64,000 nucleotides of DNA, from the NCBI RefSeq assembly GCF_017487405.1, contig NZ_CP062222.1, positions 3,853,501 to 3,917,500 of the forward strand, read 5' to 3'. How positions within the stretch are numbered: the stretch's first letter is position 1; the number at the start of each line of letters is the position of its first letter. The notes beneath the pieces were generated by a model. It was given only the letters and a program-made list of their open reading frames with translations, was not told where the DNA came from and did no database searches. The position numbers were made by a program, and so were the translations under genes. The stretch comes from Brevundimonas goettingensis (lineage in GTDB: Bacteria > Pseudomonadota > Alphaproteobacteria > Caulobacterales > Caulobacteraceae). This document shows positions 1-64,000 of this stretch, in pieces.

Positions 1-24
1 GCGCTGCTGGGCTAGAGGCTGTGC

Positions 25-639
25 ATGACCGTTTATTTCCACGAAGGCGACCTGCCCGACGATCTCGACCTCGGCCCCTCGGTGGCCGTGGATTCGGAGA
101 CCATGGGGCTGCGCTATCACCGCGACCCCCTGTGCGTGGTCCAGCTGTCGGCCGGGGACGGCGACGCCCATGTCGTGCGCCTGCGTCGCCCCGCCTATGA
201 CTGTTCGAATCTGAAGGCCCTGATGGCCGACCGGGGCGTGCTCAAGATCTTCCATTTCGGCCGGTTCGACATCGCCATGATGCAGCTCTATCTCGGCGTT
301 GAGACGGGGCCGGTCTATTGCACCAAGATCGCGTCGAAGCTGGCCCGCACCTATACCGACCGGCACGGGCTGAAGGATGTGACCCGCGAACTGGCGGGCG
401 TGGACCTCAGCAAGGCGCAACAGTCGTCCGACTGGGGCGCGGATGTCCTGACCCAGGCCCAGCTCGACTATGCGGCCTCGGACGTCCTCTATCTGCACGC
501 GGTCAAGGACAAGCTGGACATGATGCTGGCCCGCGAAGGCCGCACCGAACTGGCGAAGGCCTGTTTCGACTTCCTGCCGACCCGGTCGCGTCTGGACCTC
601 GAGGGTTGGGAAGAGATGGACATCTTCGCCCATGCCTGA
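25..639 (+). CDS. rnd: Ribonuclease D, short form
   Basis: Predicted 3'-5' exoribonuclease of the DEDDy family, acting on tRNA precursors and other structured RNA in the cytoplasm. The catalytic set is visible: D23 and E25 (VAVDSET), D82 (GRFDIAMM), and Y149 with D153 (LDYAASDVLYL). At 204 aa it has only the exonuclease domain and lacks the HRDC domains of the roughly 375-aa Escherichia coli enzyme; the short form is usual in Alphaproteobacteria. The ATG is followed directly by the exonuclease fold, so the start is reliable. Its 3' end overlaps lptC by 8 bp, and the order rnd-lptC-lptA-lptB is the normal alphaproteobacterial arrangement. Confidence 0.93.
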   Translation: MTVYFHEGDLPDDLDLGPSVAVDSETMGLRYHRDPLCVVQLSAGDGDAHVVRLRRPAYDCSNLKALMADRGVLKIFHFGRFDIAMMQLYLGVETGPVYCTKIASKLARTYTDRHGLKDVTRELAGVDLSKAQQSSDWGADVLTQAQLDYAASDVLYLHAVKDKLDMMLAREGRTELAKACFDFLPTRSRLDLEGWEEMDIFAHA

Positions 640-1321
640 GTTCGGGCCTGAGGGCGTGGGCCAGGATCAGGAAGCGGTCGAGACGCGGCGCGCCGAGGAC
701 GAGGCGCGTCTGGCCCAGGCCGCGGCCAAATGGCGTGCGCGCTCGCGCCGGGTGCAGCTGTATCGCCGGCTGCTGCCGATCCTGATCGTGGTCCTGGCGG
801 GCGGCGCCTTTACCTGGACGGTGTTCCGCACGGTGATCTCGGGCGTCGAGCGCAAGGCCGCCCAGAGCCGCGAGGTCCGGCTCGACAATCCCATGTTCCA
901 CGGCCAGGACGCCCAGGGCCGCTCCTTCCTGATCGGGGCGGCGGGCGCGGTGCGCGACCCGAACACCGGGCATTTCCGCCTGAACGGCCCGGTGCTGAGG
1001 CTGAATCTCGGCGGCCGCAAGGTGACCCAGATGACCGCCGACGCGGGCATCTATGACGAGGTCAAGCGCACCGTGACCATCGGTCCGAACGTCAGGATCA
1101 CCGACGGCGGCTCGGGCTTCACCCTGACCACGCCCGAGGCGGTGGTGGACACGGCGACCGGGATCACGACCGGGAACAAGGGCATCGAGGGCCACGGCCC
1201 TCTTGGAACCATTTCCGCATCGTCCTATGCCATCTATGATCAGGGCGAGCGGGTGACCTTCAACGGCTCCGGCGACAACAAGATTCGCGGCGTGTTCAAC
1301 ACGACGCGTTCGGGTGGATGA
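632..1321 (+). CDS. lptC: LPS export system protein LptC
   Basis: Bitopic inner-membrane protein that passes lipopolysaccharide from the LptBFG transporter to periplasmic LptA. The protein has a charged cytoplasmic N-terminus of about 45 residues, one membrane segment at about residues 47-65 (RRLLPILIVVLAGGAFTW) and a periplasmic beta-jellyroll region. At 229 aa it is slightly longer than the E. coli protein (191 aa), as is common in this group. It overlaps rnd by 8 bp upstream and lptA by an ATGA junction downstream, so translation is probably coupled. The assignment rests mostly on topology and on its place before lptA and lptB, because LptC is poorly conserved in sequence. Confidence 0.9.
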   Translation: MPEFGPEGVGQDQEAVETRRAEDEARLAQAAAKWRARSRRVQLYRRLLPILIVVLAGGAFTWTVFRTVISGVERKAAQSREVRLDNPMFHGQDAQGRSFLIGAAGAVRDPNTGHFRLNGPVLRLNLGGRKVTQMTADAGIYDEVKRTVTIGPNVRITDGGSGFTLTTPEAVVDTATGITTGNKGIEGHGPLGTISASSYAIYDQGERVTFNGSGDNKIRGVFNTTRSGG

Positions 1322-1824
1322 TGATGACGATGAACAGAACGGTTATCGCGGGTGTTTCGGCGGCGGTCGGGCTGGCCGTGGTCGGCGGCGCGGCTTTCGC
1401 CCAGACTTCGGCGAGGGCGCGCTCCAACGTCAGCGACCAGCCGATCATGGTCGGCGCCGACGGCGGCGAGCGCACCAACACGGGCTTCGCTCTGCGCGGT
1501 CGCGCCGAGGTGACCCAGGGCCAGAACCGGCTGCGCGCCGATTCCATCGTCGGGACCAATGCCGAGGGCCAGAACATCTCGACGGTCACGGCGACGGGCA
1601 ATGTCTATTACGTCACCCCGAACGAGACGATCCGCGGCGACCGCGCCGTCTATACGGTCTCGAGCGCGACCATCGTGGTGACCGGCGACGTCATCCTGAC
1701 CCAGGGCAAGAACGTCCTGACCGGCGGTCGGCTGAGCTATAATATCGACACGGGGCAGACGGACATGGCGGCGGGCGGGAACGGCCGCATTCAGGGCGTC
1801 TTCTATCCGCAAGGGTCGAACTGA
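1318..1824 (+). CDS. lptA: LPS transport periplasmic protein LptA (OstA family)
   Basis: Periplasmic bridge protein that carries lipopolysaccharide between LptC and the outer-membrane LptD complex. Residues 1-28 form a signal peptide ending in AAFA before Gln29. The rest is a beta-strand-rich OstA domain with typical motifs such as ADSIVGTN and GDRAVYT. Length is 168 aa, normal for the family. The start codon overlaps the lptC stop (ATGA); a run of ATG codons at 1318-1332 leaves the exact start open by a few residues. lptB follows after 33 bp. Confidence 0.92.
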   Translation: MMMTMNRTVIAGVSAAVGLAVVGGAAFAQTSARARSNVSDQPIMVGADGGERTNTGFALRGRAEVTQGQNRLRADSIVGTNAEGQNISTVTATGNVYYVTPNETIRGDRAVYTVSSATIVVTGDVILTQGKNVLTGGRLSYNIDTGQTDMAAGGNGRIQGVFYPQGSN

Positions 1825-1857
1825 GGCCGCGGGTCTCGATCGACTGAAAGGCCCGGT

Positions 1858-2658
1858 TTGGCGCGCAAGGAACTCTCCGCTCTCAACGTCAACGACCCCG
1901 CCGCCGGGGTCGCACCGACGCTCGCCCCCGAGCCGGGCCCCGCGCGCGGCCTGAGGGTCAACAACATCGCCCGGGCCTTCGGCGCGCGGCAGGTGGTGCG
2001 CGACGTCTCCCTGACGGTGCAGCGCGGCGAGGTCGCGGGCCTGCTGGGCCCCAACGGCGCCGGCAAGACCACCTGCTTCTATATGATCACCGGCCTGATC
2101 CCGGCCGACAGCGGCTCGATCTGGCTGGACGGCGAGGACATCACCAGACAGCCGATGTACCAGCGCGCCCGGATGGGCCTCGGCTATCTGGCGCAGGAAG
2201 CCTCGATCTTCCGCGGCATGACGGTCGAGCAGAACATCAAGGCCGTGGTCGAGCTGCGCGAGAGCGGCAAGGGGATCGAGGTCGAGACTACCCGGCTGCT
2301 GGAAGAGCTGCATATCGACCATCTGCGCCACGCCCCGGCCTCCAGCCTGTCGGGCGGTGAACGGCGCCGGGTCGAGATCGCGCGCTCGCTGGCGGGCCGG
2401 CCGTCCTTCATGCTGCTGGACGAACCCTTCGCCGGCATCGACCCCCTGGCCATCGCCGACATCCGTCAGGTGATCCGCTATCTGGCGGGCGAGGGCATCG
2501 GGGTCCTGATCACCGACCACAATGTCCGCGAGACCCTGGACATCATCGACCGCGCCTCGATCATGTCGGGCGGCGAGGTCCTGTTCGAAGGCACCGCCGA
2601 TCAGGTGATCCACGATCCGGAAGTGCGCCGCGTCTATCTGGGCGACCTCTACGGCTGA
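1858..2658 (+). CDS. lptB: LPS export ABC transporter ATP-binding protein LptB
   Basis: Cytoplasmic ATPase of the LptBFG complex that powers lipopolysaccharide extraction from the inner membrane. All ABC motifs are present: Walker A GPNGAGKT (residues 64-71), signature LSGGE (164-168), Walker B FMLLDEP (184-190) and the H-loop region ITDHNVRETLDI. The reading frame opens with TTG preceded by a GAAAGG ribosome-binding site about 8 nt upstream. The first 30 residues form a low-complexity extension not needed for the fold. The lptF and lptG permease genes are not in the window; in most bacteria they lie elsewhere. Confidence 0.94.
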   Translation: MARKELSALNVNDPAAGVAPTLAPEPGPARGLRVNNIARAFGARQVVRDVSLTVQRGEVAGLLGPNGAGKTTCFYMITGLIPADSGSIWLDGEDITRQPMYQRARMGLGYLAQEASIFRGMTVEQNIKAVVELRESGKGIEVETTRLLEELHIDHLRHAPASSLSGGERRRVEIARSLAGRPSFMLLDEPFAGIDPLAIADIRQVIRYLAGEGIGVLITDHNVRETLDIIDRASIMSGGEVLFEGTADQVIHDPEVRRVYLGDLYG

Positions 2659-2662
2659 CCTT

Positions 2663-3445
2663 TCAGGCGCCGCGGCGGCCGAAGGGGCGTGACGGGGCGA
2701 CGCCGGGGTCCCAGGCCGGATTGCTCCACGCCTGGAACTGGGGCTGCGGCTGGGCCGGGAAGGGCGCGGGCTCGTCTCGACGGACCGGTTCGGGCTGGAT
2801 CGGGCCGGGGCCGAAATCGAAGATCGGCTTGTAGGGTTGGTCCGGGTCACCGCGCTTGGCCTCGGCGATCAGGGCGTCCCAGCGATCCGTATCCAGATCG
2901 GGGTTGGAGCCGCCGCCGTAGCGCTGGCTCGGGTCGCGCGGATCGGGACCGAACCTGTTCTCGCCGCGTGTGCCGGGCAACAGGGTCAGGATGAACATGA
3001 CCAGCTGGCCGATATAGCCGAGCATGCCCAGCAGACCGGCCGCGCCCAGTCCCACCAGGGCTGTGCCGAGGAAGGCCTCGCGGCTGGCGCCCAGGCCGAC
3101 CGAACCGATCGCCGTCGCGATCGTGCCGACCGCCATGACGCTGCTCAACAGCGAGGGCAGCATCAGGCACAGCCAGACCGCGCCGCGTCCGCTGTCATGC
3201 AGGCGGCGCACCAGCACCGCGTAATTCGGAAGAATGAGAGCCAGGAGGCTGACGACGATCAGGCCGAAGACGATCACGACGCCGGCTGTCGCCCGGCCCG
3301 CCCCGGACTGTCCCATGGAGCCGACGGCAAGGCCCATCAGCAGTGCGTACCAGAGACCCTGCAAGACGGCGAACAGCCAGTACTCGGTCCGGCTCGCCCG
3401 ACCCTTGAAGTCGGCGTAGCGCAGCAGGGGGCGGAACATCAGCAT
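2663..3445 (-). CDS. DUF805 family membrane protein
   Basis: Inner-membrane protein of unknown function. The N-terminal 160 residues are the DUF805 domain: an opening aromatic/charged motif (RYADFKGRASRTEYW), several hydrophobic segments and the family hallmark VRRLHDSGR between membrane segments. The C-terminal 90 residues are hydrophilic, rich in Pro, Asp and Arg, and probably cytoplasmic. At 260 aa it is longer than minimal DUF805 proteins (about 120-150 aa) because of this tail. It lies on the opposite strand between lptB and rpoN, with only 4 bp separating its stop from that of lptB, so it is not part of the LPS operon. Confidence 0.85.
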   Translation of the reverse strand: MLMFRPLLRYADFKGRASRTEYWLFAVLQGLWYALLMGLAVGSMGQSGAGRATAGVVIVFGLIVVSLLALILPNYAVLVRRLHDSGRGAVWLCLMLPSLLSSVMAVGTIATAIGSVGLGASREAFLGTALVGLGAAGLLGMLGYIGQLVMFILTLLPGTRGENRFGPDPRDPSQRYGGGSNPDLDTDRWDALIAEAKRGDPDQPYKPIFDFGPGPIQPEPVRRDEPAPFPAQPQPQFQAWSNPAWDPGVAPSRPFGRRGA

Positions 3446-3679
3446 GGCGGGGGAGACCTGTGACGGGGCGTTTCCACGTCACTCTGCCGCCGAACGATGA
3501 AATCCCGCGAAACGGACAGGGTAAACGGTCGGCGTGGGAAGGTCCCTCCGTCACGGCGCGAAGGCGCGCCGCGCCCCCCATTGCAAGCGATAGGGAGGAA
3601 AACGCGGCGTTAACCCCTTGGCCCCATTCTGGGCACAGCAAGTTCCGGGCCAGACGCCCGAGTTGGGAGACGAACGGCG

Positions 3680-5200
3680 GTGGTCGGTCAGAGGCTGGAG
3701 ATCAGACAGGGGCAGGGGCTCGTCATCACGCCCCAGCTGCAGCAGGCGATCAAGCTGCTGCAACTGTCGAACCAGGAACTGGACGAATACGTCGAGACAG
3801 AGCTCGAGAAGAACCCGCTGCTCCAGCGCGACGAGACCGAGGCCGGTCCGGCGCGCGAGGCCGGCGACGAGATTCCCGCCCTCGCCTCCAGCGAAAGCAG
3901 CGAGCTGAGTTTTTCCGACACAGGGATTTCCGAACGCAATTCGACCGTCGACGCCGGCGACAGCGACGTCTACGGCGACGCCACCCCGGGCGAGCGCACC
4001 GTCGACCGCCTGTCCGACGAGGCGGCCCAGCCGGGGCTGTCGGACTGGTCCAGCGCGGGCAAGGGCGGCTCGGCCTTCTCCGACGGCGAGGGCGGCGAAC
4101 GTCCGGACCAGCGCGAGGCGACCCTCTGGGAGCATCTGCAGGCCCAGGCGTCCTCCGCCGGTTTCGACGCCACCGACCACGCCATCGCCATCAGCCTGAT
4201 CGATGCGGTCGACGAGGGCGGCTATCTGCGCGGCGAACTGGCCGAGATCGCCGACCGCCTGGGCTGCGGCCTGGAACGGGTCGAGGCGGTCCTGACCGTC
4301 TGCCACGGCTTCGAGCCGACCGGGATCATGGCCCGTTCGGTGCCCGAGTGCCTGAAGCTGCAACTGATCGAGCGCAACCGCTTCGATCCGGCCATGGAAG
4401 CCCTGCTCGACAATCTGGAGATGCTGGCGCGGCGCGACCTGCAGGGTCTGCGTCAGGCCTGCGGCGTCGATTCCGAAGACCTGTCGGAGATGATCTCGGA
4501 GCTGAAGGGGCTGACGCCGCGCCCCGGCGCCGGCTTCGGCGGCGAGACGGCCCAGACGGTGATCCCCGACGTCCATGTCCGCCCCGACCCGGCCGGCGGC
4601 TGGAAGGTGGAGCTGAACACCGACACCCTGCCCAAGCTGCTGGTCGACAAACGCTATCACGCCTCGGTTTCGGCCGGGGCGCGGACCGAGACGGAGAAGG
4701 CCTTCGTCGCCGACTGCGCGGCCCAGGCCAACTGGCTGGTCAAGTCGCTGGACCAGCGGGCCAAGACCATTCTGAAGGTCGCCTCCGAAATCGTGCGCCA
4801 GCAGGACGCCTTCCTCGCCTTCGGCGTCGAATTCCTGAGACCGCTCAATCTGAAGACCGTCGCCGACGCGATCAGCATGCATGAATCGACCGTCAGTCGC
4901 GTCACCTCGAACAAATATGTCTCGACCCCCCGCGGAGTGTTCGAGCTGAAATTCTTCTTCACCGCCTCCATCGCCTCGACCGGCGACGGCGCCGCCCATT
5001 CGGCCGAGGCCGTCCGGCACCGGATCAAATCCATGATCGATCACGAAACGGCCGAGGGTGACGTTTTGTCCGACGACCGCATCGTCGAGCTTCTGAACGA
5101 GGCGGGCATCGACATCGCCCGTCGTACGGTCGCCAAGTATCGGGAAGCCTTGAGGATTCCGTCCTCGGTCCAACGCCGCCGGATGCTGAAGTTCGCCTGA
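3680..5200 (+). CDS. rpoN: RNA polymerase sigma-54 factor
   Basis: Alternative sigma factor that recognises -24/-12 promoters and needs AAA+ activators; in Caulobacter it serves flagellar, stalk and nitrogen genes. Region I is at the N-terminus (GQGLVITPQLQQAIKLLQLS), followed by an acidic region II, the core-binding domain and the C-terminal DNA-binding region ending in the RpoN box ARRTVAKYRE (residues 480-489). Length 506 aa is normal. The start is GTG with GGGAGA about 10 nt upstream. hpf and ptsN follow on the same strand, the usual rpoN-hpf-ptsN order. The 234 bp upstream (3446-3679) hold no gene that I can see. Confidence 0.96.
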   Translation: MVGQRLEIRQGQGLVITPQLQQAIKLLQLSNQELDEYVETELEKNPLLQRDETEAGPAREAGDEIPALASSESSELSFSDTGISERNSTVDAGDSDVYGDATPGERTVDRLSDEAAQPGLSDWSSAGKGGSAFSDGEGGERPDQREATLWEHLQAQASSAGFDATDHAIAISLIDAVDEGGYLRGELAEIADRLGCGLERVEAVLTVCHGFEPTGIMARSVPECLKLQLIERNRFDPAMEALLDNLEMLARRDLQGLRQACGVDSEDLSEMISELKGLTPRPGAGFGGETAQTVIPDVHVRPDPAGGWKVELNTDTLPKLLVDKRYHASVSAGARTETEKAFVADCAAQANWLVKSLDQRAKTILKVASEIVRQQDAFLAFGVEFLRPLNLKTVADAISMHESTVSRVTSNKYVSTPRGVFELKFFFTASIASTGDGAAHSAEAVRHRIKSMIDHETAEGDVLSDDRIVELLNEAGIDIARRTVAKYREALRIPSSVQRRRMLKFA

Positions 5201-5274
5201 CCGGCGTTCGAAGATTCGACCACAAAACAGTGATCCCGATTGACACCAAAATCAGTCGGGAGCGTTCTATCCGC

Positions 5275-5958
5275 ATGCAAGTCCAAGTCAGCGGCAAGCA
5301 AGTGGATGTCGGCGAAGCGTTAGGCTCGCGCATCTCCCAGGAACTCGAAGAGGGAGTCGGTAAGTACTTCGAACGCGGCGGTCAGGACGCCGAGGTCGTT
5401 GTCTCCAAGGATGGCTATGGGTTCAAGGTGGACTGTTGGGTCCGCCTGGCCTCGGGCCAGTCGCTGGTGACGACCGGACTCGGCGGGGACGCACATTCGG
5501 CCTTTACCGACAGTCTCGACAAGCTTGAGAAGCGGGTCCGCCGCTACAAGCGCCGTCTCAAGGATCACCATATCGGGCCCAAGGGCCTGTCGCCCGAAAA
5601 GACCGAAATGGCCGCGGCCTCGGTCGCACGCTCGATCGTGCTGCGCAATCCGGACTCCGTCGAGGATGACGTCTTCGGCGATACGGGAACCTCGGACGAA
5701 CCGCCGCCGGTCGGCATGGTCATCGCCGAGACCGAGGCCGAAATCCGCACCATCACGGTCGGACGCGCGGTGCTGGAGCTCGACATGACCGGCTATCCGG
5801 TCGTGCTATTCCGCAATGCGGCCCATGGCGGCCTGTCGGTGGTCTATCGCCGGCCGGACGGCAATGTGGGCTGGATCGATCCGGAGCGGACCTCTTCCAC
5901 CCTGAACGGCGGCGCTTCCAGGCCGAAAACCAATGGGCACGCTTCCGTAAGCCCTTAG
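5275..5958 (+). CDS. hpf: Ribosome hibernation promoting factor, long form
   Basis: Binds 30S subunits and drives 100S ribosome dimers under starvation. It has an N-terminal S30AE domain (about residues 1-105) and a separate C-terminal dimerisation domain (about 170-220, including TGYPVVLFRNA and GWIDP), joined by an acidic linker, so it is the long HPF type rather than the short gammaproteobacterial HPF. I chose ATG 5275 (GGGAGCG about 11 nt upstream, protein of 227 aa) over an in-frame GTG at 5230, which would add 15 residues before the conserved beta strand. It lies 74 bp after rpoN. Confidence 0.92.
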   Translation: MQVQVSGKQVDVGEALGSRISQELEEGVGKYFERGGQDAEVVVSKDGYGFKVDCWVRLASGQSLVTTGLGGDAHSAFTDSLDKLEKRVRRYKRRLKDHHIGPKGLSPEKTEMAAASVARSIVLRNPDSVEDDVFGDTGTSDEPPPVGMVIAETEAEIRTITVGRAVLELDMTGYPVVLFRNAAHGGLSVVYRRPDGNVGWIDPERTSSTLNGGASRPKTNGHASVSP

Positions 5959-6052
5959 TGCTAGCTGTCAGTAGAAGGCTTTCCTTGATGCGGCGGAAGG
6001 GTTAAAGCCCGCCCGCCCCATCGGGGACGAGCGTATCGAGTCGGGGATAGTC

Positions 6053-6520
6053 ATGGACATCGGTGAATTGCTGGCGGAGGACGGGATCGTCCTGCGCAGC
6101 GGTGCGTCGTCGAAACGGCAGGCTCTTCAGGTCGTCGCCGAAACCGCCGCCTCGGCCATGGGGCTGGATGCGGCCCGCGTCATGGACGCGCTTCTGGAAC
6201 GTGAGGCCCTGGGCTCCACGGGCCTGGGTTCGGGCGTGGCGGTTCCGCACGCCCGGATCGAAGGCCTGGCCCGCGTGTTCGGCGTCTTCGTGCGCCTGGA
6301 TACGCCCGTCGCCTATGGATCGGTCGACGACCGTCCGGTCGATCTGCTGTTCGCCCTGTTCGCCCCGCCGCGCGACGGTGCCGACCATCTGCGCGCCCTG
6401 GCCGCGGTCTCGCGCGCCGTGCGCTCGCCGGAACTGCGCGAAAGCCTGCGTCAGGCCCGCACGGTCGACGCCGCCCATGCCCTGTTCGTCACCGACAAGG
6501 TTCCGGCCACGGCCGCCTGA
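6053..6520 (+). CDS. ptsN: PTS IIA-like nitrogen regulatory protein PtsN (EIIA-Ntr)
   Basis: Phosphate acceptor of the nitrogen phosphotransferase system (PtsP-NPr-EIIANtr), a regulatory rather than sugar-transporting chain. The phosphorylated histidine is H66 in GVAVPHARIEG. The protein is one PTS_EIIA type-2 domain of 155 aa, the usual length. It is the last of the rpoN-hpf-ptsN group. No sugar EIIB/EIIC genes are nearby, which supports the regulatory assignment. In Caulobacter the nitrogen PTS links glutamine status to (p)ppGpp; whether this holds here is inference. Confidence 0.95.
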   Translation: MDIGELLAEDGIVLRSGASSKRQALQVVAETAASAMGLDAARVMDALLEREALGSTGLGSGVAVPHARIEGLARVFGVFVRLDTPVAYGSVDDRPVDLLFALFAPPRDGADHLRALAAVSRAVRSPELRESLRQARTVDAAHALFVTDKVPATAA

Positions 6521-6575
6521 GGCTGCTTTCAGGCCGGGTCGGTGCTAGAACGCTGATCTCCACGGAGATCCGCCC

Positions 6576-7121
6576 ATGGCCAAGCTCGTCTACGGATTGA
6601 ACCAGTCGCTCGACGGCTATGTGAACCACGACGCCTTCGGGCCCGGGCCGACGCTGTTCCGGCATTTCATCGACCACATGGGCGCGGTGACGGCCAGCGT
6701 CTATGGCGGGCGGATGTATGAGATCATGCGCTACTGGGACGAGGACCAGCCCGGCTGGGACGCGCCGGAGCGTGAGTACGCCCAGGCCTGGCGGGCGACG
6801 CCGAAATATGTGGTGTCGCGAACGCTGAAAGAGGTGGGGCCCAATGCGACCCTGGTCGAGGGCGACCTGGCGACGGCGATGCGCGGGCTGAAGGAACGGC
6901 TGGAGGGCGAGATCGAGATCGCCGGGCCGGGTCTGGCGAACCAGCTGATGGCGCCGGATATGATCGACGAATACCGGATCTATCTGCACCCGGTCGTGGT
7001 GGGGCCGAAGCTCGGCGCCGAGGGGGTGTTGTTCTTCAGTGAGGCGCCGCCGCCTCTGGAGCTGGTGTCGAGCGAACTGGTCGGGGATGACGTGGTCCTG
7101 CTGACTTATGCGCCTGCCTGA
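6576..7121 (+). CDS. Dihydrofolate reductase family protein (RibD C-terminal fold)
   Basis: Stand-alone member of the RibD C-terminal/dihydrofolate reductase fold (COG0262 type), predicted to be a cytoplasmic NAD(P)H-dependent reductase of unknown substrate. Typical features are the N-terminal KLVYGLNQSLDGYVNHD strand/loop, the middle segment PKYVVSRTLKEV and the nucleotide-binding stretch IAGPGLANQLMAPDMIDEY. Length 181 aa is normal. It is not a folate-pathway DHFR: it lacks the substrate-binding signature and has no thymidylate synthase neighbour. It is monocistronic, 55 bp after ptsN, and ends in a region containing a GC-rich hairpin. Confidence 0.85.
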   Translation: MAKLVYGLNQSLDGYVNHDAFGPGPTLFRHFIDHMGAVTASVYGGRMYEIMRYWDEDQPGWDAPEREYAQAWRATPKYVVSRTLKEVGPNATLVEGDLATAMRGLKERLEGEIEIAGPGLANQLMAPDMIDEYRIYLHPVVVGPKLGAEGVLFFSEAPPPLELVSSELVGDDVVLLTYAPA

Positions 7122-7143
7122 GACGGCGTGACGAGAGGGCGAT

Positions 7144-7175
7144 GGGGCTGCGTCAACCCGGATAACCGCAGCCCC
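7144..7175 (+). terminator. GC-rich stem-loop downstream of the reductase gene
   Basis: Nine-base-pair perfect stem GGGGCTGCG / CGCAGCCCC with a 14-nt loop, starting 22 nt after the stop codon of the reductase gene. There is no T-tract, so it is not a classical intrinsic terminator; it may stabilise the 3' end or act with Rho. Confidence 0.45.
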
Positions 7176-7280
7176 GCCCAGAGCCCGCGCTGACTGGGGA
7201 GCCGTGCGGGGTGGATGTGTGTCCGCCGAAGTCTCGACGGAGCAACTCATAGAGACGCCAAACGCAACGACGCGGCCCTC

Positions 7281-7321
7281 GCGCTCAAGCAGCGAGCGAC
7301 CGCGTCGCGAGCGTTAGCGCC
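7281..7321 (-). repeat. 41-bp palindromic intergenic element, copy A
   Basis: One of five related elements in the window. On the plus strand it opens with GCGCTCAAGCAGCGAG and closes with CGAGCGTTAGCGCC; between them is a small stem (GCGAC-cgc-GTCGC). Read on the minus strand it begins 5 nt after the TAA stop of gcrA. The outer arms pair as GCGCT/AGCGC with further imperfect pairing, giving one long hairpin. Confidence 0.8.
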
Positions 7322-7326
7322 CCTAC

Positions 7327-7860
7327 TTAGATATATCTACGCAGCGAGCGGGTCAGTTCGCTGGTGCCGTTCTTCTTGACGGCGGGCTGGTAGGCGACGC
7401 GGGCGTGTTCGCCGCAATAGACGCCTTCCGAGGCGCGACGGCCGCAGAAGCTGAACTCACGCGACGACGGGTCGCCGATCGGCCATTTGCACATGTGTGC
7501 GCCGAGCGTCAGGACGGTGGCGGTGCCGGGCTGTTCGACGACGACGGGCAGCGGGGTCGGCGGGACCGGGGCGGTCGGGCGCGGCTGGACGGCCTCGATG
7601 CGACGCGGAGCCGAGGGCTGGCCGTAGTCCTGCTTGGGCGGGGTGGTCCGGGTCTTGGCTGGGCGGAAGGCGGTCGTGGTGGTGCGCGCCGGCTGCGACG
7701 GGGTCGCGCGGCCCGACAGGCCCAGACGGTGCACCTTGCCGATCACGGCGTTGCGGGTGACGCCGCCGCCCAGTTGTTTGGCGATCTGGCTGGCCGACTG
7801 GCCTTCGAGCCAGAGCTTCTTCAGCGCGCCAACGCGGTCTTCGGTCCAGCCTGCGGTCAT
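7327..7860 (-). CDS. gcrA: Cell cycle regulator GcrA
   Basis: GcrA binds sigma-70 RNA polymerase and activates promoters carrying CcrM-methylated GANTC sites, driving early S-phase genes in Caulobacterales. The DNA-binding domain is at the N-terminus (GWTEDRVGALKKLWLEG, then SASQIAKQLGG and TRNAVIGKVHRLGLSGR). A Pro/Thr/Ala-rich linker follows (about residues 55-110). The C-terminal sigma-70-interacting region has the family pattern CKWPIGDP, FCGRRAS and YCGEHARVAY. Length 177 aa is normal. The upstream region has three GANTC sites and a CtrA-like box, as expected for a gene inside the CtrA-GcrA-CcrM loop. A palindromic element follows its stop. Confidence 0.97.
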   Translation of the reverse strand: MTAGWTEDRVGALKKLWLEGQSASQIAKQLGGGVTRNAVIGKVHRLGLSGRATPSQPARTTTTAFRPAKTRTTPPKQDYGQPSAPRRIEAVQPRPTAPVPPTPLPVVVEQPGTATVLTLGAHMCKWPIGDPSSREFSFCGRRASEGVYCGEHARVAYQPAVKKNGTSELTRSLRRYI

Positions 7861-8063
7861 GTCGCCCTCCGGGGGGATCAGGATTCAATATGTAGTGGCG
7901 AGACCGTCCTCCCGGACCCGCGACCTACCACCAATCGTAAACGAGCGGTTAACAGACGCAAGATGTGCGAATCAGTCCGTCCACAGAAACCAGATGTTGA
8001 ATCGGTGTTATTTGGGGCGCTAAGCGGTTGCGAAGCGCCGCCGTCGGGCGCATTTCCCGGCCC
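7861..8063. promoter_or_regulatory. gcrA promoter region with CtrA-like box and three GANTC sites
   Basis: Divergent intergenic region of 203 bp between gcrA and an ABC permease gene. It contains TAAA-CGAGCGG-TTAA at 7938-7952, one mismatch from the CtrA consensus TTAA-N7-TTAA, and GANTC (CcrM methylation) sites at 7882-7886, 7969-7973 and 7999-8003. CtrA repression of gcrA and methylation-sensitive promoters are established in Caulobacter crescentus; that these sites act here is inference. Confidence 0.6.
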
Positions 8064-8885
8064 ATGACTGATCTCGCCTCCACTCGCCCGTCCGGACTGC
8101 CGACGCCCCGCCGTTACAACGGGGTCAACTGGGTGGGGGTGCAGACCCTGTACCTGCGCGAGGTGCGGCGGTTCTGGAAGGTCGGGACCCAGACGGTGGC
8201 GGCGCCGGTGGTGACCACGCTTCTCTACATGCTGGTTTTCGTGGTGGCCCTGAAGGGGTCGCGACCGCCGATCGACGGCACCCCCTTCGCCGAGTTCGTG
8301 GCGCCCGGCCTGATCATGATGGCCATCCTGAACAACGCCTTCGCCAATGCGTCCTCCAGCCTGATCCAGGCCAAGATCATGGGCACCTCGACCGACTTTC
8401 TGACCCCGCCGCTGAGCCCGCTGGAGCTGACGATCGGCTTTTCCATGGGCGCCGCGACGCGTGGCATCGCCGTTGGTCTGGTGACGGCCGTCTGCGTCCT
8501 GCCGTTCGCGAAACTGGGCGTCGCCAATCTTGCGATCATTCTCTATTTCGGCCTGATCGCCTCGCTCTTGATGGGGATGGTGGGGGTGCTGGCCGGGCTG
8601 TGGTCCGAGAAGTTCGACCAGCTGGCGGCGGTCCAGAATTTCGTCGTCATGCCCATGACCTTCCTGTCGGGCGCCTTCTATCTGGTGCAGAACCTGCCGG
8701 AGCCGTTCGCGACCGTCAGCCACTTCAACCCCTTCTTCTATCTGATCGACGGCTTCCGCGCGGGCTTCATCGGCCATGCCGAGGGCAGTCTGATGATCGG
8801 GGTGGTGATGAGCGCGGTCCTGACGGTCGTCATGGCCTTCGCCTGCTGGCTGGTGTTCCGCTCGGGCTGGCGCCTGAAGAGCTAG
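8064..8885 (+). CDS. ABC-2 type transporter permease
   Basis: Integral membrane subunit of an ABC-2 exporter. After a short cytoplasmic N-terminus (about 30 residues) there are about six hydrophobic segments, with the family-typical central motif GVLAGLWSEKFDQLAAVQNF and the loop FYLVQNLPEPF followed by FNPFFYLIDGFRAGF. Those motifs match the drug/lipid/polysaccharide permease group that includes E. coli YadH. I chose ATG 8064 (MTDLASTRPSG, 273 aa) over an in-frame TTG at 8028. No ATP-binding subunit gene is next to it: gcrA diverges upstream and pdeM converges downstream, so the ATPase must be encoded elsewhere. Confidence 0.85.
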   Translation: MTDLASTRPSGLPTPRRYNGVNWVGVQTLYLREVRRFWKVGTQTVAAPVVTTLLYMLVFVVALKGSRPPIDGTPFAEFVAPGLIMMAILNNAFANASSSLIQAKIMGTSTDFLTPPLSPLELTIGFSMGAATRGIAVGLVTAVCVLPFAKLGVANLAIILYFGLIASLLMGMVGVLAGLWSEKFDQLAAVQNFVVMPMTFLSGAFYLVQNLPEPFATVSHFNPFFYLIDGFRAGFIGHAEGSLMIGVVMSAVLTVVMAFACWLVFRSGWRLKS

Positions 8886-8888
8886 GCC

Positions 8889-9647
8889 CTAGACCAGACT
8901 CTTCCAGGCGATCGCATGCACCTCGTCCCGGCCCGGAACGGCGGCGAGCGGCGGCGTCGAAAACAGGCTGGCGATGGCCGGATCGCGCACGTTCAGCCCG
9001 CCGGTGAAGGCGCCGAAGGCCGGCAGGATGATGCGGCTGCCGTCGGTAATGAAGCAGGGCTTGCGCACGCCCCGGCCATAGGCGGCGACGCGGGCGGCGG
9101 GATGCAGGTGTCCCGCCACCTCGCCCGGCTGATCGCCCGGCATGGGCTCGTGCACCAGCCGCAGGGCGCCCAGCGACAAGGTCTCGATGACCGAGCCGGG
9201 CAGGCGGTCGAGGTCGGCGCCTAAAGCTTCCCGGTCGTGATTGCCCTCCAGCCACAGCCAGTCGCGGCCGAAGGCGATCCGCTCCAGGGTCTCGCGGTCG
9301 CTGTCGGCCATGCGCGGGATCGAGCGGCGGTCGTGGAAGCTGTCGCCCAGCAGGACGACGCGGCCGGGGTTCACCTCGGCGATCTCGGCCTCCAGCCGGG
9401 CGAGGGTCGCGGCCGAGTCATAGGGGGGCAGCATCTGGCCGCGCACGGCGAAGGCCGAGCCCTTCTCCAGATGCAGGTCGGCGACGATCAGGACGTCGTG
9501 TTCGACCACATGCATGGCGCCCGAACAGCGCAGCACGCAGCGCTCGCCGGCGATCCGCACCGCCAGCCCGCCGCATCCGCTCCGCCTCGGCGCCAGAACC
9601 ATCCGCCACTCCTCCGATTTGGCCTCAACACGCACAGTCGCCGTCAC
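8889..9647 (-). CDS. pdeM: Ligase-associated DNA damage response endonuclease PdeM
   Basis: Calcineurin-like metallophosphoesterase. Metal-binding motifs in order: DLHLEKGSAF, GDSFHD, EGNHDRE and GHLHPAA. The family (TIGR04123 type) is found beside an ATP-dependent DNA ligase, an MBL-fold exonuclease and a DEXH helicase; the set is thought to act in DNA repair. Its start codon overlaps the stop of the helicase gene by 4 bp, so the two are coupled. Length 252 aa is normal. The other two partners are not in this window. Confidence 0.9.
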   Translation of the reverse strand: MTATVRVEAKSEEWRMVLAPRRSGCGGLAVRIAGERCVLRCSGAMHVVEHDVLIVADLHLEKGSAFAVRGQMLPPYDSAATLARLEAEIAEVNPGRVVLLGDSFHDRRSIPRMADSDRETLERIAFGRDWLWLEGNHDREALGADLDRLPGSVIETLSLGALRLVHEPMPGDQPGEVAGHLHPAARVAAYGRGVRKPCFITDGSRIILPAFGAFTGGLNVRDPAIASLFSTPPLAAVPGRDEVHAIAWKSLV

Positions 9648-12184
9648 GCCGCCCCCTGCAACTCAGGCGGGGCGTCGTCCATGACCTCGGCGATCAGGGC
9701 CTCGGCGGATTCCTTCAGGATCATGTCGGCTGCGTCGCCGCCCCCGACCCGCTCGCGGCCGATGACCACCAGAACCGGAACGGAGAAGGGCGAGGGACGC
9801 TCCAGCGCCTTGGTCCGGATGTGGCCGGAGATGCGGGTCAGCAGCTGACCCAGCCGCGCCACATCCAGCAGGCCCGCCGCCGCATCGGCTCGCGCGGTGC
9901 GCAGCAGCAGATGATCGGGCTGGTGGCGACGCAGGACGTCGTAGATCAGGTCGGTGGAGAAGGTCACCTGACGGCCCGTCTTCTCCTGCCCCGGCTGACG
10001 CCTTTCGATCAGGCCGGAAATGAGGGCGCAGTTGCGGAAGGTGCGCTTCATCATGAAGCTCTCCTCCAGCCAGCTCTCCAGATCGTCGCCCAACATGTCG
10101 GGCTGGAACAGGTCGTCGTAGTCGAGATCGCCGCCGTCGGCGGTCGAAGTCATGGGCTTGATCGACCAGATGGCGATCGAATAGTCCGTACAGACAAAGC
10201 CCAGAGGCCCGACGCCCGCCCGGTCCAGCCGCCGTGTCAGCAGCATGGCCAGGGTGTTGTGGGCGAGGCCGCCCTCGAACGGATAGGCGACCATGAAGTG
10301 GCGGCTGCCGCGCTGGAAGGTCTCGATCAGCATCTGGTCCGCCGTCGGAATGGCCGACTTCGCCTCCTGCAGCTCGAGCCATTCCTGAACGTCGTTGGGC
10401 AGGACACGCCAGTGGTCGCGGTTCTGGACCAGGCTGCGAACCCGATCGGCCAGAGAGGTCGACATGGGGAATTTCGATCCGCCCCAGGACGGGATCTTGG
10501 GGTCCTTGTCCTGGGCATGGGTAACAAGGGCGTCGGTGCCCGAGATGCCCTGGAAGGCCCAGATCTGGCCGGCGAACAGAAAGGTGTCGCCGGGCGTCAG
10601 CTGTTCGAAATACCACTCCTCGGCCTCGCCGACCTTGCGGCCGCCGACCAGCTGTTTGGTCGCCCCGGCGCCCCGGCGCGAGGCGACGCGAACGTTCAGC
10701 GTCCCGGCCGCGACGATGGCGCCGACGTTCATGCGGTGGCGCTGGGCGGTGTCGGCGTTGCGAACCTTCCAGCGGCCCTCGCGGTCCTTCACGATCCGGG
10801 CGAACCGGTCGTAGGAGCGCAGGGCGTAGCCGCCGGTGGCGACGAAATCGACGACCTCCTCGAACTGCTCATAGGGCAGGTCGGCATAGGGGCCGCAGGT
10901 CGTGATCTCGGCGTGCAGGTCGTCCAGCCGGAAGGGCTCGGAACAGGCCAGACCCATGATGTGCTGGGCCAGGGTGTCGAGGGTGCCGATGTGGTGCGGC
11001 TCCCAGTCGAAGGCGTTCTCGGCGACGGCCTCGCGCGCGGCCTGACACTCCAGCATCTCGAAGCGGCTGGCGGGGACCATCAGGGCGCGGGACGGTTCGT
11101 CCAGCCGGTGGTTGGCGCGGCCGATGCGCTGGACGAGGCGGCTGGCCCCCTTGGGCGCGGCCAGCTGGATGACCAGATCGACATCGCCCCAGTCGATGCC
11201 GAGGTCGAGCGTCGAGGTGCAGACCACGGCGCGCAGATCGCCCCGCGCCATCGCCGCCTCGACCTTGCGGCGCTGCTCGGCCGCCAGAGAGCCGTGGTGC
11301 AGGCCGATGGGCAGGTTGTCGTCATTGATCTCCCACAGCTGCTGGAAGACGAACTCCGACTGCCAGCGGGTGTTGACGAAGATCAGGGTCATGCCCGAGC
11401 GCTTGATGGCCTCATAGACCTCGGGAATGGCGTGCTGGCCGGTGTGGCCCGCCCAAGGGACATGGCCCTCGGACACCAGCACATCGACGACCGGCGGGGC
11501 GCCGGGGTCGCCCTTCACCAAGGTCACATCCTGCAGGTCGCCTTCGGGGACGTGAGGCCGTAGCCAATCCCTGATCAGATCGGGATCGTCGATGGTCGCC
11601 GACAGGGCCACCCGCCGCATCGCCGGGGCGAATTGCTGGAGCCGTGCGATCCCCAGCGCCAGCAGGTCGCCGCGCTTGCCGCTCCAGATGGCGTGGACCT
11701 CATCCAGCACGATGCATTTGAGGTCGGCGAAGTATGCGCGCGCGCCATCCCAGGCGCAGAACAGCGCCAGCTGTTCGGGGGTGGTCAGGAGGATGTCGGG
11801 CGGGAAGTCGCGCTGGCGCTGCTTCTTCGACTGTTTGGTGTCGCCGGTGCGGCTCTCGACATGGATGTTCAGCCCGATCTCGCGGATGGGCGTCATCAGG
11901 TTGCGCTCGACGTCGGTGGTCAGGGCCTTGAGCGGCGAGATGTAGAGGGTGTGGATGCCCGAGCCGGGGCCTATGGCCGGTCGCGGGCCGCGCCCGGCCA
12001 GTTCGATCAGGCTGGGCAGAAAGCCCGCCAGGGTCTTGCCGCCGCCGGTGGGAGCGACGAGCAGCGCATGCTGTCCGGCGACGCCCGCCGCGATCATCTC
12101 GGCCTGGTGCCGACGCAGGCTCCAGCCACGCTTCGCGAACCAGTCGGCGAACAGGGGCGGCAATGTCGCGGCGGTCAGCGTCAC
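9644..12184 (-). CDS. Ligase-associated DNA damage response DEXH-box helicase
   Basis: Large superfamily-2 helicase related to Lhr. The Q-motif region and Walker A PTGGGKT (residues 45-51) are followed by the DEVH box (IVLDEVHAIWSGKRGD), motif III (LSATIDDPDL), and the second RecA domain with FVNTRW, STLDLGIDWGDVD and QRIGRANHR. The C-terminal 350 residues contain the Lhr-type winged-helix and beta-barrel region. At 846 aa it has the length of the ligase-associated subgroup (TIGR04121 type) rather than full Lhr (about 1500 aa). It is the first gene of a two-gene unit with pdeM. Its start lies 39 bp from the DUF559 cassette. Confidence 0.92.
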   Translation of the reverse strand: MTLTAATLPPLFADWFAKRGWSLRRHQAEMIAAGVAGQHALLVAPTGGGKTLAGFLPSLIELAGRGPRPAIGPGSGIHTLYISPLKALTTDVERNLMTPIREIGLNIHVESRTGDTKQSKKQRQRDFPPDILLTTPEQLALFCAWDGARAYFADLKCIVLDEVHAIWSGKRGDLLALGIARLQQFAPAMRRVALSATIDDPDLIRDWLRPHVPEGDLQDVTLVKGDPGAPPVVDVLVSEGHVPWAGHTGQHAIPEVYEAIKRSGMTLIFVNTRWQSEFVFQQLWEINDDNLPIGLHHGSLAAEQRRKVEAAMARGDLRAVVCTSTLDLGIDWGDVDLVIQLAAPKGASRLVQRIGRANHRLDEPSRALMVPASRFEMLECQAAREAVAENAFDWEPHHIGTLDTLAQHIMGLACSEPFRLDDLHAEITTCGPYADLPYEQFEEVVDFVATGGYALRSYDRFARIVKDREGRWKVRNADTAQRHRMNVGAIVAAGTLNVRVASRRGAGATKQLVGGRKVGEAEEWYFEQLTPGDTFLFAGQIWAFQGISGTDALVTHAQDKDPKIPSWGGSKFPMSTSLADRVRSLVQNRDHWRVLPNDVQEWLELQEAKSAIPTADQMLIETFQRGSRHFMVAYPFEGGLAHNTLAMLLTRRLDRAGVGPLGFVCTDYSIAIWSIKPMTSTADGGDLDYDDLFQPDMLGDDLESWLEESFMMKRTFRNCALISGLIERRQPGQEKTGRQVTFSTDLIYDVLRRHQPDHLLLRTARADAAAGLLDVARLGQLLTRISGHIRTKALERPSPFSVPVLVVIGRERVGGGDAADMILKESAEALIAEVMDDAPPELQGAA

Positions 12185-12223
12185 CCGGGACCTATAGCAT
12201 GTTCCCGTTCCGTTTCACTTGGA

Positions 12224-12287
12224 ATATCCTCACCACGCGTAGCGTGGGGAGGGGGACCGCCCGCAGGGCGGTGGAGGGGGTTCTTTG
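12224..12287 (+). repeat. Two-hairpin repeat, left copy of the DUF559 cassette
   Basis: About 62 bp, running from ATATCCTCACC through GGGGAGGGGGACC to GGAGGGGGTTCTTTG. It contains two small hairpins, CCACGC-gta-GCGTGG and CCGCCC-gca-GGGCGG. The inverted partner lies at 12656-12725. The inner edge contains GGAGGGGG (12273-12280), placed 4 nt before the TTG start codon of the nuclease gene, so the repeat appears to provide the ribosome-binding site. Confidence 0.85.
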
Positions 12288-12650
12288 CCGAAGCCAGACG
12301 CCGTCACCTATCATCGCGCGGGCGATCTCCGCCGCAGTCTGACGCCGCCCGAGGCGCGGCTTTGGATTTGCCTGAAGAACGGCGGGCTGGCCGGGCTGAA
12401 GTTTCGCCGCCAGCGGCCGGAGGGGCCGTACATTCTCGACTTCTACTGCGTGGCCGCGAAGCTCGCCGTCGAGGTCGATGGCGCAGTGCACGATCAGCCT
12501 GACCAGATCGAACACGACCGGCGGCGGACAGCATGGCTGGCAAGGCAGGGAATAGAAGTCATCCGGTTCCAGGCCTTGTCGATCCGGGACAATCTGGATG
12601 GGGTTCTGGTCGCGATCCGGGAGGCGGCGGAGGCGCGTCTTCGACGGTAA
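12285..12650 (+). CDS. DUF559 family endonuclease-like protein (Vsr fold)
   Basis: Small protein (121 aa) of the DUF559 family, which shares the PD-(D/E)XK-like fold of the Vsr mismatch endonuclease. Candidate active-site residues are E23 (TPPEARLW), D52 (YILDFYC), E63 and D65 (AVEVDGAVH), H69 and D78; the C-terminal pattern QGIEVIRF is family-typical. The substrate is unknown. The start must be TTG 12285, because there is no in-frame ATG in the conserved N-terminal part. The gene is enclosed tightly: its start lies at the inner edge of one repeat and its stop is 5 bp before the inverted partner repeat. It is not coupled to either neighbour, which suggests a mobile or domesticated cassette. 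Confidence 0.85.
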   Translation: MPKPDAVTYHRAGDLRRSLTPPEARLWICLKNGGLAGLKFRRQRPEGPYILDFYCVAAKLAVEVDGAVHDQPDQIEHDRRRTAWLARQGIEVIRFQALSIRDNLDGVLVAIREAAEARLRR

Positions 12651-12655
12651 GGAAG

Positions 12656-12725
12656 CAAGAACCCCCTCCACCACCCGCCAAGAGGCGGGCGGTCCCCCTC
12701 CCCAAGCTGCGCTTGGTGAGGATAT
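12656..12725 (-). repeat. Two-hairpin repeat, right copy of the DUF559 cassette
   Basis: Inverted relative to the left copy and about 70 bp long. Its inner edge is CAAGAACCCCCTCCACC and its outer edge GGTGAGGATAT. The hairpins are CCCGCC-aaga-GGCGGG and CCAAGC-tgc-GCTTGG: different stem bases from the left copy, but still paired, while the linker GGTCCCCCTCCCC is unchanged. The outer edge touches the stop codon (12725-12727) of the 69-aa gene on the minus strand. Confidence 0.85.
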
Positions 12726-12934
12726 CAGTTCGGCTTGTCGGGGGCCTCGGCCTCGAGCCAGGCGATGCGGCGGTCCATGTCGGCGACGACTTCTTGGAGG
12801 CGGGCCTTTTCGGAAGCCATGTCGACGGGCGTGCCGTCTTCGTAGCTGATCTGGGCCCCCTTCTCGATCAGGTCGAGGCGGAAGAGGGCGGTGACGCGCT
12901 GGGCCTTGAAGCGTTCGAGTTCGCTGTCACTCAT
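12725..12934 (-). CDS. Small hypothetical protein (69 aa) coupled to the RidA-like gene
   Basis: Not recognised. A hydrophilic 69-residue protein beginning MSDSELERFKAQRV with a helical, charged sequence; the second half (ASEKARLQEVVADMDRRIAWL) could form a short coiled coil, reminiscent of SlyX-like proteins but without a clear match. Its ATG overlaps the stop of the upstream RidA-like gene (ATGA), so the two are probably translated together. No membrane segment, signal peptide or Cys pair is present. The stop codon lies at the edge of the DUF559-cassette repeat. Confidence 0.7.
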   Translation of the reverse strand: MSDSELERFKAQRVTALFRLDLIEKGAQISYEDGTPVDMASEKARLQEVVADMDRRIAWLEAEAPDKPN

Positions 12935-13275
12935 CACTTCGCCGCCGTCGCCACGATCTCGACGAGGTAGTCCGGCGAGGCCAGTTTCGCTTCCGAGGTG
13001 GCGCGGGCGGGCGGGTTGGCTGTATCGACCCAGGCGTCCCAGACGCTGTTCATGGCGGCGAAGTCGGCGATGTCGGCCAGCCAGATGGTCGCCATCAGGA
13101 TCTTCGACTTGTCCGATCCGGCGAGGCCCAGCAGACGTTCGATCTCGGACAGGCAGGTCTTCGTCTGGGCGACGACGTCCTCGCCGGGCTCGCCGACCTG
13201 ACCGGCGAGATAGATGGTGTCGCCGTGGATCACGGCCTCGCTCATGCGGGCGCCGGGTTCGAGACGGGTGATCAT
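12934..13275 (-). CDS. RidA (YjgF/YER057c) family protein
   Basis: Member of the Rid family, which includes enamine/imine deaminases that destroy reactive intermediates of PLP enzymes. The C-terminal family signature is present (PPARATSEAKLASPDYLVEI) and keeps the arginine corresponding to E. coli RidA Arg105. The position of E. coli Glu120 appears to be valine (VEIVATA), so classic RidA activity is uncertain and it may belong to another Rid subgroup. I chose ATG 13275 (MITRLEPGARMSEAV, 113 aa) because the upstream extension has no family similarity. It is followed by an overlapping 69-aa gene. Confidence 0.85.
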   Translation of the reverse strand: MITRLEPGARMSEAVIHGDTIYLAGQVGEPGEDVVAQTKTCLSEIERLLGLAGSDKSKILMATIWLADIADFAAMNSVWDAWVDTANPPARATSEAKLASPDYLVEIVATAAK

Positions 13276-13333
13276 GGCGGGGGCTCCTGAAGTTCGGGGG
13301 TGGCTTACCCGAGCGTCTGGAGCGCGGAAAGAG

Positions 13334-13377
13334 CCCCTCCACCCCTTCGGGGTCCCCCTCCCCATTTCATGGGGAGG
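13334..13377 (-). repeat. Two-hairpin repeat, solo third copy
   Basis: A shorter relative of the DUF559-cassette repeats: CCCCTCCACC, a tight hairpin CCC-ttc-GGG, the conserved linker GGTCCCCCTCCCC and a second hairpin CCCC-atttcat-GGGG. No nuclease gene is attached. Its outer end lies 4 nt after the stop codon of the M20 amidohydrolase gene, matching the stop-adjacent position of the right cassette repeat. Confidence 0.75.
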
Positions 13378-13381
13378 AAAC

Positions 13382-14716
13382 TCACGGCCGTTGCAGGAAC
13401 CGGATCGCGGTCATGACGTGGGCGCGGACGCCGACGGGGAGGACGCTCTCGTCGACGTCGAAGCCGGGCGAGTGGTTGGGGGCGGCGGTGGCCGGGTCCT
13501 CGCCGACCTTTGTGCCGCCGAGGTGGTAGAAGACGCCCGGGATCTGGCCCTGGAAGTAGGAGAAGTCCTCGGCGACCGTGGTCGGAGGGCTGGCCGGATT
13601 GACGTTGCCCGCGCCCGCCGCCTCTTCCAGCACCGGGGCCAGCCAGGTCGACAGGGCCGGGTCGTTGTAGGTCAGGGCCGCGTTCTGGCGGATCGAGAAG
13701 TCGGCGGTCGCGCCATAGATGCTCGCGACATGGTCGATGGCCGCCTCGGCGCGCTTCACCAGATCGTCGCGTGAGGCGATGTCGAAGGTGCGCAGGGTGC
13801 CGGACAGAACCGACTGGTCCGGAATGATGTTGTAGCGGACCCCGGCGTTGATCGTGGAAATGGTGAAGACCGTCGGATGGATGGTCGGGTCGATGGTCCG
13901 GGCGGTCAGGGTGTTGATGGTCTCGATCACCTGACTGGTCGCGGCGATGACGTCAACGCCGCGCCAGGGCCAGGCGCCGTGGGTCTGTTTGCCGTGCAGG
14001 ACAATGTCGATGCGGTCGGACGCGGCCATGAAGCCCTGGGGCCGGTAGAAGAGCGTCCCGGTCTTTCCGGGCACGACGTGGATGCCGAAGATGGCCTCGA
14101 CCTTCGGATCGTTCAGCGCGCCTTCCTTGATCATCAGGGCGGCGCCGCCCAGCGGTTCTCCGGGAGGGGCGCCTTCCTCGGCGGGCTGGAAGATGAAGAC
14201 GACGGTCCCGGGAATGCGGTCCTTCATCTTCGACAGGACCTCGGCGGCGCCCAGCAGCATGGCCATGTGGGCGTCGTGGCCGCAGGCGTGGGCGACGGGC
14301 ACGGTCTGGCCCATATAGGTTCCGGTGGCGGTCGAGGCGAAGGGCTCGCCGGTCGCTTCCTGCACCGGCAGGGCGTCCATGTCCGAGCGCAGGGCGACGA
14401 CGTGATCGCCCGGCAGGCCGCCGTGCAGGATCGCCACCACCCCGGTCTTGCCGATCCCGGTGCGGACCTCCAGCCCCATGGCCCGCAGGTGTTCGGCGAT
14501 ATAGGCGGCCGTGTTGACCTCGGCGAAGCCCAGCTCGGGGTTCTGGTGCAGGTGACGGCGCCATTCGACGACGCTGGGGTTGATCTGGGCCACGGCGGCC
14601 GCGACGTCGGCGGCGAGGGTGTCGGACGGGGCGCTTTGGGCCTGTGCTGCTCCTGCTCCGATCGCCAATGCCGAGGTCATGACGAAGGCGGTCAGGTGCG
14701 ATTTCAGGCGGGTCAT
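13382..14716 (-). CDS. M20 family amidohydrolase, exported (hippurate hydrolase-like)
   Basis: Predicted zinc amidohydrolase/carboxypeptidase of the M20D group (N-acyl amino acid or indole-acetyl amide hydrolases). Motifs: RRHLHQNPELGFAE near the mature N-terminus, HACGHDAHMAMLLG (metal ligands) and FIFQPAEEG (catalytic/metal Glu pair). ATG 14716 gives 444 aa with a signal peptide (MTRLKSHLTAFV to GAAQAQ), so the enzyme is periplasmic or secreted; longer in-frame starts would bury the signal peptide. The C-terminal part holds the dimerisation domain. It is monocistronic, with a repeat copy just after its stop. Confidence 0.9.
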   Translation of the reverse strand: MTRLKSHLTAFVMTSALAIGAGAAQAQSAPSDTLAADVAAAVAQINPSVVEWRRHLHQNPELGFAEVNTAAYIAEHLRAMGLEVRTGIGKTGVVAILHGGLPGDHVVALRSDMDALPVQEATGEPFASTATGTYMGQTVPVAHACGHDAHMAMLLGAAEVLSKMKDRIPGTVVFIFQPAEEGAPPGEPLGGAALMIKEGALNDPKVEAIFGIHVVPGKTGTLFYRPQGFMAASDRIDIVLHGKQTHGAWPWRGVDVIAATSQVIETINTLTARTIDPTIHPTVFTISTINAGVRYNIIPDQSVLSGTLRTFDIASRDDLVKRAEAAIDHVASIYGATADFSIRQNAALTYNDPALSTWLAPVLEEAAGAGNVNPASPPTTVAEDFSYFQGQIPGVFYHLGGTKVGEDPATAAPNHSPGFDVDESVLPVGVRAHVMTAIRFLQRP

Positions 14717-14810
14717 GCGCTTCTCCGGGAGGGACATCCGATCATGAAGCTTCAGCGACGCGATGCGCAAGGCGCTTGCGTCCGTCTCGCGAGTCAGCGA
14801 TCTCCGGAGC

Positions 14811-15182
14811 ATGGCTGACAAACCCATCCAGGTCGCGAAAACCCAGTGGAAGGACGTCGTCCTCGTCTGCAAGAAATGCTCGAAGAAGCTGGACGGCGGC
14901 TTCGGGCCCGACGGCGACGTGTCGCTGAAGAAGGCGCTGAAGCGCTATCTGAAGCCGCCCAAGAGCGCGAAGGCGGACAAGGGGCGCAAGGCCGAGCTGA
15001 CCGTCAAACACACCGATTGTTTCGACGTCTGCCCCAGGAATGCGGTGATCGCCGTCAACGCCGCCAACCCCAAGGCCCTGCTGATCGTTCCCGCCGGCGC
15101 CGACCTGCTGGAGGTCAAGGCGCGGCTGGGGTTGCATGACGGGCGGCGCACACGGCCCAGCCTGACCCTGATCGGCGACTGA
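14811..15182 (+). CDS. (2Fe-2S) ferredoxin-like protein, thioredoxin-fold type
   Basis: Small cytoplasmic protein (123 aa) with an N-terminal CKKC (VLVCKKCSKKLDGGFG) and a later CFDVC (HTDCFDVCPRNAV), the four cysteines expected to hold a 2Fe-2S cluster in thioredoxin-like ferredoxins. The basic middle part (LKPPKSAKADKGRKAE) replaces a loop. The redox partner is unknown. I chose ATG 14811 with CGGAGC just upstream; an upstream in-frame start at 14763 would add 16 residues. The MFS transporter gene begins 2 bp after its stop, so the two are probably co-transcribed. Confidence 0.8.
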   Translation: MADKPIQVAKTQWKDVVLVCKKCSKKLDGGFGPDGDVSLKKALKRYLKPPKSAKADKGRKAELTVKHTDCFDVCPRNAVIAVNAANPKALLIVPAGADLLEVKARLGLHDGRRTRPSLTLIGD

Positions 15183-15184
15183 CC

Positions 15185-16486
15185 ATGTCCATGCCGCCCC
15201 GGTCCCCGGCCTTCATCATGCTCTGCGCGGTCAGCCTGATCGCTTCGGCCGGGAACATGGCGCTGCAGGCGGTGCTGCCGGCGATCGGGCGCCAGTTCCA
15301 TCTGGCCGATACCCTGGTGGTCGGGGTCTTCGCCATTTCGGCCCTGATGTGGACCCTGACCTCGCCGGTCTGGGCGCGGCTGTCGGACCGGCTGGGCAGG
15401 AAGCGCGTCATCCTGATCGGCATGGCCGGGTTCAGCGCCTCCATGGCCGGGTTCGGCCTCGCCGCCACCTCGGGGCTGGAGCACTGGCTGGGGCCGGTCG
15501 CGGCCTTCGTCCTGATGGCGGTGGCGCGGACCATCTACGGCGTCTTCGGCTCGGCCGCGCCGATCGCCTCCCAGGCCTATGTCGCCGATCGCACGGCGCC
15601 GGACGAGCGGACCCAGGCCATGTCCCTTCTGGCTTCGGCCCAGGGGCTGGGCACGGTGATCGGGCCGACCCTGGCGCCGCTGCTGATCCTGCCGGTCGTG
15701 GGGCTGGCCGGACCGATGTACGTCTTCGCCGCGGTGGCGGCGGGCGCCTTCGTCTGGGTGGCGCGGAAGCTGCCGAGCGGGGGCGTGACGCGCGTGCCCT
15801 CGCCGACGGGATTGCCGGATCATGACGGACGGGGCCTGTGGAAGGACGGGCGGGTGCGGGACTTCCTGATCTATGGTCTGCTGGTCACGGGGGCGCAGGC
15901 GATCAACATCTCGGTGCTGGGCTTTCATGTCATCGACGAGATGGCGAAGACGGGGCTGTCGACGCTTCAGGCCCAGCCCTTCATCGCCACGGCCATGTTT
16001 GCCGGCGCCGCCGCGACCCTGATGGTGCAGTGGGGGCTGATCCCCCTGCTCAAGCTGGAGCCGCGCGCCCTGATGCGCTGGGGCGCGGGGATGGCGCTGG
16101 CGGGCAATTTGCTGAGCATTTTCGCGCCGGGTTTCTACGGCGTGGTCGTCGGCTATGCGGTGGTGTCGATGGGCGTAGGCTTTGCCCGCCCGGGATTCAC
16201 GGCGGGCGCCTCGCTGGCGGTGGGCCCGGCCGAGCAGGGGGCGGTAGCGGGGCTGATGATGTCCATCGCCGGCATCAGCTATCTGGTCCCGCCGGTGGTC
16301 GGGGTGGCGCTGTATCAGGTGGCGACCTTCGGACCGTTCGCGGCCAATGCGGTGCTTCTGGCGCTCGCCTTCCTGATCTGTCTGAGCAGCGCGGCGCTGA
16401 GGGCGGCGGCCGTCTCGACCAGTGTTGGGGCCGAGGTCGCGTCCGAGCCCCCGGCCTCCCAGCCGGGACCGGAAGGCAATCGGTAG
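15185..16486 (+). CDS. Major facilitator superfamily transporter
   Basis: Twelve-segment inner-membrane transporter, 433 aa. The MFS motif A is in the loop between segments 2 and 3 (RLSDRLGRKRVILIGM), and the region around residues 130-150 (ASQAYVADRTAPDERTQ, LGTVIGPTLAPLL) is typical of TetA-like drug:proton antiporters. The short hydrophilic C-terminal tail is Ala/Ser/Pro-rich. The substrate cannot be deduced. It follows the ferredoxin-like gene with 2 bp between them. Confidence 0.88.
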   Translation: MSMPPRSPAFIMLCAVSLIASAGNMALQAVLPAIGRQFHLADTLVVGVFAISALMWTLTSPVWARLSDRLGRKRVILIGMAGFSASMAGFGLAATSGLEHWLGPVAAFVLMAVARTIYGVFGSAAPIASQAYVADRTAPDERTQAMSLLASAQGLGTVIGPTLAPLLILPVVGLAGPMYVFAAVAAGAFVWVARKLPSGGVTRVPSPTGLPDHDGRGLWKDGRVRDFLIYGLLVTGAQAINISVLGFHVIDEMAKTGLSTLQAQPFIATAMFAGAAATLMVQWGLIPLLKLEPRALMRWGAGMALAGNLLSIFAPGFYGVVVGYAVVSMGVGFARPGFTAGASLAVGPAEQGAVAGLMMSIAGISYLVPPVVGVALYQVATFGPFAANAVLLALAFLICLSSAALRAAAVSTSVGAEVASEPPASQPGPEGNR

Positions 16487-16528
16487 AGGCGTCTTCCCTC
16501 GGTCGGGCCGTCGTGCCACAGACCGGAA

Positions 16529-16975
16529 ATGGACAGTTCGACACGCATCGAAAACCGCATCGGGGTGCAGGCCACCTCGGACACCATCTGGAGCCTGGTC
16601 GGCGATCTGGCGACCTGGAGCCAGTGGAACCCGATCGAGACGGGGGCCGAGGGCCGCATCGGCTATGGCGGCTCCATCACCCTGACCGAAGCCATTCCGG
16701 GCATGCCCGAGCGGCAGGTGGTGGGGAAGGTCGGCGACTGGCGGCCCTACGCCCAGCTGATCTGGCACGAGCGGCGCGGCTGGCAGTTCAACGCCATGCG
16801 CTATTTCGAGATCGAGGAACTGGTCCCCGGCAACTGCATCGTCGCCAACGGCGTCTGGTTCGGCGGCTTCCGCGGCGAGTTTTTCCACGACAAGCACCGC
16901 AAGGCGATCAAGGACGCCTACATCCAGATCGGCGAGGCCCTGAAGGCGGCGGCTGAGGCGATCGAGGCGGGCTGA
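16529..16975 (+). CDS. SRPBCC (START-like) domain protein
   Basis: A 148-aa cytoplasmic protein with the SRPBCC ligand-binding fold, polyketide cyclase/dehydrase type. The N-terminal strand and helix (RIENRIGVQATSDTIWSLV) and the segment LATWSQWNPIE are characteristic. The C-terminal long helix (KHRKAIKDAYIQIGEALK) closes the cavity. The ligand is unknown. It is 42 bp after the MFS gene and may be co-transcribed. The 3' flank holds an inverted-repeat element shared with the converging tadC gene. Confidence 0.85.
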   Translation: MDSSTRIENRIGVQATSDTIWSLVGDLATWSQWNPIETGAEGRIGYGGSITLTEAIPGMPERQVVGKVGDWRPYAQLIWHERRGWQFNAMRYFEIEELVPGNCIVANGVWFGGFRGEFFHDKHRKAIKDAYIQIGEALKAAAEAIEAG

Positions 16976-16999
16976 GTTTTCACCGCTCATCCCTCCTTA

Positions 17000-17127
17000 C
17001 ACCGCTCATCCCGACGAAAGCCGGGATCCAGATCCAGACAGTGCGTGTGCCGCAGGGATACCGACGGCGCGAAACCTCAAACATCGCATGTGAATCTGGA
17101 TCCCGGCCTTCGCCGGGATGAGCGGTG
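17000..17127. repeat. 128-bp MITE-like element with 34-bp terminal inverted repeats
   Basis: The terminal repeats begin CACCGCTCATCCC at each end and run 34 bp, matching at 32 of 34 positions; each holds its own hairpin (CCGGC-gaa-GGCCGG type). About 60 bp of unrelated sequence lies between. No reading frame or transposase is present. A partial outer copy (CACCGCTCATCCC) is at 16980-16992. The element lies between the converging SRPBCC and tadC genes. No clear target duplication was seen. Confidence 0.8.
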
Positions 17128-17147
17128 AATGAGTTGAGTAGAGCCGC

Positions 17148-18116
17148 TTAGTGGCTCTTCGCCATCGTGTCCTGGATGTTGATGATCGCCGGACCCAGGA
17201 TCACGACGAACAGCACCGGCAGGAAGAAGACGATCATCGGCACGGTCAGCTTGGCCGGCAGGGCGGCGGCCTTCTTCTCGGCGGCGGACATGCGCAGGTC
17301 GCGATTTTCCTTGGCCATGGTGCGGAGCGCGGCGCCCAGCGGCGTGCCGTATTGCTCGGCCTGGACCATGGAGGTGGTGACCGCCTTGACCCCGGCGTGG
17401 TTGGTCCGTTTGGCCAGACCCTCATAGGCCTGACGCCGCTCGGGCAGGTAGGAGAGCTCGGCCGAGAGCAGCGACAGCTCCTCGGCCAGTTCGATGGAGG
17501 AGCCGCCGATCTCCTGCGACACCTTCTGGATCGCGCCCTCGATCGACATGCCGGATTCCACGCAGATCAGCAGCAGGTCGAGCGCGTCGGGGAACGCCTG
17601 CATGATCGACTGCTGACGCTTGGTGATCATGTTGGAGAGATAGATGTTCGGCGCATAGAAGCCGACCACCGCCGCCGCCATCGTCGCCGTGACCCGCGCC
17701 ATCAGGGGCAGGCCGAAGTCGTTGAAGATGAACAGGTAGAAGCCGACGAAGGCGAAGAAGATGAAGGGCGAGGCGAAGCGGAAGAAGTAGAAGCGGTTGA
17801 GCGGCTTGGGACCCCGGTAGCCGGCCTGGGCCAGCTTTTCGATGACCTTGGGGTCTTCCAGCATCTTGGCCAGATTCAACTTCTCGACCACGTCCTTGTG
17901 GAAGCCGGCGTCGGTGTGGCGCAGGCCGCTGTCCTTGGCCAGGGCCTGACGCGAGCGGCGCTTCAGCTCGTCGCGGCGCACGGCGACGGCGTTCATCCGG
18001 TTCTCGAGCTTGGCCCCGCCGCCGAAGGAGGACAGCAGGGTGAACAGTGTGGCGAAGGCCAGCACCCCCACGAGGATGGAGAGCAGGTTCTGGGGATTGG
18101 TGAGGAAGGCGACCAT
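17148..18116 (-). CDS. tadC: Tad pilus inner-membrane protein TadC (type II secretion F family)
   Basis: One of the two polytopic platform proteins of the Tad pilus machine; with TadB it is thought to couple the CpaF ATPase to pilin extrusion. It has an N-terminal membrane segment (LLSILVGVLAFATLFTLL), a basic cytoplasmic loop, and a T2SSF domain (about residues 160-290, including LICVESGMSIEGAIQKV) with two C-terminal membrane segments. Length 322 aa is normal. It is the last gene of the minus-strand tad operon, 12 bp after tadB, and corresponds to cpaH of C. crescentus. Confidence 0.92.
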   Translation of the reverse strand: MVAFLTNPQNLLSILVGVLAFATLFTLLSSFGGGAKLENRMNAVAVRRDELKRRSRQALAKDSGLRHTDAGFHKDVVEKLNLAKMLEDPKVIEKLAQAGYRGPKPLNRFYFFRFASPFIFFAFVGFYLFIFNDFGLPLMARVTATMAAAVVGFYAPNIYLSNMITKRQQSIMQAFPDALDLLLICVESGMSIEGAIQKVSQEIGGSSIELAEELSLLSAELSYLPERRQAYEGLAKRTNHAGVKAVTTSMVQAEQYGTPLGAALRTMAKENRDLRMSAAEKKAAALPAKLTVPMIVFFLPVLFVVILGPAIINIQDTMAKSH

Positions 18117-18128
18117 GATCTTTCCCGC

Positions 18129-19109
18129 CTAGAACTTGAACGCGATCATCTTCTTCATCACGAAGACGCCGGCGGACATCCAGAGGCCCGCGCCCAGCAG
18201 CATCACCTGACCGCGTGGGTCGGTGAACAGCAGCATGATGTAGGCGGGGGTGGTGATGAAGACGAGGCCCATGACCACGGGGGGCAGGGAGCCGATGATG
18301 CCGGCGGAGGCCATGGCTTCGGACGACAGGGCCTTGATCTTCTCGGCCATCATCCGACGGGCGCGCAGCACGGTGGTCAGGTTGGACAGGGCCTCGGCCA
18401 GGTTGCCGCCGGTCTTCTGCTGGATGGCGATGACGATGGAGAAGAAGCGCAACTCGGAGGTCGGCATCCGCTCGTACATCTTGTCCAGGGCCTGGGGCAG
18501 GGTCAGGCCGACGCCCATGCCCTCGACCAAGGTCTGGAACTCCGGTCCCAGCGGGGCCGGGCTCTCTCGGGCGATGATCTTGAAGCACTCGTGGACCGGC
18601 AGGCCCGACTTGATGCCACGCACGATGACGTCGACGGCGTTGGCGAACTCGCCCGAGAATTTCTTCATCCGGCCCTTGCCGATGAAGCCCACGACCCAGC
18701 GCGGCAGGCCCGCGCCTAAGATGACGGCGGCGCCCAGGGCGATGAAGATATTGGCGCCGAGCAGGAGCGGCAGCAGCAGGCCGAAGACGCCCAGCACCGC
18801 GCTGATGATCCAGAAGGTCCTGATGTTCAGGGTCAGGCCGGCGTGCTTCAGCTTGGCCGCCATGGTCATGCGGGCCTTGCGTTCCTTGCGGTCGGCCTCT
18901 TTCAGCTGATCAACGATCTGCTTGCGGCGCGCCTCGGGCGTGTTGCTCGCGGCGGCGGCGGCCAGCTTCTTGGCGTTGGCCGGGTTGCGCTGGCTGAGAC
19001 CCTGGGCGCGCTTGAGAGCGGCGGTCGAGGAATCGTCGCCGCCGACAAGCGCCCAGCCGAGACCGCCTATGGTCACGAAGGCGAGGATGGCGGCGAGAAT
19101 GGGCAGCAT
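18129..19109 (-). CDS. tadB: Tad pilus inner-membrane protein TadB (type II secretion F family)
   Basis: Partner of TadC in the pilus platform. It has an N-terminal membrane anchor (LPILAAILAFVTIGGLGWAL), a basic region (residues 25-80) and a T2SSF domain with the motif VRGIKSGLPVHECFKII and IAIQQKTGGNLAEALSNL, followed by two C-terminal membrane segments. Length is 326 aa. It corresponds to cpaG of C. crescentus. Spacing to cpaF is 10 bp and to tadC 12 bp, so all three are co-transcribed. Confidence 0.92.
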   Translation of the reverse strand: MLPILAAILAFVTIGGLGWALVGGDDSSTAALKRAQGLSQRNPANAKKLAAAAASNTPEARRKQIVDQLKEADRKERKARMTMAAKLKHAGLTLNIRTFWIISAVLGVFGLLLPLLLGANIFIALGAAVILGAGLPRWVVGFIGKGRMKKFSGEFANAVDVIVRGIKSGLPVHECFKIIARESPAPLGPEFQTLVEGMGVGLTLPQALDKMYERMPTSELRFFSIVIAIQQKTGGNLAEALSNLTTVLRARRMMAEKIKALSSEAMASAGIIGSLPPVVMGLVFITTPAYIMLLFTDPRGQVMLLGAGLWMSAGVFVMKKMIAFKF

Positions 19110-19119
19110 GGCGTGAACT

Positions 19120-20772
<1,653 letters not shown>

Positions 20773-20778
20773 GGGGGA

Positions 20779-22299
20779 TCAGCGCTTCTTGAACATGTTG
20801 GCGAAGAGCGACTTGCTCTCCGGCTTGCCCGAGGCGGCGGCCGCTGCGGGTGCAGACTTGCCCTTGGGCCCGGCGATCTGGGGCAGTTCGCGGCGCGAGA
20901 CGATCTGGGCCAGGGTCTGGAAGGCCTCGGCGGCCTTGGACTTGGCGCCCGAGTCGATGATCATCTGGCCGTTGTTGGCCGCCGCGCCGAACAGTTTGGC
21001 GTCGAACGGGATGATCAGGCTGGGGTGGACGCCCAGCGCCGCGCCGAAGTCCTTGGCCGGGATCTCCGGACGGCCGGGCACACCGACCTGGTTGAGCACC
21101 AGACGCGGCGGCGCGTCGTTCGGCCGACCCGACCGGATCAGGTCGATCATGTTCTTGGCGTTGCGCAGGGAGGCCAGGTCCGGAGTGGCCACGACCACGA
21201 CTTCATCAGCCGAAATCAAGGTCTTGCGCATCCAGCCGGACCAGAGGTGCGGCAGGTCCAGAACGACGAAGGGGGCAGTGGAGCGGATGCGGCTGGTGAC
21301 CTCCTCGAAGGCGTCGGGCGAGATGTCCCAGTCGACGTCGAGGGTGGCGGGGGCGGCGAACAACGACAGCTTGTCGGTGCAGCGGACCATCATCCGGTCC
21401 AGCAGGGTGGCGTCCAGACGGTCGGGCTGGCCGAGCGCGTCGGCGACGCCGTTCAGCGGGTCCTGGTTGAAGTCCAGACCGGCGGTGCCGAAGGGCAGGT
21501 CATAGTCGACGATGACGGTGTTGGCGCCGATCCGCTCGGACATCGCATAGGCGGTGTTGTGGGCCACCGAGGAGGCGCCCGCGCCGCCGCGCGCGCCGAC
21601 GAAGGCGATCGAACGGCCGACGAAGGGCTGGGCCGGGTCGGCGAACAGACCGCCGATGGCCGCGATCAGCTGCAACGGCTGGACCGGGGCGACCAGATAT
21701 TCCGACACGCCGCGGCGCATCAGCTCGCGGAAAAGGATGATGTCATTGGTCGCGCCGATGACCACGACCTTGGTGCCCGCGTCACAGACCTCGGCCAGCA
21801 TGTCGACCTGCTGCAGCAAGGTGTGCGGATCCGACAGGCATTCGACGATGATCAGGGGCGGCGTCGGCTCGTGGTGATAGGCCTCGACCGCGGCGGGGAC
21901 GCCGCCGACGCGGATCTGGGTCGTGGCGCGCGACAGGCGGCGGTCCTGACCGGCGCGCTCGGCGGCGGCCAGGGTGTCCTGACGTTCGGCGAAGACGTGG
22001 ATGGCGATGCGCGGCACCGACACTTCCGCGCCCATCGACGAGGGCTGCAGGGCCGAGGCGGCGCCGGCCATCATGTCGCCGACCGGATTGAAGCTGGAGG
22101 CGGCGACGGGCATCTGGCCGCTGACCTCGACGGGCGCGCTCATCGGCGCGGCGGGCGCGGGCGCGACACCCGCGGCGGGTGCGGTGAACTGCAGCGGTTC
22201 GCGCACGTCGGGACCGCCCGCTTGAGGCGCGAACTCGGCGTCGAGATCGAATTCGTCCTCGAAGGCTTCGTAGCTCCGGGGGGCGAAGGCGTTACTCAT
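20779..22299 (-). CDS. cpaE: Pilus localisation protein CpaE (TadZ, ParA/MinD-like)
   Basis: Places the Tad machine at the cell pole. The N-terminal 100 residues are low complexity, followed by a receiver-like domain (about 105-220, LIIVECLSDPHTLL to VIGATNDIILFREL) and a MinD/ParA-like domain. Its P-loop reads GARGGAGASS (about residues 234-243) and lacks the usual GKT lysine, so nucleotide handling is probably altered; atypical P-loops are known in TadZ proteins. Length is 506 aa. It is 6 bp upstream of cpaF. Confidence 0.93.
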   Translation of the reverse strand: MSNAFAPRSYEAFEDEFDLDAEFAPQAGGPDVREPLQFTAPAAGVAPAPAAPMSAPVEVSGQMPVAASSFNPVGDMMAGAASALQPSSMGAEVSVPRIAIHVFAERQDTLAAAERAGQDRRLSRATTQIRVGGVPAAVEAYHHEPTPPLIIVECLSDPHTLLQQVDMLAEVCDAGTKVVVIGATNDIILFRELMRRGVSEYLVAPVQPLQLIAAIGGLFADPAQPFVGRSIAFVGARGGAGASSVAHNTAYAMSERIGANTVIVDYDLPFGTAGLDFNQDPLNGVADALGQPDRLDATLLDRMMVRCTDKLSLFAAPATLDVDWDISPDAFEEVTSRIRSTAPFVVLDLPHLWSGWMRKTLISADEVVVVATPDLASLRNAKNMIDLIRSGRPNDAPPRLVLNQVGVPGRPEIPAKDFGAALGVHPSLIIPFDAKLFGAAANNGQMIIDSGAKSKAAEAFQTLAQIVSRRELPQIAGPKGKSAPAAAAASGKPESKSLFANMFKKR

Positions 22300-22306
22300 G
22301 ATCGGA

Positions 22307-22996
22307 TCAATTCACCGCCTGGGAGACCCGCCGGTTCGCGACGAGTTCCTCTTGAGGGGCCGCGGTGGCTTCGCCTTTGCGGTAGTGGTCATAGACGACG
22401 GCGCGTCGTCCGGTGTCGACCGGGGTCATGCCGCGCGGCGTGACGATGTCGCGCGGATTGTCAATCTGGGCCGCCAGATTGGCGGTCACGGCGCAGCCGA
22501 AATTGGCCGAGGTGTCGTTGCCGTTGGTGCGGGTCATATTGCCCCAGTAGGTGCCGCACTGGGGCACCGCCGCGCGGACGGTCTCGAAGCCGACGACGAC
22601 AGGCGCGCGGGGATCCGGGGCCTGATAACCGACGACCTGGATGGTCACGCCGGGCGAGCCCATGCCCTCCAGCGCGGCCTTCACACGATAGGCGAACTCG
22701 GCCGAGACCGGGTCGCCGCCCGAGGGGGCCTCGATACGGAGGACGCTCGCGCCCTGCAGGCCGAAGCGGTCGGTCAGGGCGACGAGGGCGCTCTGCTGGG
22801 CGCCGGACAGGCCGGTCTCATGCACCGCCAAGGCGATGCGATCGACGCCCGGCTCGACCTGCAGGCTGAAGCGCGTCGCCGGATTGAGCGGCTCGGGGCC
22901 GATGCCGCCGGCCGGAGCGCCCATACAGGCCGCCAGACCGGCCGAGAGGGCCAAGGGGGCGAGGGCAAGGACGGTCTTGCGAAGGATGCGGGTCAT
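22307..22996 (-). CDS. cpaD: Tad pilus lipoprotein CpaD
   Basis: Outer-membrane-associated lipoprotein thought to assist the CpaC secretin. The signal peptide ends in a lipobox LAAC with the lipidated Cys at residue 24. The CpaD family domain fills the rest, including GPEPLNPATRFSLQVEP near the mature N-terminus and MTRTNGNDTSANFGCAVTANLAAQI near residue 165. Length 229 aa is normal. It lies between cpaC (7 bp) and cpaE (7 bp) in the operon. Confidence 0.92.
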   Translation of the reverse strand: MTRILRKTVLALAPLALSAGLAACMGAPAGGIGPEPLNPATRFSLQVEPGVDRIALAVHETGLSGAQQSALVALTDRFGLQGASVLRIEAPSGGDPVSAEFAYRVKAALEGMGSPGVTIQVVGYQAPDPRAPVVVGFETVRAAVPQCGTYWGNMTRTNGNDTSANFGCAVTANLAAQIDNPRDIVTPRGMTPVDTGRRAVVYDHYRKGEATAAPQEELVANRRVSQAVN

Positions 22997-23003
22997 CGGG
23001 GCC

Positions 23004-24446
23004 TCACTCGATCACATAGCCGACGGGGCCCTGCCAGCCCGTGCCCGCGGAGGCGGTGGGGGCGGGGGTGCCGTAGGCTTCGTTCAACTGGCCGAACAGA
23101 TTGGTCTGCAGGTCGCTGGCGATCCGCAGGCCGTCGGCCGGGGTCTGCATCCGGCCGGGCGAGGTCGGGGTGACGATATAGGGCTCGGCGATGACCACCA
23201 GTTCGGTTTCGCCCGAGGTGAAGTCGCGCGAGCGGAACAGGGCGCCCAGGACCGGGATGCCGCCGGCGCCGGGCAGGGAATCGATGGTCTGGCGCGAGTT
23301 TTCCTTGAGCAGGCCGGCGATCATCATCGCGCCGCCCGAGGGCATTTCGACGGTGTTTTCGACCCGGCGCACCTGCAGGGCCTGCAGAGTCAGGGCCGAG
23401 GAGGTGCCGGCGCCGAGGGTGAAGGCGCCGTCCGAGGTCAGTTCCGAGACCTCGACCGAGATCTGCATCGAGATGCGGCCGCCCGAGAGGACCACGGGGC
23501 GGAAGGACAGGCGCACGCCGTAGGGCTTGTAGACGACCGAGATATTGCCGTCGCGGTCGCGGCTGGCCGGGATCGGGAATTCGCCGCCCGCCAGGAAGCT
23601 GGCGCCTTCGCCGTTCACCGAGGTCAGGTTGGGCTCGGCCAGGGTGCGAACCAGACCGGCGCGCTCGAAGGCGCCCAGGGCCGCGGTGACGCCGTCGGTC
23701 GCGCCGTCGGTGTAGTTGATCACCCCGCCGCCGAGCAGGTTGCCGTTGACGCCGAAGGTCGGGGCCTGGGTGAAGGACAGGCCGTCGGCGGCGTTGGCGA
23801 TGATGGCCTGAAGATTGACGCCGAGCTGTTTGACGGCGTTGCGCTGGACCTCGACGACGCGGACCTTGAGGGTCACCTGGTCGGAGCCGGCGACGGTCAT
23901 CAGATTGATGACCTTCTCGGGGGCGGAGACGAAGGCGCGGGCCAGCTGGACGATGCGGTCGGCCTCGCCGGGCGAGGTGACCATGCCGGTCAGGACGATG
24001 CTGTCGTTGAGCGCTTCGGCATGGGCCTGGGAACCGGGGGCGACGCGGTCGATGGTGTCCTGCAGGGCGTAGACGCCGGCGTCGACGCGGATGCGCAGCG
24101 ACAGGATGGTGCGGCCGGCGGCGTCCAGGAAGACGGCGTCGGTCTGGCCCGGGGCCACGCCGATGATGGTGTAGCGCCGTGAGCTGTGGGTCAGGGCCTC
24201 GGCGACCGCCGGGTTGGAGACGATGGCGTCATGGGCGTCGGTCGGCAGGTCGATGGCCATCGACGAGCCGCGCGGCAGGTTGATCAGGCGCGGTGTCGAA
24301 CCGACCTGGACCGAGGACCGGCCGTCGGCTTCCGAGACGAAGGTCCGGGCGGAGGCCGCCACCGGCGCGAGCGCCGTCAGGCTGACCGAGGCGAGGACCG
24401 CGAGCAGGCGCGCAGGCTTGTTGATGGGGTTCATGAGACGCTTCAT
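23004..24446 (-). CDS. cpaC: Tad pilus secretin CpaC (RcpA)
   Basis: Outer-membrane channel for the Tad pilus. After a signal peptide (residues 1-33) comes the pilus-formation N-terminal domain (about 38-130), then a BON-like segment and the secretin domain (about 170-420) with KVRVVEVQRNAVKQLGV and the conserved GEFPIP and MMIAGLLKE stretches. Length is 480 aa. The start codon overlaps the cpaB stop by 4 bp. A stand-alone copy of the same N-terminal domain is encoded at 27158-27574 across the divergent promoter. Confidence 0.94.
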   Translation of the reverse strand: MKRLMNPINKPARLLAVLASVSLTALAPVAASARTFVSEADGRSSVQVGSTPRLINLPRGSSMAIDLPTDAHDAIVSNPAVAEALTHSSRRYTIIGVAPGQTDAVFLDAAGRTILSLRIRVDAGVYALQDTIDRVAPGSQAHAEALNDSIVLTGMVTSPGEADRIVQLARAFVSAPEKVINLMTVAGSDQVTLKVRVVEVQRNAVKQLGVNLQAIIANAADGLSFTQAPTFGVNGNLLGGGVINYTDGATDGVTAALGAFERAGLVRTLAEPNLTSVNGEGASFLAGGEFPIPASRDRDGNISVVYKPYGVRLSFRPVVLSGGRISMQISVEVSELTSDGAFTLGAGTSSALTLQALQVRRVENTVEMPSGGAMMIAGLLKENSRQTIDSLPGAGGIPVLGALFRSRDFTSGETELVVIAEPYIVTPTSPGRMQTPADGLRIASDLQTNLFGQLNEAYGTPAPTASAGTGWQGPVGYVIE

Positions 24447-25387
24447 TGGACCACGACCACTTCGGGAGCGCCGCCGCGGAAGATGCGGACGGCGGCGGCC
24501 TGACGCGGGACCTGGACGCGGCCCGACGGTCCGGCGGTATCGGCATAGGAACGCAGGACCAGCGACAGCTCGCCCTCGGATTTGGCCAGGGCCAGGGCCT
24601 CGGCGTCGGCCGGGCCGACCTCCAGGGTCGCCGTGGCGCCGACCACCGACTGTTCGTCATCACCGGCGCGGGTGGTCTGGTCGATGGCCAGGATCTTGAT
24701 GTTGCGCATCACGGTGGACGACGAGAATTTGGAGTTCTGACCGGCGTTGTCGAGGTTGGACAGGGAGGTCTGGCGGGTCAGCAGGACGTCAACCCGGTCG
24801 CCCGGCAGGATGAATCCGCCCGCGGCGGTCTCGACCGTCACCCGGATGGCCATGGCGCGCATGCCGGGCTCGAGATAGGCGGCCAGATAGCCGCTGTCGC
24901 CGGCGCGGACGATCTTGCGCGCGACGATGGGCTCTCCGGCCAGGATGGGTTCGCGCACGACCGAGCCGTAGTAGTCGGCCTTGGCGCCGCCGGTGGCGAC
25001 ATTGTTGGCGGCGCGGGCGACCTCGGCGATGGCGTTGCCGGACTTGGCGGCGGCAGCAGGCGCGCCTTCCAGGGTTCCGGCGGCGGCCTTGGCCTCATTG
25101 GCGGTCGGCGGGGCGGGAACGGGGGTCGTGCCGTCGGTGATGAAGGCCGGATTGACCTCGTCGACCGGCCAGTCCTTCCAGGTCAGGTCGGCGTCTTCCA
25201 GACGCTTGCCGGGCTCCAGATCGCGTGCGGCGACCAGGACCTTGGCCATCGGACGGGCGGCTTCCATCGGCGCGGCGGTGGCCACGGCGACCGGCTTGCC
25301 GTTCGAGCCCATGGCGCGCACCACGAAGGCGAGGCCGATGGCGGCTGCGGCGGCGACGCAGATGACGGCGATACGGGCGGGCTTCAT
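24443..25387 (-). CDS. cpaB: Tad pilus assembly protein CpaB (RcpC)
   Basis: Periplasmic, membrane-anchored protein with an SAF domain (about residues 40-90, MAKVLVAARDLEPGKRL) that may act on the secretin or on peptidoglycan. The N-terminal anchor is at residues 5-22 (RIAVICVAAAAAIGLAFV). An Ala-rich insertion (about residues 80-120) separates the SAF part from the RcpC domain. ATG 25387 (MKPARIAV, 314 aa) is chosen; a longer frame from 25444 has no support. A CtrA-like box lies about 80 bp upstream (25467-25481), so it may have its own promoter distinct from that of the pilin genes. Confidence 0.9.
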   Translation of the reverse strand: MKPARIAVICVAAAAAIGLAFVVRAMGSNGKPVAVATAAPMEAARPMAKVLVAARDLEPGKRLEDADLTWKDWPVDEVNPAFITDGTTPVPAPPTANEAKAAAGTLEGAPAAAAKSGNAIAEVARAANNVATGGAKADYYGSVVREPILAGEPIVARKIVRAGDSGYLAAYLEPGMRAMAIRVTVETAAGGFILPGDRVDVLLTRQTSLSNLDNAGQNSKFSSSTVMRNIKILAIDQTTRAGDDEQSVVGATATLEVGPADAEALALAKSEGELSLVLRSYADTAGPSGRVQVPRQAAAVRIFRGGAPEVVVVQ

Positions 25388-25466
25388 CGACGGTCTCCGG
25401 CACAGTCGGGCAAACGGAATCGGTCCCCACCGACGACGCGCCATTAATGAGAATGAACGCCACGTG

Positions 25467-25481
25467 TTAACGAGCGCCTAA
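25467..25481. promoter_or_regulatory. CtrA-like box upstream of cpaB
   Basis: TTAA-CGAGCGC-CTAA, one mismatch from TTAA-N7-TTAA, lying 80 bp upstream of the cpaB start. Pilus genes are CtrA-dependent in C. crescentus; function here is inferred. A GC palindrome (GCGGGGC...GCCCCGC type) lies just beyond it at about 25484-25501. Confidence 0.5.
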
Positions 25482-25576
25482 ATGCGGGGCGGGGCCCCGC
25501 GCTTCTCAGCCCGGTGTACGAAGGTCGACGCTCGCGGTGCTGCTGTTCCAGCGCGAGACCGGAAGCGTGGCCCCGC

Positions 25577-26092
25577 CTAACGTCCGGCGGCGAAGACGGT
25601 GAGCAGGGCGCTGGACGGGAAGGCCATCAGGGCGCCGATCGCGATGGCGACGCCGTAGGGGATGTCGCCCTTGGGCTCCAGCAGACTGTCGACCCAGTGT
25701 GGAGCGCCGTGAACATAGGGACGCAGCTGCGTCCGGGCGAACATCAGCGTCAGGCAGAACACGCCGCCCGCGACGCCGGTCCACAGGATGAACATGGCCG
25801 AGCCCGTGACGCCCAGCCACAGGCAGGTTGCGGCCATCAGCTTGGCGTCTCCGCCGCCGATGACCCGCATGGCGAACAGACCCATGCCGACGAACAGGGC
25901 GATGACGGCGACGCCGGCGTGGGCGGCCACGGTCAGGGGCGACAGACCCACCATGAAGGCGGCCGGGAAGAAGGCAAGGATGAGCAGGCCCGAGATCCAG
26001 TTGGGGATCGTCATGGTCGTCAGGTCGCGCAGGCCGGCGGCGATCACCAGCAGGGGCAGGACGCTGAGCAGGAGCAGGGTCACGGTATCCAT
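25577..26092 (-). CDS. cpaA: Prepilin peptidase CpaA
   Basis: Inner-membrane aspartic protease (A24A) that removes the leader from the Flp pilin and the TadE-type pseudopilins. The two catalytic aspartates are D23 (AGLRDLTTMTIPNW) and D82 in the GGGDAKL motif. Five to six hydrophobic segments are predicted over 171 aa. It lacks the N-terminal methylase domain of PilD-type enzymes, as usual for Tad peptidases. It lies between the pilin genes and cpaB; the pilin terminator at 26166-26191 suggests that it is expressed by readthrough or from its own promoter. Confidence 0.92.
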   Translation of the reverse strand: MDTVTLLLLSVLPLLVIAAGLRDLTTMTIPNWISGLLILAFFPAAFMVGLSPLTVAAHAGVAVIALFVGMGLFAMRVIGGGDAKLMAATCLWLGVTGSAMFILWTGVAGGVFCLTLMFARTQLRPYVHGAPHWVDSLLEPKGDIPYGVAIAIGALMAFPSSALLTVFAAGR

Positions 26093-26165
26093 GGGGGCAC
26101 TATCGCGAGGTCGCGTTAAGGGCGGGTTTCAAGCCGCTCGGAAATGCAGTGACCGGACAAGCAAA

Positions 26166-26191
26166 GGGCCGGAGCGTTTCCGCTCCGGCCC
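26166..26191 (-). terminator. Terminator after pilin copy 1
   Basis: Minus-strand hairpin GGGCCGGAGCG-gaaa-CGCTCCGGCCC followed by TTTGCTTGT. The same structure with changed stem bases follows the other pilin gene, so it was duplicated with it. A partial terminator here would explain high pilin output relative to the machine genes. Confidence 0.75.
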
Positions 26192-26220
26192 CCGCCGGTT
26201 TCAAGACCTGGGTCGGCGAC

Positions 26221-26397
26221 TTAGGCGCCGGTGCCGGCCATACCCGTGGTCACGGCCTGGAACTTCGTCGAGATCGTGGTGCCGAGGGTGGTGACGGCCG
26301 AGATGATGACGACGGCGATCAGGGCGGCGATCAGGCCGTACTCGATGGCGGTGGCGCCCGACTCGTCCTGAACGAACTTCGAGATGAACTTGGTCAT
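26221..26397 (-). CDS. pilA: Flp-type major pilin, copy 1
   Basis: Prepilin of 58 aa. The leader ends in Gly before ATAIEYGLIAAL (Flp motif with Glu and Tyr at mature positions 5 and 6), giving a mature pilin of about 44 residues with one hydrophobic helix (LIAALIAVVIISAVTTL). ATG 26397 is fixed by MTKFISKFVQDESG; the longer upstream frame lacks similarity. The protein is identical to that of copy 2 (26694-26870), although the DNA differs at about 12 synonymous positions. CpaA, encoded next, would process it. Confidence 0.96.
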   Translation of the reverse strand: MTKFISKFVQDESGATAIEYGLIAALIAVVIISAVTTLGTTISTKFQAVTTGMAGTGA

Positions 26398-26693
26398 GGT
26401 GATATCCCTTTGAAAAGCGGTTTTGCGAGCAACAATGGCTGGGGGGAGACCGGTCGCCCGCTTGACCCCCAAACGCACGATCAACATGCCCCCAAGCAGT
26501 TAAGAGTGCGTCGTCGGGACTGGTTACTCCGGCGTTTACTTTAAAAAAGTCCCGTGGCGATGGAACCAAGGCGTCGGGCGCACACGCGCGGCCAAGCTCG
26601 GGCGACGCTCGGCGAAGGGCCGATCGCAAAAGCAAAGGGCCGGGGCGTTTCCGCCCCGGCCCTCGCCGGTTTCAAGATTTAAGGGTCGGCGAC
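26398..26693. other. Spacer between the two pilin genes
   Basis: 296 bp without a gene. It holds the copy 2 terminator (26637-26662) and, near 26524-26546, an AT-richer stretch (TTAC-N7-TTTA, then CTTTAAAAAAG) that may contain a promoter for copy 1; the match to a CtrA box is weak (two mismatches). Confidence 0.5.
26637..26662 (-). terminator. Terminator after pilin copy 2
   Basis: Minus-strand hairpin GGGCCGGGGCG-gaaa-CGCCCCGGCCC followed by TTTGCTTTTGC. It differs from the copy 1 terminator by a compensated base pair (A-T versus G-C), so pairing is conserved. Confidence 0.75.
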
Positions 26694-26870
26694 TTAGGCG
26701 CCGGTGCCCGCCATGCCGGTCGTAACGGCTTGGAACTTCGTCGAAATCGTGGTGCCGAGGGTGGTGACGGCCGAGATGATGACGACGGCGATCAGAGCGG
26801 CGATCAGGCCGTACTCGATGGCGGTCGCGCCCGACTCGTCCTGGACGAACTTGGAAATGAACTTGGTCAT
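26694..26870 (-). CDS. pilA: Flp-type major pilin, copy 2
   Basis: Second pilin gene, 58 aa, same protein as copy 1 and the first gene downstream of the CtrA-like box at 26974-26988, so probably the principal transcribed copy. The leader is cleaved after Gly in DESG before ATAIEYGL. All differences from copy 1 are synonymous (about 12 in 177 bp), which indicates strong constraint on the pilin since duplication. The duplicated block includes the downstream terminator and the first bases upstream of the start codon. Confidence 0.96.
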   Translation of the reverse strand: MTKFISKFVQDESGATAIEYGLIAALIAVVIISAVTTLGTTISTKFQAVTTGMAGTGA

Positions 26871-26973
26871 GGTTGTCTTCCTTCTGGTAGCGAGCTGCTT
26901 TGGTATCCACCGTGGGACCATCGGTTTCGCCCGCTGGATCCCCCATTCACGTGAACAATGTAGCCCTCCTCGA

Positions 26974-26988
26974 TTAAAATCAAGTAAA
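26974..26988. promoter_or_regulatory. CtrA-like box in the pilin promoter
   Basis: TTAA-AATCAAG-TAAA, one mismatch from TTAA-N7-TTAA, about 104 bp upstream of the first pilin start. A weaker related site, TTAC-CAAGCGT-TTAC, is at 27020-27034, facing the divergent N-domain gene. CtrA activates pilA in C. crescentus. Confidence 0.6.
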
Positions 26989-27157
26989 GCGGAATATCAC
27001 TTCAGGTAGAAAGGCATGGTTACCAAGCGTTTACTTGAAATCTGAGGTTCAGGGCCGCTCTGTCTTTTCAGACTTTGTTGAGGTTTGGAGAGCATGGTCG
27101 CGCCGGGTCTCGCGCGCCCGTTTGCGTGCGTGGGCCTTGCGCGCAGGATATATCGCC

Positions 27158-27574
27158 ATGATCGTCACCCCCCGCCGTCTCGCTCCCGTCGTCGCCATCG
27201 CGGCGCTCGCGATCGCGGGAACCGCCCTCGCCCAATCGGCGCCGATGAACCTGGCCGTCGACACCATGCAGCGGGTCTCGGTGCGAGGCTCGATCAGCTC
27301 GGTCATCGTGGCCAATCCCCAGATCGCCGATGCGACGGTGGTGGACGCCAACACCCTGTTCGTCACGGGCAAGGGCTATGGAACGACCCAGGTCACCGCC
27401 GTGGACGCCATCGGCCGGGTCCTGTTCCAGAACCAGATCGTCGTGACCGGCGGCCAGTCCGGCTCGGTCCGCGTCTGGCGCGGCGCCCAGGTCACGGAAA
27501 TGGCCTGCGCCTCGTCCTGCTCGCCCAGCATCCGCTCGACCGGCGAGGGCGCCTCGGCGACCCCGACCCCCTGA
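27158..27574 (+). CDS. Exported pilus-assembly N-terminal domain protein (CpaC N-domain only)
   Basis: A 138-aa secreted protein: signal peptide (residues 1-28, ending TALAQS) followed by the pilus-formation N-terminal domain that also starts CpaC (VDTMQRVSVRGSISSVIVANPQIADATVV, quoted here in part as SVIVANPQIADATVV, then GKGYGTTQVTAVDAIG). It has no secretin core. Near the C-terminus is a cysteine pair (EMACASSCSPS) that could form a disulphide. ATG 27158 gives the clean signal peptide. It opens the divergent arm of the tad locus and precedes two TadE-like genes, so a role beside the secretin is likely but unproven. Confidence 0.8.
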   Translation: MIVTPRRLAPVVAIAALAIAGTALAQSAPMNLAVDTMQRVSVRGSISSVIVANPQIADATVVDANTLFVTGKGYGTTQVTAVDAIGRVLFQNQIVVTGGQSGSVRVWRGAQVTEMACASSCSPSIRSTGEGASATPTP

Positions 27575-27579
27575 GCGTC

Positions 27580-28122
27580 GTGAGGGGTCTGCGCCGTCTC
27601 CGATCCGCCCGACCAGACCGTCGCAAGCGCGACGGGTCGTCGGCGGTCGAGTTCGCCATGGTCGCGTTCCCCTTCTTCTTCATGCTGTTCGCCATCATGG
27701 AGATCGGACTGATCTTCGTGACGGACTCCATTCTCGAGAACGCCGTCATCGAGACCGGGCGTCTGGTCCGCACCGGCCAGGCCGCCAACTCCAGCCTGAC
27801 GGCCGCCCAGTTCAAGACCGCCCTGTGCTCGCGCATGAGCATCTTCAGCGGCGATTGCCCGACGCGCGCCACGGTCGATGTGCGCGAAATCACCCAGTTC
27901 CGGAACGCCAATCCGCCGGACCCGATGGCCAACGGCAAGACCTTCGACTCATCGAGTCTGACCTATGTGACCGGCCAGCCCGGCAGCCTGATGCTGATCC
28001 GGGTCTGGTACAGCCAGCCGCTGATCACGCCGTTCATGGCCCAGTCCCTGTCCAGGCTGGGTAATGGCGCGGCCATGCTGACGGCGACGACCACCTTCCG
28101 CAACGAGCCCTATAACCAATGA
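27580..28122 (+). CDS. TadE-like pseudopilin
   Basis: Minor pilin-like protein, 180 aa. A basic N-terminus (RRLRSARPDRRKRDG) precedes the TadE motif SSAVEFAMVAFPFFFMLFAI with the Glu needed for processing and assembly, then a periplasmic domain with two Cys (ALCSRMSIFSGDCPT). The start is GTG 27580, since the first ATG in frame (27658) would remove the TadE motif. CpaA is the likely peptidase. It starts 5 bp after the N-domain gene and overlaps the next gene by an ATGA junction. Confidence 0.87.
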   Translation: MRGLRRLRSARPDRRKRDGSSAVEFAMVAFPFFFMLFAIMEIGLIFVTDSILENAVIETGRLVRTGQAANSSLTAAQFKTALCSRMSIFSGDCPTRATVDVREITQFRNANPPDPMANGKTFDSSSLTYVTGQPGSLMLIRVWYSQPLITPFMAQSLSRLGNGAAMLTATTTFRNEPYNQ

Positions 28123-28685
28123 CGCCTCCCCGGAGCGAGAAGCGCAAGGGTTCGGCGGGCTTCCTGAGCCGGCTGGCGGGCGATCGGCGCGGCGTCTCGG
28201 CGGTCGAGTTCGCCCTGATCGCGCCCTTGATGATCGCCTTCTATTTTGGCCTGGCCGAGTTCTGTCAGGGCTATATGTCCCAGAAACGGCTGGCCCACAG
28301 CGCCTCGGCCGTCGCCGATCTGGTGGCCCAGACGGATGTGGTTACCAAGGACGAGCTGGACGACGTCATGGCCATCGGCGCCCTGATCATGAAGCCGTTC
28401 TCGACCTCGACCCTGACCACGCGTGTGTCCAGCGTGACGCGCGATTCCAAGGGTGTGGCCAAGGTCGACTGGAGCCGGGCCAGCGGCATCACCGCCTACA
28501 AGGCCGGGGACACCGTCACGGTGCCGACCGATATGATCGCCAACGGCGAGAGCGCCGTGATGGCCGAGACCACCTATGACTACAGCTCCCCGGTCAAATA
28601 TCTGATGCCGGCGGTGACCAAGTTCTCGAACGTCTTCTACGAACGCCCGCGCCGCGTCGACAAGGTCGGCTGCAGCGACTGCTGA
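28119..28685 (+). CDS. TadE/TadG-like pilus assembly protein
   Basis: Second pseudopilin of the divergent arm, 188 aa. A basic N-terminus is followed by the TadE-type motif GVSAVEFALIAPLMIAFYFG, then a periplasmic region with predicted strands and a C-terminal Cys pair (KVGCSDC). The start overlaps the upstream TadE-like stop (ATGA), which implies coupled synthesis of the two. It lacks the von Willebrand domain of full TadG (about 400-600 aa), so it is better seen as a TadE/TadF-type protein. Its stop directly abuts that of pabB. Confidence 0.85.
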   Translation: MTPPRSEKRKGSAGFLSRLAGDRRGVSAVEFALIAPLMIAFYFGLAEFCQGYMSQKRLAHSASAVADLVAQTDVVTKDELDDVMAIGALIMKPFSTSTLTTRVSSVTRDSKGVAKVDWSRASGITAYKAGDTVTVPTDMIANGESAVMAETTYDYSSPVKYLMPAVTKFSNVFYERPRRVDKVGCSDC

Positions 28686-30053
28686 TCAGGCGGAACGCCC
28701 GGTGAGGGCGGCTCTGAGCGCGCTGATCTTGGCCTCGGTTTCCTGAAGTTCGGCCTCGGGGTCGCTGTCGGCGACGATGCCGGCGCCCGCCTGGGTGCGG
28801 AAGGTCCAGCGGCCCTCGACCTTCTCGAAGGTCGCCGTGCGGATCAGGACCGAGGCGGTCAGGTCGTCATTCTCGTCGATGACGAACAGCGAGCCGCACC
28901 AGGCGCCGCGCGGGGGCTCCAGCGAGGCGATCACCTTCATGGCCTGATGTTTGGGCGCGCCGGTGATCGAGCCGGGCGGGAAGGTCGCCTCCAGCACCCG
29001 GGCCGGACCGAGACCGGGCGCCAGCGTCCCGCTGACCGTCGAGACGAGATGGTGGACCGTCGGGTGGCTCTCGATCTCGAACAGCTTTTCCACCACGACC
29101 GAGCCGGGGCGGCAGACCCGCGCCAGATCGTTGCGCATCAGATCGACGATCATCAGGTTCTCGGCCCGGTCCTTGGCGCTGGCGCGCAGTTCCGCGGCGT
29201 TGAGCGCATCGACGGCGGGGTCGGGGTGGCGCGGCCGGGTGCCCTTGATCGGCCGGGTCTCGATGCGTCCGGTCGCCGCGTCGAGGGCGAGGAACAGCTC
29301 GGGCGAGTTGGACACCAGGGCGCGGTCGCCGACCCGCCAGAAGGCGCCGTAGGGGGCGATCCGGCCTTTGCCGTCCCCGAGGGTCAGGCGCAGGAAGACG
29401 TCGAACGGATCGGCCGCCTCGTTCAGCGCGCCGCTCCAGCCGCGCGCGATATTGGCCTGGAACAGCTCGCCGGCGGCGATGCGGGCCACCACCTCGGCGA
29501 CGGCGTCACGATAGGTCCGGGGCGGGGCGTCGGGGGAGAAGACCGTCGCGGGCGGCGCGGGGCGGTCGGGCGCCCAGGCGAGATCGAACCAGATTTGAGC
29601 CTCGTCGCAGGCCTGTCCGGCTTCCCGACCGTTGCGCCCCCAGCCGACGAGGGTCAGGCTTTCCGTGTCATGGTCGAAGACCGCGACGGCCGGGTAGCGG
29701 GCCATGATGAGGTCGGGCCAGACCGGTTCGCGCGATCCGGTCGCCTCGCGGGCGCCGGCGTCGTAGCTGGCCAGGCCGACCACCCCGCCGCCGCGCCAGC
29801 CGGGGGCGTTCAACGGCCTGAACAGCTCGCCCCAGGGCGCACTCTCGAGGACGCCGACGTGGTCGGGATCGGCGGCGATGAAGGAGCGGCTGCCCGGGAT
29901 CGTCGGATCGGACAACAGGCACAGGGCGCCGGGACGGTCCGCGATCGCGGCGGCGACGCTGAGCGGCGAGACCCAGGGCAGGAAGCGCCGCGTCTGGACG
30001 GGCCGATCCCGAAGGGGGCGATCCCCGGCCGATCCGGGCCCGGACTGCGTCAT
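28686..30053 (-). CDS. pabB: Aminodeoxychorismate synthase component I
   Basis: Combines chorismate with ammonia to give 4-amino-4-deoxychorismate, the folate branch. The chorismate-binding domain fills the C-terminal 270 residues with QANIARGWSG, RPIKGTRPRHP (the PIKGT lysine typical of PabB rather than TrpE), LMIVDLMRNDLARVC and FPPGSITGAPK. Length 455 aa is normal for a single-domain PabB; there is no fused PabC lyase. I chose ATG 30053, which overlaps the phosphatase stop by 4 bp; an upstream extension reads as Arg-rich shadow sequence. pabA and pabC are not in the window; folC is at 52.8 kb. Confidence 0.92.
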   Translation of the reverse strand: MTQSGPGSAGDRPLRDRPVQTRRFLPWVSPLSVAAAIADRPGALCLLSDPTIPGSRSFIAADPDHVGVLESAPWGELFRPLNAPGWRGGGVVGLASYDAGAREATGSREPVWPDLIMARYPAVAVFDHDTESLTLVGWGRNGREAGQACDEAQIWFDLAWAPDRPAPPATVFSPDAPPRTYRDAVAEVVARIAAGELFQANIARGWSGALNEAADPFDVFLRLTLGDGKGRIAPYGAFWRVGDRALVSNSPELFLALDAATGRIETRPIKGTRPRHPDPAVDALNAAELRASAKDRAENLMIVDLMRNDLARVCRPGSVVVEKLFEIESHPTVHHLVSTVSGTLAPGLGPARVLEATFPPGSITGAPKHQAMKVIASLEPPRGAWCGSLFVIDENDDLTASVLIRTATFEKVEGRWTFRTQAGAGIVADSDPEAELQETEAKISALRAALTGRSA

Positions 30054-30832
30054 GCGGTCAGCCGCTCCGCGATCCGCTCGCGGCGGGCGGCGTCGACGCC
30101 CAGGGCCTGTTCCAGATAGACGTCGAGCGAGCCGTGGCGGTCGTCGATGGCCGCGAAGGCGGCGTCCAGATAGGCGGCCTCGACCCCCATGAAGGCGACG
30201 ACGGCGTCGGGGGCGGCGAGGCGGCCGGTGAATTTCTGCATCTGCAGAGCGATTTCGGGCGCGCGGGCTTCCAGATCCACCGCGACATTGGTCAGCAGAT
30301 AGTCTTCCAGCAGATCGTCGCGGCTGACGCCGAGCAGATGGTGGGTCAGGGCGGCGAGCATGCCGGTGCGGTCCTTGCCCGCGGCGCAATGGATAAGGAC
30401 CGGTCGGTCGCTCTCGGCCAGGACCTCGAAATACCGGGCGAAGATCTCGAGATGGGAGGGGGCGAAGGGCATCTCGCCATAGAGGGCGGTCATGAAGCGG
30501 CGGCCGGAATCCGGGGTCAGGTCGGCCGACTTCAGGAAGGTGATGTGCGGGGCCTCGCCCACGGCGTCGAGATCGTTCTCGATCACCCGGCCGTCGAACC
30601 CGGCATAGCGGCGCGAGGGTTGTTTCGAGCGTTCGATCGGGCGACGCAGGTCGACGATGGTCCCGAAGCCGTATTCGCCCAGCACCGCCAGATCGGCGTC
30701 GCTGATGCGCGACTGATGGGCCGACCGGATCAGCCGGCCCGACTTGATGCGGCCGCCGCTCGCCACGGCGTAGTCGCCATAGTCGCGGAGGTTGTCGAGG
30801 GTCTCGAGGCGGCGCAGGCGATCGGTGCTCAT
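30050..30832 (-). CDS. Tyrosine-protein phosphatase (Y_phosphatase3 family)
   Basis: Predicted dual-specificity/tyrosine phosphatase of the bacterial type related to Mycobacterium PtpB. The P-loop HCAAGKDRTG carries the catalytic C149 and R155; the N-terminal NLRDYGD and the segment TIVDLRRPIER are family hallmarks. The long C-terminal helical part (LLTNVAVDLEARAPEIALQM and onward) is normal for the family. Length is 260 aa and there is no signal peptide. It is upstream of and translationally coupled to pabB (ATGA), with no evident functional link. Confidence 0.9.
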   Translation of the reverse strand: MSTDRLRRLETLDNLRDYGDYAVASGGRIKSGRLIRSAHQSRISDADLAVLGEYGFGTIVDLRRPIERSKQPSRRYAGFDGRVIENDLDAVGEAPHITFLKSADLTPDSGRRFMTALYGEMPFAPSHLEIFARYFEVLAESDRPVLIHCAAGKDRTGMLAALTHHLLGVSRDDLLEDYLLTNVAVDLEARAPEIALQMQKFTGRLAAPDAVVAFMGVEAAYLDAAFAAIDDRHGSLDVYLEQALGVDAARRERIAERLTA

Positions 30833-30851
30833 GCCCGCTCTATAGGACCGG

Positions 30852-31154
30852 TCAGCGGTCGCGCACCAGCCCGGCCATGGCGTCCAGATAGGAGAGGAAG
30901 GCGGTGCGGCCCGCCTCGGTCATCTTCGCCTGGGTCAGGGGCTTGCGACCCTGGAAGCTTTTCTCGACCGCGACGAAGCCGGCCTCCTCCAGTTTCCGAA
31001 GGTGGACCGAAAGGTTGCCGTCGGTGGTCTGGAGCCGGGCCTTCAGGGTGTTGAAGTCGGCGCTGTCCACTCCGGACAGCACAGCCATGATGCCCAGTCG
31101 CACCCGCCCGTGGATGACGTCGTCGATCCGGCCGATGTCGAAATCGTCGGACAT
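30852..31154 (-). CDS. Winged-helix transcriptional regulator (HTH_27/MarR-like)
   Basis: A 100-aa DNA-binding protein with one winged-helix domain: VIHGRVRLGIMAVLSGVDSA, then FNTLKARLQTTDGNLSVHLR (recognition helix), LEEAGFVAVEKSFQGRKP (wing) and TEAGRTAFLSYL. This small type is usually encoded with membrane proteins and represses its own operon. The start overlaps the stop of the upstream membrane-protein gene (ATGA). The likely operator is the palindrome at 32429-32447, in front of the first gene of the unit. Confidence 0.88.
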   Translation of the reverse strand: MSDDFDIGRIDDVIHGRVRLGIMAVLSGVDSADFNTLKARLQTTDGNLSVHLRKLEEAGFVAVEKSFQGRKPLTQAKMTEAGRTAFLSYLDAMAGLVRDR

Positions 31155-31792
31155 CAGGCGCCCTTGAAACGGGTGGGCCCGGCGGCGCGCATGAGCAGGA
31201 AGCCGGGCAGGGCCATCAGGGCGAACAGGGCGACGGCATAGGCCAGATACTGGGTGTCCGATCCGGTCATGGTCGCGATGATCACCGCCGAGACGAAGGA
31301 GGCGACGGAGAGGGCGCCCAGCCGGGTCGAGCGCATCATCGCCGCCGAGACGCCCCAGCCGAGGCCGTAGAAGACCATGATCAGGGAGGGCAGCAGGAAG
31401 ATCAGCGCCCCGCCGGTCGGCCCGATCTTCCAGGCCACCACGGCGATGGAGGCGATCATGGCGAAGATGCCGGTTCCGACGCAGGCCCAGGCCGCCTGGG
31501 CGGCGCGGTTGGCGGCGGTCCTCACTCCGCCGGCGGGGCAGAGGAGGAGTTTGTCGAGCAGGGTCAGCAGCAGGAAGACGGCGGTCGCGGCCAGCCAGAT
31601 CCAGTTGCTCTGGCGCACGCTGAAAGGGGTCAGGCCGGTGATGGCGGCCCACTGGGTCAGGCTGGCCAGGCCGTAGATGACCCCGGCGGCCATCAGGATG
31701 CGGCCGCCGCCGAGCGGGGCGTTGGCGCCCTCTTCGGCCAGGCTGCGGATCCAGGCGATGTCCGTGGAGCGGGTGTCGAGATCGTCGGTCAT
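31154..31792 (-). CDS. Six-segment membrane protein, operon with winged-helix regulator
   Basis: Unrecognised inner-membrane protein of 212 aa with about six hydrophobic segments, after a polar N-terminus (TDDLDTRSTDIAWIRSLAEEG, quoted in part as IAWIRSLAEEG). It resembles in layout the membrane protein encoded just upstream (31816-32388): both have repeated segments ending in a final AYAVALFALMALPGFLLM-type helix, so they may be distant paralogues. It is coupled to the regulator gene by an ATGA overlap. Membrane partners of HTH_27 regulators are common, but their function is unknown. Confidence 0.75.
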   Translation of the reverse strand: MTDDLDTRSTDIAWIRSLAEEGANAPLGGGRILMAAGVIYGLASLTQWAAITGLTPFSVRQSNWIWLAATAVFLLLTLLDKLLLCPAGGVRTAANRAAQAAWACVGTGIFAMIASIAVVAWKIGPTGGALIFLLPSLIMVFYGLGWGVSAAMMRSTRLGALSVASFVSAVIIATMTGSDTQYLAYAVALFALMALPGFLLMRAAGPTRFKGA

Positions 31793-31815
31793 GTTCTGAT
31801 CTTCTCTAGAGCGAT

Positions 31816-32388
31816 TCAGGCCTTATGGCCCAGCATGAGCCACAGGCCCGGCAGGAGGACGAAGGCGGCGAGACCCGCGGCGTAGGCGAGGTAGGCGGGG
31901 GGCGTGCCCAGAAGGGCGATCACCACCCCCGCCGCGACGAAGGCGCCGAGCGAGGGGACGATCATCCAGCCGCGACCGCCGCGCGCCGCCGCCGTCATCC
32001 AGGCCAGACCGTAGATCACGAGACCTACCGGCGAGGTCCAGTACATGAAGGTGAAGTCGTGGCGCAGCAGGCTGACGCCCAGCAGGCCCAGGGCGATCAG
32101 GATCTGGGCGCCGATGGCCATGCGCGACCACAGGGCGACCCGGCGGCCATTGGCGCCGCCGCCGGCCCGCAGTCGGGCCAGAACGGTGAAGAAGACGATC
32201 AGGGCGGCGGGCCAGCTCAGCGACAGGGCCGCCGGATGCAGATGCAGCAGGCCGCTGTAGACGCCGTACTGAAACAGGTTGGCCGCGGCGAAGACCGACC
32301 CGGCGAGGGTCATGACGCGCCCGGCGCAGATGGCCAGCGTGGGCTCTGCGGCGGCGGATGACGGAACGGAATAGACGGTGGTGGTCAT
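31816..32388 (-). CDS. Six-segment membrane protein, first gene of the regulator operon
   Basis: Unrecognised 190-aa inner-membrane protein with about six hydrophobic segments (for example FFTVLARLRAGGG marks the cytoplasmic loop; the final helix is YAAGLAAFVLLPGLWLML). It is the promoter-proximal gene of a three-gene unit followed by another membrane protein (23 bp gap) and the winged-helix regulator. An inverted repeat lies about 40-60 bp upstream of its start and is the probable operator. Confidence 0.72.
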   Translation of the reverse strand: MTTTVYSVPSSAAAEPTLAICAGRVMTLAGSVFAAANLFQYGVYSGLLHLHPAALSLSWPAALIVFFTVLARLRAGGGANGRRVALWSRMAIGAQILIALGLLGVSLLRHDFTFMYWTSPVGLVIYGLAWMTAAARGGRGWMIVPSLGAFVAAGVVIALLGTPPAYLAYAAGLAAFVLLPGLWLMLGHKA

Positions 32389-32428
32389 GGGTCGGTCCCC
32401 CTGCGGTGATGGCGCTTGGTACGGTATT

Positions 32429-32447
32429 CACTTTGGTATGTAAAGTG
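32429..32447 (-). promoter_or_regulatory. Palindromic operator candidate CACTTT-N7-AAAGTG
   Basis: Perfect 6-bp arms (CACTTT/AAAGTG) with a 7-bp spacer, in the divergent region between the membrane-protein operon and a methyltransferase gene. It overlaps a possible minus-strand -35 (TTTACA). It is the best candidate site for the winged-helix regulator encoded at 30852-31154. Confidence 0.55.
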
Positions 32448-32497
32448 CTTTTCGTGATCCTCTTGGAGACACCCTGCGGCGCAGGTTAGTCTGACCC

Positions 32498-33250
32498 ATG
32501 CGTCCGACCTTTCACCGCATCGCCTATGAAGCCCTCGACGTGTGCAACGCGGTCGAGATGGCGACGCTGGAGGCGGCGGTGCGGGCCACGGGTCTTCCGC
32601 CCCACGCGCGGGTGCTGGACATCGGCAGCGGCAACGGCGCCGTGGCGATCACCCTGGCCGAGATGTTCGGGTTCGAGGTGACCTCGGTCGAGCTGGACCC
32701 GGCCATGGCCGAATTGGCCCGGTCGCGGATCGAGGCTTCCGAAGCCTCCTGCCAGATCATCCTGCACGAGGCGCGCTCGGACGTGGTGCTGGAGGCGGGC
32801 GGTCCGTTCGACCTGATCGTGGCGCTCGGGACCACCGAACCCATCGGCGGCGGGGTGCGCGATCCGCGCGGCATGCTGAAGGGACTGGCGCGGCGGCTGA
32901 CCCCGGGCGGCTGGCTGCTGTGGGGCGATCTGGTCTGGCTCGCGGAGCCGTCGCAGCCGTTGCGGCAGATCGTGGAACTCAACAACAGCTATGCCGACCA
33001 CGCGGGCTGGCAGGCCGCGGCCGAAGCGGCCGGGCTGACGGTCGTTTCCGCCGAACTGTCGTCGCCCGAACTCTGGAACCGCTACCGGATGACCATGATG
33101 GCGGCGGTCGAGGCCTGGCTGAAGACGCACCCCGATCACCCGGCGGCCGCCTCGATCCGCAGCCGGGCGCATCAGTTGGGTCTGATGTTCGATTTCGGCG
33201 AGGGGGCGCTGGGCTTCGGCCTGTATTTGCTTAGGGCGCCGGTTCCCTGA
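32498..33250 (+). CDS. Class I SAM-dependent methyltransferase
   Basis: Predicted methyltransferase of 250 aa. Motif I is VLDIGSGNGAVAITLAE (residues about 35-51), followed by the acidic motif VTSVELDPAMAELAR and the post-I segment FDLIVALGTTEP. The layout resembles Methyltransf_25-type small-molecule methyltransferases; the substrate is unknown. It is divergent from the regulator operon and may share its operator region. Two palindromic elements follow its stop, the first (partial) after 7 nt. Confidence 0.83.
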   Translation: MRPTFHRIAYEALDVCNAVEMATLEAAVRATGLPPHARVLDIGSGNGAVAITLAEMFGFEVTSVELDPAMAELARSRIEASEASCQIILHEARSDVVLEAGGPFDLIVALGTTEPIGGGVRDPRGMLKGLARRLTPGGWLLWGDLVWLAEPSQPLRQIVELNNSYADHAGWQAAAEAAGLTVVSAELSSPELWNRYRMTMMAAVEAWLKTHPDHPAAASIRSRAHQLGLMFDFGEGALGFGLYLLRAPVP

Positions 33251-33257
33251 GGGACAC

Positions 33258-33281
33258 GCGCTCAAGCAGCGATCGGTAGCG
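33258..33281 (+). repeat. Palindromic intergenic element, copy B (partial)
   Basis: Plus strand begins GCGCTCAAGCAGCGA like the full copies but is shortened to GATCGGTAGCGG, so the central stem is missing and the 3' arm is degenerate. It starts 7 nt after the methyltransferase stop, with copy C 15 bp further on. Confidence 0.6.
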
Positions 33282-33295
33282 GCCTCACCGGAATG

Positions 33296-33335
33296 GCGCT
33301 CAAGCAGCGAGCCCCCGTGGGGCGAGCGTTAGCGC
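33296..33335 (-). repeat. Palindromic intergenic element, copy C
   Basis: Plus strand GCGCTCAAGCAGCGAG ... CGAGCGTTAGCGC with central stem CCCC-gt-GGGG. Read on the minus strand it begins 3 nt after the stop codon of amn, the same arrangement as at gcrA and the DUF3597 gene. Confidence 0.8.
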
Positions 33336-33338
33336 GCC

Positions 33339-34784
33339 TTATCTGAATGGCGGCTCGTCGAATGCGCGCAGCTTGCGGGAGTGCAGGCGCGAGCCTTCCT
33401 GACGCAGGATGTCGATGGCCTGAATGCCGATCTGGAGGTGTTCCGAGATGGAGCCCTCATAGAAGCGGTTGGCCTGACCCGGCAGTTTGATCTCGCCGTG
33501 CAGCGGCTTGTCCGAGACGCACAGAAGCGTGCCGTAGGGGACGCGGAAGCGATAACCCTGGGCGGCGATCGTCGCGGATTCCATGTCGATGGCGACGGCG
33601 CGGCTCTGGTTGAAGCGCAGGGCCGACTTGGAATAGCGCAGCTCCCAGTTCCGGTCGTCGGTGGTGACCACCGTGCCGGTGCGCAGCCGGCGCTTGACCT
33701 CCTCGCCCGGGGCGCCCGAGACGATCTTGGCCGCGTCATAAAGGGCGCGCTGGACCTCGGCGATGTTGGGGATCGGAATGTCCGGCGGCAGGACGGCGTC
33801 CAGCACGTGGTCATCACGCAGATAGGCGTGGGCCAGGACATAGTCGCCGATGGTCTGGGTCGGACGCAGGCCGCCGCAGTGACCAATCATCAGCCAGGCG
33901 TGCGGACGGGTGACGGCCAGGTGGTCGCAGATGGTCTTGGCGTTGGACGGCCCGACCCCGATGTTGACCAGGGTGATGCCCGTCGCGCCCGGCGCCGTCA
34001 GGTGATAGGCGGGCATCTGGTGCTTCTTCCAGGCGGCGTCCATGACGGCGGCCTCGGGATCGGCGGTCTCGCGGGTGATCACCAGCCCGCCGGCGCAGGA
34101 CAGGGTCTCATAGGGGCTGTCCGGATCGCGCAGCTGCTGGCAGGCCCAGCGCACGAAGTCGTCGACATAGCGATTGTAGTTGGTGAACAGGACGTAGGAC
34201 TGGACGTCCTCGACCGGGGTGCCGGTGTAGTGGCGCAGCCGGGCAAGGGAGAAGTCGGTCCTCAGGCCGTCGAACTGCGACAGGGGGAAGTCCTCGTCCG
34301 GATCGAACAGGCCGTCGGAAATCTCGTCGCCGATATGGGCCAGGTCGGTGGTCGGGAAATAGCGGGCGATGGCCGCCGTCTGCGACGGGTTGAGCACCAC
34401 GTCGGACCCGTCCAGCACATAGGGGAAAGGGATTTCCTGGGTCGAGGGCTCGACCTCGAAGGTCGCGCCATAGTCCTGTTCCAGCAGGGTCAGCTGCTCG
34501 TGCAGATAGGCGCGGTAGAGCTCCGGCCGGGTCACGGTGGTGGCATAGACCCCCTGACGCGACATCCGGGCATAGGCGCGGATGGGCAGGTCGATCGGGC
34601 GGTCCCCGAACCAGCTGATCTTCAGCGAAGGATAGGAGAAGAGGCCTCTGGCGCGGGCTTCGGCGTCGGCCCGTTCACCGGTAACGAGGAAGTGGCGCAC
34701 GGCTTCGCGCAGGTTGGCCACGGACTGGGTGTAGAGGGTTTCGAGGCGGTCCAGCGCCGCCTGAGCTGTCATCGTTTCTGTCAT
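33339..34784 (-). CDS. amn: AMP nucleosidase
   Basis: Hydrolyses AMP to adenine and ribose 5-phosphate, helping set the adenylate pool. An N-terminal AMN domain (about residues 1-180, with SLKISWFGDRPIDLPIRAYA) precedes the nucleoside phosphorylase-like catalytic domain (LVNIGVGPSNAKTICDHLA, IGHCGGLRPTQTIGDYVLA, AIDMESATIAAQGYRF). Length 481 aa matches the E. coli enzyme (484 aa). It is monocistronic; a palindromic element follows its stop. Confidence 0.95.
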   Translation of the reverse strand: MTETMTAQAALDRLETLYTQSVANLREAVRHFLVTGERADAEARARGLFSYPSLKISWFGDRPIDLPIRAYARMSRQGVYATTVTRPELYRAYLHEQLTLLEQDYGATFEVEPSTQEIPFPYVLDGSDVVLNPSQTAAIARYFPTTDLAHIGDEISDGLFDPDEDFPLSQFDGLRTDFSLARLRHYTGTPVEDVQSYVLFTNYNRYVDDFVRWACQQLRDPDSPYETLSCAGGLVITRETADPEAAVMDAAWKKHQMPAYHLTAPGATGITLVNIGVGPSNAKTICDHLAVTRPHAWLMIGHCGGLRPTQTIGDYVLAHAYLRDDHVLDAVLPPDIPIPNIAEVQRALYDAAKIVSGAPGEEVKRRLRTGTVVTTDDRNWELRYSKSALRFNQSRAVAIDMESATIAAQGYRFRVPYGTLLCVSDKPLHGEIKLPGQANRFYEGSISEHLQIGIQAIDILRQEGSRLHSRKLRAFDEPPFR

Positions 34785-34830
34785 GGCCTCCTCTAACGGA
34801 AGAAGATGACATTGGCGAGGGGAGGGCGCG

Positions 34831-35658
34831 TCAGTTCCGCGACGCGACCACAGCCCTGATCCTGTCGGCGTCTTCCGGGTTCAGCGGGTTGTAGACGACC
34901 ATCGCCAACTCCGGCCTGCCCTCGACGGCGAAGGTCGAGAACTCCAGTTCCAGCACGCCCAGCTCGGGGTGGTGCAGACGCTTGAACCCCTCGCCGTGGG
35001 CGACGATGTCGACCTCCTTCCACAGGGTCTCGAACTCCGGGCTCTGGCGCGACAGCTCCTCGACCAGTCGGTCGATCTCTGCGCCGGCGCCCGCCCGGGC
35101 GGCATCGGCGCGGAAGGCGGCGACCACGAAGCGGGCGACCTTCCACCAGTCCTCCTGCACCGCCTTGAATCGCGAGTCCGAGAAGATCAGCCGCAGGACG
35201 TTGCGGCCTTCTGGCGGCAGTTTCGAATAGTCGGTCAGGACGGCGGCGGCGGCGGCGTTCCAGCCGACCACGTCCCAGGTAGCGTTCTTCACGATGGCCG
35301 GGCTGTGGGTCATGACGTCCAGCACCCGCTGCAGGCGCGGGCTGACCCCGTCGACGGGGCGGTAACGGACCTCGGGCGGCCGACCGAGGCCGAGGATGAA
35401 CAGATGCTCGCGCTCGGGCTCGGTCAGCATCAGGCCCGAGGCGATGCGGTCCAGGACATCGGCGGACGGCGCCCCGCCGCGACCCTGTTCGAGCCAGGTG
35501 TACCAGGTCGGGCTGATGTTGGCGCGCTGGGCGACCTCTTCGCGGCGCAGGCCGGGCGTGCGGCGGCGACCGACCGCAAAGCCGAGGGCGGCGGGGTCCA
35601 TCCGGGCGCGGCGGCCCCTGAGATAGTCTCCGAGGCGGTTGGGGGCTTCGGCAGTCAT
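34831..35658 (-). CDS. XRE-family regulator with MmyB-like ligand domain
   Basis: Transcription factor of 275 aa. The N-terminal helix-turn-helix (about residues 25-85) has the family signature RRTPGLRREEVAQRANIS and TWYTWLEQGR; the C-terminal MmyB-like PAS-type domain includes WDVVGWNAAAAAVLTDY and LHHPELGVLELEF. Such regulators often control a neighbouring oxidoreductase. Here an SDR-type gene diverges from it (35758), and a palindrome at 35678-35691 lies between. ATG 35658 is chosen because the HTH begins 10 residues later. Confidence 0.92.
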   Translation of the reverse strand: MTAEAPNRLGDYLRGRRARMDPAALGFAVGRRRTPGLRREEVAQRANISPTWYTWLEQGRGGAPSADVLDRIASGLMLTEPEREHLFILGLGRPPEVRYRPVDGVSPRLQRVLDVMTHSPAIVKNATWDVVGWNAAAAAVLTDYSKLPPEGRNVLRLIFSDSRFKAVQEDWWKVARFVVAAFRADAARAGAGAEIDRLVEELSRQSPEFETLWKEVDIVAHGEGFKRLHHPELGVLELEFSTFAVEGRPELAMVVYNPLNPEDADRIRAVVASRN

Positions 35659-35677
35659 GCGGCGATCCGGGTGGTCA

Positions 35678-35691
35678 TTATACCGGGATAA
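35678..35691. promoter_or_regulatory. Near-palindromic operator candidate in the regulator/SDR divergon
   Basis: TTATACCGGGATAA, symmetric at 12 of 14 positions, flanked by GGTCA on both sides. It sits in the 99-bp region between the MmyB-type regulator and the divergent SDR gene and could serve both promoters. Confidence 0.5.
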
Positions 35692-35757
35692 GGTCACTAC
35701 TTTAACAGGATCAAACCTGCGCCCAGAAGGCTCCCCAAGCAAGACGGAGAGTTTTCC

Positions 35758-36651
35758 ATGCGTGTTTTCCTGACCGGCGCGACCGGCTTCATCGGGTCGC
35801 GGATCGTGCCCGAACTGATCGGGGCTGGCCATTCGGTGCTGGGCCTGACCCGGTCCGAGGCGGGCGCCGCCGCCCTGGCCGCCGCGGGCGCCGAAGTCCA
35901 TCGCGGCGACATCGAGGATCTGGACAGTCTGCGCGCGGGCGCCGCGGCGGCCGACGCCGCGATCCACACCGCCTTCGACCACGACTTCTCCAACTTCGTC
36001 GACAACTGCGAGAAGGACCGGCGCGTGATCACGGCCATGGGCGAGGTGCTCAAGGGGTCCGACCGGCCCTTCCTGATCACCTCGGGCGTCGGCATGGGCG
36101 GCGGGACGCCGGGCAAGCCGGCGACCGAAGACGTTTTCGACCGCGACCACCCCAATCCTCGCAGCGCCTCGGAAGAGGCCGGGGAGACGCTCAAGGCCCA
36201 GGGCGTCGACGTTCGCGTCATCCGCCTGCCGCAGGTCCACGACACGGTCAAACAGGGGCTGATCACGCCCCTGATCGAGATCACGCGTCAGAAGGGCGTC
36301 TCGGCGTATCTGGGCGACGGTCTGAACCGCTGGTCGGCCGGCCATGTCGAGGATGTGGCGGCCCTGTACCGGCTGGCGCTGGAGAAGGGGACGAAGAACG
36401 CCCGCTATAACGCCGTCGCCGAGGAGGGCGTCACGGCCCGCGCCATCGCCGAGGTTCTCGGCGAGGGCCTGAACCTGCCGGTCGTCAGCCTGACGCCGGA
36501 AGAGGCGCCCGCCCATTTCGGCTGGATGGCCATCTTCGCCGGCCTCGATATGGCGGCCTCCAGCGCCCTGACCCGCGAGGCCCTGGCCTGGACGCCGACC
36601 GGGCCGGGCCTGATCGCCGACCTGAAGGCCATGGACTATTCGGCCGCCTAG
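35758..36651 (+). CDS. SDR-family NAD(P)-binding epimerase/dehydratase-like protein
   Basis: Extended short-chain dehydrogenase of the atypical NAD-dependent epimerase type, 297 aa. The Rossmann motif TGATGFIGSR (G7, G10, G13) opens the protein. The usual YxxxK pair is not evident near residues 110-150, so it may be a redox sensor or isomerase rather than a classical dehydrogenase. Substrate unknown. It is the likely target of the divergent XRE/MmyB regulator. Its last 4 bp overlap the end of the converging alpha/beta hydrolase gene. Confidence 0.85.
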   Translation: MRVFLTGATGFIGSRIVPELIGAGHSVLGLTRSEAGAAALAAAGAEVHRGDIEDLDSLRAGAAAADAAIHTAFDHDFSNFVDNCEKDRRVITAMGEVLKGSDRPFLITSGVGMGGGTPGKPATEDVFDRDHPNPRSASEEAGETLKAQGVDVRVIRLPQVHDTVKQGLITPLIEITRQKGVSAYLGDGLNRWSAGHVEDVAALYRLALEKGTKNARYNAVAEEGVTARAIAEVLGEGLNLPVVSLTPEEAPAHFGWMAIFAGLDMAASSALTREALAWTPTGPGLIADLKAMDYSAA

Positions 36652-37523
36652 CCCAGCTCGCGGTGGAAGAAGGCCGCCACGTCGTCCAGCACCGGCGCCT
36701 TCTTCCTGAAGAGGGGCGAGAAGGTCGCGATCAGGTCGGCGTGGTTGAGGCCCGGATAGAGCTTGGCCTCGGAGCGACCGCCGACGGCGTGCATCCGGTC
36801 GTTCAGGATGACGGTGTCCTCGTCATGGACCACGGTGTCGGCCGTGCCATGGCCGAGCCACAGGGGCGGGGCGTCGGCCCGCACGAAGGTCACGGGCTGG
36901 GTCAGGGTTGGGTCGGGCGCGCGGCCGAAGGCGTTGATCGAGGCCGGAACGTCCAGCGGCAGGAACTCATAGGGGCCGGCCAGACCGGCGGCGGCCCTGA
37001 TCAGGTTTGGCTGGTCGACGGCGGCCATGTAGCGGCGATCCAGCGCGATCATCATGGCCAGATGGGCGCCCGCCGAATGGCCGGCGACGCCGAGCCGGGC
37101 TGGATCGCCGCCGTACCGGCCGGCGACCTCGGCGACCTTGGCCGTCGCCTGGGCGGCGTCCTCGATGAAGGCCGGGAAGACCACCTGCGGCACGACCCGG
37201 TAGTCGGGCAGGGCGACGAGAAAGCCCTTGGCCGCCAGGGCCTGGGCCGCCCAGCCGTACAGGGTGCGCGAGCCGGAATCCCAGCCGCCGCCGTAGAAGA
37301 AGACGATGACCGGCAGGGTCGGATCGCCCGGCGCCCATTTCGGGCCGTAGAGGTCGAACCTCTGGCGCGGGTCGTCGCCATAGGCCAGGTCGCGCGCCAC
37401 ACGGCCGACACCCCGGTCACGCGGACCGAGGGTGTTGAGCATGCCCAGCGGGGAGCAGGCGGCGGCCAGTGAGCCGAGGGTCAGCGAGCCGAGGCCGGCG
37501 GCGAGTATGCCTCTGCGGGTCAT
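36648..37523 (-). CDS. Alpha/beta hydrolase, exported lipoprotein (esterase-like)
   Basis: Carboxylesterase/lipase-like enzyme of the BD-FAE/arylformamidase group, 291 aa. The N-terminus MTRRGILAAGLGSL to LAAAC has an RR pair and a lipobox, so it is probably a lipoprotein, possibly Tat-exported. The oxyanion region VIVFFYGGGWDSGS (HGGG-like) and the nucleophile elbow GHSAGAH are clear; the catalytic His is likely in GLNHADLI. Converges with the SDR gene with a 4-bp 3' overlap. Substrate unknown. Confidence 0.87.
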   Translation of the reverse strand: MTRRGILAAGLGSLTLGSLAAACSPLGMLNTLGPRDRGVGRVARDLAYGDDPRQRFDLYGPKWAPGDPTLPVIVFFYGGGWDSGSRTLYGWAAQALAAKGFLVALPDYRVVPQVVFPAFIEDAAQATAKVAEVAGRYGGDPARLGVAGHSAGAHLAMMIALDRRYMAAVDQPNLIRAAAGLAGPYEFLPLDVPASINAFGRAPDPTLTQPVTFVRADAPPLWLGHGTADTVVHDEDTVILNDRMHAVGGRSEAKLYPGLNHADLIATFSPLFRKKAPVLDDVAAFFHRELG

Positions 37524-37596
37524 GGAGTCTCTTTGGGCAAGCGCATCGAACCGCAGATACGCACGGCCGCGCCGTTCGGCTCAAGTCCGGCGACGA

Positions 37597-39648
37597 TTAT
37601 CCCGCGTGCTGGATCAGGGCGCCGCAGTCGGCGTCCTTGGCCAGACCCGGATCAACGAAGGCGAACAGGGCGGCGACCGGGGCGACCACCGCTCCGAGGA
37701 TGGCCGTCAGACCGCCCTGACCGACCAGCGAGGCCGTATCGACCCCGATGCTCGGCTTGGTCAGCGGGCCACGCAAGAGGATCGGCGTCCACAGCCGCAG
37801 CAGGCGCGGCTTCTTGGACTCGCCGTCGATCTTCAGGTTCAGGGTTTCGTCGCCCAGATTGATCGAGCCCGAGCCCTTGGCCAGGACCACGTCGGTGTCG
37901 ATGACGAAGGTCTGGGCCCTCGCCACGCCGTTCGAAACGTTGAAATCGGCGACGGCGCAGCGGATGTCGCTCTTGGACTGGTCGCCGCTGAGCAGTTTCA
38001 GCAGACCCGCCGAGGCGTTGATGCCGAGCAATTCGGCGAAGGCGGCGCGCATCTCGCCATGCGGCACGACAAGGCTCATCGAACCCTTCGACCCCGCCGC
38101 GAAACGATGGATGGAATTGCCAGAGCCTTCCAGCTTCACCCGGCCGAGGGCGCGTCCGGTGATCGGCGGCGATCCATTGGTCACGGGGATGATGGACTCC
38201 AGCGGATAGCCGGCCAGGCGGAAGTCGATGGCGCTATAGGGCATGTCGCGGGTGGCGTTGATCTTCGCCGTGCCGTTCAGCTCGCCGCGGTTGAAGGTGA
38301 AGGACACCGGGTCGAGGTCGAGCACGCCCGCCTCCAGCTTCGCCCCCAGATTGACGGCCCGGATGTCGAGGTCGTTGGCCTTCACGGTCGCGGCCCGGTA
38401 GGTCAGGGTCCCGTCCATCGAACGCAGGCGGTCGACCTGCAGGGTGGCGTCGGGCAGCAGCTTGCCGGGCGCGCCGGAGCTGACGGTGGTGGTGTTGGTC
38501 CCGGCCGCATTGGTCTGGGTCTTCGCGCCCAGAATGGCGGTCAGGTCGTTGATGTCGAGATTGCGCGAAGCGAGTTGCGCATCGACGCGCAGCCGGCCCT
38601 TGGCCTCGACCTTGACGTCGCCCGACAGGTCGGACGCCCCGACCCGGCCCGAGAAGTCGTTGAAGGTCCAGGTGCTGTCATCCCGCTTGAGCGCGCCCGA
38701 CAGGCGGTAGGGCGGGGTGTTGGGCAGGGTGATGCCGGTCAGCATATAGAGGTCGTTCAGATCCTGGCCCTGGAGGCTGAGGGTCGACTGGAACTGGCCC
38801 AGATCGAAGGGGCGGGTGATCGAGCCGTCCGCCACCAGCCGCGAGCGAGCGCCCGAGAGGTTGGCGCTGAAATGGTAGGGCCGGTTTCGGCGGATGTTGA
38901 TGAAGGGGCCGCCTTCGATCCGGAGCGTCAGGGGCGAGCGGTTCAGACTGCCCTTGCCGTCCAGCACGAAGCCGGCGTCGCCGTCATTGGCCGTCTCGCG
39001 CGCATTGACCGAGGCGTCCAGCGTCAGGCCGCGCTTCTGTTCATCGAGAACGATGTGGCCGCCGGTGATGATCAGCTGCTGGATCACCGGCAGCTTCATC
39101 CCTTCGCCCGTGTCGGGCTTGGGCTTGCCGAAGGTCCAGCTGTTCTTGCCGTCCTTCGTCGCGATCAGCACGACCTCGGGACGGGTGAAGGACAGCAGCG
39201 GCATCTCGATCTGGCCGGCCAGCAACTTCCTGAGCCGCACCGAGGCCTCGATCCGGTCGACGTCGGCGGTGTCCTTTTCTTTCGCCCAGACCGGCCCGCC
39301 GACCTTGAGGTCGCGGACGACGACCGACGGGGTCCAGCTGAACAGCTTCACGTCAAGATCGCCCTGCAGGGCGATGTCTCGCTCGTATTTGGCCGAGGCC
39401 CAGCGGCCGATCGGGCCCCGCAGCATGTTCCAGTCGAACAGCAGCAGGAAGATCACGACAGCCGCGACCAGCAAAAGCGCCACGCCGCCGACGATTTTTT
39501 CTGTCCGCCCGGGGCGGCGGAAGGAGCGATAGACGGGGTCATTGGCCTTGATCCAGTCACGCCATTGCGCCGCGCGCGCCCCGGCAGGGACGAGGGCGTG
39601 CTGCTGGAAGCCGTGCCAGTTCAGGCGATTTTTCAAGTCGTTGGGCAA
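37597..39648 (-). CDS. AsmA family protein
   Basis: Large inner-membrane-anchored periplasmic protein (683 aa), related to AsmA/TamB-type bridge proteins implicated in phospholipid transport and outer-membrane homeostasis. A cytoplasmic N-terminus of about 50 residues precedes one membrane segment (IVGGVALLLVAAVVIFLLLF), then the AsmA signature (DIALQGDLDVKLFSWTPSV), long beta-rich repeats and a C-terminal AsmA_2 domain (LNGTAKINATRDMPYSAIDF, then TDVVLAKGSGSINLGDE). The family is typically 600-700 aa in Caulobacterales. It is monocistronic. Confidence 0.9.
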   Translation of the reverse strand: MPNDLKNRLNWHGFQQHALVPAGARAAQWRDWIKANDPVYRSFRRPGRTEKIVGGVALLLVAAVVIFLLLFDWNMLRGPIGRWASAKYERDIALQGDLDVKLFSWTPSVVVRDLKVGGPVWAKEKDTADVDRIEASVRLRKLLAGQIEMPLLSFTRPEVVLIATKDGKNSWTFGKPKPDTGEGMKLPVIQQLIITGGHIVLDEQKRGLTLDASVNARETANDGDAGFVLDGKGSLNRSPLTLRIEGGPFINIRRNRPYHFSANLSGARSRLVADGSITRPFDLGQFQSTLSLQGQDLNDLYMLTGITLPNTPPYRLSGALKRDDSTWTFNDFSGRVGASDLSGDVKVEAKGRLRVDAQLASRNLDINDLTAILGAKTQTNAAGTNTTTVSSGAPGKLLPDATLQVDRLRSMDGTLTYRAATVKANDLDIRAVNLGAKLEAGVLDLDPVSFTFNRGELNGTAKINATRDMPYSAIDFRLAGYPLESIIPVTNGSPPITGRALGRVKLEGSGNSIHRFAAGSKGSMSLVVPHGEMRAAFAELLGINASAGLLKLLSGDQSKSDIRCAVADFNVSNGVARAQTFVIDTDVVLAKGSGSINLGDETLNLKIDGESKKPRLLRLWTPILLRGPLTKPSIGVDTASLVGQGGLTAILGAVVAPVAALFAFVDPGLAKDADCGALIQHAG

Positions 39649-39862
39649 ATCATCGATCCGGGGCGAACCGCATCAACGCATCAGGGCAGGGATTGGCGCC
39701 ATCCACCGGGCCGATTGATCGGGCAGCGGGCCAATAATGATCCGCTCGGGGATTATCTGTCGTACTTCAGTCTTGCCGTTGTCGCATTATCTTTACAAAC
39801 GCCGAAACGCGCGCATTATGCTCCGGACCCTGACGTAATTCAGGCCATGGGAGGAGCCCGAA

Positions 39863-40183
39863 ATGAACCGCATCGCCACCATCGCCGTCGCCGCAGCGAC
39901 CCTTCTCAGCGCCGCCGCGCCCGCCTTTGCCGCCCAGACGGCCCAGGCTCCCGGCCGGATCAACGTCACCCTCTGCGAACGCGACGCCCTGACCCAAGCC
40001 GCTTTCCGCCGTAACTACGGCGGCCAGCCGAGCTTCGTCACCGCTGATCACGTCCTGGCCGCCCGCGCCTCGGGCGAGCGCTGGTCCGAGCCGCGCTGCA
40101 TGACCGCCAGCGAGCATCAACGTCTGACCCAGGCCATGGCTCCGCGCACCAGCCGCGCTGCGGCCGCCCGCCCGGCGCTGTAA
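39863..40183 (+). CDS. Small secreted protein of unknown function
   Basis: A 106-aa exported protein. The signal peptide is residues 1-23 (MNRIATIAVAAATLLSAAAP to AFA), leaving about 83 residues with two Cys (TLCERDAL and EPRCMTAS) that may pair in the periplasm and an Arg/Ala-rich tail. No family recognised. It has its own promoter region (about 200 bp upstream; GAGGAGC ribosome-binding site) and a strong terminator 27 bp after the stop. Confidence 0.78.
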   Translation: MNRIATIAVAAATLLSAAAPAFAAQTAQAPGRINVTLCERDALTQAAFRRNYGGQPSFVTADHVLAARASGERWSEPRCMTASEHQRLTQAMAPRTSRAAAARPAL

Positions 40184-40209
40184 GACCGACACCGCAAGGC
40201 AAAAAGAAA

Positions 40210-40242
40210 GGGCGCTGCCTCGCGGCAGCGCCCTCTTCGTTT
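40210..40242. terminator. Bidirectional intrinsic terminator
   Basis: Ten-base-pair stem GGGCGCTGCC/GGCAGCGCCC with a TCGC loop, followed by TCTTCGTTT on the plus strand and CTTTCTTTTT on the minus strand. It serves the small secreted-protein gene and the converging S9 peptidase gene. Confidence 0.85.
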
Positions 40243-40257
40243 CCGAAATCGCCCGGC

Positions 40258-42363
40258 CTAGTGGGCCGGGGTCAGGTATTTATCCAGCCAGCCGAACACT
40301 TCGTTGTGCCATTGCAGGCTGTTGGCCGGCTTGAGCACCCAGTGGTTCTCGTTGGGGAAGACGATCAGACGACTGTCGATGCCGCGACGCTGAAGCGCCG
40401 TGAAGGTCGACAGGCCCTGGGCGGTCGGGATGCGGAAGTCGCGGTCGCCCTGAACCACCAGCATCGGCGTCTTCCACTGGTCGACGTGGTTGGCCGGGTT
40501 GAACTTCTGATAGCCCTCGGGGTGATCCCACGGGGTGCCGCCGTATTCCCATTCGGTGAACCACAGCTCCTCGGTCGAATAGCCCATGCCGAAGGTGTCG
40601 AAGACGCCGTCATGGTTGACCAGGCATTTGAATTCGTTCGGCCAATTGCCGGCGATCCAGTTGATCATATAGCCGCCGTAGGAGGCGCCCAGGGCGCAGG
40701 CGTTGGAGCCGTCGAGGAAGCCGTACTTCTGTTGGGCGGCGGCCCAGCCCTTCTGCAGATCCTCGAACGGACGGTCGCCCCAGTGCTGGCTGATGGCGTC
40801 GGTGAAGGCCTGGCCGTAGCCGGTCGAGCCGTGGAAATCGATCATGACCACGGCATAGCCGGCGCCGGCATAGGTTTCGGGGTTCCACCGGTAGGACCAG
40901 CCGTTGCCAAACGACCCCTGCGGCCCGCCGTGGATCAGGAAGGCGACGGGGTATTTCTGGCCCTCGACGTACCCGGCCGGCTTGATGACATAGCCGTGGA
41001 CCTCTTCGCCGTTCCAGCCGGCGAAGGTGAACTGTTCGGCGGCGCCGAAGACCTTCTCGTCCAGCGACGGGTTCACATGGGTCAGGCGGCGCGGCATCTC
41101 ACGGCCGCGGAAGGTCTTGGCGTAGAGGTCGCCCGGCTCGGTCAGGCTGTCCTGCTGGAAGATGAAGCCCGAGGGGGTCTGGACGAAGGCCGCTACGTGG
41201 CCCAGGCCGGTGATCGGCACGACCTGACCCGAGCGGACGTTGATCGAGAACAGGCGAGTCTGACCGACGTCGCCGGCGGTGGTGTAGAGGGTCGTGCCGT
41301 CCTTCGACCATTGCAGGCCGTCGGCGGAGCGGTCCCAGTCGGGGGCCAGCTGGCGGGTCTGGCCCGTGGCCACGTCACGCAGGAAGATCGAATATTTGTC
41401 GGCCTCGAAGCCCGGGCGGGCCATGGCGCGGTAGGCCAGGGTCTTGCCGTCCGGCGAGAACACCGCGCCCGTGTCCCAGGCCTTGTTGCCCTCGGTCAGG
41501 TTGATGAAATTCCCGTCGCCTGTGGTCAGGCCATGGGTCTGGTAGAGGTCGAAATTGGTGCTCCACGGCTCCGAATGGCCGGCGTGGCGGGCCGAGAAGA
41601 CGATGGCCGAGCCGTCGGGGGTGAAGGTGTATTCGCTCTCGTCGCCGAAGGGCTTGGAGGGATTGTCGCCGTCGAAGCTCTTGGTGACCCAGACGGCGTC
41701 GCCGCCTGCGGTCGGGACGACGAAGAGGTGGTTCTGGGTGCCGTCAGCCCAGGTGTCCCAGTGGCGCACGAACATCCGGTCATAGACCTGACCGGTCGAC
41801 TTCTTCTCGGCGTTGGTCTTGAAGCGGTCGACCGAGCACTGCAGGTCGGCGCAATCGCCGAACACGGCCAGCGATACGGCGATCTTCGAGGCGTCGGGGC
41901 TGAGGCGGTAGGCGTTGACGTCCAGCGGCAGGCGGGTGACCTGGGTGGCGCCCGTGCCGTCGGCGGCGGCGCTCCACACCTGGCTGGTCCCGGACTTGGA
42001 CGACAGGAAGTACAGGCGGCCGTCAGCGCCCCAGCGGGCCGAGTTGGCGCCGTCGTCGGAGATGGCCAGACGCCGCGCTTCGCCGTCGGTCTGCAAATCC
42101 TTGATCCACAGGCTGGCCGAACGCTTGTTGGCGGCGACGTCGGTGGCGGTCAGGGCATAGACCAGCCAGCGGCCGTCGGCCGAGACCTGCGGATCGCCGA
42201 TCCGGTTCAGGCCGATCATGTCGTTATAGGTGAAGGCGTCGCTCGGCGCCGTCGCCGTGGCCGCCGCCGGAGCCGTCGCGGGCGGCGCTTCCGCCATCGC
42301 CATCGAGGAGCCCATCAGGGCCAGGGCGGCGCAGGCGCCGGAAAGCATTGAGCGGTAACGCAT
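40258..42363 (-). CDS. S9 family prolyl oligopeptidase-type peptidase, exported
   Basis: Serine peptidase of the dipeptidyl-peptidase/acylaminoacyl-peptidase group, 701 aa. A signal peptide (residues 1-24, MRYRSMLSGACAAL to AMAE) precedes a beta-propeller region (TolB-like strands such as DPQVSADGRWLVYALTA) and the C-terminal alpha/beta hydrolase domain. The nucleophile is in GASYGGYMINW (about residue 560), the Asp in VVQGDRDFRIP and the His in FPNENHWV. Probably periplasmic; may digest imported peptides. It is monocistronic. Confidence 0.92.
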   Translation of the reverse strand: MRYRSMLSGACAALALMGSSMAMAEAPPATAPAAATATAPSDAFTYNDMIGLNRIGDPQVSADGRWLVYALTATDVAANKRSASLWIKDLQTDGEARRLAISDDGANSARWGADGRLYFLSSKSGTSQVWSAAADGTGATQVTRLPLDVNAYRLSPDASKIAVSLAVFGDCADLQCSVDRFKTNAEKKSTGQVYDRMFVRHWDTWADGTQNHLFVVPTAGGDAVWVTKSFDGDNPSKPFGDESEYTFTPDGSAIVFSARHAGHSEPWSTNFDLYQTHGLTTGDGNFINLTEGNKAWDTGAVFSPDGKTLAYRAMARPGFEADKYSIFLRDVATGQTRQLAPDWDRSADGLQWSKDGTTLYTTAGDVGQTRLFSINVRSGQVVPITGLGHVAAFVQTPSGFIFQQDSLTEPGDLYAKTFRGREMPRRLTHVNPSLDEKVFGAAEQFTFAGWNGEEVHGYVIKPAGYVEGQKYPVAFLIHGGPQGSFGNGWSYRWNPETYAGAGYAVVMIDFHGSTGYGQAFTDAISQHWGDRPFEDLQKGWAAAQQKYGFLDGSNACALGASYGGYMINWIAGNWPNEFKCLVNHDGVFDTFGMGYSTEELWFTEWEYGGTPWDHPEGYQKFNPANHVDQWKTPMLVVQGDRDFRIPTAQGLSTFTALQRRGIDSRLIVFPNENHWVLKPANSLQWHNEVFGWLDKYLTPAH

Positions 42364-42494
42364 CGAGGGTGTCCTTCAGAACAGATGCGGCAGGCGTAGC
42401 ACCGTCGCCCGGTTGGCGAAAGTTGCTGTTACGGTGGAACGGCGCGCGTCGCCGCGCTTGCTCCCGCGCCCCGATCCGGCGACAACCGGCGCGC

Positions 42495-43349
42495 ATGGAT
42501 TCCTCCGTTCCCGCCCACACCGATCCGCATATCTGCGATGTCCTGATCGCCGAGCGCGCGCCGCGTCTGACGCGGTCCTGGCCCTGGCCTCTGGTCCGGC
42601 CCGCGCTCTACAAGCTCCTGAACTACAAGGCGGCGCGACGGATGGCCGAGGGGGTCAAGGGGCTCTCAGGCCAGGCCGCCTTCGACTATATGTCCGACCT
42701 GCTGAATCTGAAGGTCTCGACCCTCAATCTGGAGCGGATCCCGGCGACCGGGCGCTGCGTCATCGTCTGCAACCACCCGACCGGCATCGCCGACGGGGTC
42801 GCCGTCTATGACGCCATCAAGCAACGCCGGTCCGACGCCATCTTCTTCGCCAACGCCGATGCGCTGCGGGTCTCTCCGCGTTTGGGCGAGATCGTCATCC
42901 CGGTCGAATGGGTGGTCGAGAAGCGCACGCGCGAAAAGACCCGCGCCACCCTGGACGCCGCCAGACAGGCCTTCGAAGGCGAGCGCTGTGTCGTCATGTT
43001 CCCGGCCGGACGCCTGGCCCGGGTCGGCAAGGACGGGTCGGTGACCGATCCGGAATGGGCTCCGACGGCGGCTTCGATGGCGCGCAAATACAATGCGCCG
43101 GTGATCCCGATCCACGTCGCGGGCCCGACCTCGACCCTGTTCCATCTGTTCGACAAGGTCTCGCAGGAGCTGCGCGACATCACCCTGTTCCACGAGCTGC
43201 TCAACAAGCGAAAGAAAGCCTTCCAGCTGAAGGTCGGCCTGCCGATCCCGCCGACCCGGCTCGATATCGATGCGACGAAGGCGACCTACGCCCTGAAGGC
43301 CTTCACCGAACGGGTCCTGCCCAGCCAGCCGGACGCGGAGTTCGCGTGA
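42495..43349 (+). CDS. Lysophospholipid acyltransferase family protein (PlsC-like)
   Basis: Predicted membrane-associated acyltransferase, 284 aa. The first acyltransferase motif is CNHPTGIADG; the spacing from His to Asp is five residues rather than the canonical HX4D, a variant I note. Further blocks are FFANADALRVSPRLG and FPAGRLARV (in place of FPEGT). No strong transmembrane segment is evident. ATG 42495 is chosen. It begins a chain of overlapping genes: its stop overlaps the GTG of tsaE (GTGA), followed by amgK, murU, addB and addA. Confidence 0.85.
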   Translation: MDSSVPAHTDPHICDVLIAERAPRLTRSWPWPLVRPALYKLLNYKAARRMAEGVKGLSGQAAFDYMSDLLNLKVSTLNLERIPATGRCVIVCNHPTGIADGVAVYDAIKQRRSDAIFFANADALRVSPRLGEIVIPVEWVVEKRTREKTRATLDAARQAFEGERCVVMFPAGRLARVGKDGSVTDPEWAPTAASMARKYNAPVIPIHVAGPTSTLFHLFDKVSQELRDITLFHELLNKRKKAFQLKVGLPIPPTRLDIDATKATYALKAFTERVLPSQPDAEFA

Positions 43350-43831
43350 GCGCTTCCCATACGACCACCCTCGCCGACGCCGAGGCCACGACGGCGCTCG
43401 GCGCCCGCATCGCCCCTTTGCTGCAGCCGGGCGACGCCGTCCTGCTGTACGGGCCGCTGGGTATGGGCAAGTCGACCCTGGCGCGTGGCCTGATCCGCGC
43501 CCTGGCCGGACCGCATGAGGATGTGCCGTCCCCGACCTTCACCCTGGTCCAGTTCTACGAGACCACCCCGCCGGTGGCCCATTTCGACCTCTATCGTCTG
43601 AGCCGCGCCGACGAGGCCTTCGAGATCGGTCTGGACGAGGCGCTGGACGACGGCGTCGCCGTTATCGAATGGCCCGAACGGCTCGGCGAGGACGTCAGCT
43701 GGCTGATCGGCGACAACCGCCTGTGCATCACCCTCTCTGAAGAGGGCGACGATCCCGAAACCGCAGGTCGTGTTGCGACCGTTCTTGCCGCAGGATCGTG
43801 GGAAACGAGAATCGACCATGTCTTCGCCTGA
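43346..43831 (+). CDS. tsaE: tRNA threonylcarbamoyladenosine biosynthesis ATPase TsaE
   Basis: ATPase partner of the TsaBD complex that makes t6A37 in ANN-decoding tRNAs. Walker A is GPLGMGKS (residues 36-43), with the family motifs SPTFTLVQFYE and HFDLYRL and the acidic VIEWPERLG. Length 161 aa is normal. The GTG start overlaps the acyltransferase stop; the 3' end overlaps amgK by 14 bp. In Caulobacterales tsaE next to amgK is a known association, placing tRNA modification beside peptidoglycan recycling. Confidence 0.93.
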   Translation: MSASHTTTLADAEATTALGARIAPLLQPGDAVLLYGPLGMGKSTLARGLIRALAGPHEDVPSPTFTLVQFYETTPPVAHFDLYRLSRADEAFEIGLDEALDDGVAVIEWPERLGEDVSWLIGDNRLCITLSEEGDDPETAGRVATVLAAGSWETRIDHVFA

Positions 43832-44915
43832 CCGTGAATCCCAGCGTCTCGACTTCCTCAAGGCCGCCGGTCTTCAGGACGCCGCGCGCGCGCCCCTGCC
43901 GGGCGACGCCTCGACGCGGCGCTATGAGCGGCTGACCGCGACGGACGGGACTTCCCTGATGCTGATGGATCAGGTGGCGGCGGCCGAGAGCCCGCCGTGC
44001 GATCCGGCGTGGACGCCCGAGGAGCGCAAGGCGAAGGGCTGGAACGCCGTCGCCCGCCTGTCGGCCGGCCGGGTCGAGGCCTTCGCGGCGGTGGCCGATC
44101 ACCTGCGCGGTCTGGGCCTGTCGGCGCCCGCCATGCCGGCGCTCGATGCGCCCGAGGGGCTGGCGGTGCTCGAGGATTTCGGCGACGCCCTGTTCGCCCG
44201 GGTCATCGAGGCCGGCGAGGACGAGACACCGCTGTATCTGGCCGCCATCGAGGCTCTGGTCCGGCTGCATCAGGCGGGCAATCCGCCGGAAGTCCTGTCG
44301 GGCGCCGGCGGCGACTGGCCGCTTCTGACCTATGACGCCACGGCCCTTCAGGGCGGGGCCGATCTGTTCGTCGAATGGCTGCCGAAGCTCGATCCGGCTC
44401 TGTCGTTCGACGCGGCGGCCATCGCCGAATGGGCCGAGGCCTGGGCCCCGATCACCGCCGCCGGCGAGGCGGGCGCCGTGGTCATGGCCCACCGCGACTA
44501 TCACGCCGAGAACCTGATCTGGCTGCCGGAGCGCGAGGGAGCCGCCCGCGTCGGGATGATCGACTTCCAGGATGCGGTGCGCGCCCACCCCTCGTGGGAC
44601 CTGCACTCCCTGCTTCAGGACGCGCGGCGCGACGTCTCGCCGGCGCTCGAGGCCCTGGCGCTCGACCGCTATTTCGCCCTGCGTCCGGAGCTGGACCGGG
44701 CCGAGTTCATGAAATCCTATGCCGGTCTCGCGGCCCTGAACGAGGCGCGGATTCTGGGCATCTTCGCGCGGCTGGTCGTGCGCGATCACAAGCCGAAATA
44801 CGCCGCCTTCATGCCGCGCATGTGGGCCCATCTGAACACCAATCTGAAGCAGCCGGGGCTGGAGACGGTCGCCGCCTGGTTCGACAAGTACGTCCCGGCG
44901 GAGAGCCGCAAATGA
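43818..44915 (+). CDS. amgK: Anomeric MurNAc/GlcNAc kinase AmgK
   Basis: Aminoglycoside-phosphotransferase-fold kinase that phosphorylates MurNAc (or GlcNAc) at C1 in the peptidoglycan recycling route that bypasses de novo MurA synthesis. Kinase motifs: AHRDYHAENLIWL (catalytic loop) and GMIDFQDAVRAHPSWDL (metal-binding Asp). Length is 365 aa. The identity rests on the immediate neighbour murU (ATGA overlap), the hallmark pair for this pathway in Pseudomonas and Caulobacter. ATG 43818 is used; an earlier in-frame start at 43770 reads through tsaE. Confidence 0.88.
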   Translation: MSSPDRESQRLDFLKAAGLQDAARAPLPGDASTRRYERLTATDGTSLMLMDQVAAAESPPCDPAWTPEERKAKGWNAVARLSAGRVEAFAAVADHLRGLGLSAPAMPALDAPEGLAVLEDFGDALFARVIEAGEDETPLYLAAIEALVRLHQAGNPPEVLSGAGGDWPLLTYDATALQGGADLFVEWLPKLDPALSFDAAAIAEWAEAWAPITAAGEAGAVVMAHRDYHAENLIWLPEREGAARVGMIDFQDAVRAHPSWDLHSLLQDARRDVSPALEALALDRYFALRPELDRAEFMKSYAGLAALNEARILGIFARLVVRDHKPKYAAFMPRMWAHLNTNLKQPGLETVAAWFDKYVPAESRK

Positions 44916-45667
44916 CCTCCGTGCCGAAGACCGCCATGGTGCTCGCCGCCGGGCTCGGCACCCGGATGCGGCCTCTGACCGACGACCGGCCCAAGGCGCT
45001 GGTCGAGGTCGGCGGCAAGGCCCTGATCGACCATACGCTCGCACGGCTCGCCGAGGCGGGCGTCGAGCGGGCCGTGGTCAACGCCCACGCCTTCGCCGAC
45101 CGGCTGATCGCCCATCTGGGTGGGTATTCGGGCCCGCTGGAGATCGTCATCTCCGACGAGCGCCAGCACGCCCTGCCGCTGGAGACCGGCGGCGGGATCA
45201 AGGCCGCAGCGACCCATCTGGGCGAGGCGCCGATCCTCGTCGCCAATATCGACAGCGTCTGGATCGAGGATCAGGAACCACCGGCCAGGGCGATCGACGA
45301 CCTTTGCGCCGGCTTTGATCCCGAGCGGATGAGTTGTCGCCTGCTGTTGGCCCATATGGGGCGCACGACCGGCTTCGACGGCGCCGGGGACTTCATGCAG
45401 GCGGACGACGGCAGACTGACCGCGCGGCGCACGGCGAAAGCCGCCAGCGCCCCGCTCAACTATATGGGCGTCCACATCGTCGATCCGCGCCCGATCTTTG
45501 CGTATCCGGAGACCGAGTTCGGCCTGTTCCCGGCCGGCGGCGGCCTGTGGGGCGGCTGGGAGGCGGAAGGGCGACTGTACGGCCTCGTCATGGAAGGCGA
45601 CTGGATGCACGTCGGCGATCCCGAGGCCCGCGACGTCGCCGAGGCGCGCCTCGCCCGAGGCCGATGA
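44912..45667 (+). CDS. murU: N-acetylmuramate alpha-1-phosphate uridylyltransferase MurU
   Basis: Nucleotidyltransferase that converts MurNAc-1-phosphate and UTP to UDP-MurNAc, completing the AmgK-MurU recycling route. The N-terminal signature is VLAAGLGTRMRPLTDDRPKAL (given in part as LAAGLGTRMRPLT) with the PKAL lysine, and the metal-binding segment ILVANIDSVW; the D/GD motif GDWMHVGDP lies near the C-terminus. Length 251 aa is close to the usual 225-240. Both ends overlap neighbours by ATGA (amgK upstream, addB downstream). Confidence 0.9.
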   Translation: MTSVPKTAMVLAAGLGTRMRPLTDDRPKALVEVGGKALIDHTLARLAEAGVERAVVNAHAFADRLIAHLGGYSGPLEIVISDERQHALPLETGGGIKAAATHLGEAPILVANIDSVWIEDQEPPARAIDDLCAGFDPERMSCRLLLAHMGRTTGFDGAGDFMQADDGRLTARRTAKAASAPLNYMGVHIVDPRPIFAYPETEFGLFPAGGGLWGGWEAEGRLYGLVMEGDWMHVGDPEARDVAEARLARGR

Positions 45668-48600
45668 CGGGCCCGTTCGATCCGTTCGCGGGCGCGGGTC
45701 CGCGCTGGCTGACCATTCCGGCCCACCGGCCTTTCCTTGAGGATCTGGCGGCGGGGGTGCTGGACTGGCTGGGCGACGCCCCGCCCGAGACTCTGAGCGA
45801 CGCCGTCATCCTCCTGCCCAACCGGCGCGCGGCCCGGGCCTTCGGCGCGGCCCTGTCGCGGCTGAGCGGGGACAAACCCATTCTGCTGCCGCAGGTGCGG
45901 CCGCTCGGCGATCTGGAGGAGGACGAACCGCCCTTCGCGCCCGGCGAGATCGGTCTCGACCTGCCGCCCGCCATCGCCCCCCTGACGCGCCGGTTCGAGA
46001 TGGCGCGGATGATCGCCGAGGACCTCAAGGACGAGTTCGAGGACGCCCTGACGCCGCTGCGCGCGCTGGAACTGGCCGACGCCTTCGCCGGCTTCCTCGA
46101 GTCCTGCCAGATCGAGGAAATCCACGACCTGTCGAAGGTCGGATCTCTGGTTCAGGTCGATCTGGCCGAGCACTGGCAGGTGTCGGCGAAATTCCTGGGG
46201 CTGGCGGTTCAGGCCTGGCCCGACCGGCTGGCGGGTCTCGGCATGATGGACCCGGCCGAGCGGCGGGCGAAGCTGCTGCGCCTCCTGGCACAGCGCTGGG
46301 ATGAAGCCCCGCCGACCGGTCCTGTCATCGCCGCCGGTTCGACCGGCTCGGCCCCGGCCGCCGCCGCAGTGCTGAAGGCCGTCGCCAAGGCGCCGCAGGG
46401 CTGTGTGGTCATCCCGGGCCTCGACATGAATCTCGACCCCGCCGTCTGGGCGACGCTGGGCGAGGAGGAACAGCATCCGCAGAACGCCCTGTGGCGGCTG
46501 CTCGATTTCGCGAAGGTCGAGCGCGAGTCGGTGCGGCCCTGGTTCCAGCCGGCGACGTCCCCCGTCGTTCAGGCGCGAGGTCTGGCCCGGGCGCGACTGA
46601 TCAACGAGGCCCTGCGTCCCGCCCGCGCGACCAGCGACTGGCGCGACGAGATCCGTCGCATCCGCGAGGCGGCGGCGCCGGTGCAGGGCGCCGATCCGAT
46701 CGCCCTCGGACTTGAAAACCTCGGCGTCATGACCCTGCGCGCCGAGGAGGACGCGGCCGCGACCCTCGCTCTGATGATGCGCGAGACGCTGGAAACGCCC
46801 GGCAAGACCTGCGCCCTCGTCACCCCCGACCTCGACCTCGGACGCCGTGTCGCTGCGCGCCTGGAGCGGTGGGGGATCGTGCCCGACTCCTCGTCCGGCG
46901 CGCCCCTTTCGCGCATGAACGCCGGCGTGCTGATCGACCTCACCGCGCGCTGGATCGCCGATCCGCTCAAGCCCCAGACGATCCTCGCCCTGCTCAAACA
47001 TCCGCTGGTGCGGATCGAGATGGAGGAGGCGGGGGCCGCCGTCCGCGCCTTCGAGAAATACGCCCTGCGCGGCCCGCGCGGCCGCCGCTGGACGGACCTC
47101 CACCGCAACCTGAAACGGGCGGCCGAACCGCGCGAGGGCCAGAGCCCGCCGTCGGAGCACCGGCTGAAACGGCTGGGTCAGGCCCGCGAACTCAGTGACC
47201 GGCTGGAAGCCCTGTCGGCGGAGGCCGTCGCCGTCTTTACCCCCGCCGCCTCGCTGGAGGCCGCCGCCGTGGCCCTGACGCGGCTGGTTGAGGCCCTGGC
47301 CGGCCAGAACGCCTGGGCCGGCCCGGACGGGGAGAGCGCGGCCAGCGTCCTGTCGGGTCTGATCGAGGGCGGTGCGGCCCTGGGCGCGGTCAAGCCTGCC
47401 GAACTGGCCGAACTGATCCAGTCGCTGCTGGCTGACGCCACGGTGCGGACCGGCGGGGCGACCCATCCTTCCTTACGCATTCTCGGGGCCATCGAGGCGC
47501 GTCTGGTCCGGGCCGACCGGATGATCCTCGCGGGTCTGGAGGAGGGCGTCTGGCCGGGCCCGGCGCCGACCGATCCCTTCCTGTCGCGCCCGATGAGGAA
47601 GGCGCTGGGCCTGCCGCCGCCCGAACGGCGTCTGGGCCAGACGGCGCAGGACTTCGTCCAGGCCGCCTGCGCCGACGAGGCCATCCTCGTCCATGTCGAC
47701 CGGCGCGGCGGCCAGCCGGCGGTCAAGTCGCGCTGGCTGTGGCGGCTGGAGATGCTGACGCGCGGGGCGAACAGCGAGGCGACGCCCGTGGTGCTGGAAC
47801 GGCCTGTCGCCGCCGCCGGCATCGCCCGGGCGCTGGACGCCCCGCCGCCGGGGCCCGCCCGCTACGCCCGCCGCCCGACGCCGACCCCGCCCGTCGACCG
47901 GCGTCCGCGCGAGATGCCGGTGACCGGGGTTGAGCGCTGGGTCCGCGACCCCTACGCCGTCTATGCCCAGCGTATTCTGGGCCTGAAGAAGCTCGACCGC
48001 CCCGGCGCTGACGCCGAGGCCATGGCGCGCGGCAATGCCATCCATGCCGCCATTGAGCGCATCGTCGTGACCTGGCCCGAGGCCCTGCCGTCCGAATGCG
48101 CCGTCCAGATCGAGGGCTTCATCCGCGACGCCATGACCGAGGCCGGGTTCGAGGACCACGCCATGGCCCGCGAGGCGCCGCTGGCCCGCAACTGCGCCCT
48201 GTGGCTGGCGAACTGGGAGCGCGAGCGTCGGGCGCGCGGCGCGACCCTGCTGATCGAACAGTCGGGACGGGTGAGTTTCCCGGCCCCCGGCGGCGACTTC
48301 GTCCTGACCGCCCGCGCTGACCGGATCGAGCTGGATGCCGCCGGCGCCGCCGTCATCGACTTCAAGACCGGCGGCACGCCCAGCGTGAAACAGGTGGCGC
48401 AAGGGTACTCTCCCCAACTGACCCTGACCGCCGCCATCCTTGCGGGCGGGGGTTTTGCCGAGGCCCCGCCCACGGAGGCGACCGAGCTGCTCTATGTCCG
48501 GGTCACCGGCCGCAAGGTCCCGGGCGTGGTGGTCGAGGCGTCCAAGACCTCGAAGAACCAGCCGCTCGAGGCCGCCGCCCTGGCCGAAGAAGCGTTCGAG

Positions 48601-48759
48601 AAGCTCAAGGAATGGGTCGCCCATTTCGATGATGAGACGACGCCCTACGCCTCCTGGCTGGCGCCCCAGTTCATGGGAACCTTCGGCGGCAACTACGACC
48701 ATCTGGCCCGGGTCTGGGAATGGCATGTGGTCGGCGGCGAGGAAGAGGCGCCCGAATGA
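45664..48759 (+). CDS. addB: Double-strand break repair protein AddB (alphaproteobacterial type)
   Basis: Nuclease/helicase-like subunit of the AddAB complex, which processes double-strand breaks for RecA. The N-terminal RecB-helicase-like part begins LPNRRAARAFGAAL in place of a clear Walker A. The C-terminal PD-(D/E)XK nuclease contains AVIDFKTGG (about residue 895) and the preceding GNAIHAAIERIV; no four-Cys iron-sulfur cluster is evident. Length is 1031 aa, usual for the alphaproteobacterial form. Its start overlaps murU and its stop overlaps addA, both by 4 bp. Confidence 0.93.
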   Translation: MTGPFDPFAGAGPRWLTIPAHRPFLEDLAAGVLDWLGDAPPETLSDAVILLPNRRAARAFGAALSRLSGDKPILLPQVRPLGDLEEDEPPFAPGEIGLDLPPAIAPLTRRFEMARMIAEDLKDEFEDALTPLRALELADAFAGFLESCQIEEIHDLSKVGSLVQVDLAEHWQVSAKFLGLAVQAWPDRLAGLGMMDPAERRAKLLRLLAQRWDEAPPTGPVIAAGSTGSAPAAAAVLKAVAKAPQGCVVIPGLDMNLDPAVWATLGEEEQHPQNALWRLLDFAKVERESVRPWFQPATSPVVQARGLARARLINEALRPARATSDWRDEIRRIREAAAPVQGADPIALGLENLGVMTLRAEEDAAATLALMMRETLETPGKTCALVTPDLDLGRRVAARLERWGIVPDSSSGAPLSRMNAGVLIDLTARWIADPLKPQTILALLKHPLVRIEMEEAGAAVRAFEKYALRGPRGRRWTDLHRNLKRAAEPREGQSPPSEHRLKRLGQARELSDRLEALSAEAVAVFTPAASLEAAAVALTRLVEALAGQNAWAGPDGESAASVLSGLIEGGAALGAVKPAELAELIQSLLADATVRTGGATHPSLRILGAIEARLVRADRMILAGLEEGVWPGPAPTDPFLSRPMRKALGLPPPERRLGQTAQDFVQAACADEAILVHVDRRGGQPAVKSRWLWRLEMLTRGANSEATPVVLERPVAAAGIARALDAPPPGPARYARRPTPTPPVDRRPREMPVTGVERWVRDPYAVYAQRILGLKKLDRPGADAEAMARGNAIHAAIERIVVTWPEALPSECAVQIEGFIRDAMTEAGFEDHAMAREAPLARNCALWLANWERERRARGATLLIEQSGRVSFPAPGGDFVLTARADRIELDAAGAAVIDFKTGGTPSVKQVAQGYSPQLTLTAAILAGGGFAEAPPTEATELLYVRVTGRKVPGVVVEASKTSKNQPLEAAALAEEAFEKLKEWVAHFDDETTPYASWLAPQFMGTFGGNYDHLARVWEWHVVGGEEEAPE

Positions 48760-51700
48760 CCGATCTTCTTCAGGAAGCCCGCGCCCATCAGGTCACGGCG
48801 GCCGATCCCGACCTGTCGGTCTTCGTCACCGCCAACGCCGGTTCGGGCAAGACCACCACCCTGGTCGATCGGGTGGCGCGGCTGCTGCTGCGTCAGGTCG
48901 AGCCGGGCGAGATCCTTTGCGTCACCTACACCAAGGCCGCCGCCGCCGAGATGCAGGCGCGGCTGTTCGAGAAGCTGGGCGCCTGGGCCGTCGCGGATGA
49001 CCGCGAACTCGGCCGGGAGCTGGCGAAACTGGACGGGCGCGACGCCACCGCCCTGCCGCATGCCGAACTGTCCGATGCGCGCCGTCTGTTCGCCCGCGCG
49101 CTGGAGACGCCGGGCGGGCTGAAGATCCAGACCATCCACGCCTTCTGCGAAAAGCTGCTCAAGCGCTTCCCGCTCGAGGCCGGGGTCTCGCCGGGCTTCC
49201 GCGTGCTGGAGAACGAGGCGGCCATCACCCTGTCGCATGAGGCGCGCGAGGATCTTGCGCGGGCGGCCCTCTCCGATCCCGACGGCCCCATCGGTCAGGC
49301 CTATGCCCATTTCGCCGTCGAACTGGACTGGGGCTCCTTCCACGACCTGCTCGGCAAGATCGAGAACGAGCGCGGGCCTCTGACTGAGTACATCGCCCGG
49401 GTTGAGGCGGGCGAGGCGCCGGGGCCGCACGCCCTGAACGGCGCAGATCCCGAGCGGACGTCGGACGACATCGAGGGCGACTTCCTCGACTGGATCGACG
49501 GCTCGGAATGGGAGCGGGTCGCCGACGGCATGGCCACCGGCTCGGCCGAAGATCAAAAGACTGCCGCCAGGATGGATGCAGCCAAACCCGGTTCTTGGTC
49601 GGTCGCGGCCATGGCTCCCATTTTCCTGACGGATAAGGGCGAGGCGCGAAAGAAACTCGGCACCCAGAAGGCCCCGCCCTGGGCCGTCGAGTTCCTCGTC
49701 GATCTGCAGCTCAAATATCTGTCTGTGCGCGACGCCCTGCGCGCGGCGCGGGTGGCGGACGACACCATCCGGGCCCTGACCCTGGCCCAGGCTCATGCCG
49801 CCCTCTACGACATCGCCAAGCGGCGGCGCGGGGCGCTCGACTTCTCCGATCTGGTGGTGAAGACGGTCGAGCTGCTGACCAGGAAGGCCAACGCCGCCTG
49901 GGTGCTGTTCAAGCTGGACGGCGGCATCGAACACGTTCTGATCGACGAGGCCCAGGACACGGCCCCCGACCAGTGGGACATCTTCAAGGCTCTGACCGAG
50001 GAGTTCTTCGTCGGCGCCGGCGCCGAGCGACGCGGGTCGGTTCCCGAGACCGCGCCGGCCCGCAGCGTCTTCGTCGTGGGAGACCAGAAGCAGTCCATCT
50101 ATTCCTTCCAGGGCGCCCGGCCCGAGCGGCTGCTGATCGAGGCCCAGGCCTATGAGCGCCAGATCCGGGACGCCGGCGGCCAGTTCCGTCAGGTTCCGCT
50201 GGAGACCTCCTTCCGCTCGACGGAGGATGTGCTCAAGTTCGTCGACGCCGCGTTTGTCGGGCCCGAACGCACCCGGGCGCTGGCGGGCGAGACCGGCGAC
50301 ATCACCGTCCACAGCGCCGCCCGCGTCGGCCAGCGCGGCGCGGTCGACCTCTGGCCCCTGTTCGAGGATCCGGCGGCCGAGGACCGGCCCGCCTGGAACG
50401 CCCCGGTCGACAAGGAAGGCGCCTTCAGCGGCCGCAAGCGGTTGGCGCAGGCGCTGGCGCGGGAGGTCAAACGTCAGGTCGAGACCGGCGTCGCCGTCCA
50501 CGATCGCGGCGCGACGCTCAGGCCGGCGAAATACGGCGACTTCCTCGTCCTCGTGCGCCGCCGTGACGCGACCTTCGAGGAGATCATCCGGGCGCTCAAG
50601 ACCGAGGGCGTGCCGGTGGCGGGCGCCGACCGCCTGAAGCTGTCCAGCCATATCGTCTTCGACGACCTGATCGCGCTCGGCCGGTTCGCCCTATATCCGG
50701 AGGACGATCTGTCGCTCGCCGAAATCCTGCGTAGCCCCCTGTGCGACGTGACCGACTTCGGCGACGCCCACAGCCTCTATCCGCTGGCTGACGCGAAGGG
50801 GCGGGAAGGGCGCGGCCTGTGGAGCGAGCTGAAGCGGCGGGCGCATGAGCATCCGCAGTGGACACGAGCGCGCGACCTGCTGCAGGCGGCGCTCGATGAC
50901 CGGGACCGTGATCCCTTCGCCTTCTTCTCCGGCGCGCTCAATCGCGTCGACGCCACAGGCCAGTCGGGCCGCGCCCGCATCCTCGCCCGGCTGGGGCGCG
51001 AGGCCGAAGAGGCCATCGACGAGACCCTGGCCCAGGTCCTGAACGCCGAACAGCGCGGCGGGACGGATCTGGAGACCTGCCTGTCCCTGCTCGAGGCCGC
51101 CGACGTCGAGGTCAAGCGCGAGATGGAGGGGGCGAGGAACGAGGTCCGCGTCATGACCGTCCACGGGGCCAAGGGGCTGGAGGCGCCGGTGGTCATCCTG
51201 CCGGACACCACCTCCCGCTCCAAACCGCAGGGGCCGACCCTGATGCCCGCGCTGTTCGACCAGAACCGCCCCGAGCTCGGCGAGGGTTGGCTGATGTGTC
51301 CGGGTCGGGCGGGCGACGACTGCGAGGCCTCGGCCCGGGCGCGGCACGCGCGGGTCGACCGCACCGACGCCGAGGCCCTGCGCCTGCTCTATGTCGCCCT
51401 GACCCGCGCCCGCGACCGGCTGATCGTCATGGGCCGCGCCCTGAAACGGCCCGACGTCGGCTATGAGGACAAGAGCTGGTGGAGCGTGATCGCCGAGACG
51501 GTCCAGCGGCTGGGTGAGACGGAGCCGGGTAGCGTCCGCGACGTCGCCGGTCCCGGGGGCGAGGCCGTCCTGCGCTATGGCGTCGATCCGCAGACGGTCC
51601 CGTTGACGGCGACCGAACAGGCCGTGGCCGCCGTGGTTCCCGACTGGGCCCGCACCGCTCCGGCGCCCGAGCCCGGCGCACGGCTGGCGGCGCCGTCGAA

Positions 51701-52265
51701 GATGGACGAGGCCCTGCGCATCCCCGCGCCCTCGCCCCTGGCGGAGACGGGCGGGCTGGGCCGGTTCCGGCGCGGCGACCTGATCCACCGGCTGCTGGAG
51801 CGGCTGCCGGAAATCCCCTCCGCCGACCGGCCGGACGCCGCCGTGCGCATGCTGGCGCGCGAGCGCGGTCTCGATGACGCCCAGAGGACCGAGATGATCG
51901 CCGCCGCCTTCGGGGTTCTGGATGATGAGCGGTTCGCCCCGGTCTTCGGGCCGGGCTCGCGCGCCGAGGTCGCCCTGACGGGCTCGGCGCCGGGCCTGAA
52001 CGGCGTCTCGATTTCGGGCCGGATCGACCGGCTGGTGATCACGCCCGAACGGGTTCTGGTCGTCGACTACAAGTCCAACCGCCCGGCCCCCGACGCCATC
52101 GCGGGCGCCGACCCGGCCTATGTGCTGCAGCTGGCGGTCTATGCGGCGGTGCTGAAACGGCTCTATCCCGACCGTGCGGTCGAGGCGGCTCTCGTCTGGA
52201 CCGACGGACCCAAGCTGATGCCGGTCCCGGCTGAGATGATGGAGGCCGCGCTAAACACCCGTTGA
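48756..52265 (+). CDS. addA: Double-strand break repair helicase AddA
   Basis: UvrD-like helicase and nuclease of the AddAB complex. Walker A is NAGSGKTT (residues 27-34), motif II is VLIDEAQDTAPDQW (about residue 395), followed by VVGDQKQSIYSFQGA and ETSFRSTEDVLKF. Late helicase motifs include VMTVHGAKGLEAPVV and RLLYVALTRARDRL. The C-terminal nuclease ends with VLVVDYKSNRPAP (about residue 1100). Length is 1169 aa. It is the last gene of the acyltransferase-to-addA overlapping chain; a palindromic element precedes trxA. Confidence 0.95.
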   Translation: MTDLLQEARAHQVTAADPDLSVFVTANAGSGKTTTLVDRVARLLLRQVEPGEILCVTYTKAAAAEMQARLFEKLGAWAVADDRELGRELAKLDGRDATALPHAELSDARRLFARALETPGGLKIQTIHAFCEKLLKRFPLEAGVSPGFRVLENEAAITLSHEAREDLARAALSDPDGPIGQAYAHFAVELDWGSFHDLLGKIENERGPLTEYIARVEAGEAPGPHALNGADPERTSDDIEGDFLDWIDGSEWERVADGMATGSAEDQKTAARMDAAKPGSWSVAAMAPIFLTDKGEARKKLGTQKAPPWAVEFLVDLQLKYLSVRDALRAARVADDTIRALTLAQAHAALYDIAKRRRGALDFSDLVVKTVELLTRKANAAWVLFKLDGGIEHVLIDEAQDTAPDQWDIFKALTEEFFVGAGAERRGSVPETAPARSVFVVGDQKQSIYSFQGARPERLLIEAQAYERQIRDAGGQFRQVPLETSFRSTEDVLKFVDAAFVGPERTRALAGETGDITVHSAARVGQRGAVDLWPLFEDPAAEDRPAWNAPVDKEGAFSGRKRLAQALAREVKRQVETGVAVHDRGATLRPAKYGDFLVLVRRRDATFEEIIRALKTEGVPVAGADRLKLSSHIVFDDLIALGRFALYPEDDLSLAEILRSPLCDVTDFGDAHSLYPLADAKGREGRGLWSELKRRAHEHPQWTRARDLLQAALDDRDRDPFAFFSGALNRVDATGQSGRARILARLGREAEEAIDETLAQVLNAEQRGGTDLETCLSLLEAADVEVKREMEGARNEVRVMTVHGAKGLEAPVVILPDTTSRSKPQGPTLMPALFDQNRPELGEGWLMCPGRAGDDCEASARARHARVDRTDAEALRLLYVALTRARDRLIVMGRALKRPDVGYEDKSWWSVIAETVQRLGETEPGSVRDVAGPGGEAVLRYGVDPQTVPLTATEQAVAAVVPDWARTAPAPEPGARLAAPSKMDEALRIPAPSPLAETGGLGRFRRGDLIHRLLERLPEIPSADRPDAAVRMLARERGLDDAQRTEMIAAAFGVLDDERFAPVFGPGSRAEVALTGSAPGLNGVSISGRIDRLVITPERVLVVDYKSNRPAPDAIAGADPAYVLQLAVYAAVLKRLYPDRAVEAALVWTDGPKLMPVPAEMMEAALNTR

Positions 52266-52328
52266 ACTGGCGAGGAATCACCCCACATCTGCCTCAACGG
52301 TCACAAGACGACCGACCATTATCCACCG

Positions 52329-52369
52329 GCGCTCAAGCAGCGAGGTCCCGCGGACCGAGCGATAGCGCC
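52329..52369 (+). repeat. Palindromic intergenic element, copy D
   Basis: GCGCTCAAGCAGCGAG ... CGAGCGATAGCGCC with central stem GGTCC-cgc-GGACC. Unlike copies A, C and E it lies 64 nt after the upstream stop (addA) and ends 21 nt before the trxA start codon, so it could form a hairpin in the trxA leader. Confidence 0.8.
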
Positions 52370-52390
52370 CCAAAAGGAGAGAGCCATAAA

Positions 52391-52732
52391 ATGGCGACGG
52401 TAAAAGTCACCGACGAAAGCTTCGACGCCGACGTCCTGAAGTCCTCCACCCCGGTCCTCGTGGACTTCTGGGCGGAGTGGTGCGGCCCCTGCAAGCAGAT
52501 CGGCCCGGCTCTGGAACAGATCGCCGACGAGCTGAACGGTCAGGTGACCATCGCCAAGGTCAATATCGACGACAGCCCGATGACCCCGTCCAAGCTGGGC
52601 GTGAAGGGCATCCCGACCCTGATGCTGTTCCGCGACGGCCAGCTGTCCTCGCTGAAGGTCGGCGCCATGCCCAAGGGCAAGATCGTCGAATGGCTGGCCG
52701 AGAGCGGCATCAAGGCCTCGACCGCCGCCTGA
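52391..52732 (+). CDS. trxA: Thioredoxin
   Basis: Cytoplasmic disulphide reductant; the active site WCGPC is at residues 30-34 (C31 and C34). The conserved cis-Pro loop is KGIPTLMLFRDG. Length 113 aa is normal. ATG 52391 with AGGAGAGAG about 8 nt upstream is clearly the start. It lies between addA and the converging folC; addA-trxA-folC is a common alphaproteobacterial arrangement. A strong hairpin terminator follows. Confidence 0.96.
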   Translation: MATVKVTDESFDADVLKSSTPVLVDFWAEWCGPCKQIGPALEQIADELNGQVTIAKVNIDDSPMTPSKLGVKGIPTLMLFRDGQLSSLKVGAMPKGKIVEWLAESGIKASTAA

Positions 52733-52757
52733 GGCCTGTAACGGTCCACTGAACCCG

Positions 52758-52792
52758 AACGCCCGGCGGTCCCGCGACCGCCGGGCGTTTTG
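52758..52792. terminator. Intrinsic terminator between trxA and folC
   Basis: Stem AACGCCCGGCGGTC/GACCGCCGGGCGTT with a CCGC loop, then TTGCTATTT; starts 25 nt after the trxA stop and ends at the folC stop, so it probably serves both converging genes. Confidence 0.85.
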
Positions 52793-54082
52793 CTATTTCG
52801 GCCAGGTCTCGGAGGCGGCGCCCAGCACCTCGCCGGCCAGATAGAGCGACCCGCAGATCACGATCCGTCCGGCGCCGAGCCTGAGCGCCCGGTCCAGCGC
52901 CGCCTCCACCGAGGGCGCGGCCTGTGCACCCAACCCGTGCCCGCGAGAGACCGCCGCCAGGGCTTCTGGATCCGCCGCCGCCCCCTCGAAGCCGACGGTG
53001 AAGACGTGGGCGCCAGAGTCTTTCAAGGCCTCGAAGAAGCCTGCGGAATCCTTGTTGGCCAGCATGCCGACGATCAGGGCCAGCGGCATCGGCGCCCGGG
53101 CCTCGCGCACCGCGATGGCCGCGGCCAGGGCCCTGGCGGCATGGGGATTGTGCCCGCCGTCCAGCCAGAGTTCGGCGCCCGCGGCGCGGGCCTTTTCGCC
53201 ATAGGGGCCGGTAGCGAGCCTCTGCAACCGTGCGGGCCAGGCAGCCGTGCTCAGGCCCTCGGCGATGGCGGCCTCGGGCAGGTCGAGCTCCAGGGCGGCG
53301 GCCACGGCCAGACCCGCATTGTCGATCTGGTGCCCGCCGACCAGGGTCGGGGCCGGCAGGTCGAGGAACCGTTCCTGATCCTGATAGACCATACCGCCGC
53401 GCTCGCCCCAGGCGTCGAAATCCACCCCCATGACGGTCAGGGGAGAGGGCTGTCCGCGTACGGACGATCCGGCGACGGCCTCGATCACCGCCATGGCCTC
53501 TTCCGACTGGCGGGCGACGATGCCGCGCGCCCCGGCCTTGAGGATCCCGGCCTTCTCCGCGGCGATGCCGGCGATTGAGGTCCCGAGGAACTCGGCATGG
53601 TCCAGATCGACGGGAGTGATCACGCTCAGCAGCGGGCGTTCGATGACATTGGTGGCGTCCAGGGTCCCGCCCAGCCCGACCTCGATGACCGCCAGATCCG
53701 CCGGGGTCTCGGCCATGGCGACGAAGGCCGCGGCCGTGGTGCTTTCGAACACCGTCGCCTCGACCCCGCGAACGGCTTCGATGCGGTCGAGGATGGGATT
53801 GAGCTGTTCGTCCTCGATCAGCTTGCCGGCGAGGCGGATGCGCTCATTGAAACGGACGAGATGGGGAGAGGTGTAGGCGTGGACCCGGAGACCCGCCGCC
53901 TCGGCCATGGCGCGGATGAAGGCCACCGTCGAGCCCTTGCCGTTGGTGCCGGCGACGTGGACGACGGGGGGCAGGCGAAGCTGGGGATTGCCGAGGACCG
54001 CGCACAGGGTCCGCATCCGGTCCAGCGACAGATCGATCTTCTGCGGGTGGCGCTGACGCAGGCGTTCGGAAATCGGGTCCAT
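52793..54082 (-). CDS. folC: Bifunctional dihydrofolate synthase/folylpolyglutamate synthase
   Basis: Adds glutamate to dihydropteroate and to folates. Mur-ligase-type P-loop GTNGKGSTVAFI near residue 46, then the signature YTSPHLVRFNERIRL and LAVIEVGLGGTLDATNVI with the carbamylated-Lys region FLGTSIAGIAAEKAGILK. The C-terminal domain holds DGGHNPHAARAL. Length 429 aa is normal. It is the only other folate gene in the window besides pabB. Converges with trxA across a shared terminator. Confidence 0.94.
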   Translation of the reverse strand: MDPISERLRQRHPQKIDLSLDRMRTLCAVLGNPQLRLPPVVHVAGTNGKGSTVAFIRAMAEAAGLRVHAYTSPHLVRFNERIRLAGKLIEDEQLNPILDRIEAVRGVEATVFESTTAAAFVAMAETPADLAVIEVGLGGTLDATNVIERPLLSVITPVDLDHAEFLGTSIAGIAAEKAGILKAGARGIVARQSEEAMAVIEAVAGSSVRGQPSPLTVMGVDFDAWGERGGMVYQDQERFLDLPAPTLVGGHQIDNAGLAVAAALELDLPEAAIAEGLSTAAWPARLQRLATGPYGEKARAAGAELWLDGGHNPHAARALAAAIAVREARAPMPLALIVGMLANKDSAGFFEALKDSGAHVFTVGFEGAAADPEALAAVSRGHGLGAQAAPSVEAALDRALRLGAGRIVICGSLYLAGEVLGAASETWPK

Positions 54083-54134
54083 GGCCGCACCCTAGCGCAG
54101 TCGCGCCCGGGTCGCCCACGCCTGAGGCGAGGAT

Positions 54135-54302
54135 TTAGCCCAGGATGAGCTTGAAAACGCCGACCCAGACGGCGACGGAGCCGAGCACGGCCGCGCTGAA
54201 GGCGATCAGGGGCGAGGTCAGGGCGATGCGCGGACGACGCTTCGCCACGACCGCCGGAGCGGCCTTGAACCCGATATGCAGTTTTTCGGCGGATGCCCGC
54301 AT
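54135..54302 (-). CDS. Small membrane protein (55 aa)
   Basis: Reading frame shorter than usual annotation cut-offs. A basic N-terminal half (MRASAEKLHIGFKAAPAVVA, then KRRPRIAL) precedes one hydrophobic helix (SPLIAFSAAVLGSVAVWVGVF) ending FKLILG. This layout, positive-inside then a C-terminal helix, fits a small bitopic inner-membrane protein. Codon third positions are strongly G/C, as in neighbouring genes. No family recognised; the call is moderate because short frames can occur by chance. Confidence 0.55.
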   Translation of the reverse strand: MRASAEKLHIGFKAAPAVVAKRRPRIALTSPLIAFSAAVLGSVAVWVGVFKLILG

Positions 54303-54617
54303 CAGACAGAACTCCCCAACACGAGGTCATCCTGCGGTCACGACATTGAGATATTCGTAAAGGGCGTGGTTAAGCTGAAGCCGTCCCGGCGTTAACCTTT
54401 CGAGGCCTCCGGAACCTGTCGCGCGCGCATTCCAAAAATGGGATAGCAAGGCTGAAAACGCGTGTTTTTTCAGTAGCTTTGGCATTGACGAACTGTGCCC
54501 CAATTGTAACATACCCTCGTTCTTTTCGCCGCCCGCGGGATTCGTCTTGCACTGCACCATTGGGCGCCGCTTAACATGTCGGTAACTGGTTTTGGCGCGT
54601 GAGAGGTAGCGAGGGGC
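54303..54617. promoter_or_regulatory. Intergenic promoter region of the sugar transferase gene
   Basis: 315 bp with no gene that I can support, noticeably more AT-rich than its surroundings. It contains TTAA-CATGTCG-GTAA (54571-54585), one mismatch from the CtrA consensus, ending 32 bp before the sugar transferase start, and a TTAACCTTT half-site near 54392. Poly-T and poly-A stretches (for example GTGTTTTTTC) suggest regulatory DNA. Confidence 0.5.
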
Positions 54618-55301
54618 ATGTTCGACACTGTGTCGTCCGATCTGCGTCCGATCTCCCGTCCGGCTCCCTCCGCGCCGGGCGTCACACCCGTCATCACCGC
54701 ACGCCGCCGTCTTTCGATGGTGCTCAAGCGGTTGTTCGACATCTTCTGCGCCCTGTCGGCCCTGATCGTCCTGGCGCCGGCCCTGATCGCCATCGCCGTC
54801 GCGGTCGCCCTGGAATCGCCGGGGCCGGTCCTGTTCCGCCAGCGTCGCACCGGTCAGGGCGGCAAGGTGTTCCGGATCATGAAGTTCCGCACCATGACGG
54901 TGACCGAGGACGGCGACGTCATCAGACACGCCAGCAAGAACGACAAGCGCGTGACCCGGATCGGCGGCTTCCTGCGCGAGACCAGCCTCGACGAACTGCC
55001 GCAGCTGTTCAACATCGTGCTCGGCGACATGTCGGTGGTGGGCCCGCGTCCGCACGCCTTGGCCCACGACGCCCACTACGGCGCCCTGCTGCCGCGCTAT
55101 GCCGACCGTTTCGCCGTACGCCCCGGCCTGACCGGCTTCGCCCAGGTCCAGGGCCTGCGCGGCGAGATCCATGATCTGGACTGCATGGCCCGCCGTATCG
55201 ACGCCGACTGCCACTACGCCGCCAGCTGGTCCTTCCGCAGCGACCTGATGCTGATCCTGCGCACCGTTCCCATGCTGGTGAAGCGCGTCAACGCCTACTG
55301 A
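54618..55301 (+). CDS. Bacterial sugar transferase (polyprenyl-phosphate sugar-1-P transferase)
   Basis: Initiating glycosyl-phosphotransferase that loads the first sugar onto undecaprenyl phosphate for exopolysaccharide; 227 aa. A single membrane helix (residues about 40-63, [20 protein letters not shown]) precedes the cytoplasmic catalytic domain with the family blocks [20 protein letters not shown] (20 residues), [25 protein letters not shown] and [12 protein letters not shown]. It matches the short PssY/HfsE-like enzymes that start holdfast or EPS synthesis in Caulobacter. It is alone here; no other polysaccharide genes are adjacent. A CtrA-like box lies upstream. Confidence 0.9.
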
Positions 55302-55412
55302 GGCGCTCCGTCGGCCAGGTCCGGCGTTGATTTTTCCACCTTCCGCCTAACAGCCAAGTTGAACGGCCCGGCGCGTCTTCCCAATTGAACGTCTCCCTTC
55401 CGGAGACCTCCC

Positions 55413-56264
55413 ATGACAAGCGATACCCCCGTCTGGTTCATCACCGGCTGTTCGACCGGCTTCGGCCGCGAACTGGCCGTCGCCCTGATCGAAAGGGGCT
55501 ATCGGGTCGTCGCCACCGCCCGCAACCCGGATGATCTGACCGATCTGGCCACGACCGGCGGCGATAATGTCCTGACCTTGAAGCTGGACGTCACCGACGC
55601 CGGCCAGGCCGAGGCGGCGGTGAAGGCCGCCCAGGACCGTTTCGGCCGCATCGACGTCCTCGTGAACAATGCCGGCATCGGCTATTTCGCCGCCATCGAG
55701 GAGGCGGAAGAGACCGAGGTCCGCCGCATGTTCGAGATCAATGTCTGGGGCCTGATCCGCATGACCCAGCTGGTCCTGCCGGGCATGCGGGCGCAGCGCT
55801 CGGGCACGGTGGTCAACATCTCCTCCATGGGCGGGCTGCGCGGCTTCCCGGCGGTCGGCCACTACAACGGCACCAAGTTCGCGGTCGAAGGCCTGTCCGA
55901 AGCCCTGTCGGCCGAGGTCGCGCCCCTGGGCATCAAGGTCCTGATCGTCGAGCCCTCGGGCTTCCGCACCGACTGGGCCGGTCGCTCGGCCAATGAATCC
56001 AGCATCACCATTGACGACTATGCCGAGACCGCCGGCGCCCGTCGCGCCGCCATCCGCGGCTATTCCGGCGCCCAGCCGGGCGATCCGAAACGCGCCGTCG
56101 CCGCCATCATCCAGGCCGTCGAGGCCGAGACCCCGCCGTTGCGCCTGCTTCTGGGCAAGACCGCCCTCGCCATGGGCCGCCAGAAGATCCAGATGATGAA
56201 GAAGGATTTCGACGCCTGGGCCGAGGTCACCGAGGGCGCCGACTTCCCCCAGGGCGAGGGCTGA
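55413..56264 (+). CDS. Short-chain dehydrogenase/reductase
   Basis: Classical SDR oxidoreductase, 283 aa, NADP-type. Cofactor motif TGCSTGFGRE (residues 11-20), structural NNAGIGY, catalytic Ser in NISSMGG and the Y-x3-K pair in YNGTKFAVEG. The longer C-terminal region (about 60 residues beyond the fold) is as in the oxidoreductase SDR group typified by YusZ-like proteins. Substrate unknown. It has its own GGAGACC ribosome-binding site and no clear operon partner. Confidence 0.9.
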   Translation: MTSDTPVWFITGCSTGFGRELAVALIERGYRVVATARNPDDLTDLATTGGDNVLTLKLDVTDAGQAEAAVKAAQDRFGRIDVLVNNAGIGYFAAIEEAEETEVRRMFEINVWGLIRMTQLVLPGMRAQRSGTVVNISSMGGLRGFPAVGHYNGTKFAVEGLSEALSAEVAPLGIKVLIVEPSGFRTDWAGRSANESSITIDDYAETAGARRAAIRGYSGAQPGDPKRAVAAIIQAVEAETPPLRLLLGKTALAMGRQKIQMMKKDFDAWAEVTEGADFPQGEG

Positions 56265-56269
56265 GCCCA

Positions 56270-56318
56270 CCCGGCGCTCCGGACAAGACCACCTCCGCCC
56301 GGCGCTCCGGGCAAGACC
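56270..56318 (+). repeat. Two 21-bp direct repeats upstream of the DUF3597 gene
   Basis: CCCGGCGCTCCGGACAAGACC at 56270-56290 (one base longer than quoted limits would allow is avoided; core CCCGGCGCTCCGG) recurs at 56298-56318 with one mismatch, spacing 28 bp. They lie between the SDR stop and the DUF3597 start and may be operator copies or simple duplication. Confidence 0.6.
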
Positions 56319-56388
56319 TGACATGGGAACCGCCGACGCTCCCGTTCGCTCCTGTCGCTCAACCCACGCACGGCGGCAGGAGCGGACC

Positions 56389-56811
56389 ATGAGCATTCTC
56401 GGCAAGATTCTGGGCGGCATCTTCCACAAGAAGGAAGCGCCGCCGCCCGCGGCCGCGCCGGTTCCCGGACAGGTCGCCGCGCCGACCTCGACCCCGCCCC
56501 CTTCGGCGGTCCCGCCGATCGACGCATCGGCCGCCACCGCGCCCCAGCCCCAGCCCGTCGACGTCGCCGGCATCCTCGACTTCAAGAACAGCGTGCGCGA
56601 CGAAAAGCTGAACTGGCGCACCTCGATCGTCGACCTGATGAAGCTGCTGGGCATGGAAAGCTCCCTGGCCGAACGCAAGGAACTGGCCGACGAGCTCGGC
56701 TACACGGGCGACAAGTCGGATTCCGCCAGCATGAACATCTGGCTGCACAAACAGGTCATCCAGAAGATCGTGGACAACGGCGGCCAGCTGCCGAGGGACA
56801 TGACTTCATAA
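56389..56811 (+). CDS. DUF3597 family protein
   Basis: Protein of unknown function, 140 aa. An N-terminal amphipathic start (MSILGKILGGIFHKKE) is followed by a Pro/Ala-rich linker (residues 17-60) and the DUF3597 domain (about 62-138, DVAGILDFKNSVRDEKLN and SLAERKELADELGYTGD, ending LHKQVIQKIVDNGG). DUF3597 proteins are typically single-copy small cytoplasmic proteins in Proteobacteria. ATG 56389 with AGGAGCGG upstream. A palindromic element starts 4 nt after its stop. Confidence 0.85.
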   Translation: MSILGKILGGIFHKKEAPPPAAAPVPGQVAAPTSTPPPSAVPPIDASAATAPQPQPVDVAGILDFKNSVRDEKLNWRTSIVDLMKLLGMESSLAERKELADELGYTGDKSDSASMNIWLHKQVIQKIVDNGGQLPRDMTS

Positions 56812-56815
56812 TAGG

Positions 56816-56856
56816 GGCGCTAACGCTCGCGCCGCGGGCGCTCGCTGCTTGAGCGC
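56816..56856 (+). repeat. Palindromic intergenic element, copy E
   Basis: In the orientation of the upstream gene it reads GGCGCTAACGCTCG, a central stem GCGCC-gcg-GGCGC, then CGCTGCTTGAGCGC. It starts 4 nt after the DUF3597 stop and ends 67 nt before dnaX. Confidence 0.8.
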
Positions 56857-56923
56857 GATGCGGCGCGGATGGTCGAGCGTGTTCTGAGTCGCTCCATGGG
56901 GGCGTTCGCGGTAGGTTCGTCTC

Positions 56924-58765
56924 ATGAGCGATGTCGACCTTGATTCCGGTCCCCCTTGGGAAGAGGACCTGCCCGAGCGGGATGAGAACACCGACGACAT
57001 GTTCGGCGCGCCTGCGCCTGCGCCGGCGCCCGCTTCTGCGCCGACGCCTGCGCCTACGCCCGTTCCGGTCTCCACGCCCGCGCCCGTCGAAGGCGAGGGT
57101 GAGGCCTATACGGTTCTGGCCCGCAAATACCGGCCGCGCACCTTCGAGGACCTGATCGGCCAGGAGGCCATGGTCCGCACCCTGACCAACGCCTTCGCCA
57201 CGGGGCGGATCGCCCACGCCTTCATGCTGACCGGCGTCCGGGGGGTGGGCAAGACCACCACCGCCCGCCTGCTGGCCCGGGCCTTGAACAACCAGACCGA
57301 CGTCATCGACAAACCCTCGCTGGAGCTCAGCGCCGGCGGCGTCCACGACGCCGCCATCATGGCCGGCCAGCATATGGACGTCATGGAGATGGACGCGGCG
57401 TCCCACACCGGTGTCAACGACATCCGCGACATCCTGGAGAGCGTCCGCTACGGCCCGGTCGAGGCCCGCTACAAGGTCTATGTGCTCGACGAGGTGCACA
57501 TGCTGTCGAACCAGGCCTTCAACGCCCTTCTGAAGACCCTGGAAGAGCCGCCGCCCCACGCCAAATTCATCTTCGCCACCACCGAGATCCGCAAGGTGCC
57601 GGTGACCATCCTCAGCCGCTGCCAGCGCTTCGACCTGCGCCGCGTCGAGCCCGAGGTGCTGGTCGAGCATCTGGGCCGGATCGCGGCCAAGGAAGGGATG
57701 AAGGTCGAGGACGACGCCCTGGCCCTGATCGCCCGCGCCGCCGAGGGCTCGGTCCGCGACGGCCTCAGCCTGCTGGATCAGGCGCTCGTTCAGGGCGAGC
57801 GCGGCGAGACGGTCAAGACCGAGATTGTGCGCGACATGCTGGGTCTGGCCGACCGGTCCCAGACGATCGCCCTGTTCGAACAGATCATGGGCGGCCGTAC
57901 GCCCGAGGCGCTGGAGACCTTCCGGACCCTCTATGGCTACGGCGCCGACCCGATTCAGGTGACCAACGACCTGCTCGAGCATTGCCACGCCGCCTCGGTG
58001 GCCAAGATGCTGGGCCCGAACGCCACGCGCCTGCCCGCCGATCAGGCCAAGACGCTCGCGGCCCTGGGCGCCGCCATCTCGGCCGGGACCCTGTCGCGGA
58101 CCTGGCAGATGCTGCTGAAGGGCCTGGAGGAGGTCCGTCGCGCCCCGAGCCCGGCGGATGCGGTCGAGATGATCATCGTCCGTCTGGCCTATGCCGCCGA
58201 CCTGCCGGCGCCCGAGGACGCGCTGAAGAAGCTGCAGAACGGCGAACCGCTGGGGGGCGGCGCCGGTGGCGGCGGCGCTCCGCGTGGCGGCGGGGGAGGC
58301 GGCGCCTCGGCTGCGCTCGCTCCTCGTCCAGCGGCTCCGCCCGCCCTGCCGGATCCCCAGACCTTCGAGGCCACGGTCGCCCTGATCGGCCAGAGGCGCG
58401 AGATCGGGCTGCAGCTGGACGTTCAGCGCTATGTGAAGCCGGTGTCGTTCAAGCCCGGCGCCATCGTCTATGAAAGCGTAGAGGGCGCGCCGCTCGATCT
58501 GGCCCGGCGTCTGGCCTCGCGCCTGCGCGAATGGACCGGCCGCACCTGGCTGATCGCGGCCAATGGTCAGGGCGGCGGCGAGACCCTGATCGAACAGGAG
58601 AAGCGCGGCCGGGCCGAACTGCGCGCCGAGGTCGAGGCCGACCCCTTCGTCGCCTCCATCATGGCCGCCTTCCCGGGGACGGTCATCGCCAGCATTGTCG
58701 AGGCCCCCAAGGTCGCCCTGCCGTCGATTCCGGATGAGGCCGGCGACGAGGATGACGACGACTGA
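56924..58765 (+). CDS. dnaX: DNA polymerase III subunits gamma and tau
   Basis: Clamp-loader ATPase subunit of the replicative polymerase, 613 aa. After an Ala/Pro-rich N-terminal extension (residues 25-60) comes the AAA+ domain: ARKYRPRTFEDLIGQ, Walker A GVRGVGKTT (about 104-112), KVYVLDEVHMLSNQAFNALL and sensor FATTEIRKVPVTILSRCQRF. The four cysteines that hold zinc in many DnaX proteins are absent from the stretch after Walker A (residues 115-150). A Gly-rich linker (about 440-460) leads to the tau C-terminal part. ybaB and recR follow, interrupted by a minus-strand gene. Confidence 0.95.
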   Translation: MSDVDLDSGPPWEEDLPERDENTDDMFGAPAPAPAPASAPTPAPTPVPVSTPAPVEGEGEAYTVLARKYRPRTFEDLIGQEAMVRTLTNAFATGRIAHAFMLTGVRGVGKTTTARLLARALNNQTDVIDKPSLELSAGGVHDAAIMAGQHMDVMEMDAASHTGVNDIRDILESVRYGPVEARYKVYVLDEVHMLSNQAFNALLKTLEEPPPHAKFIFATTEIRKVPVTILSRCQRFDLRRVEPEVLVEHLGRIAAKEGMKVEDDALALIARAAEGSVRDGLSLLDQALVQGERGETVKTEIVRDMLGLADRSQTIALFEQIMGGRTPEALETFRTLYGYGADPIQVTNDLLEHCHAASVAKMLGPNATRLPADQAKTLAALGAAISAGTLSRTWQMLLKGLEEVRRAPSPADAVEMIIVRLAYAADLPAPEDALKKLQNGEPLGGGAGGGGAPRGGGGGGASAALAPRPAAPPALPDPQTFEATVALIGQRREIGLQLDVQRYVKPVSFKPGAIVYESVEGAPLDLARRLASRLREWTGRTWLIAANGQGGGETLIEQEKRGRAELRAEVEADPFVASIMAAFPGTVIASIVEAPKVALPSIPDEAGDEDDDD

Positions 58766-58779
58766 CGCCTGAAACGACA

Positions 58780-58809
58780 AGGGCGGCGAGGCCGAAGCCC
58801 CGCCGCCCT
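58780..58809. terminator. Bidirectional terminator between dnaX and the nitroreductase gene
   Basis: Nine-to-ten-base-pair stem AGGGCGGCG/CGCCGCCCT with loop AGGCCGAAGCCC, located 15 nt after the dnaX stop and 24 nt from the nitroreductase stop on the other strand. No long T-run. Confidence 0.65.
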
Positions 58810-58832
58810 GAAGCGTCAGCTATGCGAGGTGC

Positions 58833-59444
58833 TCAGAGGATCTTCGCGGCCGTGTCGAAGTCGAGGCGCGGCGAGCGCGGGAACAGGTTCTCGTCGGTGC
58901 CGTAGCCCAGGTTGATCACGAAGGACGGCACCCAGCTGCTGTCAGCGAGGAACTCGCCCTTCACGCCCGCGGCGTCGAAGCCGATCATCGGGCCGACGTC
59001 GAGGCCGAGCGCCCGGGCGGCGATCATGAAATAACCGGCCTGCAGCGAGCTGTTGAGCACGCCCGGTCCCTTGCGGGCCTCGCTGTCGCCGAACCAGTCC
59101 TTGGCGCCCGGATTGTGCGGGAACAGCAGGGGCATGTGTTCGTGGAAGTCGTTGTCGAAGGCGACCACGACATTGACCGGCGCCGACAGGGTCTTGGAAC
59201 GGTTGGCTTCCGACATGAAGGGCGCCAGCCGCGCCTTGGCCTCGGGGGAGGTGATGAACAGGAAGCGCACCGGGGTGCTGTTGGCGGCGGTCGGGCCGAA
59301 CTTGGTCAGCTCATAGAGCTTGTGCAGCTGTTCGGTCGTGACCGGACGGTCGCTGAAGGCGTTGCGCGTGCGGGCTTCGGTGAACAGCTGGGCGAGCGCG
59401 TTATCGTCGAGCGCGGCGTCGCGGGTGGAGGCGTCATAGGCCAT
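58833..59444 (-). CDS. Nitroreductase-family malonic semialdehyde reductase-like protein
   Basis: FMN-dependent nitroreductase of the RutE/HadB subgroup (TIGR/COG0778 type), 203 aa. Typical start LDDNALAQLFTEARTRNAFS, flavin-contact region YELTKFGPTAANSTPVRFLF and the late segment LNSSLQAGYFMIAARALGLD with MIGFDAAGVKGEF. RutE reduces malonic semialdehyde in uracil catabolism, but no rut genes are present here, so the physiological substrate is open. It sits on the minus strand inside the usually contiguous dnaX-ybaB-recR group. Confidence 0.88.
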   Translation of the reverse strand: MAYDASTRDAALDDNALAQLFTEARTRNAFSDRPVTTEQLHKLYELTKFGPTAANSTPVRFLFITSPEAKARLAPFMSEANRSKTLSAPVNVVVAFDNDFHEHMPLLFPHNPGAKDWFGDSEARKGPGVLNSSLQAGYFMIAARALGLDVGPMIGFDAAGVKGEFLADSSWVPSFVINLGYGTDENLFPRSPRLDFDTAAKIL

Positions 59445-59640
59445 TGGAAAGGCGTCCTGTGATCAATAGCAACAAGTGCAGTTGCAAAATAGGCGTCCTT
59501 GTCCGCACTGCAAGCAAGGATTTGGCAATTCTGGGTTTCGCTGGGCGAACGCCGCCGATTTGGCAAGAGCGGCGTCTCAGGTTCGTCTCTTCAGGAGGGG
59601 CCCTCTGTCGCTGGCGCCGGCTTCGTCCTATCTAGGGGCC

Positions 59641-59970
59641 ATGAAAGACCTCAACGCCCTGATGCAACAGGCTCAAGCGATGCAGCAGAAGCTGCAGGAC
59701 GCCCAGGCCAAAATGACTGAAACCACCTCGGAAGGCACCTCCGGCGGCGGTCTCGTGATGATCGCCCTCAAGGGGCCCGGCGAGATCACTTCGGTGAAGA
59801 TCGACGACAGCCTGCTGGTTCCCGGCGAGGGCGAAATCCTCGCCGACCTGATCGTCGCCGCCCACGCCGACGCCAAGCGCAAGCTGGACGAGGTCAATGG
59901 CGATTTGATGCGTCAGGCCGCCGGACCCCTGGCCGGAATGAACATCCCCGGCATGCCGAAGCTCTTCTGA
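59641..59970 (+). CDS. YbaB/EbfC nucleoid-associated protein
   Basis: Small DNA-binding protein (109 aa) with the YbaB fold: Q-rich N-terminal helix (LNALMQQAQAMQQKLQDAQ) and the conserved EGTSGGGLVMIALKGPGEI, then LADLIVAAHADAKRKL. It associates with the nucleoid and is usually coupled to recR, which begins directly after its stop codon here. ATG 59641 is the start; the upstream frame has no similarity. Confidence 0.93.
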   Translation: MKDLNALMQQAQAMQQKLQDAQAKMTETTSEGTSGGGLVMIALKGPGEITSVKIDDSLLVPGEGEILADLIVAAHADAKRKLDEVNGDLMRQAAGPLAGMNIPGMPKLF

Positions 59971-60603
59971 TTGGCCGCGTCCGCCGGACCCGAGATCGAA
60001 CGCCTGATCGCGCTCCTGGCCAAGCTGCCGGGGCTGGGTCCGCGCTCGGCCCGACGTGCGGCCCTGCAACTGCTCAAGCGGCGCGAACAGCTGCTGCTGC
60101 CCCTTGCCGCCGCCATGGCCGAGACGGCGGAGAAGGTCGTGTCCTGCTCGGTCTGCGGCACGCCGGATACGCGCGATCCCTGCTCGATCTGTTCGGATCC
60201 CAACCGCGACAACGGCCTGATCTGCGTGGTCGAGGAGGCCGGCGCCCTGTGGGCCATGGAGCGGTCCGGCGCCTTCCGCGGCAAATACCATGTGCTGGGC
60301 GGGCTTCTGTCGGCGCTGGACGGGATCGGCCCCGAGGCCCTGCGCGTCGCCGAACTGGTCGGCCGGGCGAAGGCGGGCAACGAGACAGGGGCCACAACCG
60401 AGGGAGGGGGCGTGCGCGAGGTCGTTCTGGCCCTTCCCGCCACCGTCGACGGCCAGACCACGGCCCACTACCTTGCCGAACGGCTGATCGGCAGCGGGGT
60501 GGAGGTGACGTCGCTGGCGCGAGGGGTCCCCGTCGGCGGCGACCTTGACTGGCTCGACGACGGCACCATCGTCCAGGCGCTTCGGGCGCGGCGCCCCGCC
60601 TGA
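59971..60603 (+). CDS. recR: Recombination mediator RecR
   Basis: Helps load RecA at gaps with RecF/RecO. An N-terminal helix-hairpin-helix ([12 protein letters not shown]), the C4 zinc site (C59, C62, C71 and C74) and a Toprim domain ([29 protein letters not shown]) are all present, and the Walker-like tail [20 protein letters not shown] ends the protein. Length 210 aa is normal. The start is TTG, immediately after the ybaB stop, so translation probably continues by coupling. Confidence 0.95.
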
Positions 60604-60797
60604 ATCTCCCGAGGGCTTAAGTCTCTCAGGGTCTGCGCCCGATCCTGACGCAGCTATATGTTAGTGCGCATGCATGACCTGCCAAGCGCGCCCTTTCCGA
60701 TCCGGACTCTCCGGACTCATCGGCCTCTTCGGACACTGTTTTTCGAGCGCCGGGTCCGATCTGGCGACCCCGTCCGACTCCCTCTAAGGAACGGAGC

Positions 60798-62027
60798 ATG
60801 AACGCTGTCGTCGCCATTCTCGCTCTCCTCGCCGTCGCTTTCAGCGCCGCCTTCCTGTGGGCCTTCATGGGCTGGCAAAAGGCGAAGGCGGCGCTGGCGA
60901 CTGCCGAGAGCCGGATCGAGCTGATCGAGGACAGCCGTGTCACCATGGGGGAATTCCTCAAGGCCCAGGCGGCCCAGTCGGCCCAGGCCGTCGCCGACCA
61001 GATGGTCACCCGCGCCACCGAGACCTTCCAGGCCCAGGATCGTGTCGCGCGTGAACGGATCGAGGCCCAGCTGAAACCCGTCTCGGAACAGCTGACCAAA
61101 TTCCATGAGCATGTGACCGCTCTGGAGAAGGCGCGCACCGAGGAGACCGGCGGGCTCAAGGAGCAGCTGTCCCTGCTGATGACCGCCTCGACCGCCACCC
61201 GCGACGAGGCCCGGCGCCTGACCGAGGCCCTGCGCGGCAACACCGGCCGGCGCGGCCGCTGGGGCGAACAGACCTGCCGCAACGTGCTGGAGGCCGCCGG
61301 AATGGCCGGCCGGTTCGATTTCACCGAACAGACCTCCGAGATGAATGACGAGGGCCGGCAATCGCGCCCCGACTTCATCGTCAAACTGCCGGGCGGCGGC
61401 ATGTTCGTCATCGACGCAAAGGTGTCCCTGGCCTTCGCCGATGCGGCTGACGGCGACGAGGAGGCCCAGGCCCGCGCCGCGTCGCTCCGCACCGCCGCCA
61501 GCATGAAGACCCACGTCCGCCAGCTGTCGTCCAAAGCCTATCAGGACCAGTTCAAGCCCAGCCCCGACTTCGTGGCCATGTTCGTGCCCGGCGACGCCTT
61601 CCTGTCGGCGGCGCTGGATCATGAGCCGGACCTGATGACCCAGGCGATGGAATCGCGCGTGGTCATCGTCACCCCGACCACCCTCTTCGCCCTGTGCAAG
61701 GCCGTGGCCTACGGCTGGCGGGCGGAGGAGCAGTCGCGCAACGCCGACGAGGTCGCCCGTCTGGGCAAGGAGCTCTACAAACGCCTCTCGGCCATGGGCG
61801 GTCACGCCGCCTCCGTCGGCAAGGCGCTGGACGCCGCCGTCGGCCGCTACAACCAGTTCGTCGGCTCGCTGGAAAGCCAGGTCATGGTTCAGGCCCGCCG
61901 ATTCGAGGACCTGCAGGTCGATCACGAAGGCAAGGATCTCCCCGAGCTGACCGCCATCGACCAGTCGCCGCGCGGCATCAGCCGCCCCGAACTGATCGCC
62001 TCCGACGAGGACCGCAAGCTGATCTGA
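60798..62027 (+). CDS. rmuC: DNA recombination protein RmuC
   Basis: Inner-membrane-anchored protein with a nuclease-like fold that limits recombination at inverted repeats in E. coli. An N-terminal membrane helix (MNAVVAILALLAVAFSAAFL) is followed by a coiled coil (about residues 30-130) and the RmuC domain (about 140-380) with NTGRRGRWGEQTCRNVLEAA, DFIVKLPGGGMFVIDAKVSL and VVIVTPTTLFALCKAVAYGW. Length is 409 aa. It is 194 bp from recR with no gene between that I can see. Its presence in a genome with several inverted-repeat families is worth noting. Confidence 0.93.
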   Translation: MNAVVAILALLAVAFSAAFLWAFMGWQKAKAALATAESRIELIEDSRVTMGEFLKAQAAQSAQAVADQMVTRATETFQAQDRVARERIEAQLKPVSEQLTKFHEHVTALEKARTEETGGLKEQLSLLMTASTATRDEARRLTEALRGNTGRRGRWGEQTCRNVLEAAGMAGRFDFTEQTSEMNDEGRQSRPDFIVKLPGGGMFVIDAKVSLAFADAADGDEEAQARAASLRTAASMKTHVRQLSSKAYQDQFKPSPDFVAMFVPGDAFLSAALDHEPDLMTQAMESRVVIVTPTTLFALCKAVAYGWRAEEQSRNADEVARLGKELYKRLSAMGGHAASVGKALDAAVGRYNQFVGSLESQVMVQARRFEDLQVDHEGKDLPELTAIDQSPRGISRPELIASDEDRKLI

Positions 62028-62034
62028 GCCGCAA

Positions 62035-62084
62035 TGACAAGGTCGCTTGACTCCTTACGGCGACGCTGTAAAACACCCTTGTCA
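62035..62084 (+). promoter_or_regulatory. Promoter/operator candidate of the XRE membrane cluster
   Basis: Inverted repeat TGACAAGG (62035-62042) and CCTTGTCA (62077-62084), with a further CTTGTCA at 62099-62105. Between the arms lie TTGACT (62047-62052) and TAAAAC (62069-62074) at 16-bp spacing, a plausible sigma-70 promoter. The XRE regulator encoded two genes downstream is the likely ligand. Confidence 0.5.
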
Positions 62085-62104
62085 CAAAGACCGGGGTGCT
62101 TGTC

Positions 62105-62545
62105 ATGTCAACAGAAGGCCGGGTGTCGAAACATCCCTTGTCGCGCTACGGTCGGGTCATGGGCGCCTGCGCTCTCGCCGGCGGCGTCGCCGGAGCGGGC
62201 TCGGCCATCGTCGGCCTGACCACGCCGGACGGAAGCTGGCTCGGCGCCGCCTTGGTCGCGGGCGTCGTGGCCATCGCCATGGGCATTGGTCTCTGGGCCA
62301 GCCTCAAGTGGTGGCAAGGCCTCGATGAGGCGGCGCAGGAGGCGCACAAATGGGCCTGGTGGTGGGGCTCCACAGTCGGTCTGGCCGTCGCGGGCGTCCT
62401 GTTCCTGACCCTGCTCTACGGCACGGGGCCGCAAGGGCAGGCCTCGGTCAAGGCCGGACTGATGATCGGCGCCGCCGTCGTTGTGGGCTGTCAGGTCGTC
62501 GGCTATGGCGTCGCCTGGGCCTTCTGGTGGCTGAAGCGGCGGTGA
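62105..62545 (+). CDS. Four-segment membrane protein upstream of an XRE regulator
   Basis: Unrecognised 146-aa inner-membrane protein with about four hydrophobic segments (for example ALVAGVVAIAMGIGLWASL and AGLMIGAAVVVGCQVVGYGV) and a Trp-rich loop (HKWAWWWGSTVG). It is followed after 4 bp by a 62-aa XRE regulator and then another membrane protein, a common three-gene layout in Proteobacteria. Function unknown. Confidence 0.78.
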   Translation: MSTEGRVSKHPLSRYGRVMGACALAGGVAGAGSAIVGLTTPDGSWLGAALVAGVVAIAMGIGLWASLKWWQGLDEAAQEAHKWAWWWGSTVGLAVAGVLFLTLLYGTGPQGQASVKAGLMIGAAVVVGCQVVGYGVAWAFWWLKRR

Positions 62546-62549
62546 CCCG

Positions 62550-62738
62550 ATGAACAACCGTCTCAAGGTCCTGCGCGCCGAGCGGAACTGGAGCCAGGCC
62601 GATCTGGCCGAGCAGCTCGGTGTCTCGCGCCAGACCGTCAATGCGCTGGAGACGGGCCGCTACGACCCCTCCCTGCCGCTCGCCTTCAAGATCGCCCGGG
62701 TCTTCGCCCAGCCCATCGAATCCATCTTTTCGGAGTGA
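62550..62738 (+). CDS. Small XRE-family transcriptional regulator
   Basis: A 62-aa protein that is one Cro/C1-type helix-turn-helix (VLRAERNWSQADLAEQLGV then RQTVNALETGRYDPSLPL and the ending FAQPIESIFSE). This compact type typically acts with membrane proteins encoded in the same operon and binds TGACA-like repeats; matching repeats are found at 62035-62105. Start ATG 62550, 4 bp after the preceding gene. Probably autoregulatory; the signal is unknown. Confidence 0.92.
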   Translation: MNNRLKVLRAERNWSQADLAEQLGVSRQTVNALETGRYDPSLPLAFKIARVFAQPIESIFSE

Positions 62739-62742
62739 GACC

Positions 62743-63345
62743 ATGAACAGCTCGCCCCCCACTTCCCGCTGGCCCACTCAACGCTCACCCGCGGTCCGTA
62801 TCGCCGGTTTCCTCGTCCTCGGCCTGATCGGCGGCGCCGCCGGCCTCGGCATTGCTACCCTGAGCAAGCAGCTGAACACCGGCTGGGAGGACACCCTGGC
62901 CCTCGGCGCCGGGGCCGCGCCCCTGGTCATGGCCGCGATCATCGCCCTGGGCCTGATCACCAAACGCGGCGCCGAGGTCATGAAGGGCTGCGGCGGGCTG
63001 CAGGTCCTGGTCATGCTGCTGGCCGGGGCGATGATGCTCCTGCCCATGGTCGGCGCCCGCATCGCCGCGCCGGAACTGGTCATGGCGGCGCTGGCCGTCA
63101 TGCTGGTGGTCCAGGCCGGCGCCAACCTCCTGCTCTGGCGCCGCGCCGACGAGATGTTGCGCCGGATCATGGCTGAAACCGCGACCCTGGCCTTCTGGAC
63201 CCTGCAGTCGGCCCTGTTCCTCTATGCCGCCGCCGAACGGCTCGGCCTGATTCAGGGCCTGACCGCCTGGGGCATGATGGGCATCCTGATGGGCGTCTAT
63301 TTCGTCGCCTCGGCCATCGCCGCCGCCCGCCGCGGCATTCACTGA
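62743..63345 (+). CDS. Membrane protein downstream of the XRE regulator
   Basis: Unrecognised 200-aa protein with five or six hydrophobic segments (IAGFLVLGLIGGAAGLGIA, LALGAGAAPLVMAAIIALGL, VLVMLLAGAMMLLPMVGARI, MAALAVMLVVQAGANLLL and a final GMMGILMGVYFVASAIAAAR). It is the third gene of the membrane-XRE-membrane cluster, starting 4 bp after the regulator stop. Function unknown; co-transcription is inferred from spacing. Confidence 0.78.
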   Translation: MNSSPPTSRWPTQRSPAVRIAGFLVLGLIGGAAGLGIATLSKQLNTGWEDTLALGAGAAPLVMAAIIALGLITKRGAEVMKGCGGLQVLVMLLAGAMMLLPMVGARIAAPELVMAALAVMLVVQAGANLLLWRRADEMLRRIMAETATLAFWTLQSALFLYAAAERLGLIQGLTAWGMMGILMGVYFVASAIAAARRGIH

Positions 63346-63389
63346 CCCTTCCGCCATCGTCCTGCCCGAACCGACCCCAAGGATAAGCC

Positions 63390-64000
63390 ATGACCCTTCG
63401 CCAACCGCCGAAAGCCGCCCCGGTCGCCCGACTGGCGAAGCTGGCCGCCGGAACCGCTCTCGGCCTCGCCCTGGTTGCCGCCTTGCTCGCGCCCTGGGTC
63501 GGCAAGGCCCATGCCGAAGCCCCGGTCGCGCCGGTAGCGGTCGCCGCCGAGCCCGCGTCCAGCGCGGGCCCCGCCCTCTGGGTCGTCAAGGACGCGGATT
63601 CGACCATCTATCTGTTCGGCACGGTCCACGTTCTGCGCCCCAATACCCAGTGGGAATCGCCGGCGGTGACGGCGGCCTTCAACAGCGCCTCGGACATCTG
63701 GTTCGAGATTTCCAACCCCGACGACGTCGCCGCGATCGTTCCGCTGATCCAGCAGTACGGCGTCTCGCCCGCCACCCCCCTGTCCAGCCGGTTGACGGCC
63801 GAGGAGTTCAAACAGCTGGACTCCGCCGCCCGGGTGCTCGGCGTCTCCGGCGCCCAGATGGATATCTTCCGACCCTGGTACGCCGGCCTGACCCTGTCGC
63901 TCGCCCCGCTCAAGAAGGCCGGCTACGATCCCGCCTCGGGCGTTGAACTGACGCTCAAGGCCCGGGCCGAAGCGGAGGGCAAGCCGATCCACGGCTTCGA
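63390..64000 (+). CDS. TraB/GumN family protein (3' end beyond the window)
   Basis: Partial gene; about 203 residues are visible. A signal peptide or anchor at residues 15-45 (AAGTALGLALVAALLAPWVG to AHAEA) precedes the TraB/GumN domain with the typical opening LWVVKDADSTIYLFGTVHVL and the segment DIWFEISNPDDV. The family (haem/pheromone-shutdown-like) is thought to be metalloprotease-related; its role in bacteria is unknown. Start ATG 63390 with AAGGATAAG upstream. The rest is cut by the window edge. Confidence 0.87.
   Translation, partial: MTLRQPPKAAPVARLAKLAAGTALGLALVAALLAPWVGKAHAEAPVAPVAVAAEPASSAGPALWVVKDADSTIYLFGTVHVLRPNTQWESPAVTAAFNSASDIWFEISNPDDVAAIVPLIQQYGVSPATPLSSRLTAEEFKQLDSAARVLGVSGAQMDIFRPWYAGLTLSLAPLKKAGYDPASGVELTLKARAEAEGKPIHGF

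Follow-up and report, generated by a model that had tools for sequence, protein, structure and literature searches.

A DUF559 nuclease gene enclosed by inverted two-hairpin repeats in Brevundimonas goettingensis: a probable REPtron-like mobile cassette

The locus and its repeats

The window analyzed here is a 64,000-nucleotide stretch (G000:C1:3853501-3917500) of the genome of Brevundimonas goettingensis (G000), which comprises 3.98 Mb in one contig. Between a gene for an Lhr-like helicase and a small gene whose stop codon adjoins it, the window carries a cassette in which a DUF559 nuclease gene is enclosed by inverted repeats of two hairpins each (Table 1). This enclosure had been proposed in an initial annotation of the DNA, and the arms, linker and hairpins are all present at the coordinates of Table 1, as are the stem pairs quoted in that annotation; the TTG start proposed for the gene is likewise borne out by the open reading frame. 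The arms match one another as inverted copies over 41 nt (12224-12264 with 12685-12725; 93% identity) and over a further 20 nt (12266-12285 with 12657-12676; 95% identity). Their shared linker, GGTCCCCCTCCCC, lies at 12246-12258 on the reverse strand and at 12691-12703 on the forward strand, and it recurs at 13351-13363 (forward strand) in a solo copy of the repeat. When folded as single-stranded DNA, each arm forms two hairpins (z-scores of -4.7 and -3.9), and none of 200 shuffles was as stable. An Rfam search returned one chance-level match, to a microRNA family, with an E-value of 0.24 that is far under the family's cut-off.

Table 1. Features of the cassette and its surroundings (window coordinates).
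Feature	Position	Strand	Remarks
Empty site in the window	8016..8047		G038 has a type-A inverted pair (L440) here; its ends and some of its interior are similar to the window cassette
Lhr-like helicase gene (lhr)	9644..12184	-	Left neighbor; anchor for finding the empty site
Whole cassette	12220..12725		About 506 bp; missing at the orthologous G038 site (L177 positions 1188-1203); edges known to about 10 bp
Type-A repeat, upstream copy	12224..12285	-	Tail hairpin 12228-12252, linker, head hairpin 12256-12272, head GGTGGAGGGGG
DUF559 (PF04480) nuclease gene	12285..12650	+	121 aa, TTG start; Vsr/EDxHD-homing-endonuclease fold (AlphaFold2 and structure comparison)
Type-A repeat, downstream inverted copy	12657..12725	+	Head, head hairpin 12670-12693, GGTCCCCCTCCCC, tail hairpin 12697-12721
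Small 69-aa gene	12725..12934	-	Right neighbor; stop codon abuts the cassette
Solo type-A repeat	13335..13379	+	Also missing at the orthologous place in G038

The encoded protein matches PF04480 with an E-value of 7e-30, and its closest solved fold, besides the DUF559 structure itself, is that of the EDxHD homing endonuclease I-Bth0305I. Five residues (E23, D52, E63, D65 and H69), some of which are presumably catalytic, are invariant across 25 DUF559 members, and the proteins of the family are conserved, with a median dN/dS of 0.13 over 46 non-independent pairs. The motif GGAGGGGG, situated at 12273-12280 and 4 nt 5' of the TTG, is plausible here as the repeat-borne ribosome-binding site that had been suggested, but the arrangement is not general, as L001 has its start codon about 70 nt within its repeat.

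All three DUF559 matches in G000 are enclosed by inverted two-hairpin repeats. Specifically, the GGTCCCCCTCCCC repeat encloses both L001 and the window gene, and L002 is enclosed by another repeat with the form CCTCTCC-hairpin-GGAGAGG. The linker has 23 exact copies in the genome and 37 copies when one mismatch is allowed, versus five for the reversed pattern; a covariance model finds 27 type-A copies, against the 23 exact linker matches. Two repeat families, A and C, are both found in G000, so that a single genome may hold several families, and L001 and L003, which share one clade and one repeat family, occupy unrelated loci of one genome.

Repeat-enclosed nuclease genes in other genomes

Enclosure was scored as the best local alignment of two flanks, about 330 bp upstream of the domain and, in reverse complement, about 360 bp downstream, with a cut-off score of at least 40; the window arms score 81. 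In 61 genomes of the genus, 130 DUF559 domains were scored, and 96 of them have arms; the 130 are mostly the better-scoring of those listed among 219 matches (about a dozen listed ones, at contig ends or low in the ranking, were left out, and L047 was too short). In named genomes, 57 of 79 domains have arms, and an initial scoring there had covered 78 of 80 loci (L120 and L138 being dropped for their short flanks). Near-copies shared by the two sets were dropped only when identical over the core plus 150 bp on either side. The named set was gathered with a profile built from a narrower protein alignment and is biased to type-B-like proteins, and a phylum-wide Pfam sample was therefore added; DUF559 is present in 98 of its 249 genomes, and arms are found in 15 of the 30 best-scoring loci. 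Under the threshold lie 34 of the 130 domains from the genus and 22 of the 79 from named genomes, some of them with a one-sided repeat pair (for example L080, L084, L085 and L090). By record title, the armed loci of the named set belong to Alpha-, Beta- and Gammaproteobacteria, an NC10 bacterium (L125) and Planctomycetes (L111 and L135). With about eight or more repeat families and three phyla by record title, the arrangement is wider in scope than the initial annotation had seen.

At control pseudo-gene positions within the DUF559 loci, an arm score of at least 40 was reached in 8 of 6357 and 21 of 12,862 cases, the positions overlapping one another. GIY-YIG genes had been picked as a negative control, and 24 of 30 proved to be enclosed by a different repeat; ParE genes were substituted, and none of 30 from the same genus sample is enclosed by arms. 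Because of the GIY-YIG result, the arrangement is not unique to DUF559. The inverted repeat enclosing these small GIY-YIG genes (L310-L339; in G000, L314 at G000:C1:3032114-3032335) is of the TTCCGCTCATCCCCGCGAAGGCGGGGACCCAG type. Within the window, an inverted pair of the GIY-YIG-type repeat is seen at about 16966-17140, and G038 has a type-A pair at the same intergenic place.

The median length of the DUF559 cassettes is 496 bp, and the downstream arm overlaps the end of the open reading frame in 92 of 154. Several of the C-terminal tails appear by eye to be translated repeat, for example PSPLAGEGG and PLPLPMGEG (L045, L056 and L048).

By pattern, the arms were sorted into about eight or more families (labeled A, B, B2, C, D, D2, E, F, G and H). 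On a maximum-likelihood tree of 154 cassette proteins (96 from the genus, 57 from named genomes and one, L064, from a viral contig), the family labels require 21 changes, compared with a mean of 77 when shuffled, and none of 200 shuffles was as low; the labels themselves come from patterns hand-written after the arms had been seen, with three of the 154 cassettes unlabeled and some C and H labels doubtful. On this tree, many of whose forks are poorly supported, two other groups fall within the A cassettes: those of family G, and the family-C cassette of G000 along with its nearest relatives. This nesting suggests that repeat families diverge along with their enzymes. Type-B cassettes are found with their repeats in either polarity.

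The hairpin structure of the repeats is under selection. Three hairpins were examined within certain length classes, namely both of those of type A (43 and 66 distinct variable segments) and the first of type B (108 segments). The fraction of paired positions is 0.86, 0.83 and 0.84, respectively, and it falls to 0.68, 0.67 and 0.61 when 3' halves are exchanged between copies, with none of 1000 exchanges reaching the observed value at any of the three hairpin positions. The covariation of stems perceived in the initial annotation is thus confirmed, in that pairing is destroyed by the swaps.

Empty sites, repeat pairs and copy number

The lhr gene has a match at an E-value of 1e-100 or lower in 58 of the 61 genomes of the genus, and those of G038, a close relative, are 97-98% identical to the window lhr. 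In G038, the region upstream of lhr (as far as window position 12219) is joined directly to the small gene that abuts the cassette, and the cassette is absent; this is an empty site in a relative, of the kind that the initial annotation had proposed to look for. The solo repeat to the right of the cassette is likewise absent at that place in G038, and the reverse case is seen at the window's own empty site (Table 1), where a type-A inverted pair is present in G038. When the 23 exact copies in G000 were compared with the fetched loci of G038, five were orthologous, three were absent (two belonging to the cassette and one solo) and 15 lay outside the comparable stretches. In three filled/empty comparisons, with boundaries fuzzy by about 10 bp, no target-site duplication was recognized.

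Among relatives with a split lhr match, inserts are found at about codons 200-224 of lhr in 18 of 20 stretches (one had none and one gave no result), and by eye at least six of these are type A and nine type B. This part of lhr (L400-L418) is a hot spot of repeat insertion at which the family varies by genome, and the window lhr is without any insert.

Head-to-head pairs are a second form in which the repeats occur. Across the loci examined, there are 52 distinct type-A pairs with 18-69 nt between the heads, six of which include a cassette arm, and 43 of the 52 combine, by eye, one CCACC-type end with one CCGTC-type end. The inner ends of the window cassette are matched by three independent pairs, for which the shuffled 99.9th percentile is 13/20: L424 matches at 18/20, L016 at 14/20 and 15/20 (its two ends), and L440 at 14/20 at one end, its other end matching AAGGAAGCAAGAACCCCCTCC. 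More broadly, 19 of 104 interior ends match cassette ends at 13/18 or better, compared with 0.5% when shuffled; without the six self-matching, cassette-adjoining pairs, the count is 13 of 98. Some of the solo pairs carry likely remnants of cassette ends, as expected of internally deleted copies.

The initial annotation had proposed testing whether repeat copy number depends on the presence of DUF559. The outcome is only in part favorable, with a strong link across the order but no significant one within the genus. Among 160 genomes of the order, all at least 90% complete, the repeat is present in 56 of 64 with an A-like gene (called at an E-value of 1e-33 or lower) and in 35 of 96 without, for an odds ratio of 12 (p = 7e-11), shared ancestry being uncorrected. 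Outside the family to which the genus belongs, it is present in 31 of 39 with the gene and 31 of 88 without (odds ratio 7, p = 6e-6), and the median number of copies, with at most about 39 counted per genome, is four with the gene versus zero without (p = 1e-7); ancestry is again uncorrected in both comparisons. Within the genus, the 42 genomes with an A-superclade gene (at least 120 bits with model A5) have a median of 28.5 copies and the 19 without have 21, so that no significant dependence on the matching gene was found among the 61 genomes (p = 0.16, and p = 0.36 in those at least 90% complete). A weak correlation is seen in the genus between copies and the total number of DUF559 genes (rho 0.35, p 0.006, and 0.32, p 0.02). 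Four genomes of the genus are without a DUF559 match, namely G024, G041, G013 and G025. Of these, G041 (98% complete) has 27 copies of the repeat, G013 and G025, both less complete, have 10 and 21, and G024 has neither match nor repeat. The overall distribution of gene and repeat is consistent with gain and loss of the element and persistence of its repeats.

Interpretation and relation to known systems

The gene and its repeats are almost certainly linked as a mobile unit, and the window probably holds a minimal REPtron-like mobile cassette in which a nuclease of the Vsr/homing-endonuclease fold takes the place of RAYT. The observed basis is the linkage itself, its specificity relative to controls, the constraint on the hairpins, the co-inheritance of family and clade, the presence and absence of cassette and solo repeats alike, and the likely end remnants. 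On the best reading of these data, the class of cassettes is large, with a separate cognate repeat family for every nuclease lineage. That the nuclease is itself the agent acting on the repeat is a putative role that we favor with reasonable confidence. Under such a scheme, the enzyme would recognize the folded head and tail hairpins of its own family, exposed as lagging-strand single-stranded DNA or as cruciforms, and nick or cut at the repeat boundary, after which the repeat-bounded segment might be copied to a new place by repair or replication. Repeats would stay behind after loss of the gene, and solo repeats and head-to-head pairs would be the non-autonomous relatives of the cassette, as REPs and REPINs are to RAYTs.

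The likeness to RAYTs and REP elements, with a Vsr-fold nuclease in place of the transposase, was drawn in the initial annotation and is supported, most of the tests proposed there having come out in its favor. RAYT (TnpA-REP)/REP/REPIN "REPtrons" likewise consist of a small nuclease gene flanked by inverted short hairpin repeats, with numerous solo copies and inverted doublets across the genome and with each enzyme lineage paired with a repeat family (PMC8266576, PMC3116915, PMC3733652). In contrast to REPtrons, the enzyme here is a PD-(D/E)xK protein of DUF559, by Pfam and by fold, rather than an HUH (Y1) tyrosine transposase, and the repeat is built of two hairpins with a CCCCTC-type head, its consensus, drawn from 21 copies, being free of a GTAG tag. 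Insertion sequences and MITEs form comparable pairs, in which an autonomous element with inverted ends is accompanied by shorter, internally deleted copies. The DUF559 cassettes share this organization but have no known transposase fold, their arms are covarying folded hairpins, and no target duplication was recognized.

An alternative is that the repeats are moved by a RAYT, an IS transposase or recombination, and that the nuclease genes are passengers, captured between copies or inserted into pairs within repeat-rich intergenic DNA that tolerates insertions. The abundance of repeats in G041, which has no DUF559 match, and the nonsignificant copy-number effect in the genus would both be consistent with this, as would the report that REPs are insertion targets of IS elements (PMC1525189). 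Passengers would not be expected to show the concordance of nuclease clade with repeat family, the cassette-end-like sequence within some solo pairs or the strong order-wide link between repeat and gene, and ParE genes, which are also small, are never enclosed in the sample; we regard the passenger explanation as unlikely. Somewhat less likely still is a homing-type process, in which the nuclease makes double-strand breaks in uninterrupted repeat pairs and repair copies the gene in, the solo pairs then being mainly empty targets rather than deletion derivatives. The resemblance to I-Bth0305I points in this direction, pairs with 18-69 nt between their heads do look like uninterrupted targets, and one paper places a DUF559-containing gene in the EDxHD homing endonuclease family (PMC9403480). 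Unlike EDxHD homing endonucleases and Vsr, however, the DUF559 nuclease is carried by inverted repeats of its own at unrelated sites of one genome. A homing endonuclease gene is expected to keep to one conserved target site, whereas cassettes of a single family (L001 and L003) sit at unrelated loci and the orthologous site of the window cassette is free of any repeat. Because of this repeat-free site, the window cassette did not arise there by invading a pair already in place, unless such a pair has since been lost.

A regulatory role is highly improbable. Under it, the hairpins would stop or attenuate transcription of a nuclease kept at a low level, or would shield its mRNA, and mobility would be incidental. 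Stable hairpins do stand at the gene ends, and the frequent overlap of the downstream arm with the end of the reading frame would suit such a function; the repeats nevertheless have no T-run terminator, and the sole terminator-like match between 12100 and 13450 lies inside the gene and does not exceed shuffles. Solo pairs, insertions and deletions, and copies inside lhr would also be left unexplained. The preferred reading, a mobile nuclease cassette, would give DUF559, a family without an assigned function, a likely role, and with a matched nuclease for each family, the origin of hairpin repeats becomes directly testable.

The CCCCTCATCC..CTTCTCCC, CCCTCTCCC and CCCCTCCACC types of hairpin repeat are common in proteobacterial genomes, and the CCCCTCCACC type is present in 60 of the 61 genomes of the genus. 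Within the open-access papers searched, no enzyme for these repeats was found, nor was a paper linking DUF559 to repeats. By term search, the main text of a 2025 survey of REPs is without the words nuclease, transposase and RAYT (PMC12306157). CGTC-tagged REPs are described as abundant palindromic repeats, found mostly in alpha-proteobacteria and reported without a dedicated transposase (PMC3733652). The DUF559 repeats differ from these in sequence, which rules out their being CGTC REPs, while the GIY-YIG-flanking repeat resembles the description. Two nuclease folds sharing one arrangement would suggest a general bacterial route to repeat families. It is a tentative proposal, about which we remain somewhat doubtful, that small stand-alone nucleases of several unrelated folds generally give rise to REP elements. 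The HUH fold of RAYTs is the known case, and DUF559 and GIY-YIG proteins would each propagate hairpin repeats of their own as self-mobilizing cassettes; if true, many orphan bacterial repeats, in large classes that include the CGTC type, would gain the enzymes they have lacked.

An alternative reading is also offered for VsrA (CCNA_02930) of Caulobacter, a DUF559 protein from the same bacterial order. In the passages on VsrA, the protein is reported to be responsible for the SOS response in cells without the ScmA methyltransferase and is interpreted in terms of mismatch repair, with flanking repeats going unmentioned there (PMC12907096). In Caulobacter vibrioides DSM 9893, two DUF559 genes lie 2.3 kb apart (L099 positions 9991-12966), the second having near-perfect inverted D-type arms with a score of 114, and these two genes may bear on the SOS-linked VsrA of C. 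crescentus. Finally, twin, near-identical DUF559 cassettes about 0.8-2.8 kb apart are seen in a genome of the genus (L298), in Mesorhizobium (L146) and in a member of the Pirellulaceae (L135), which suggests local duplication.
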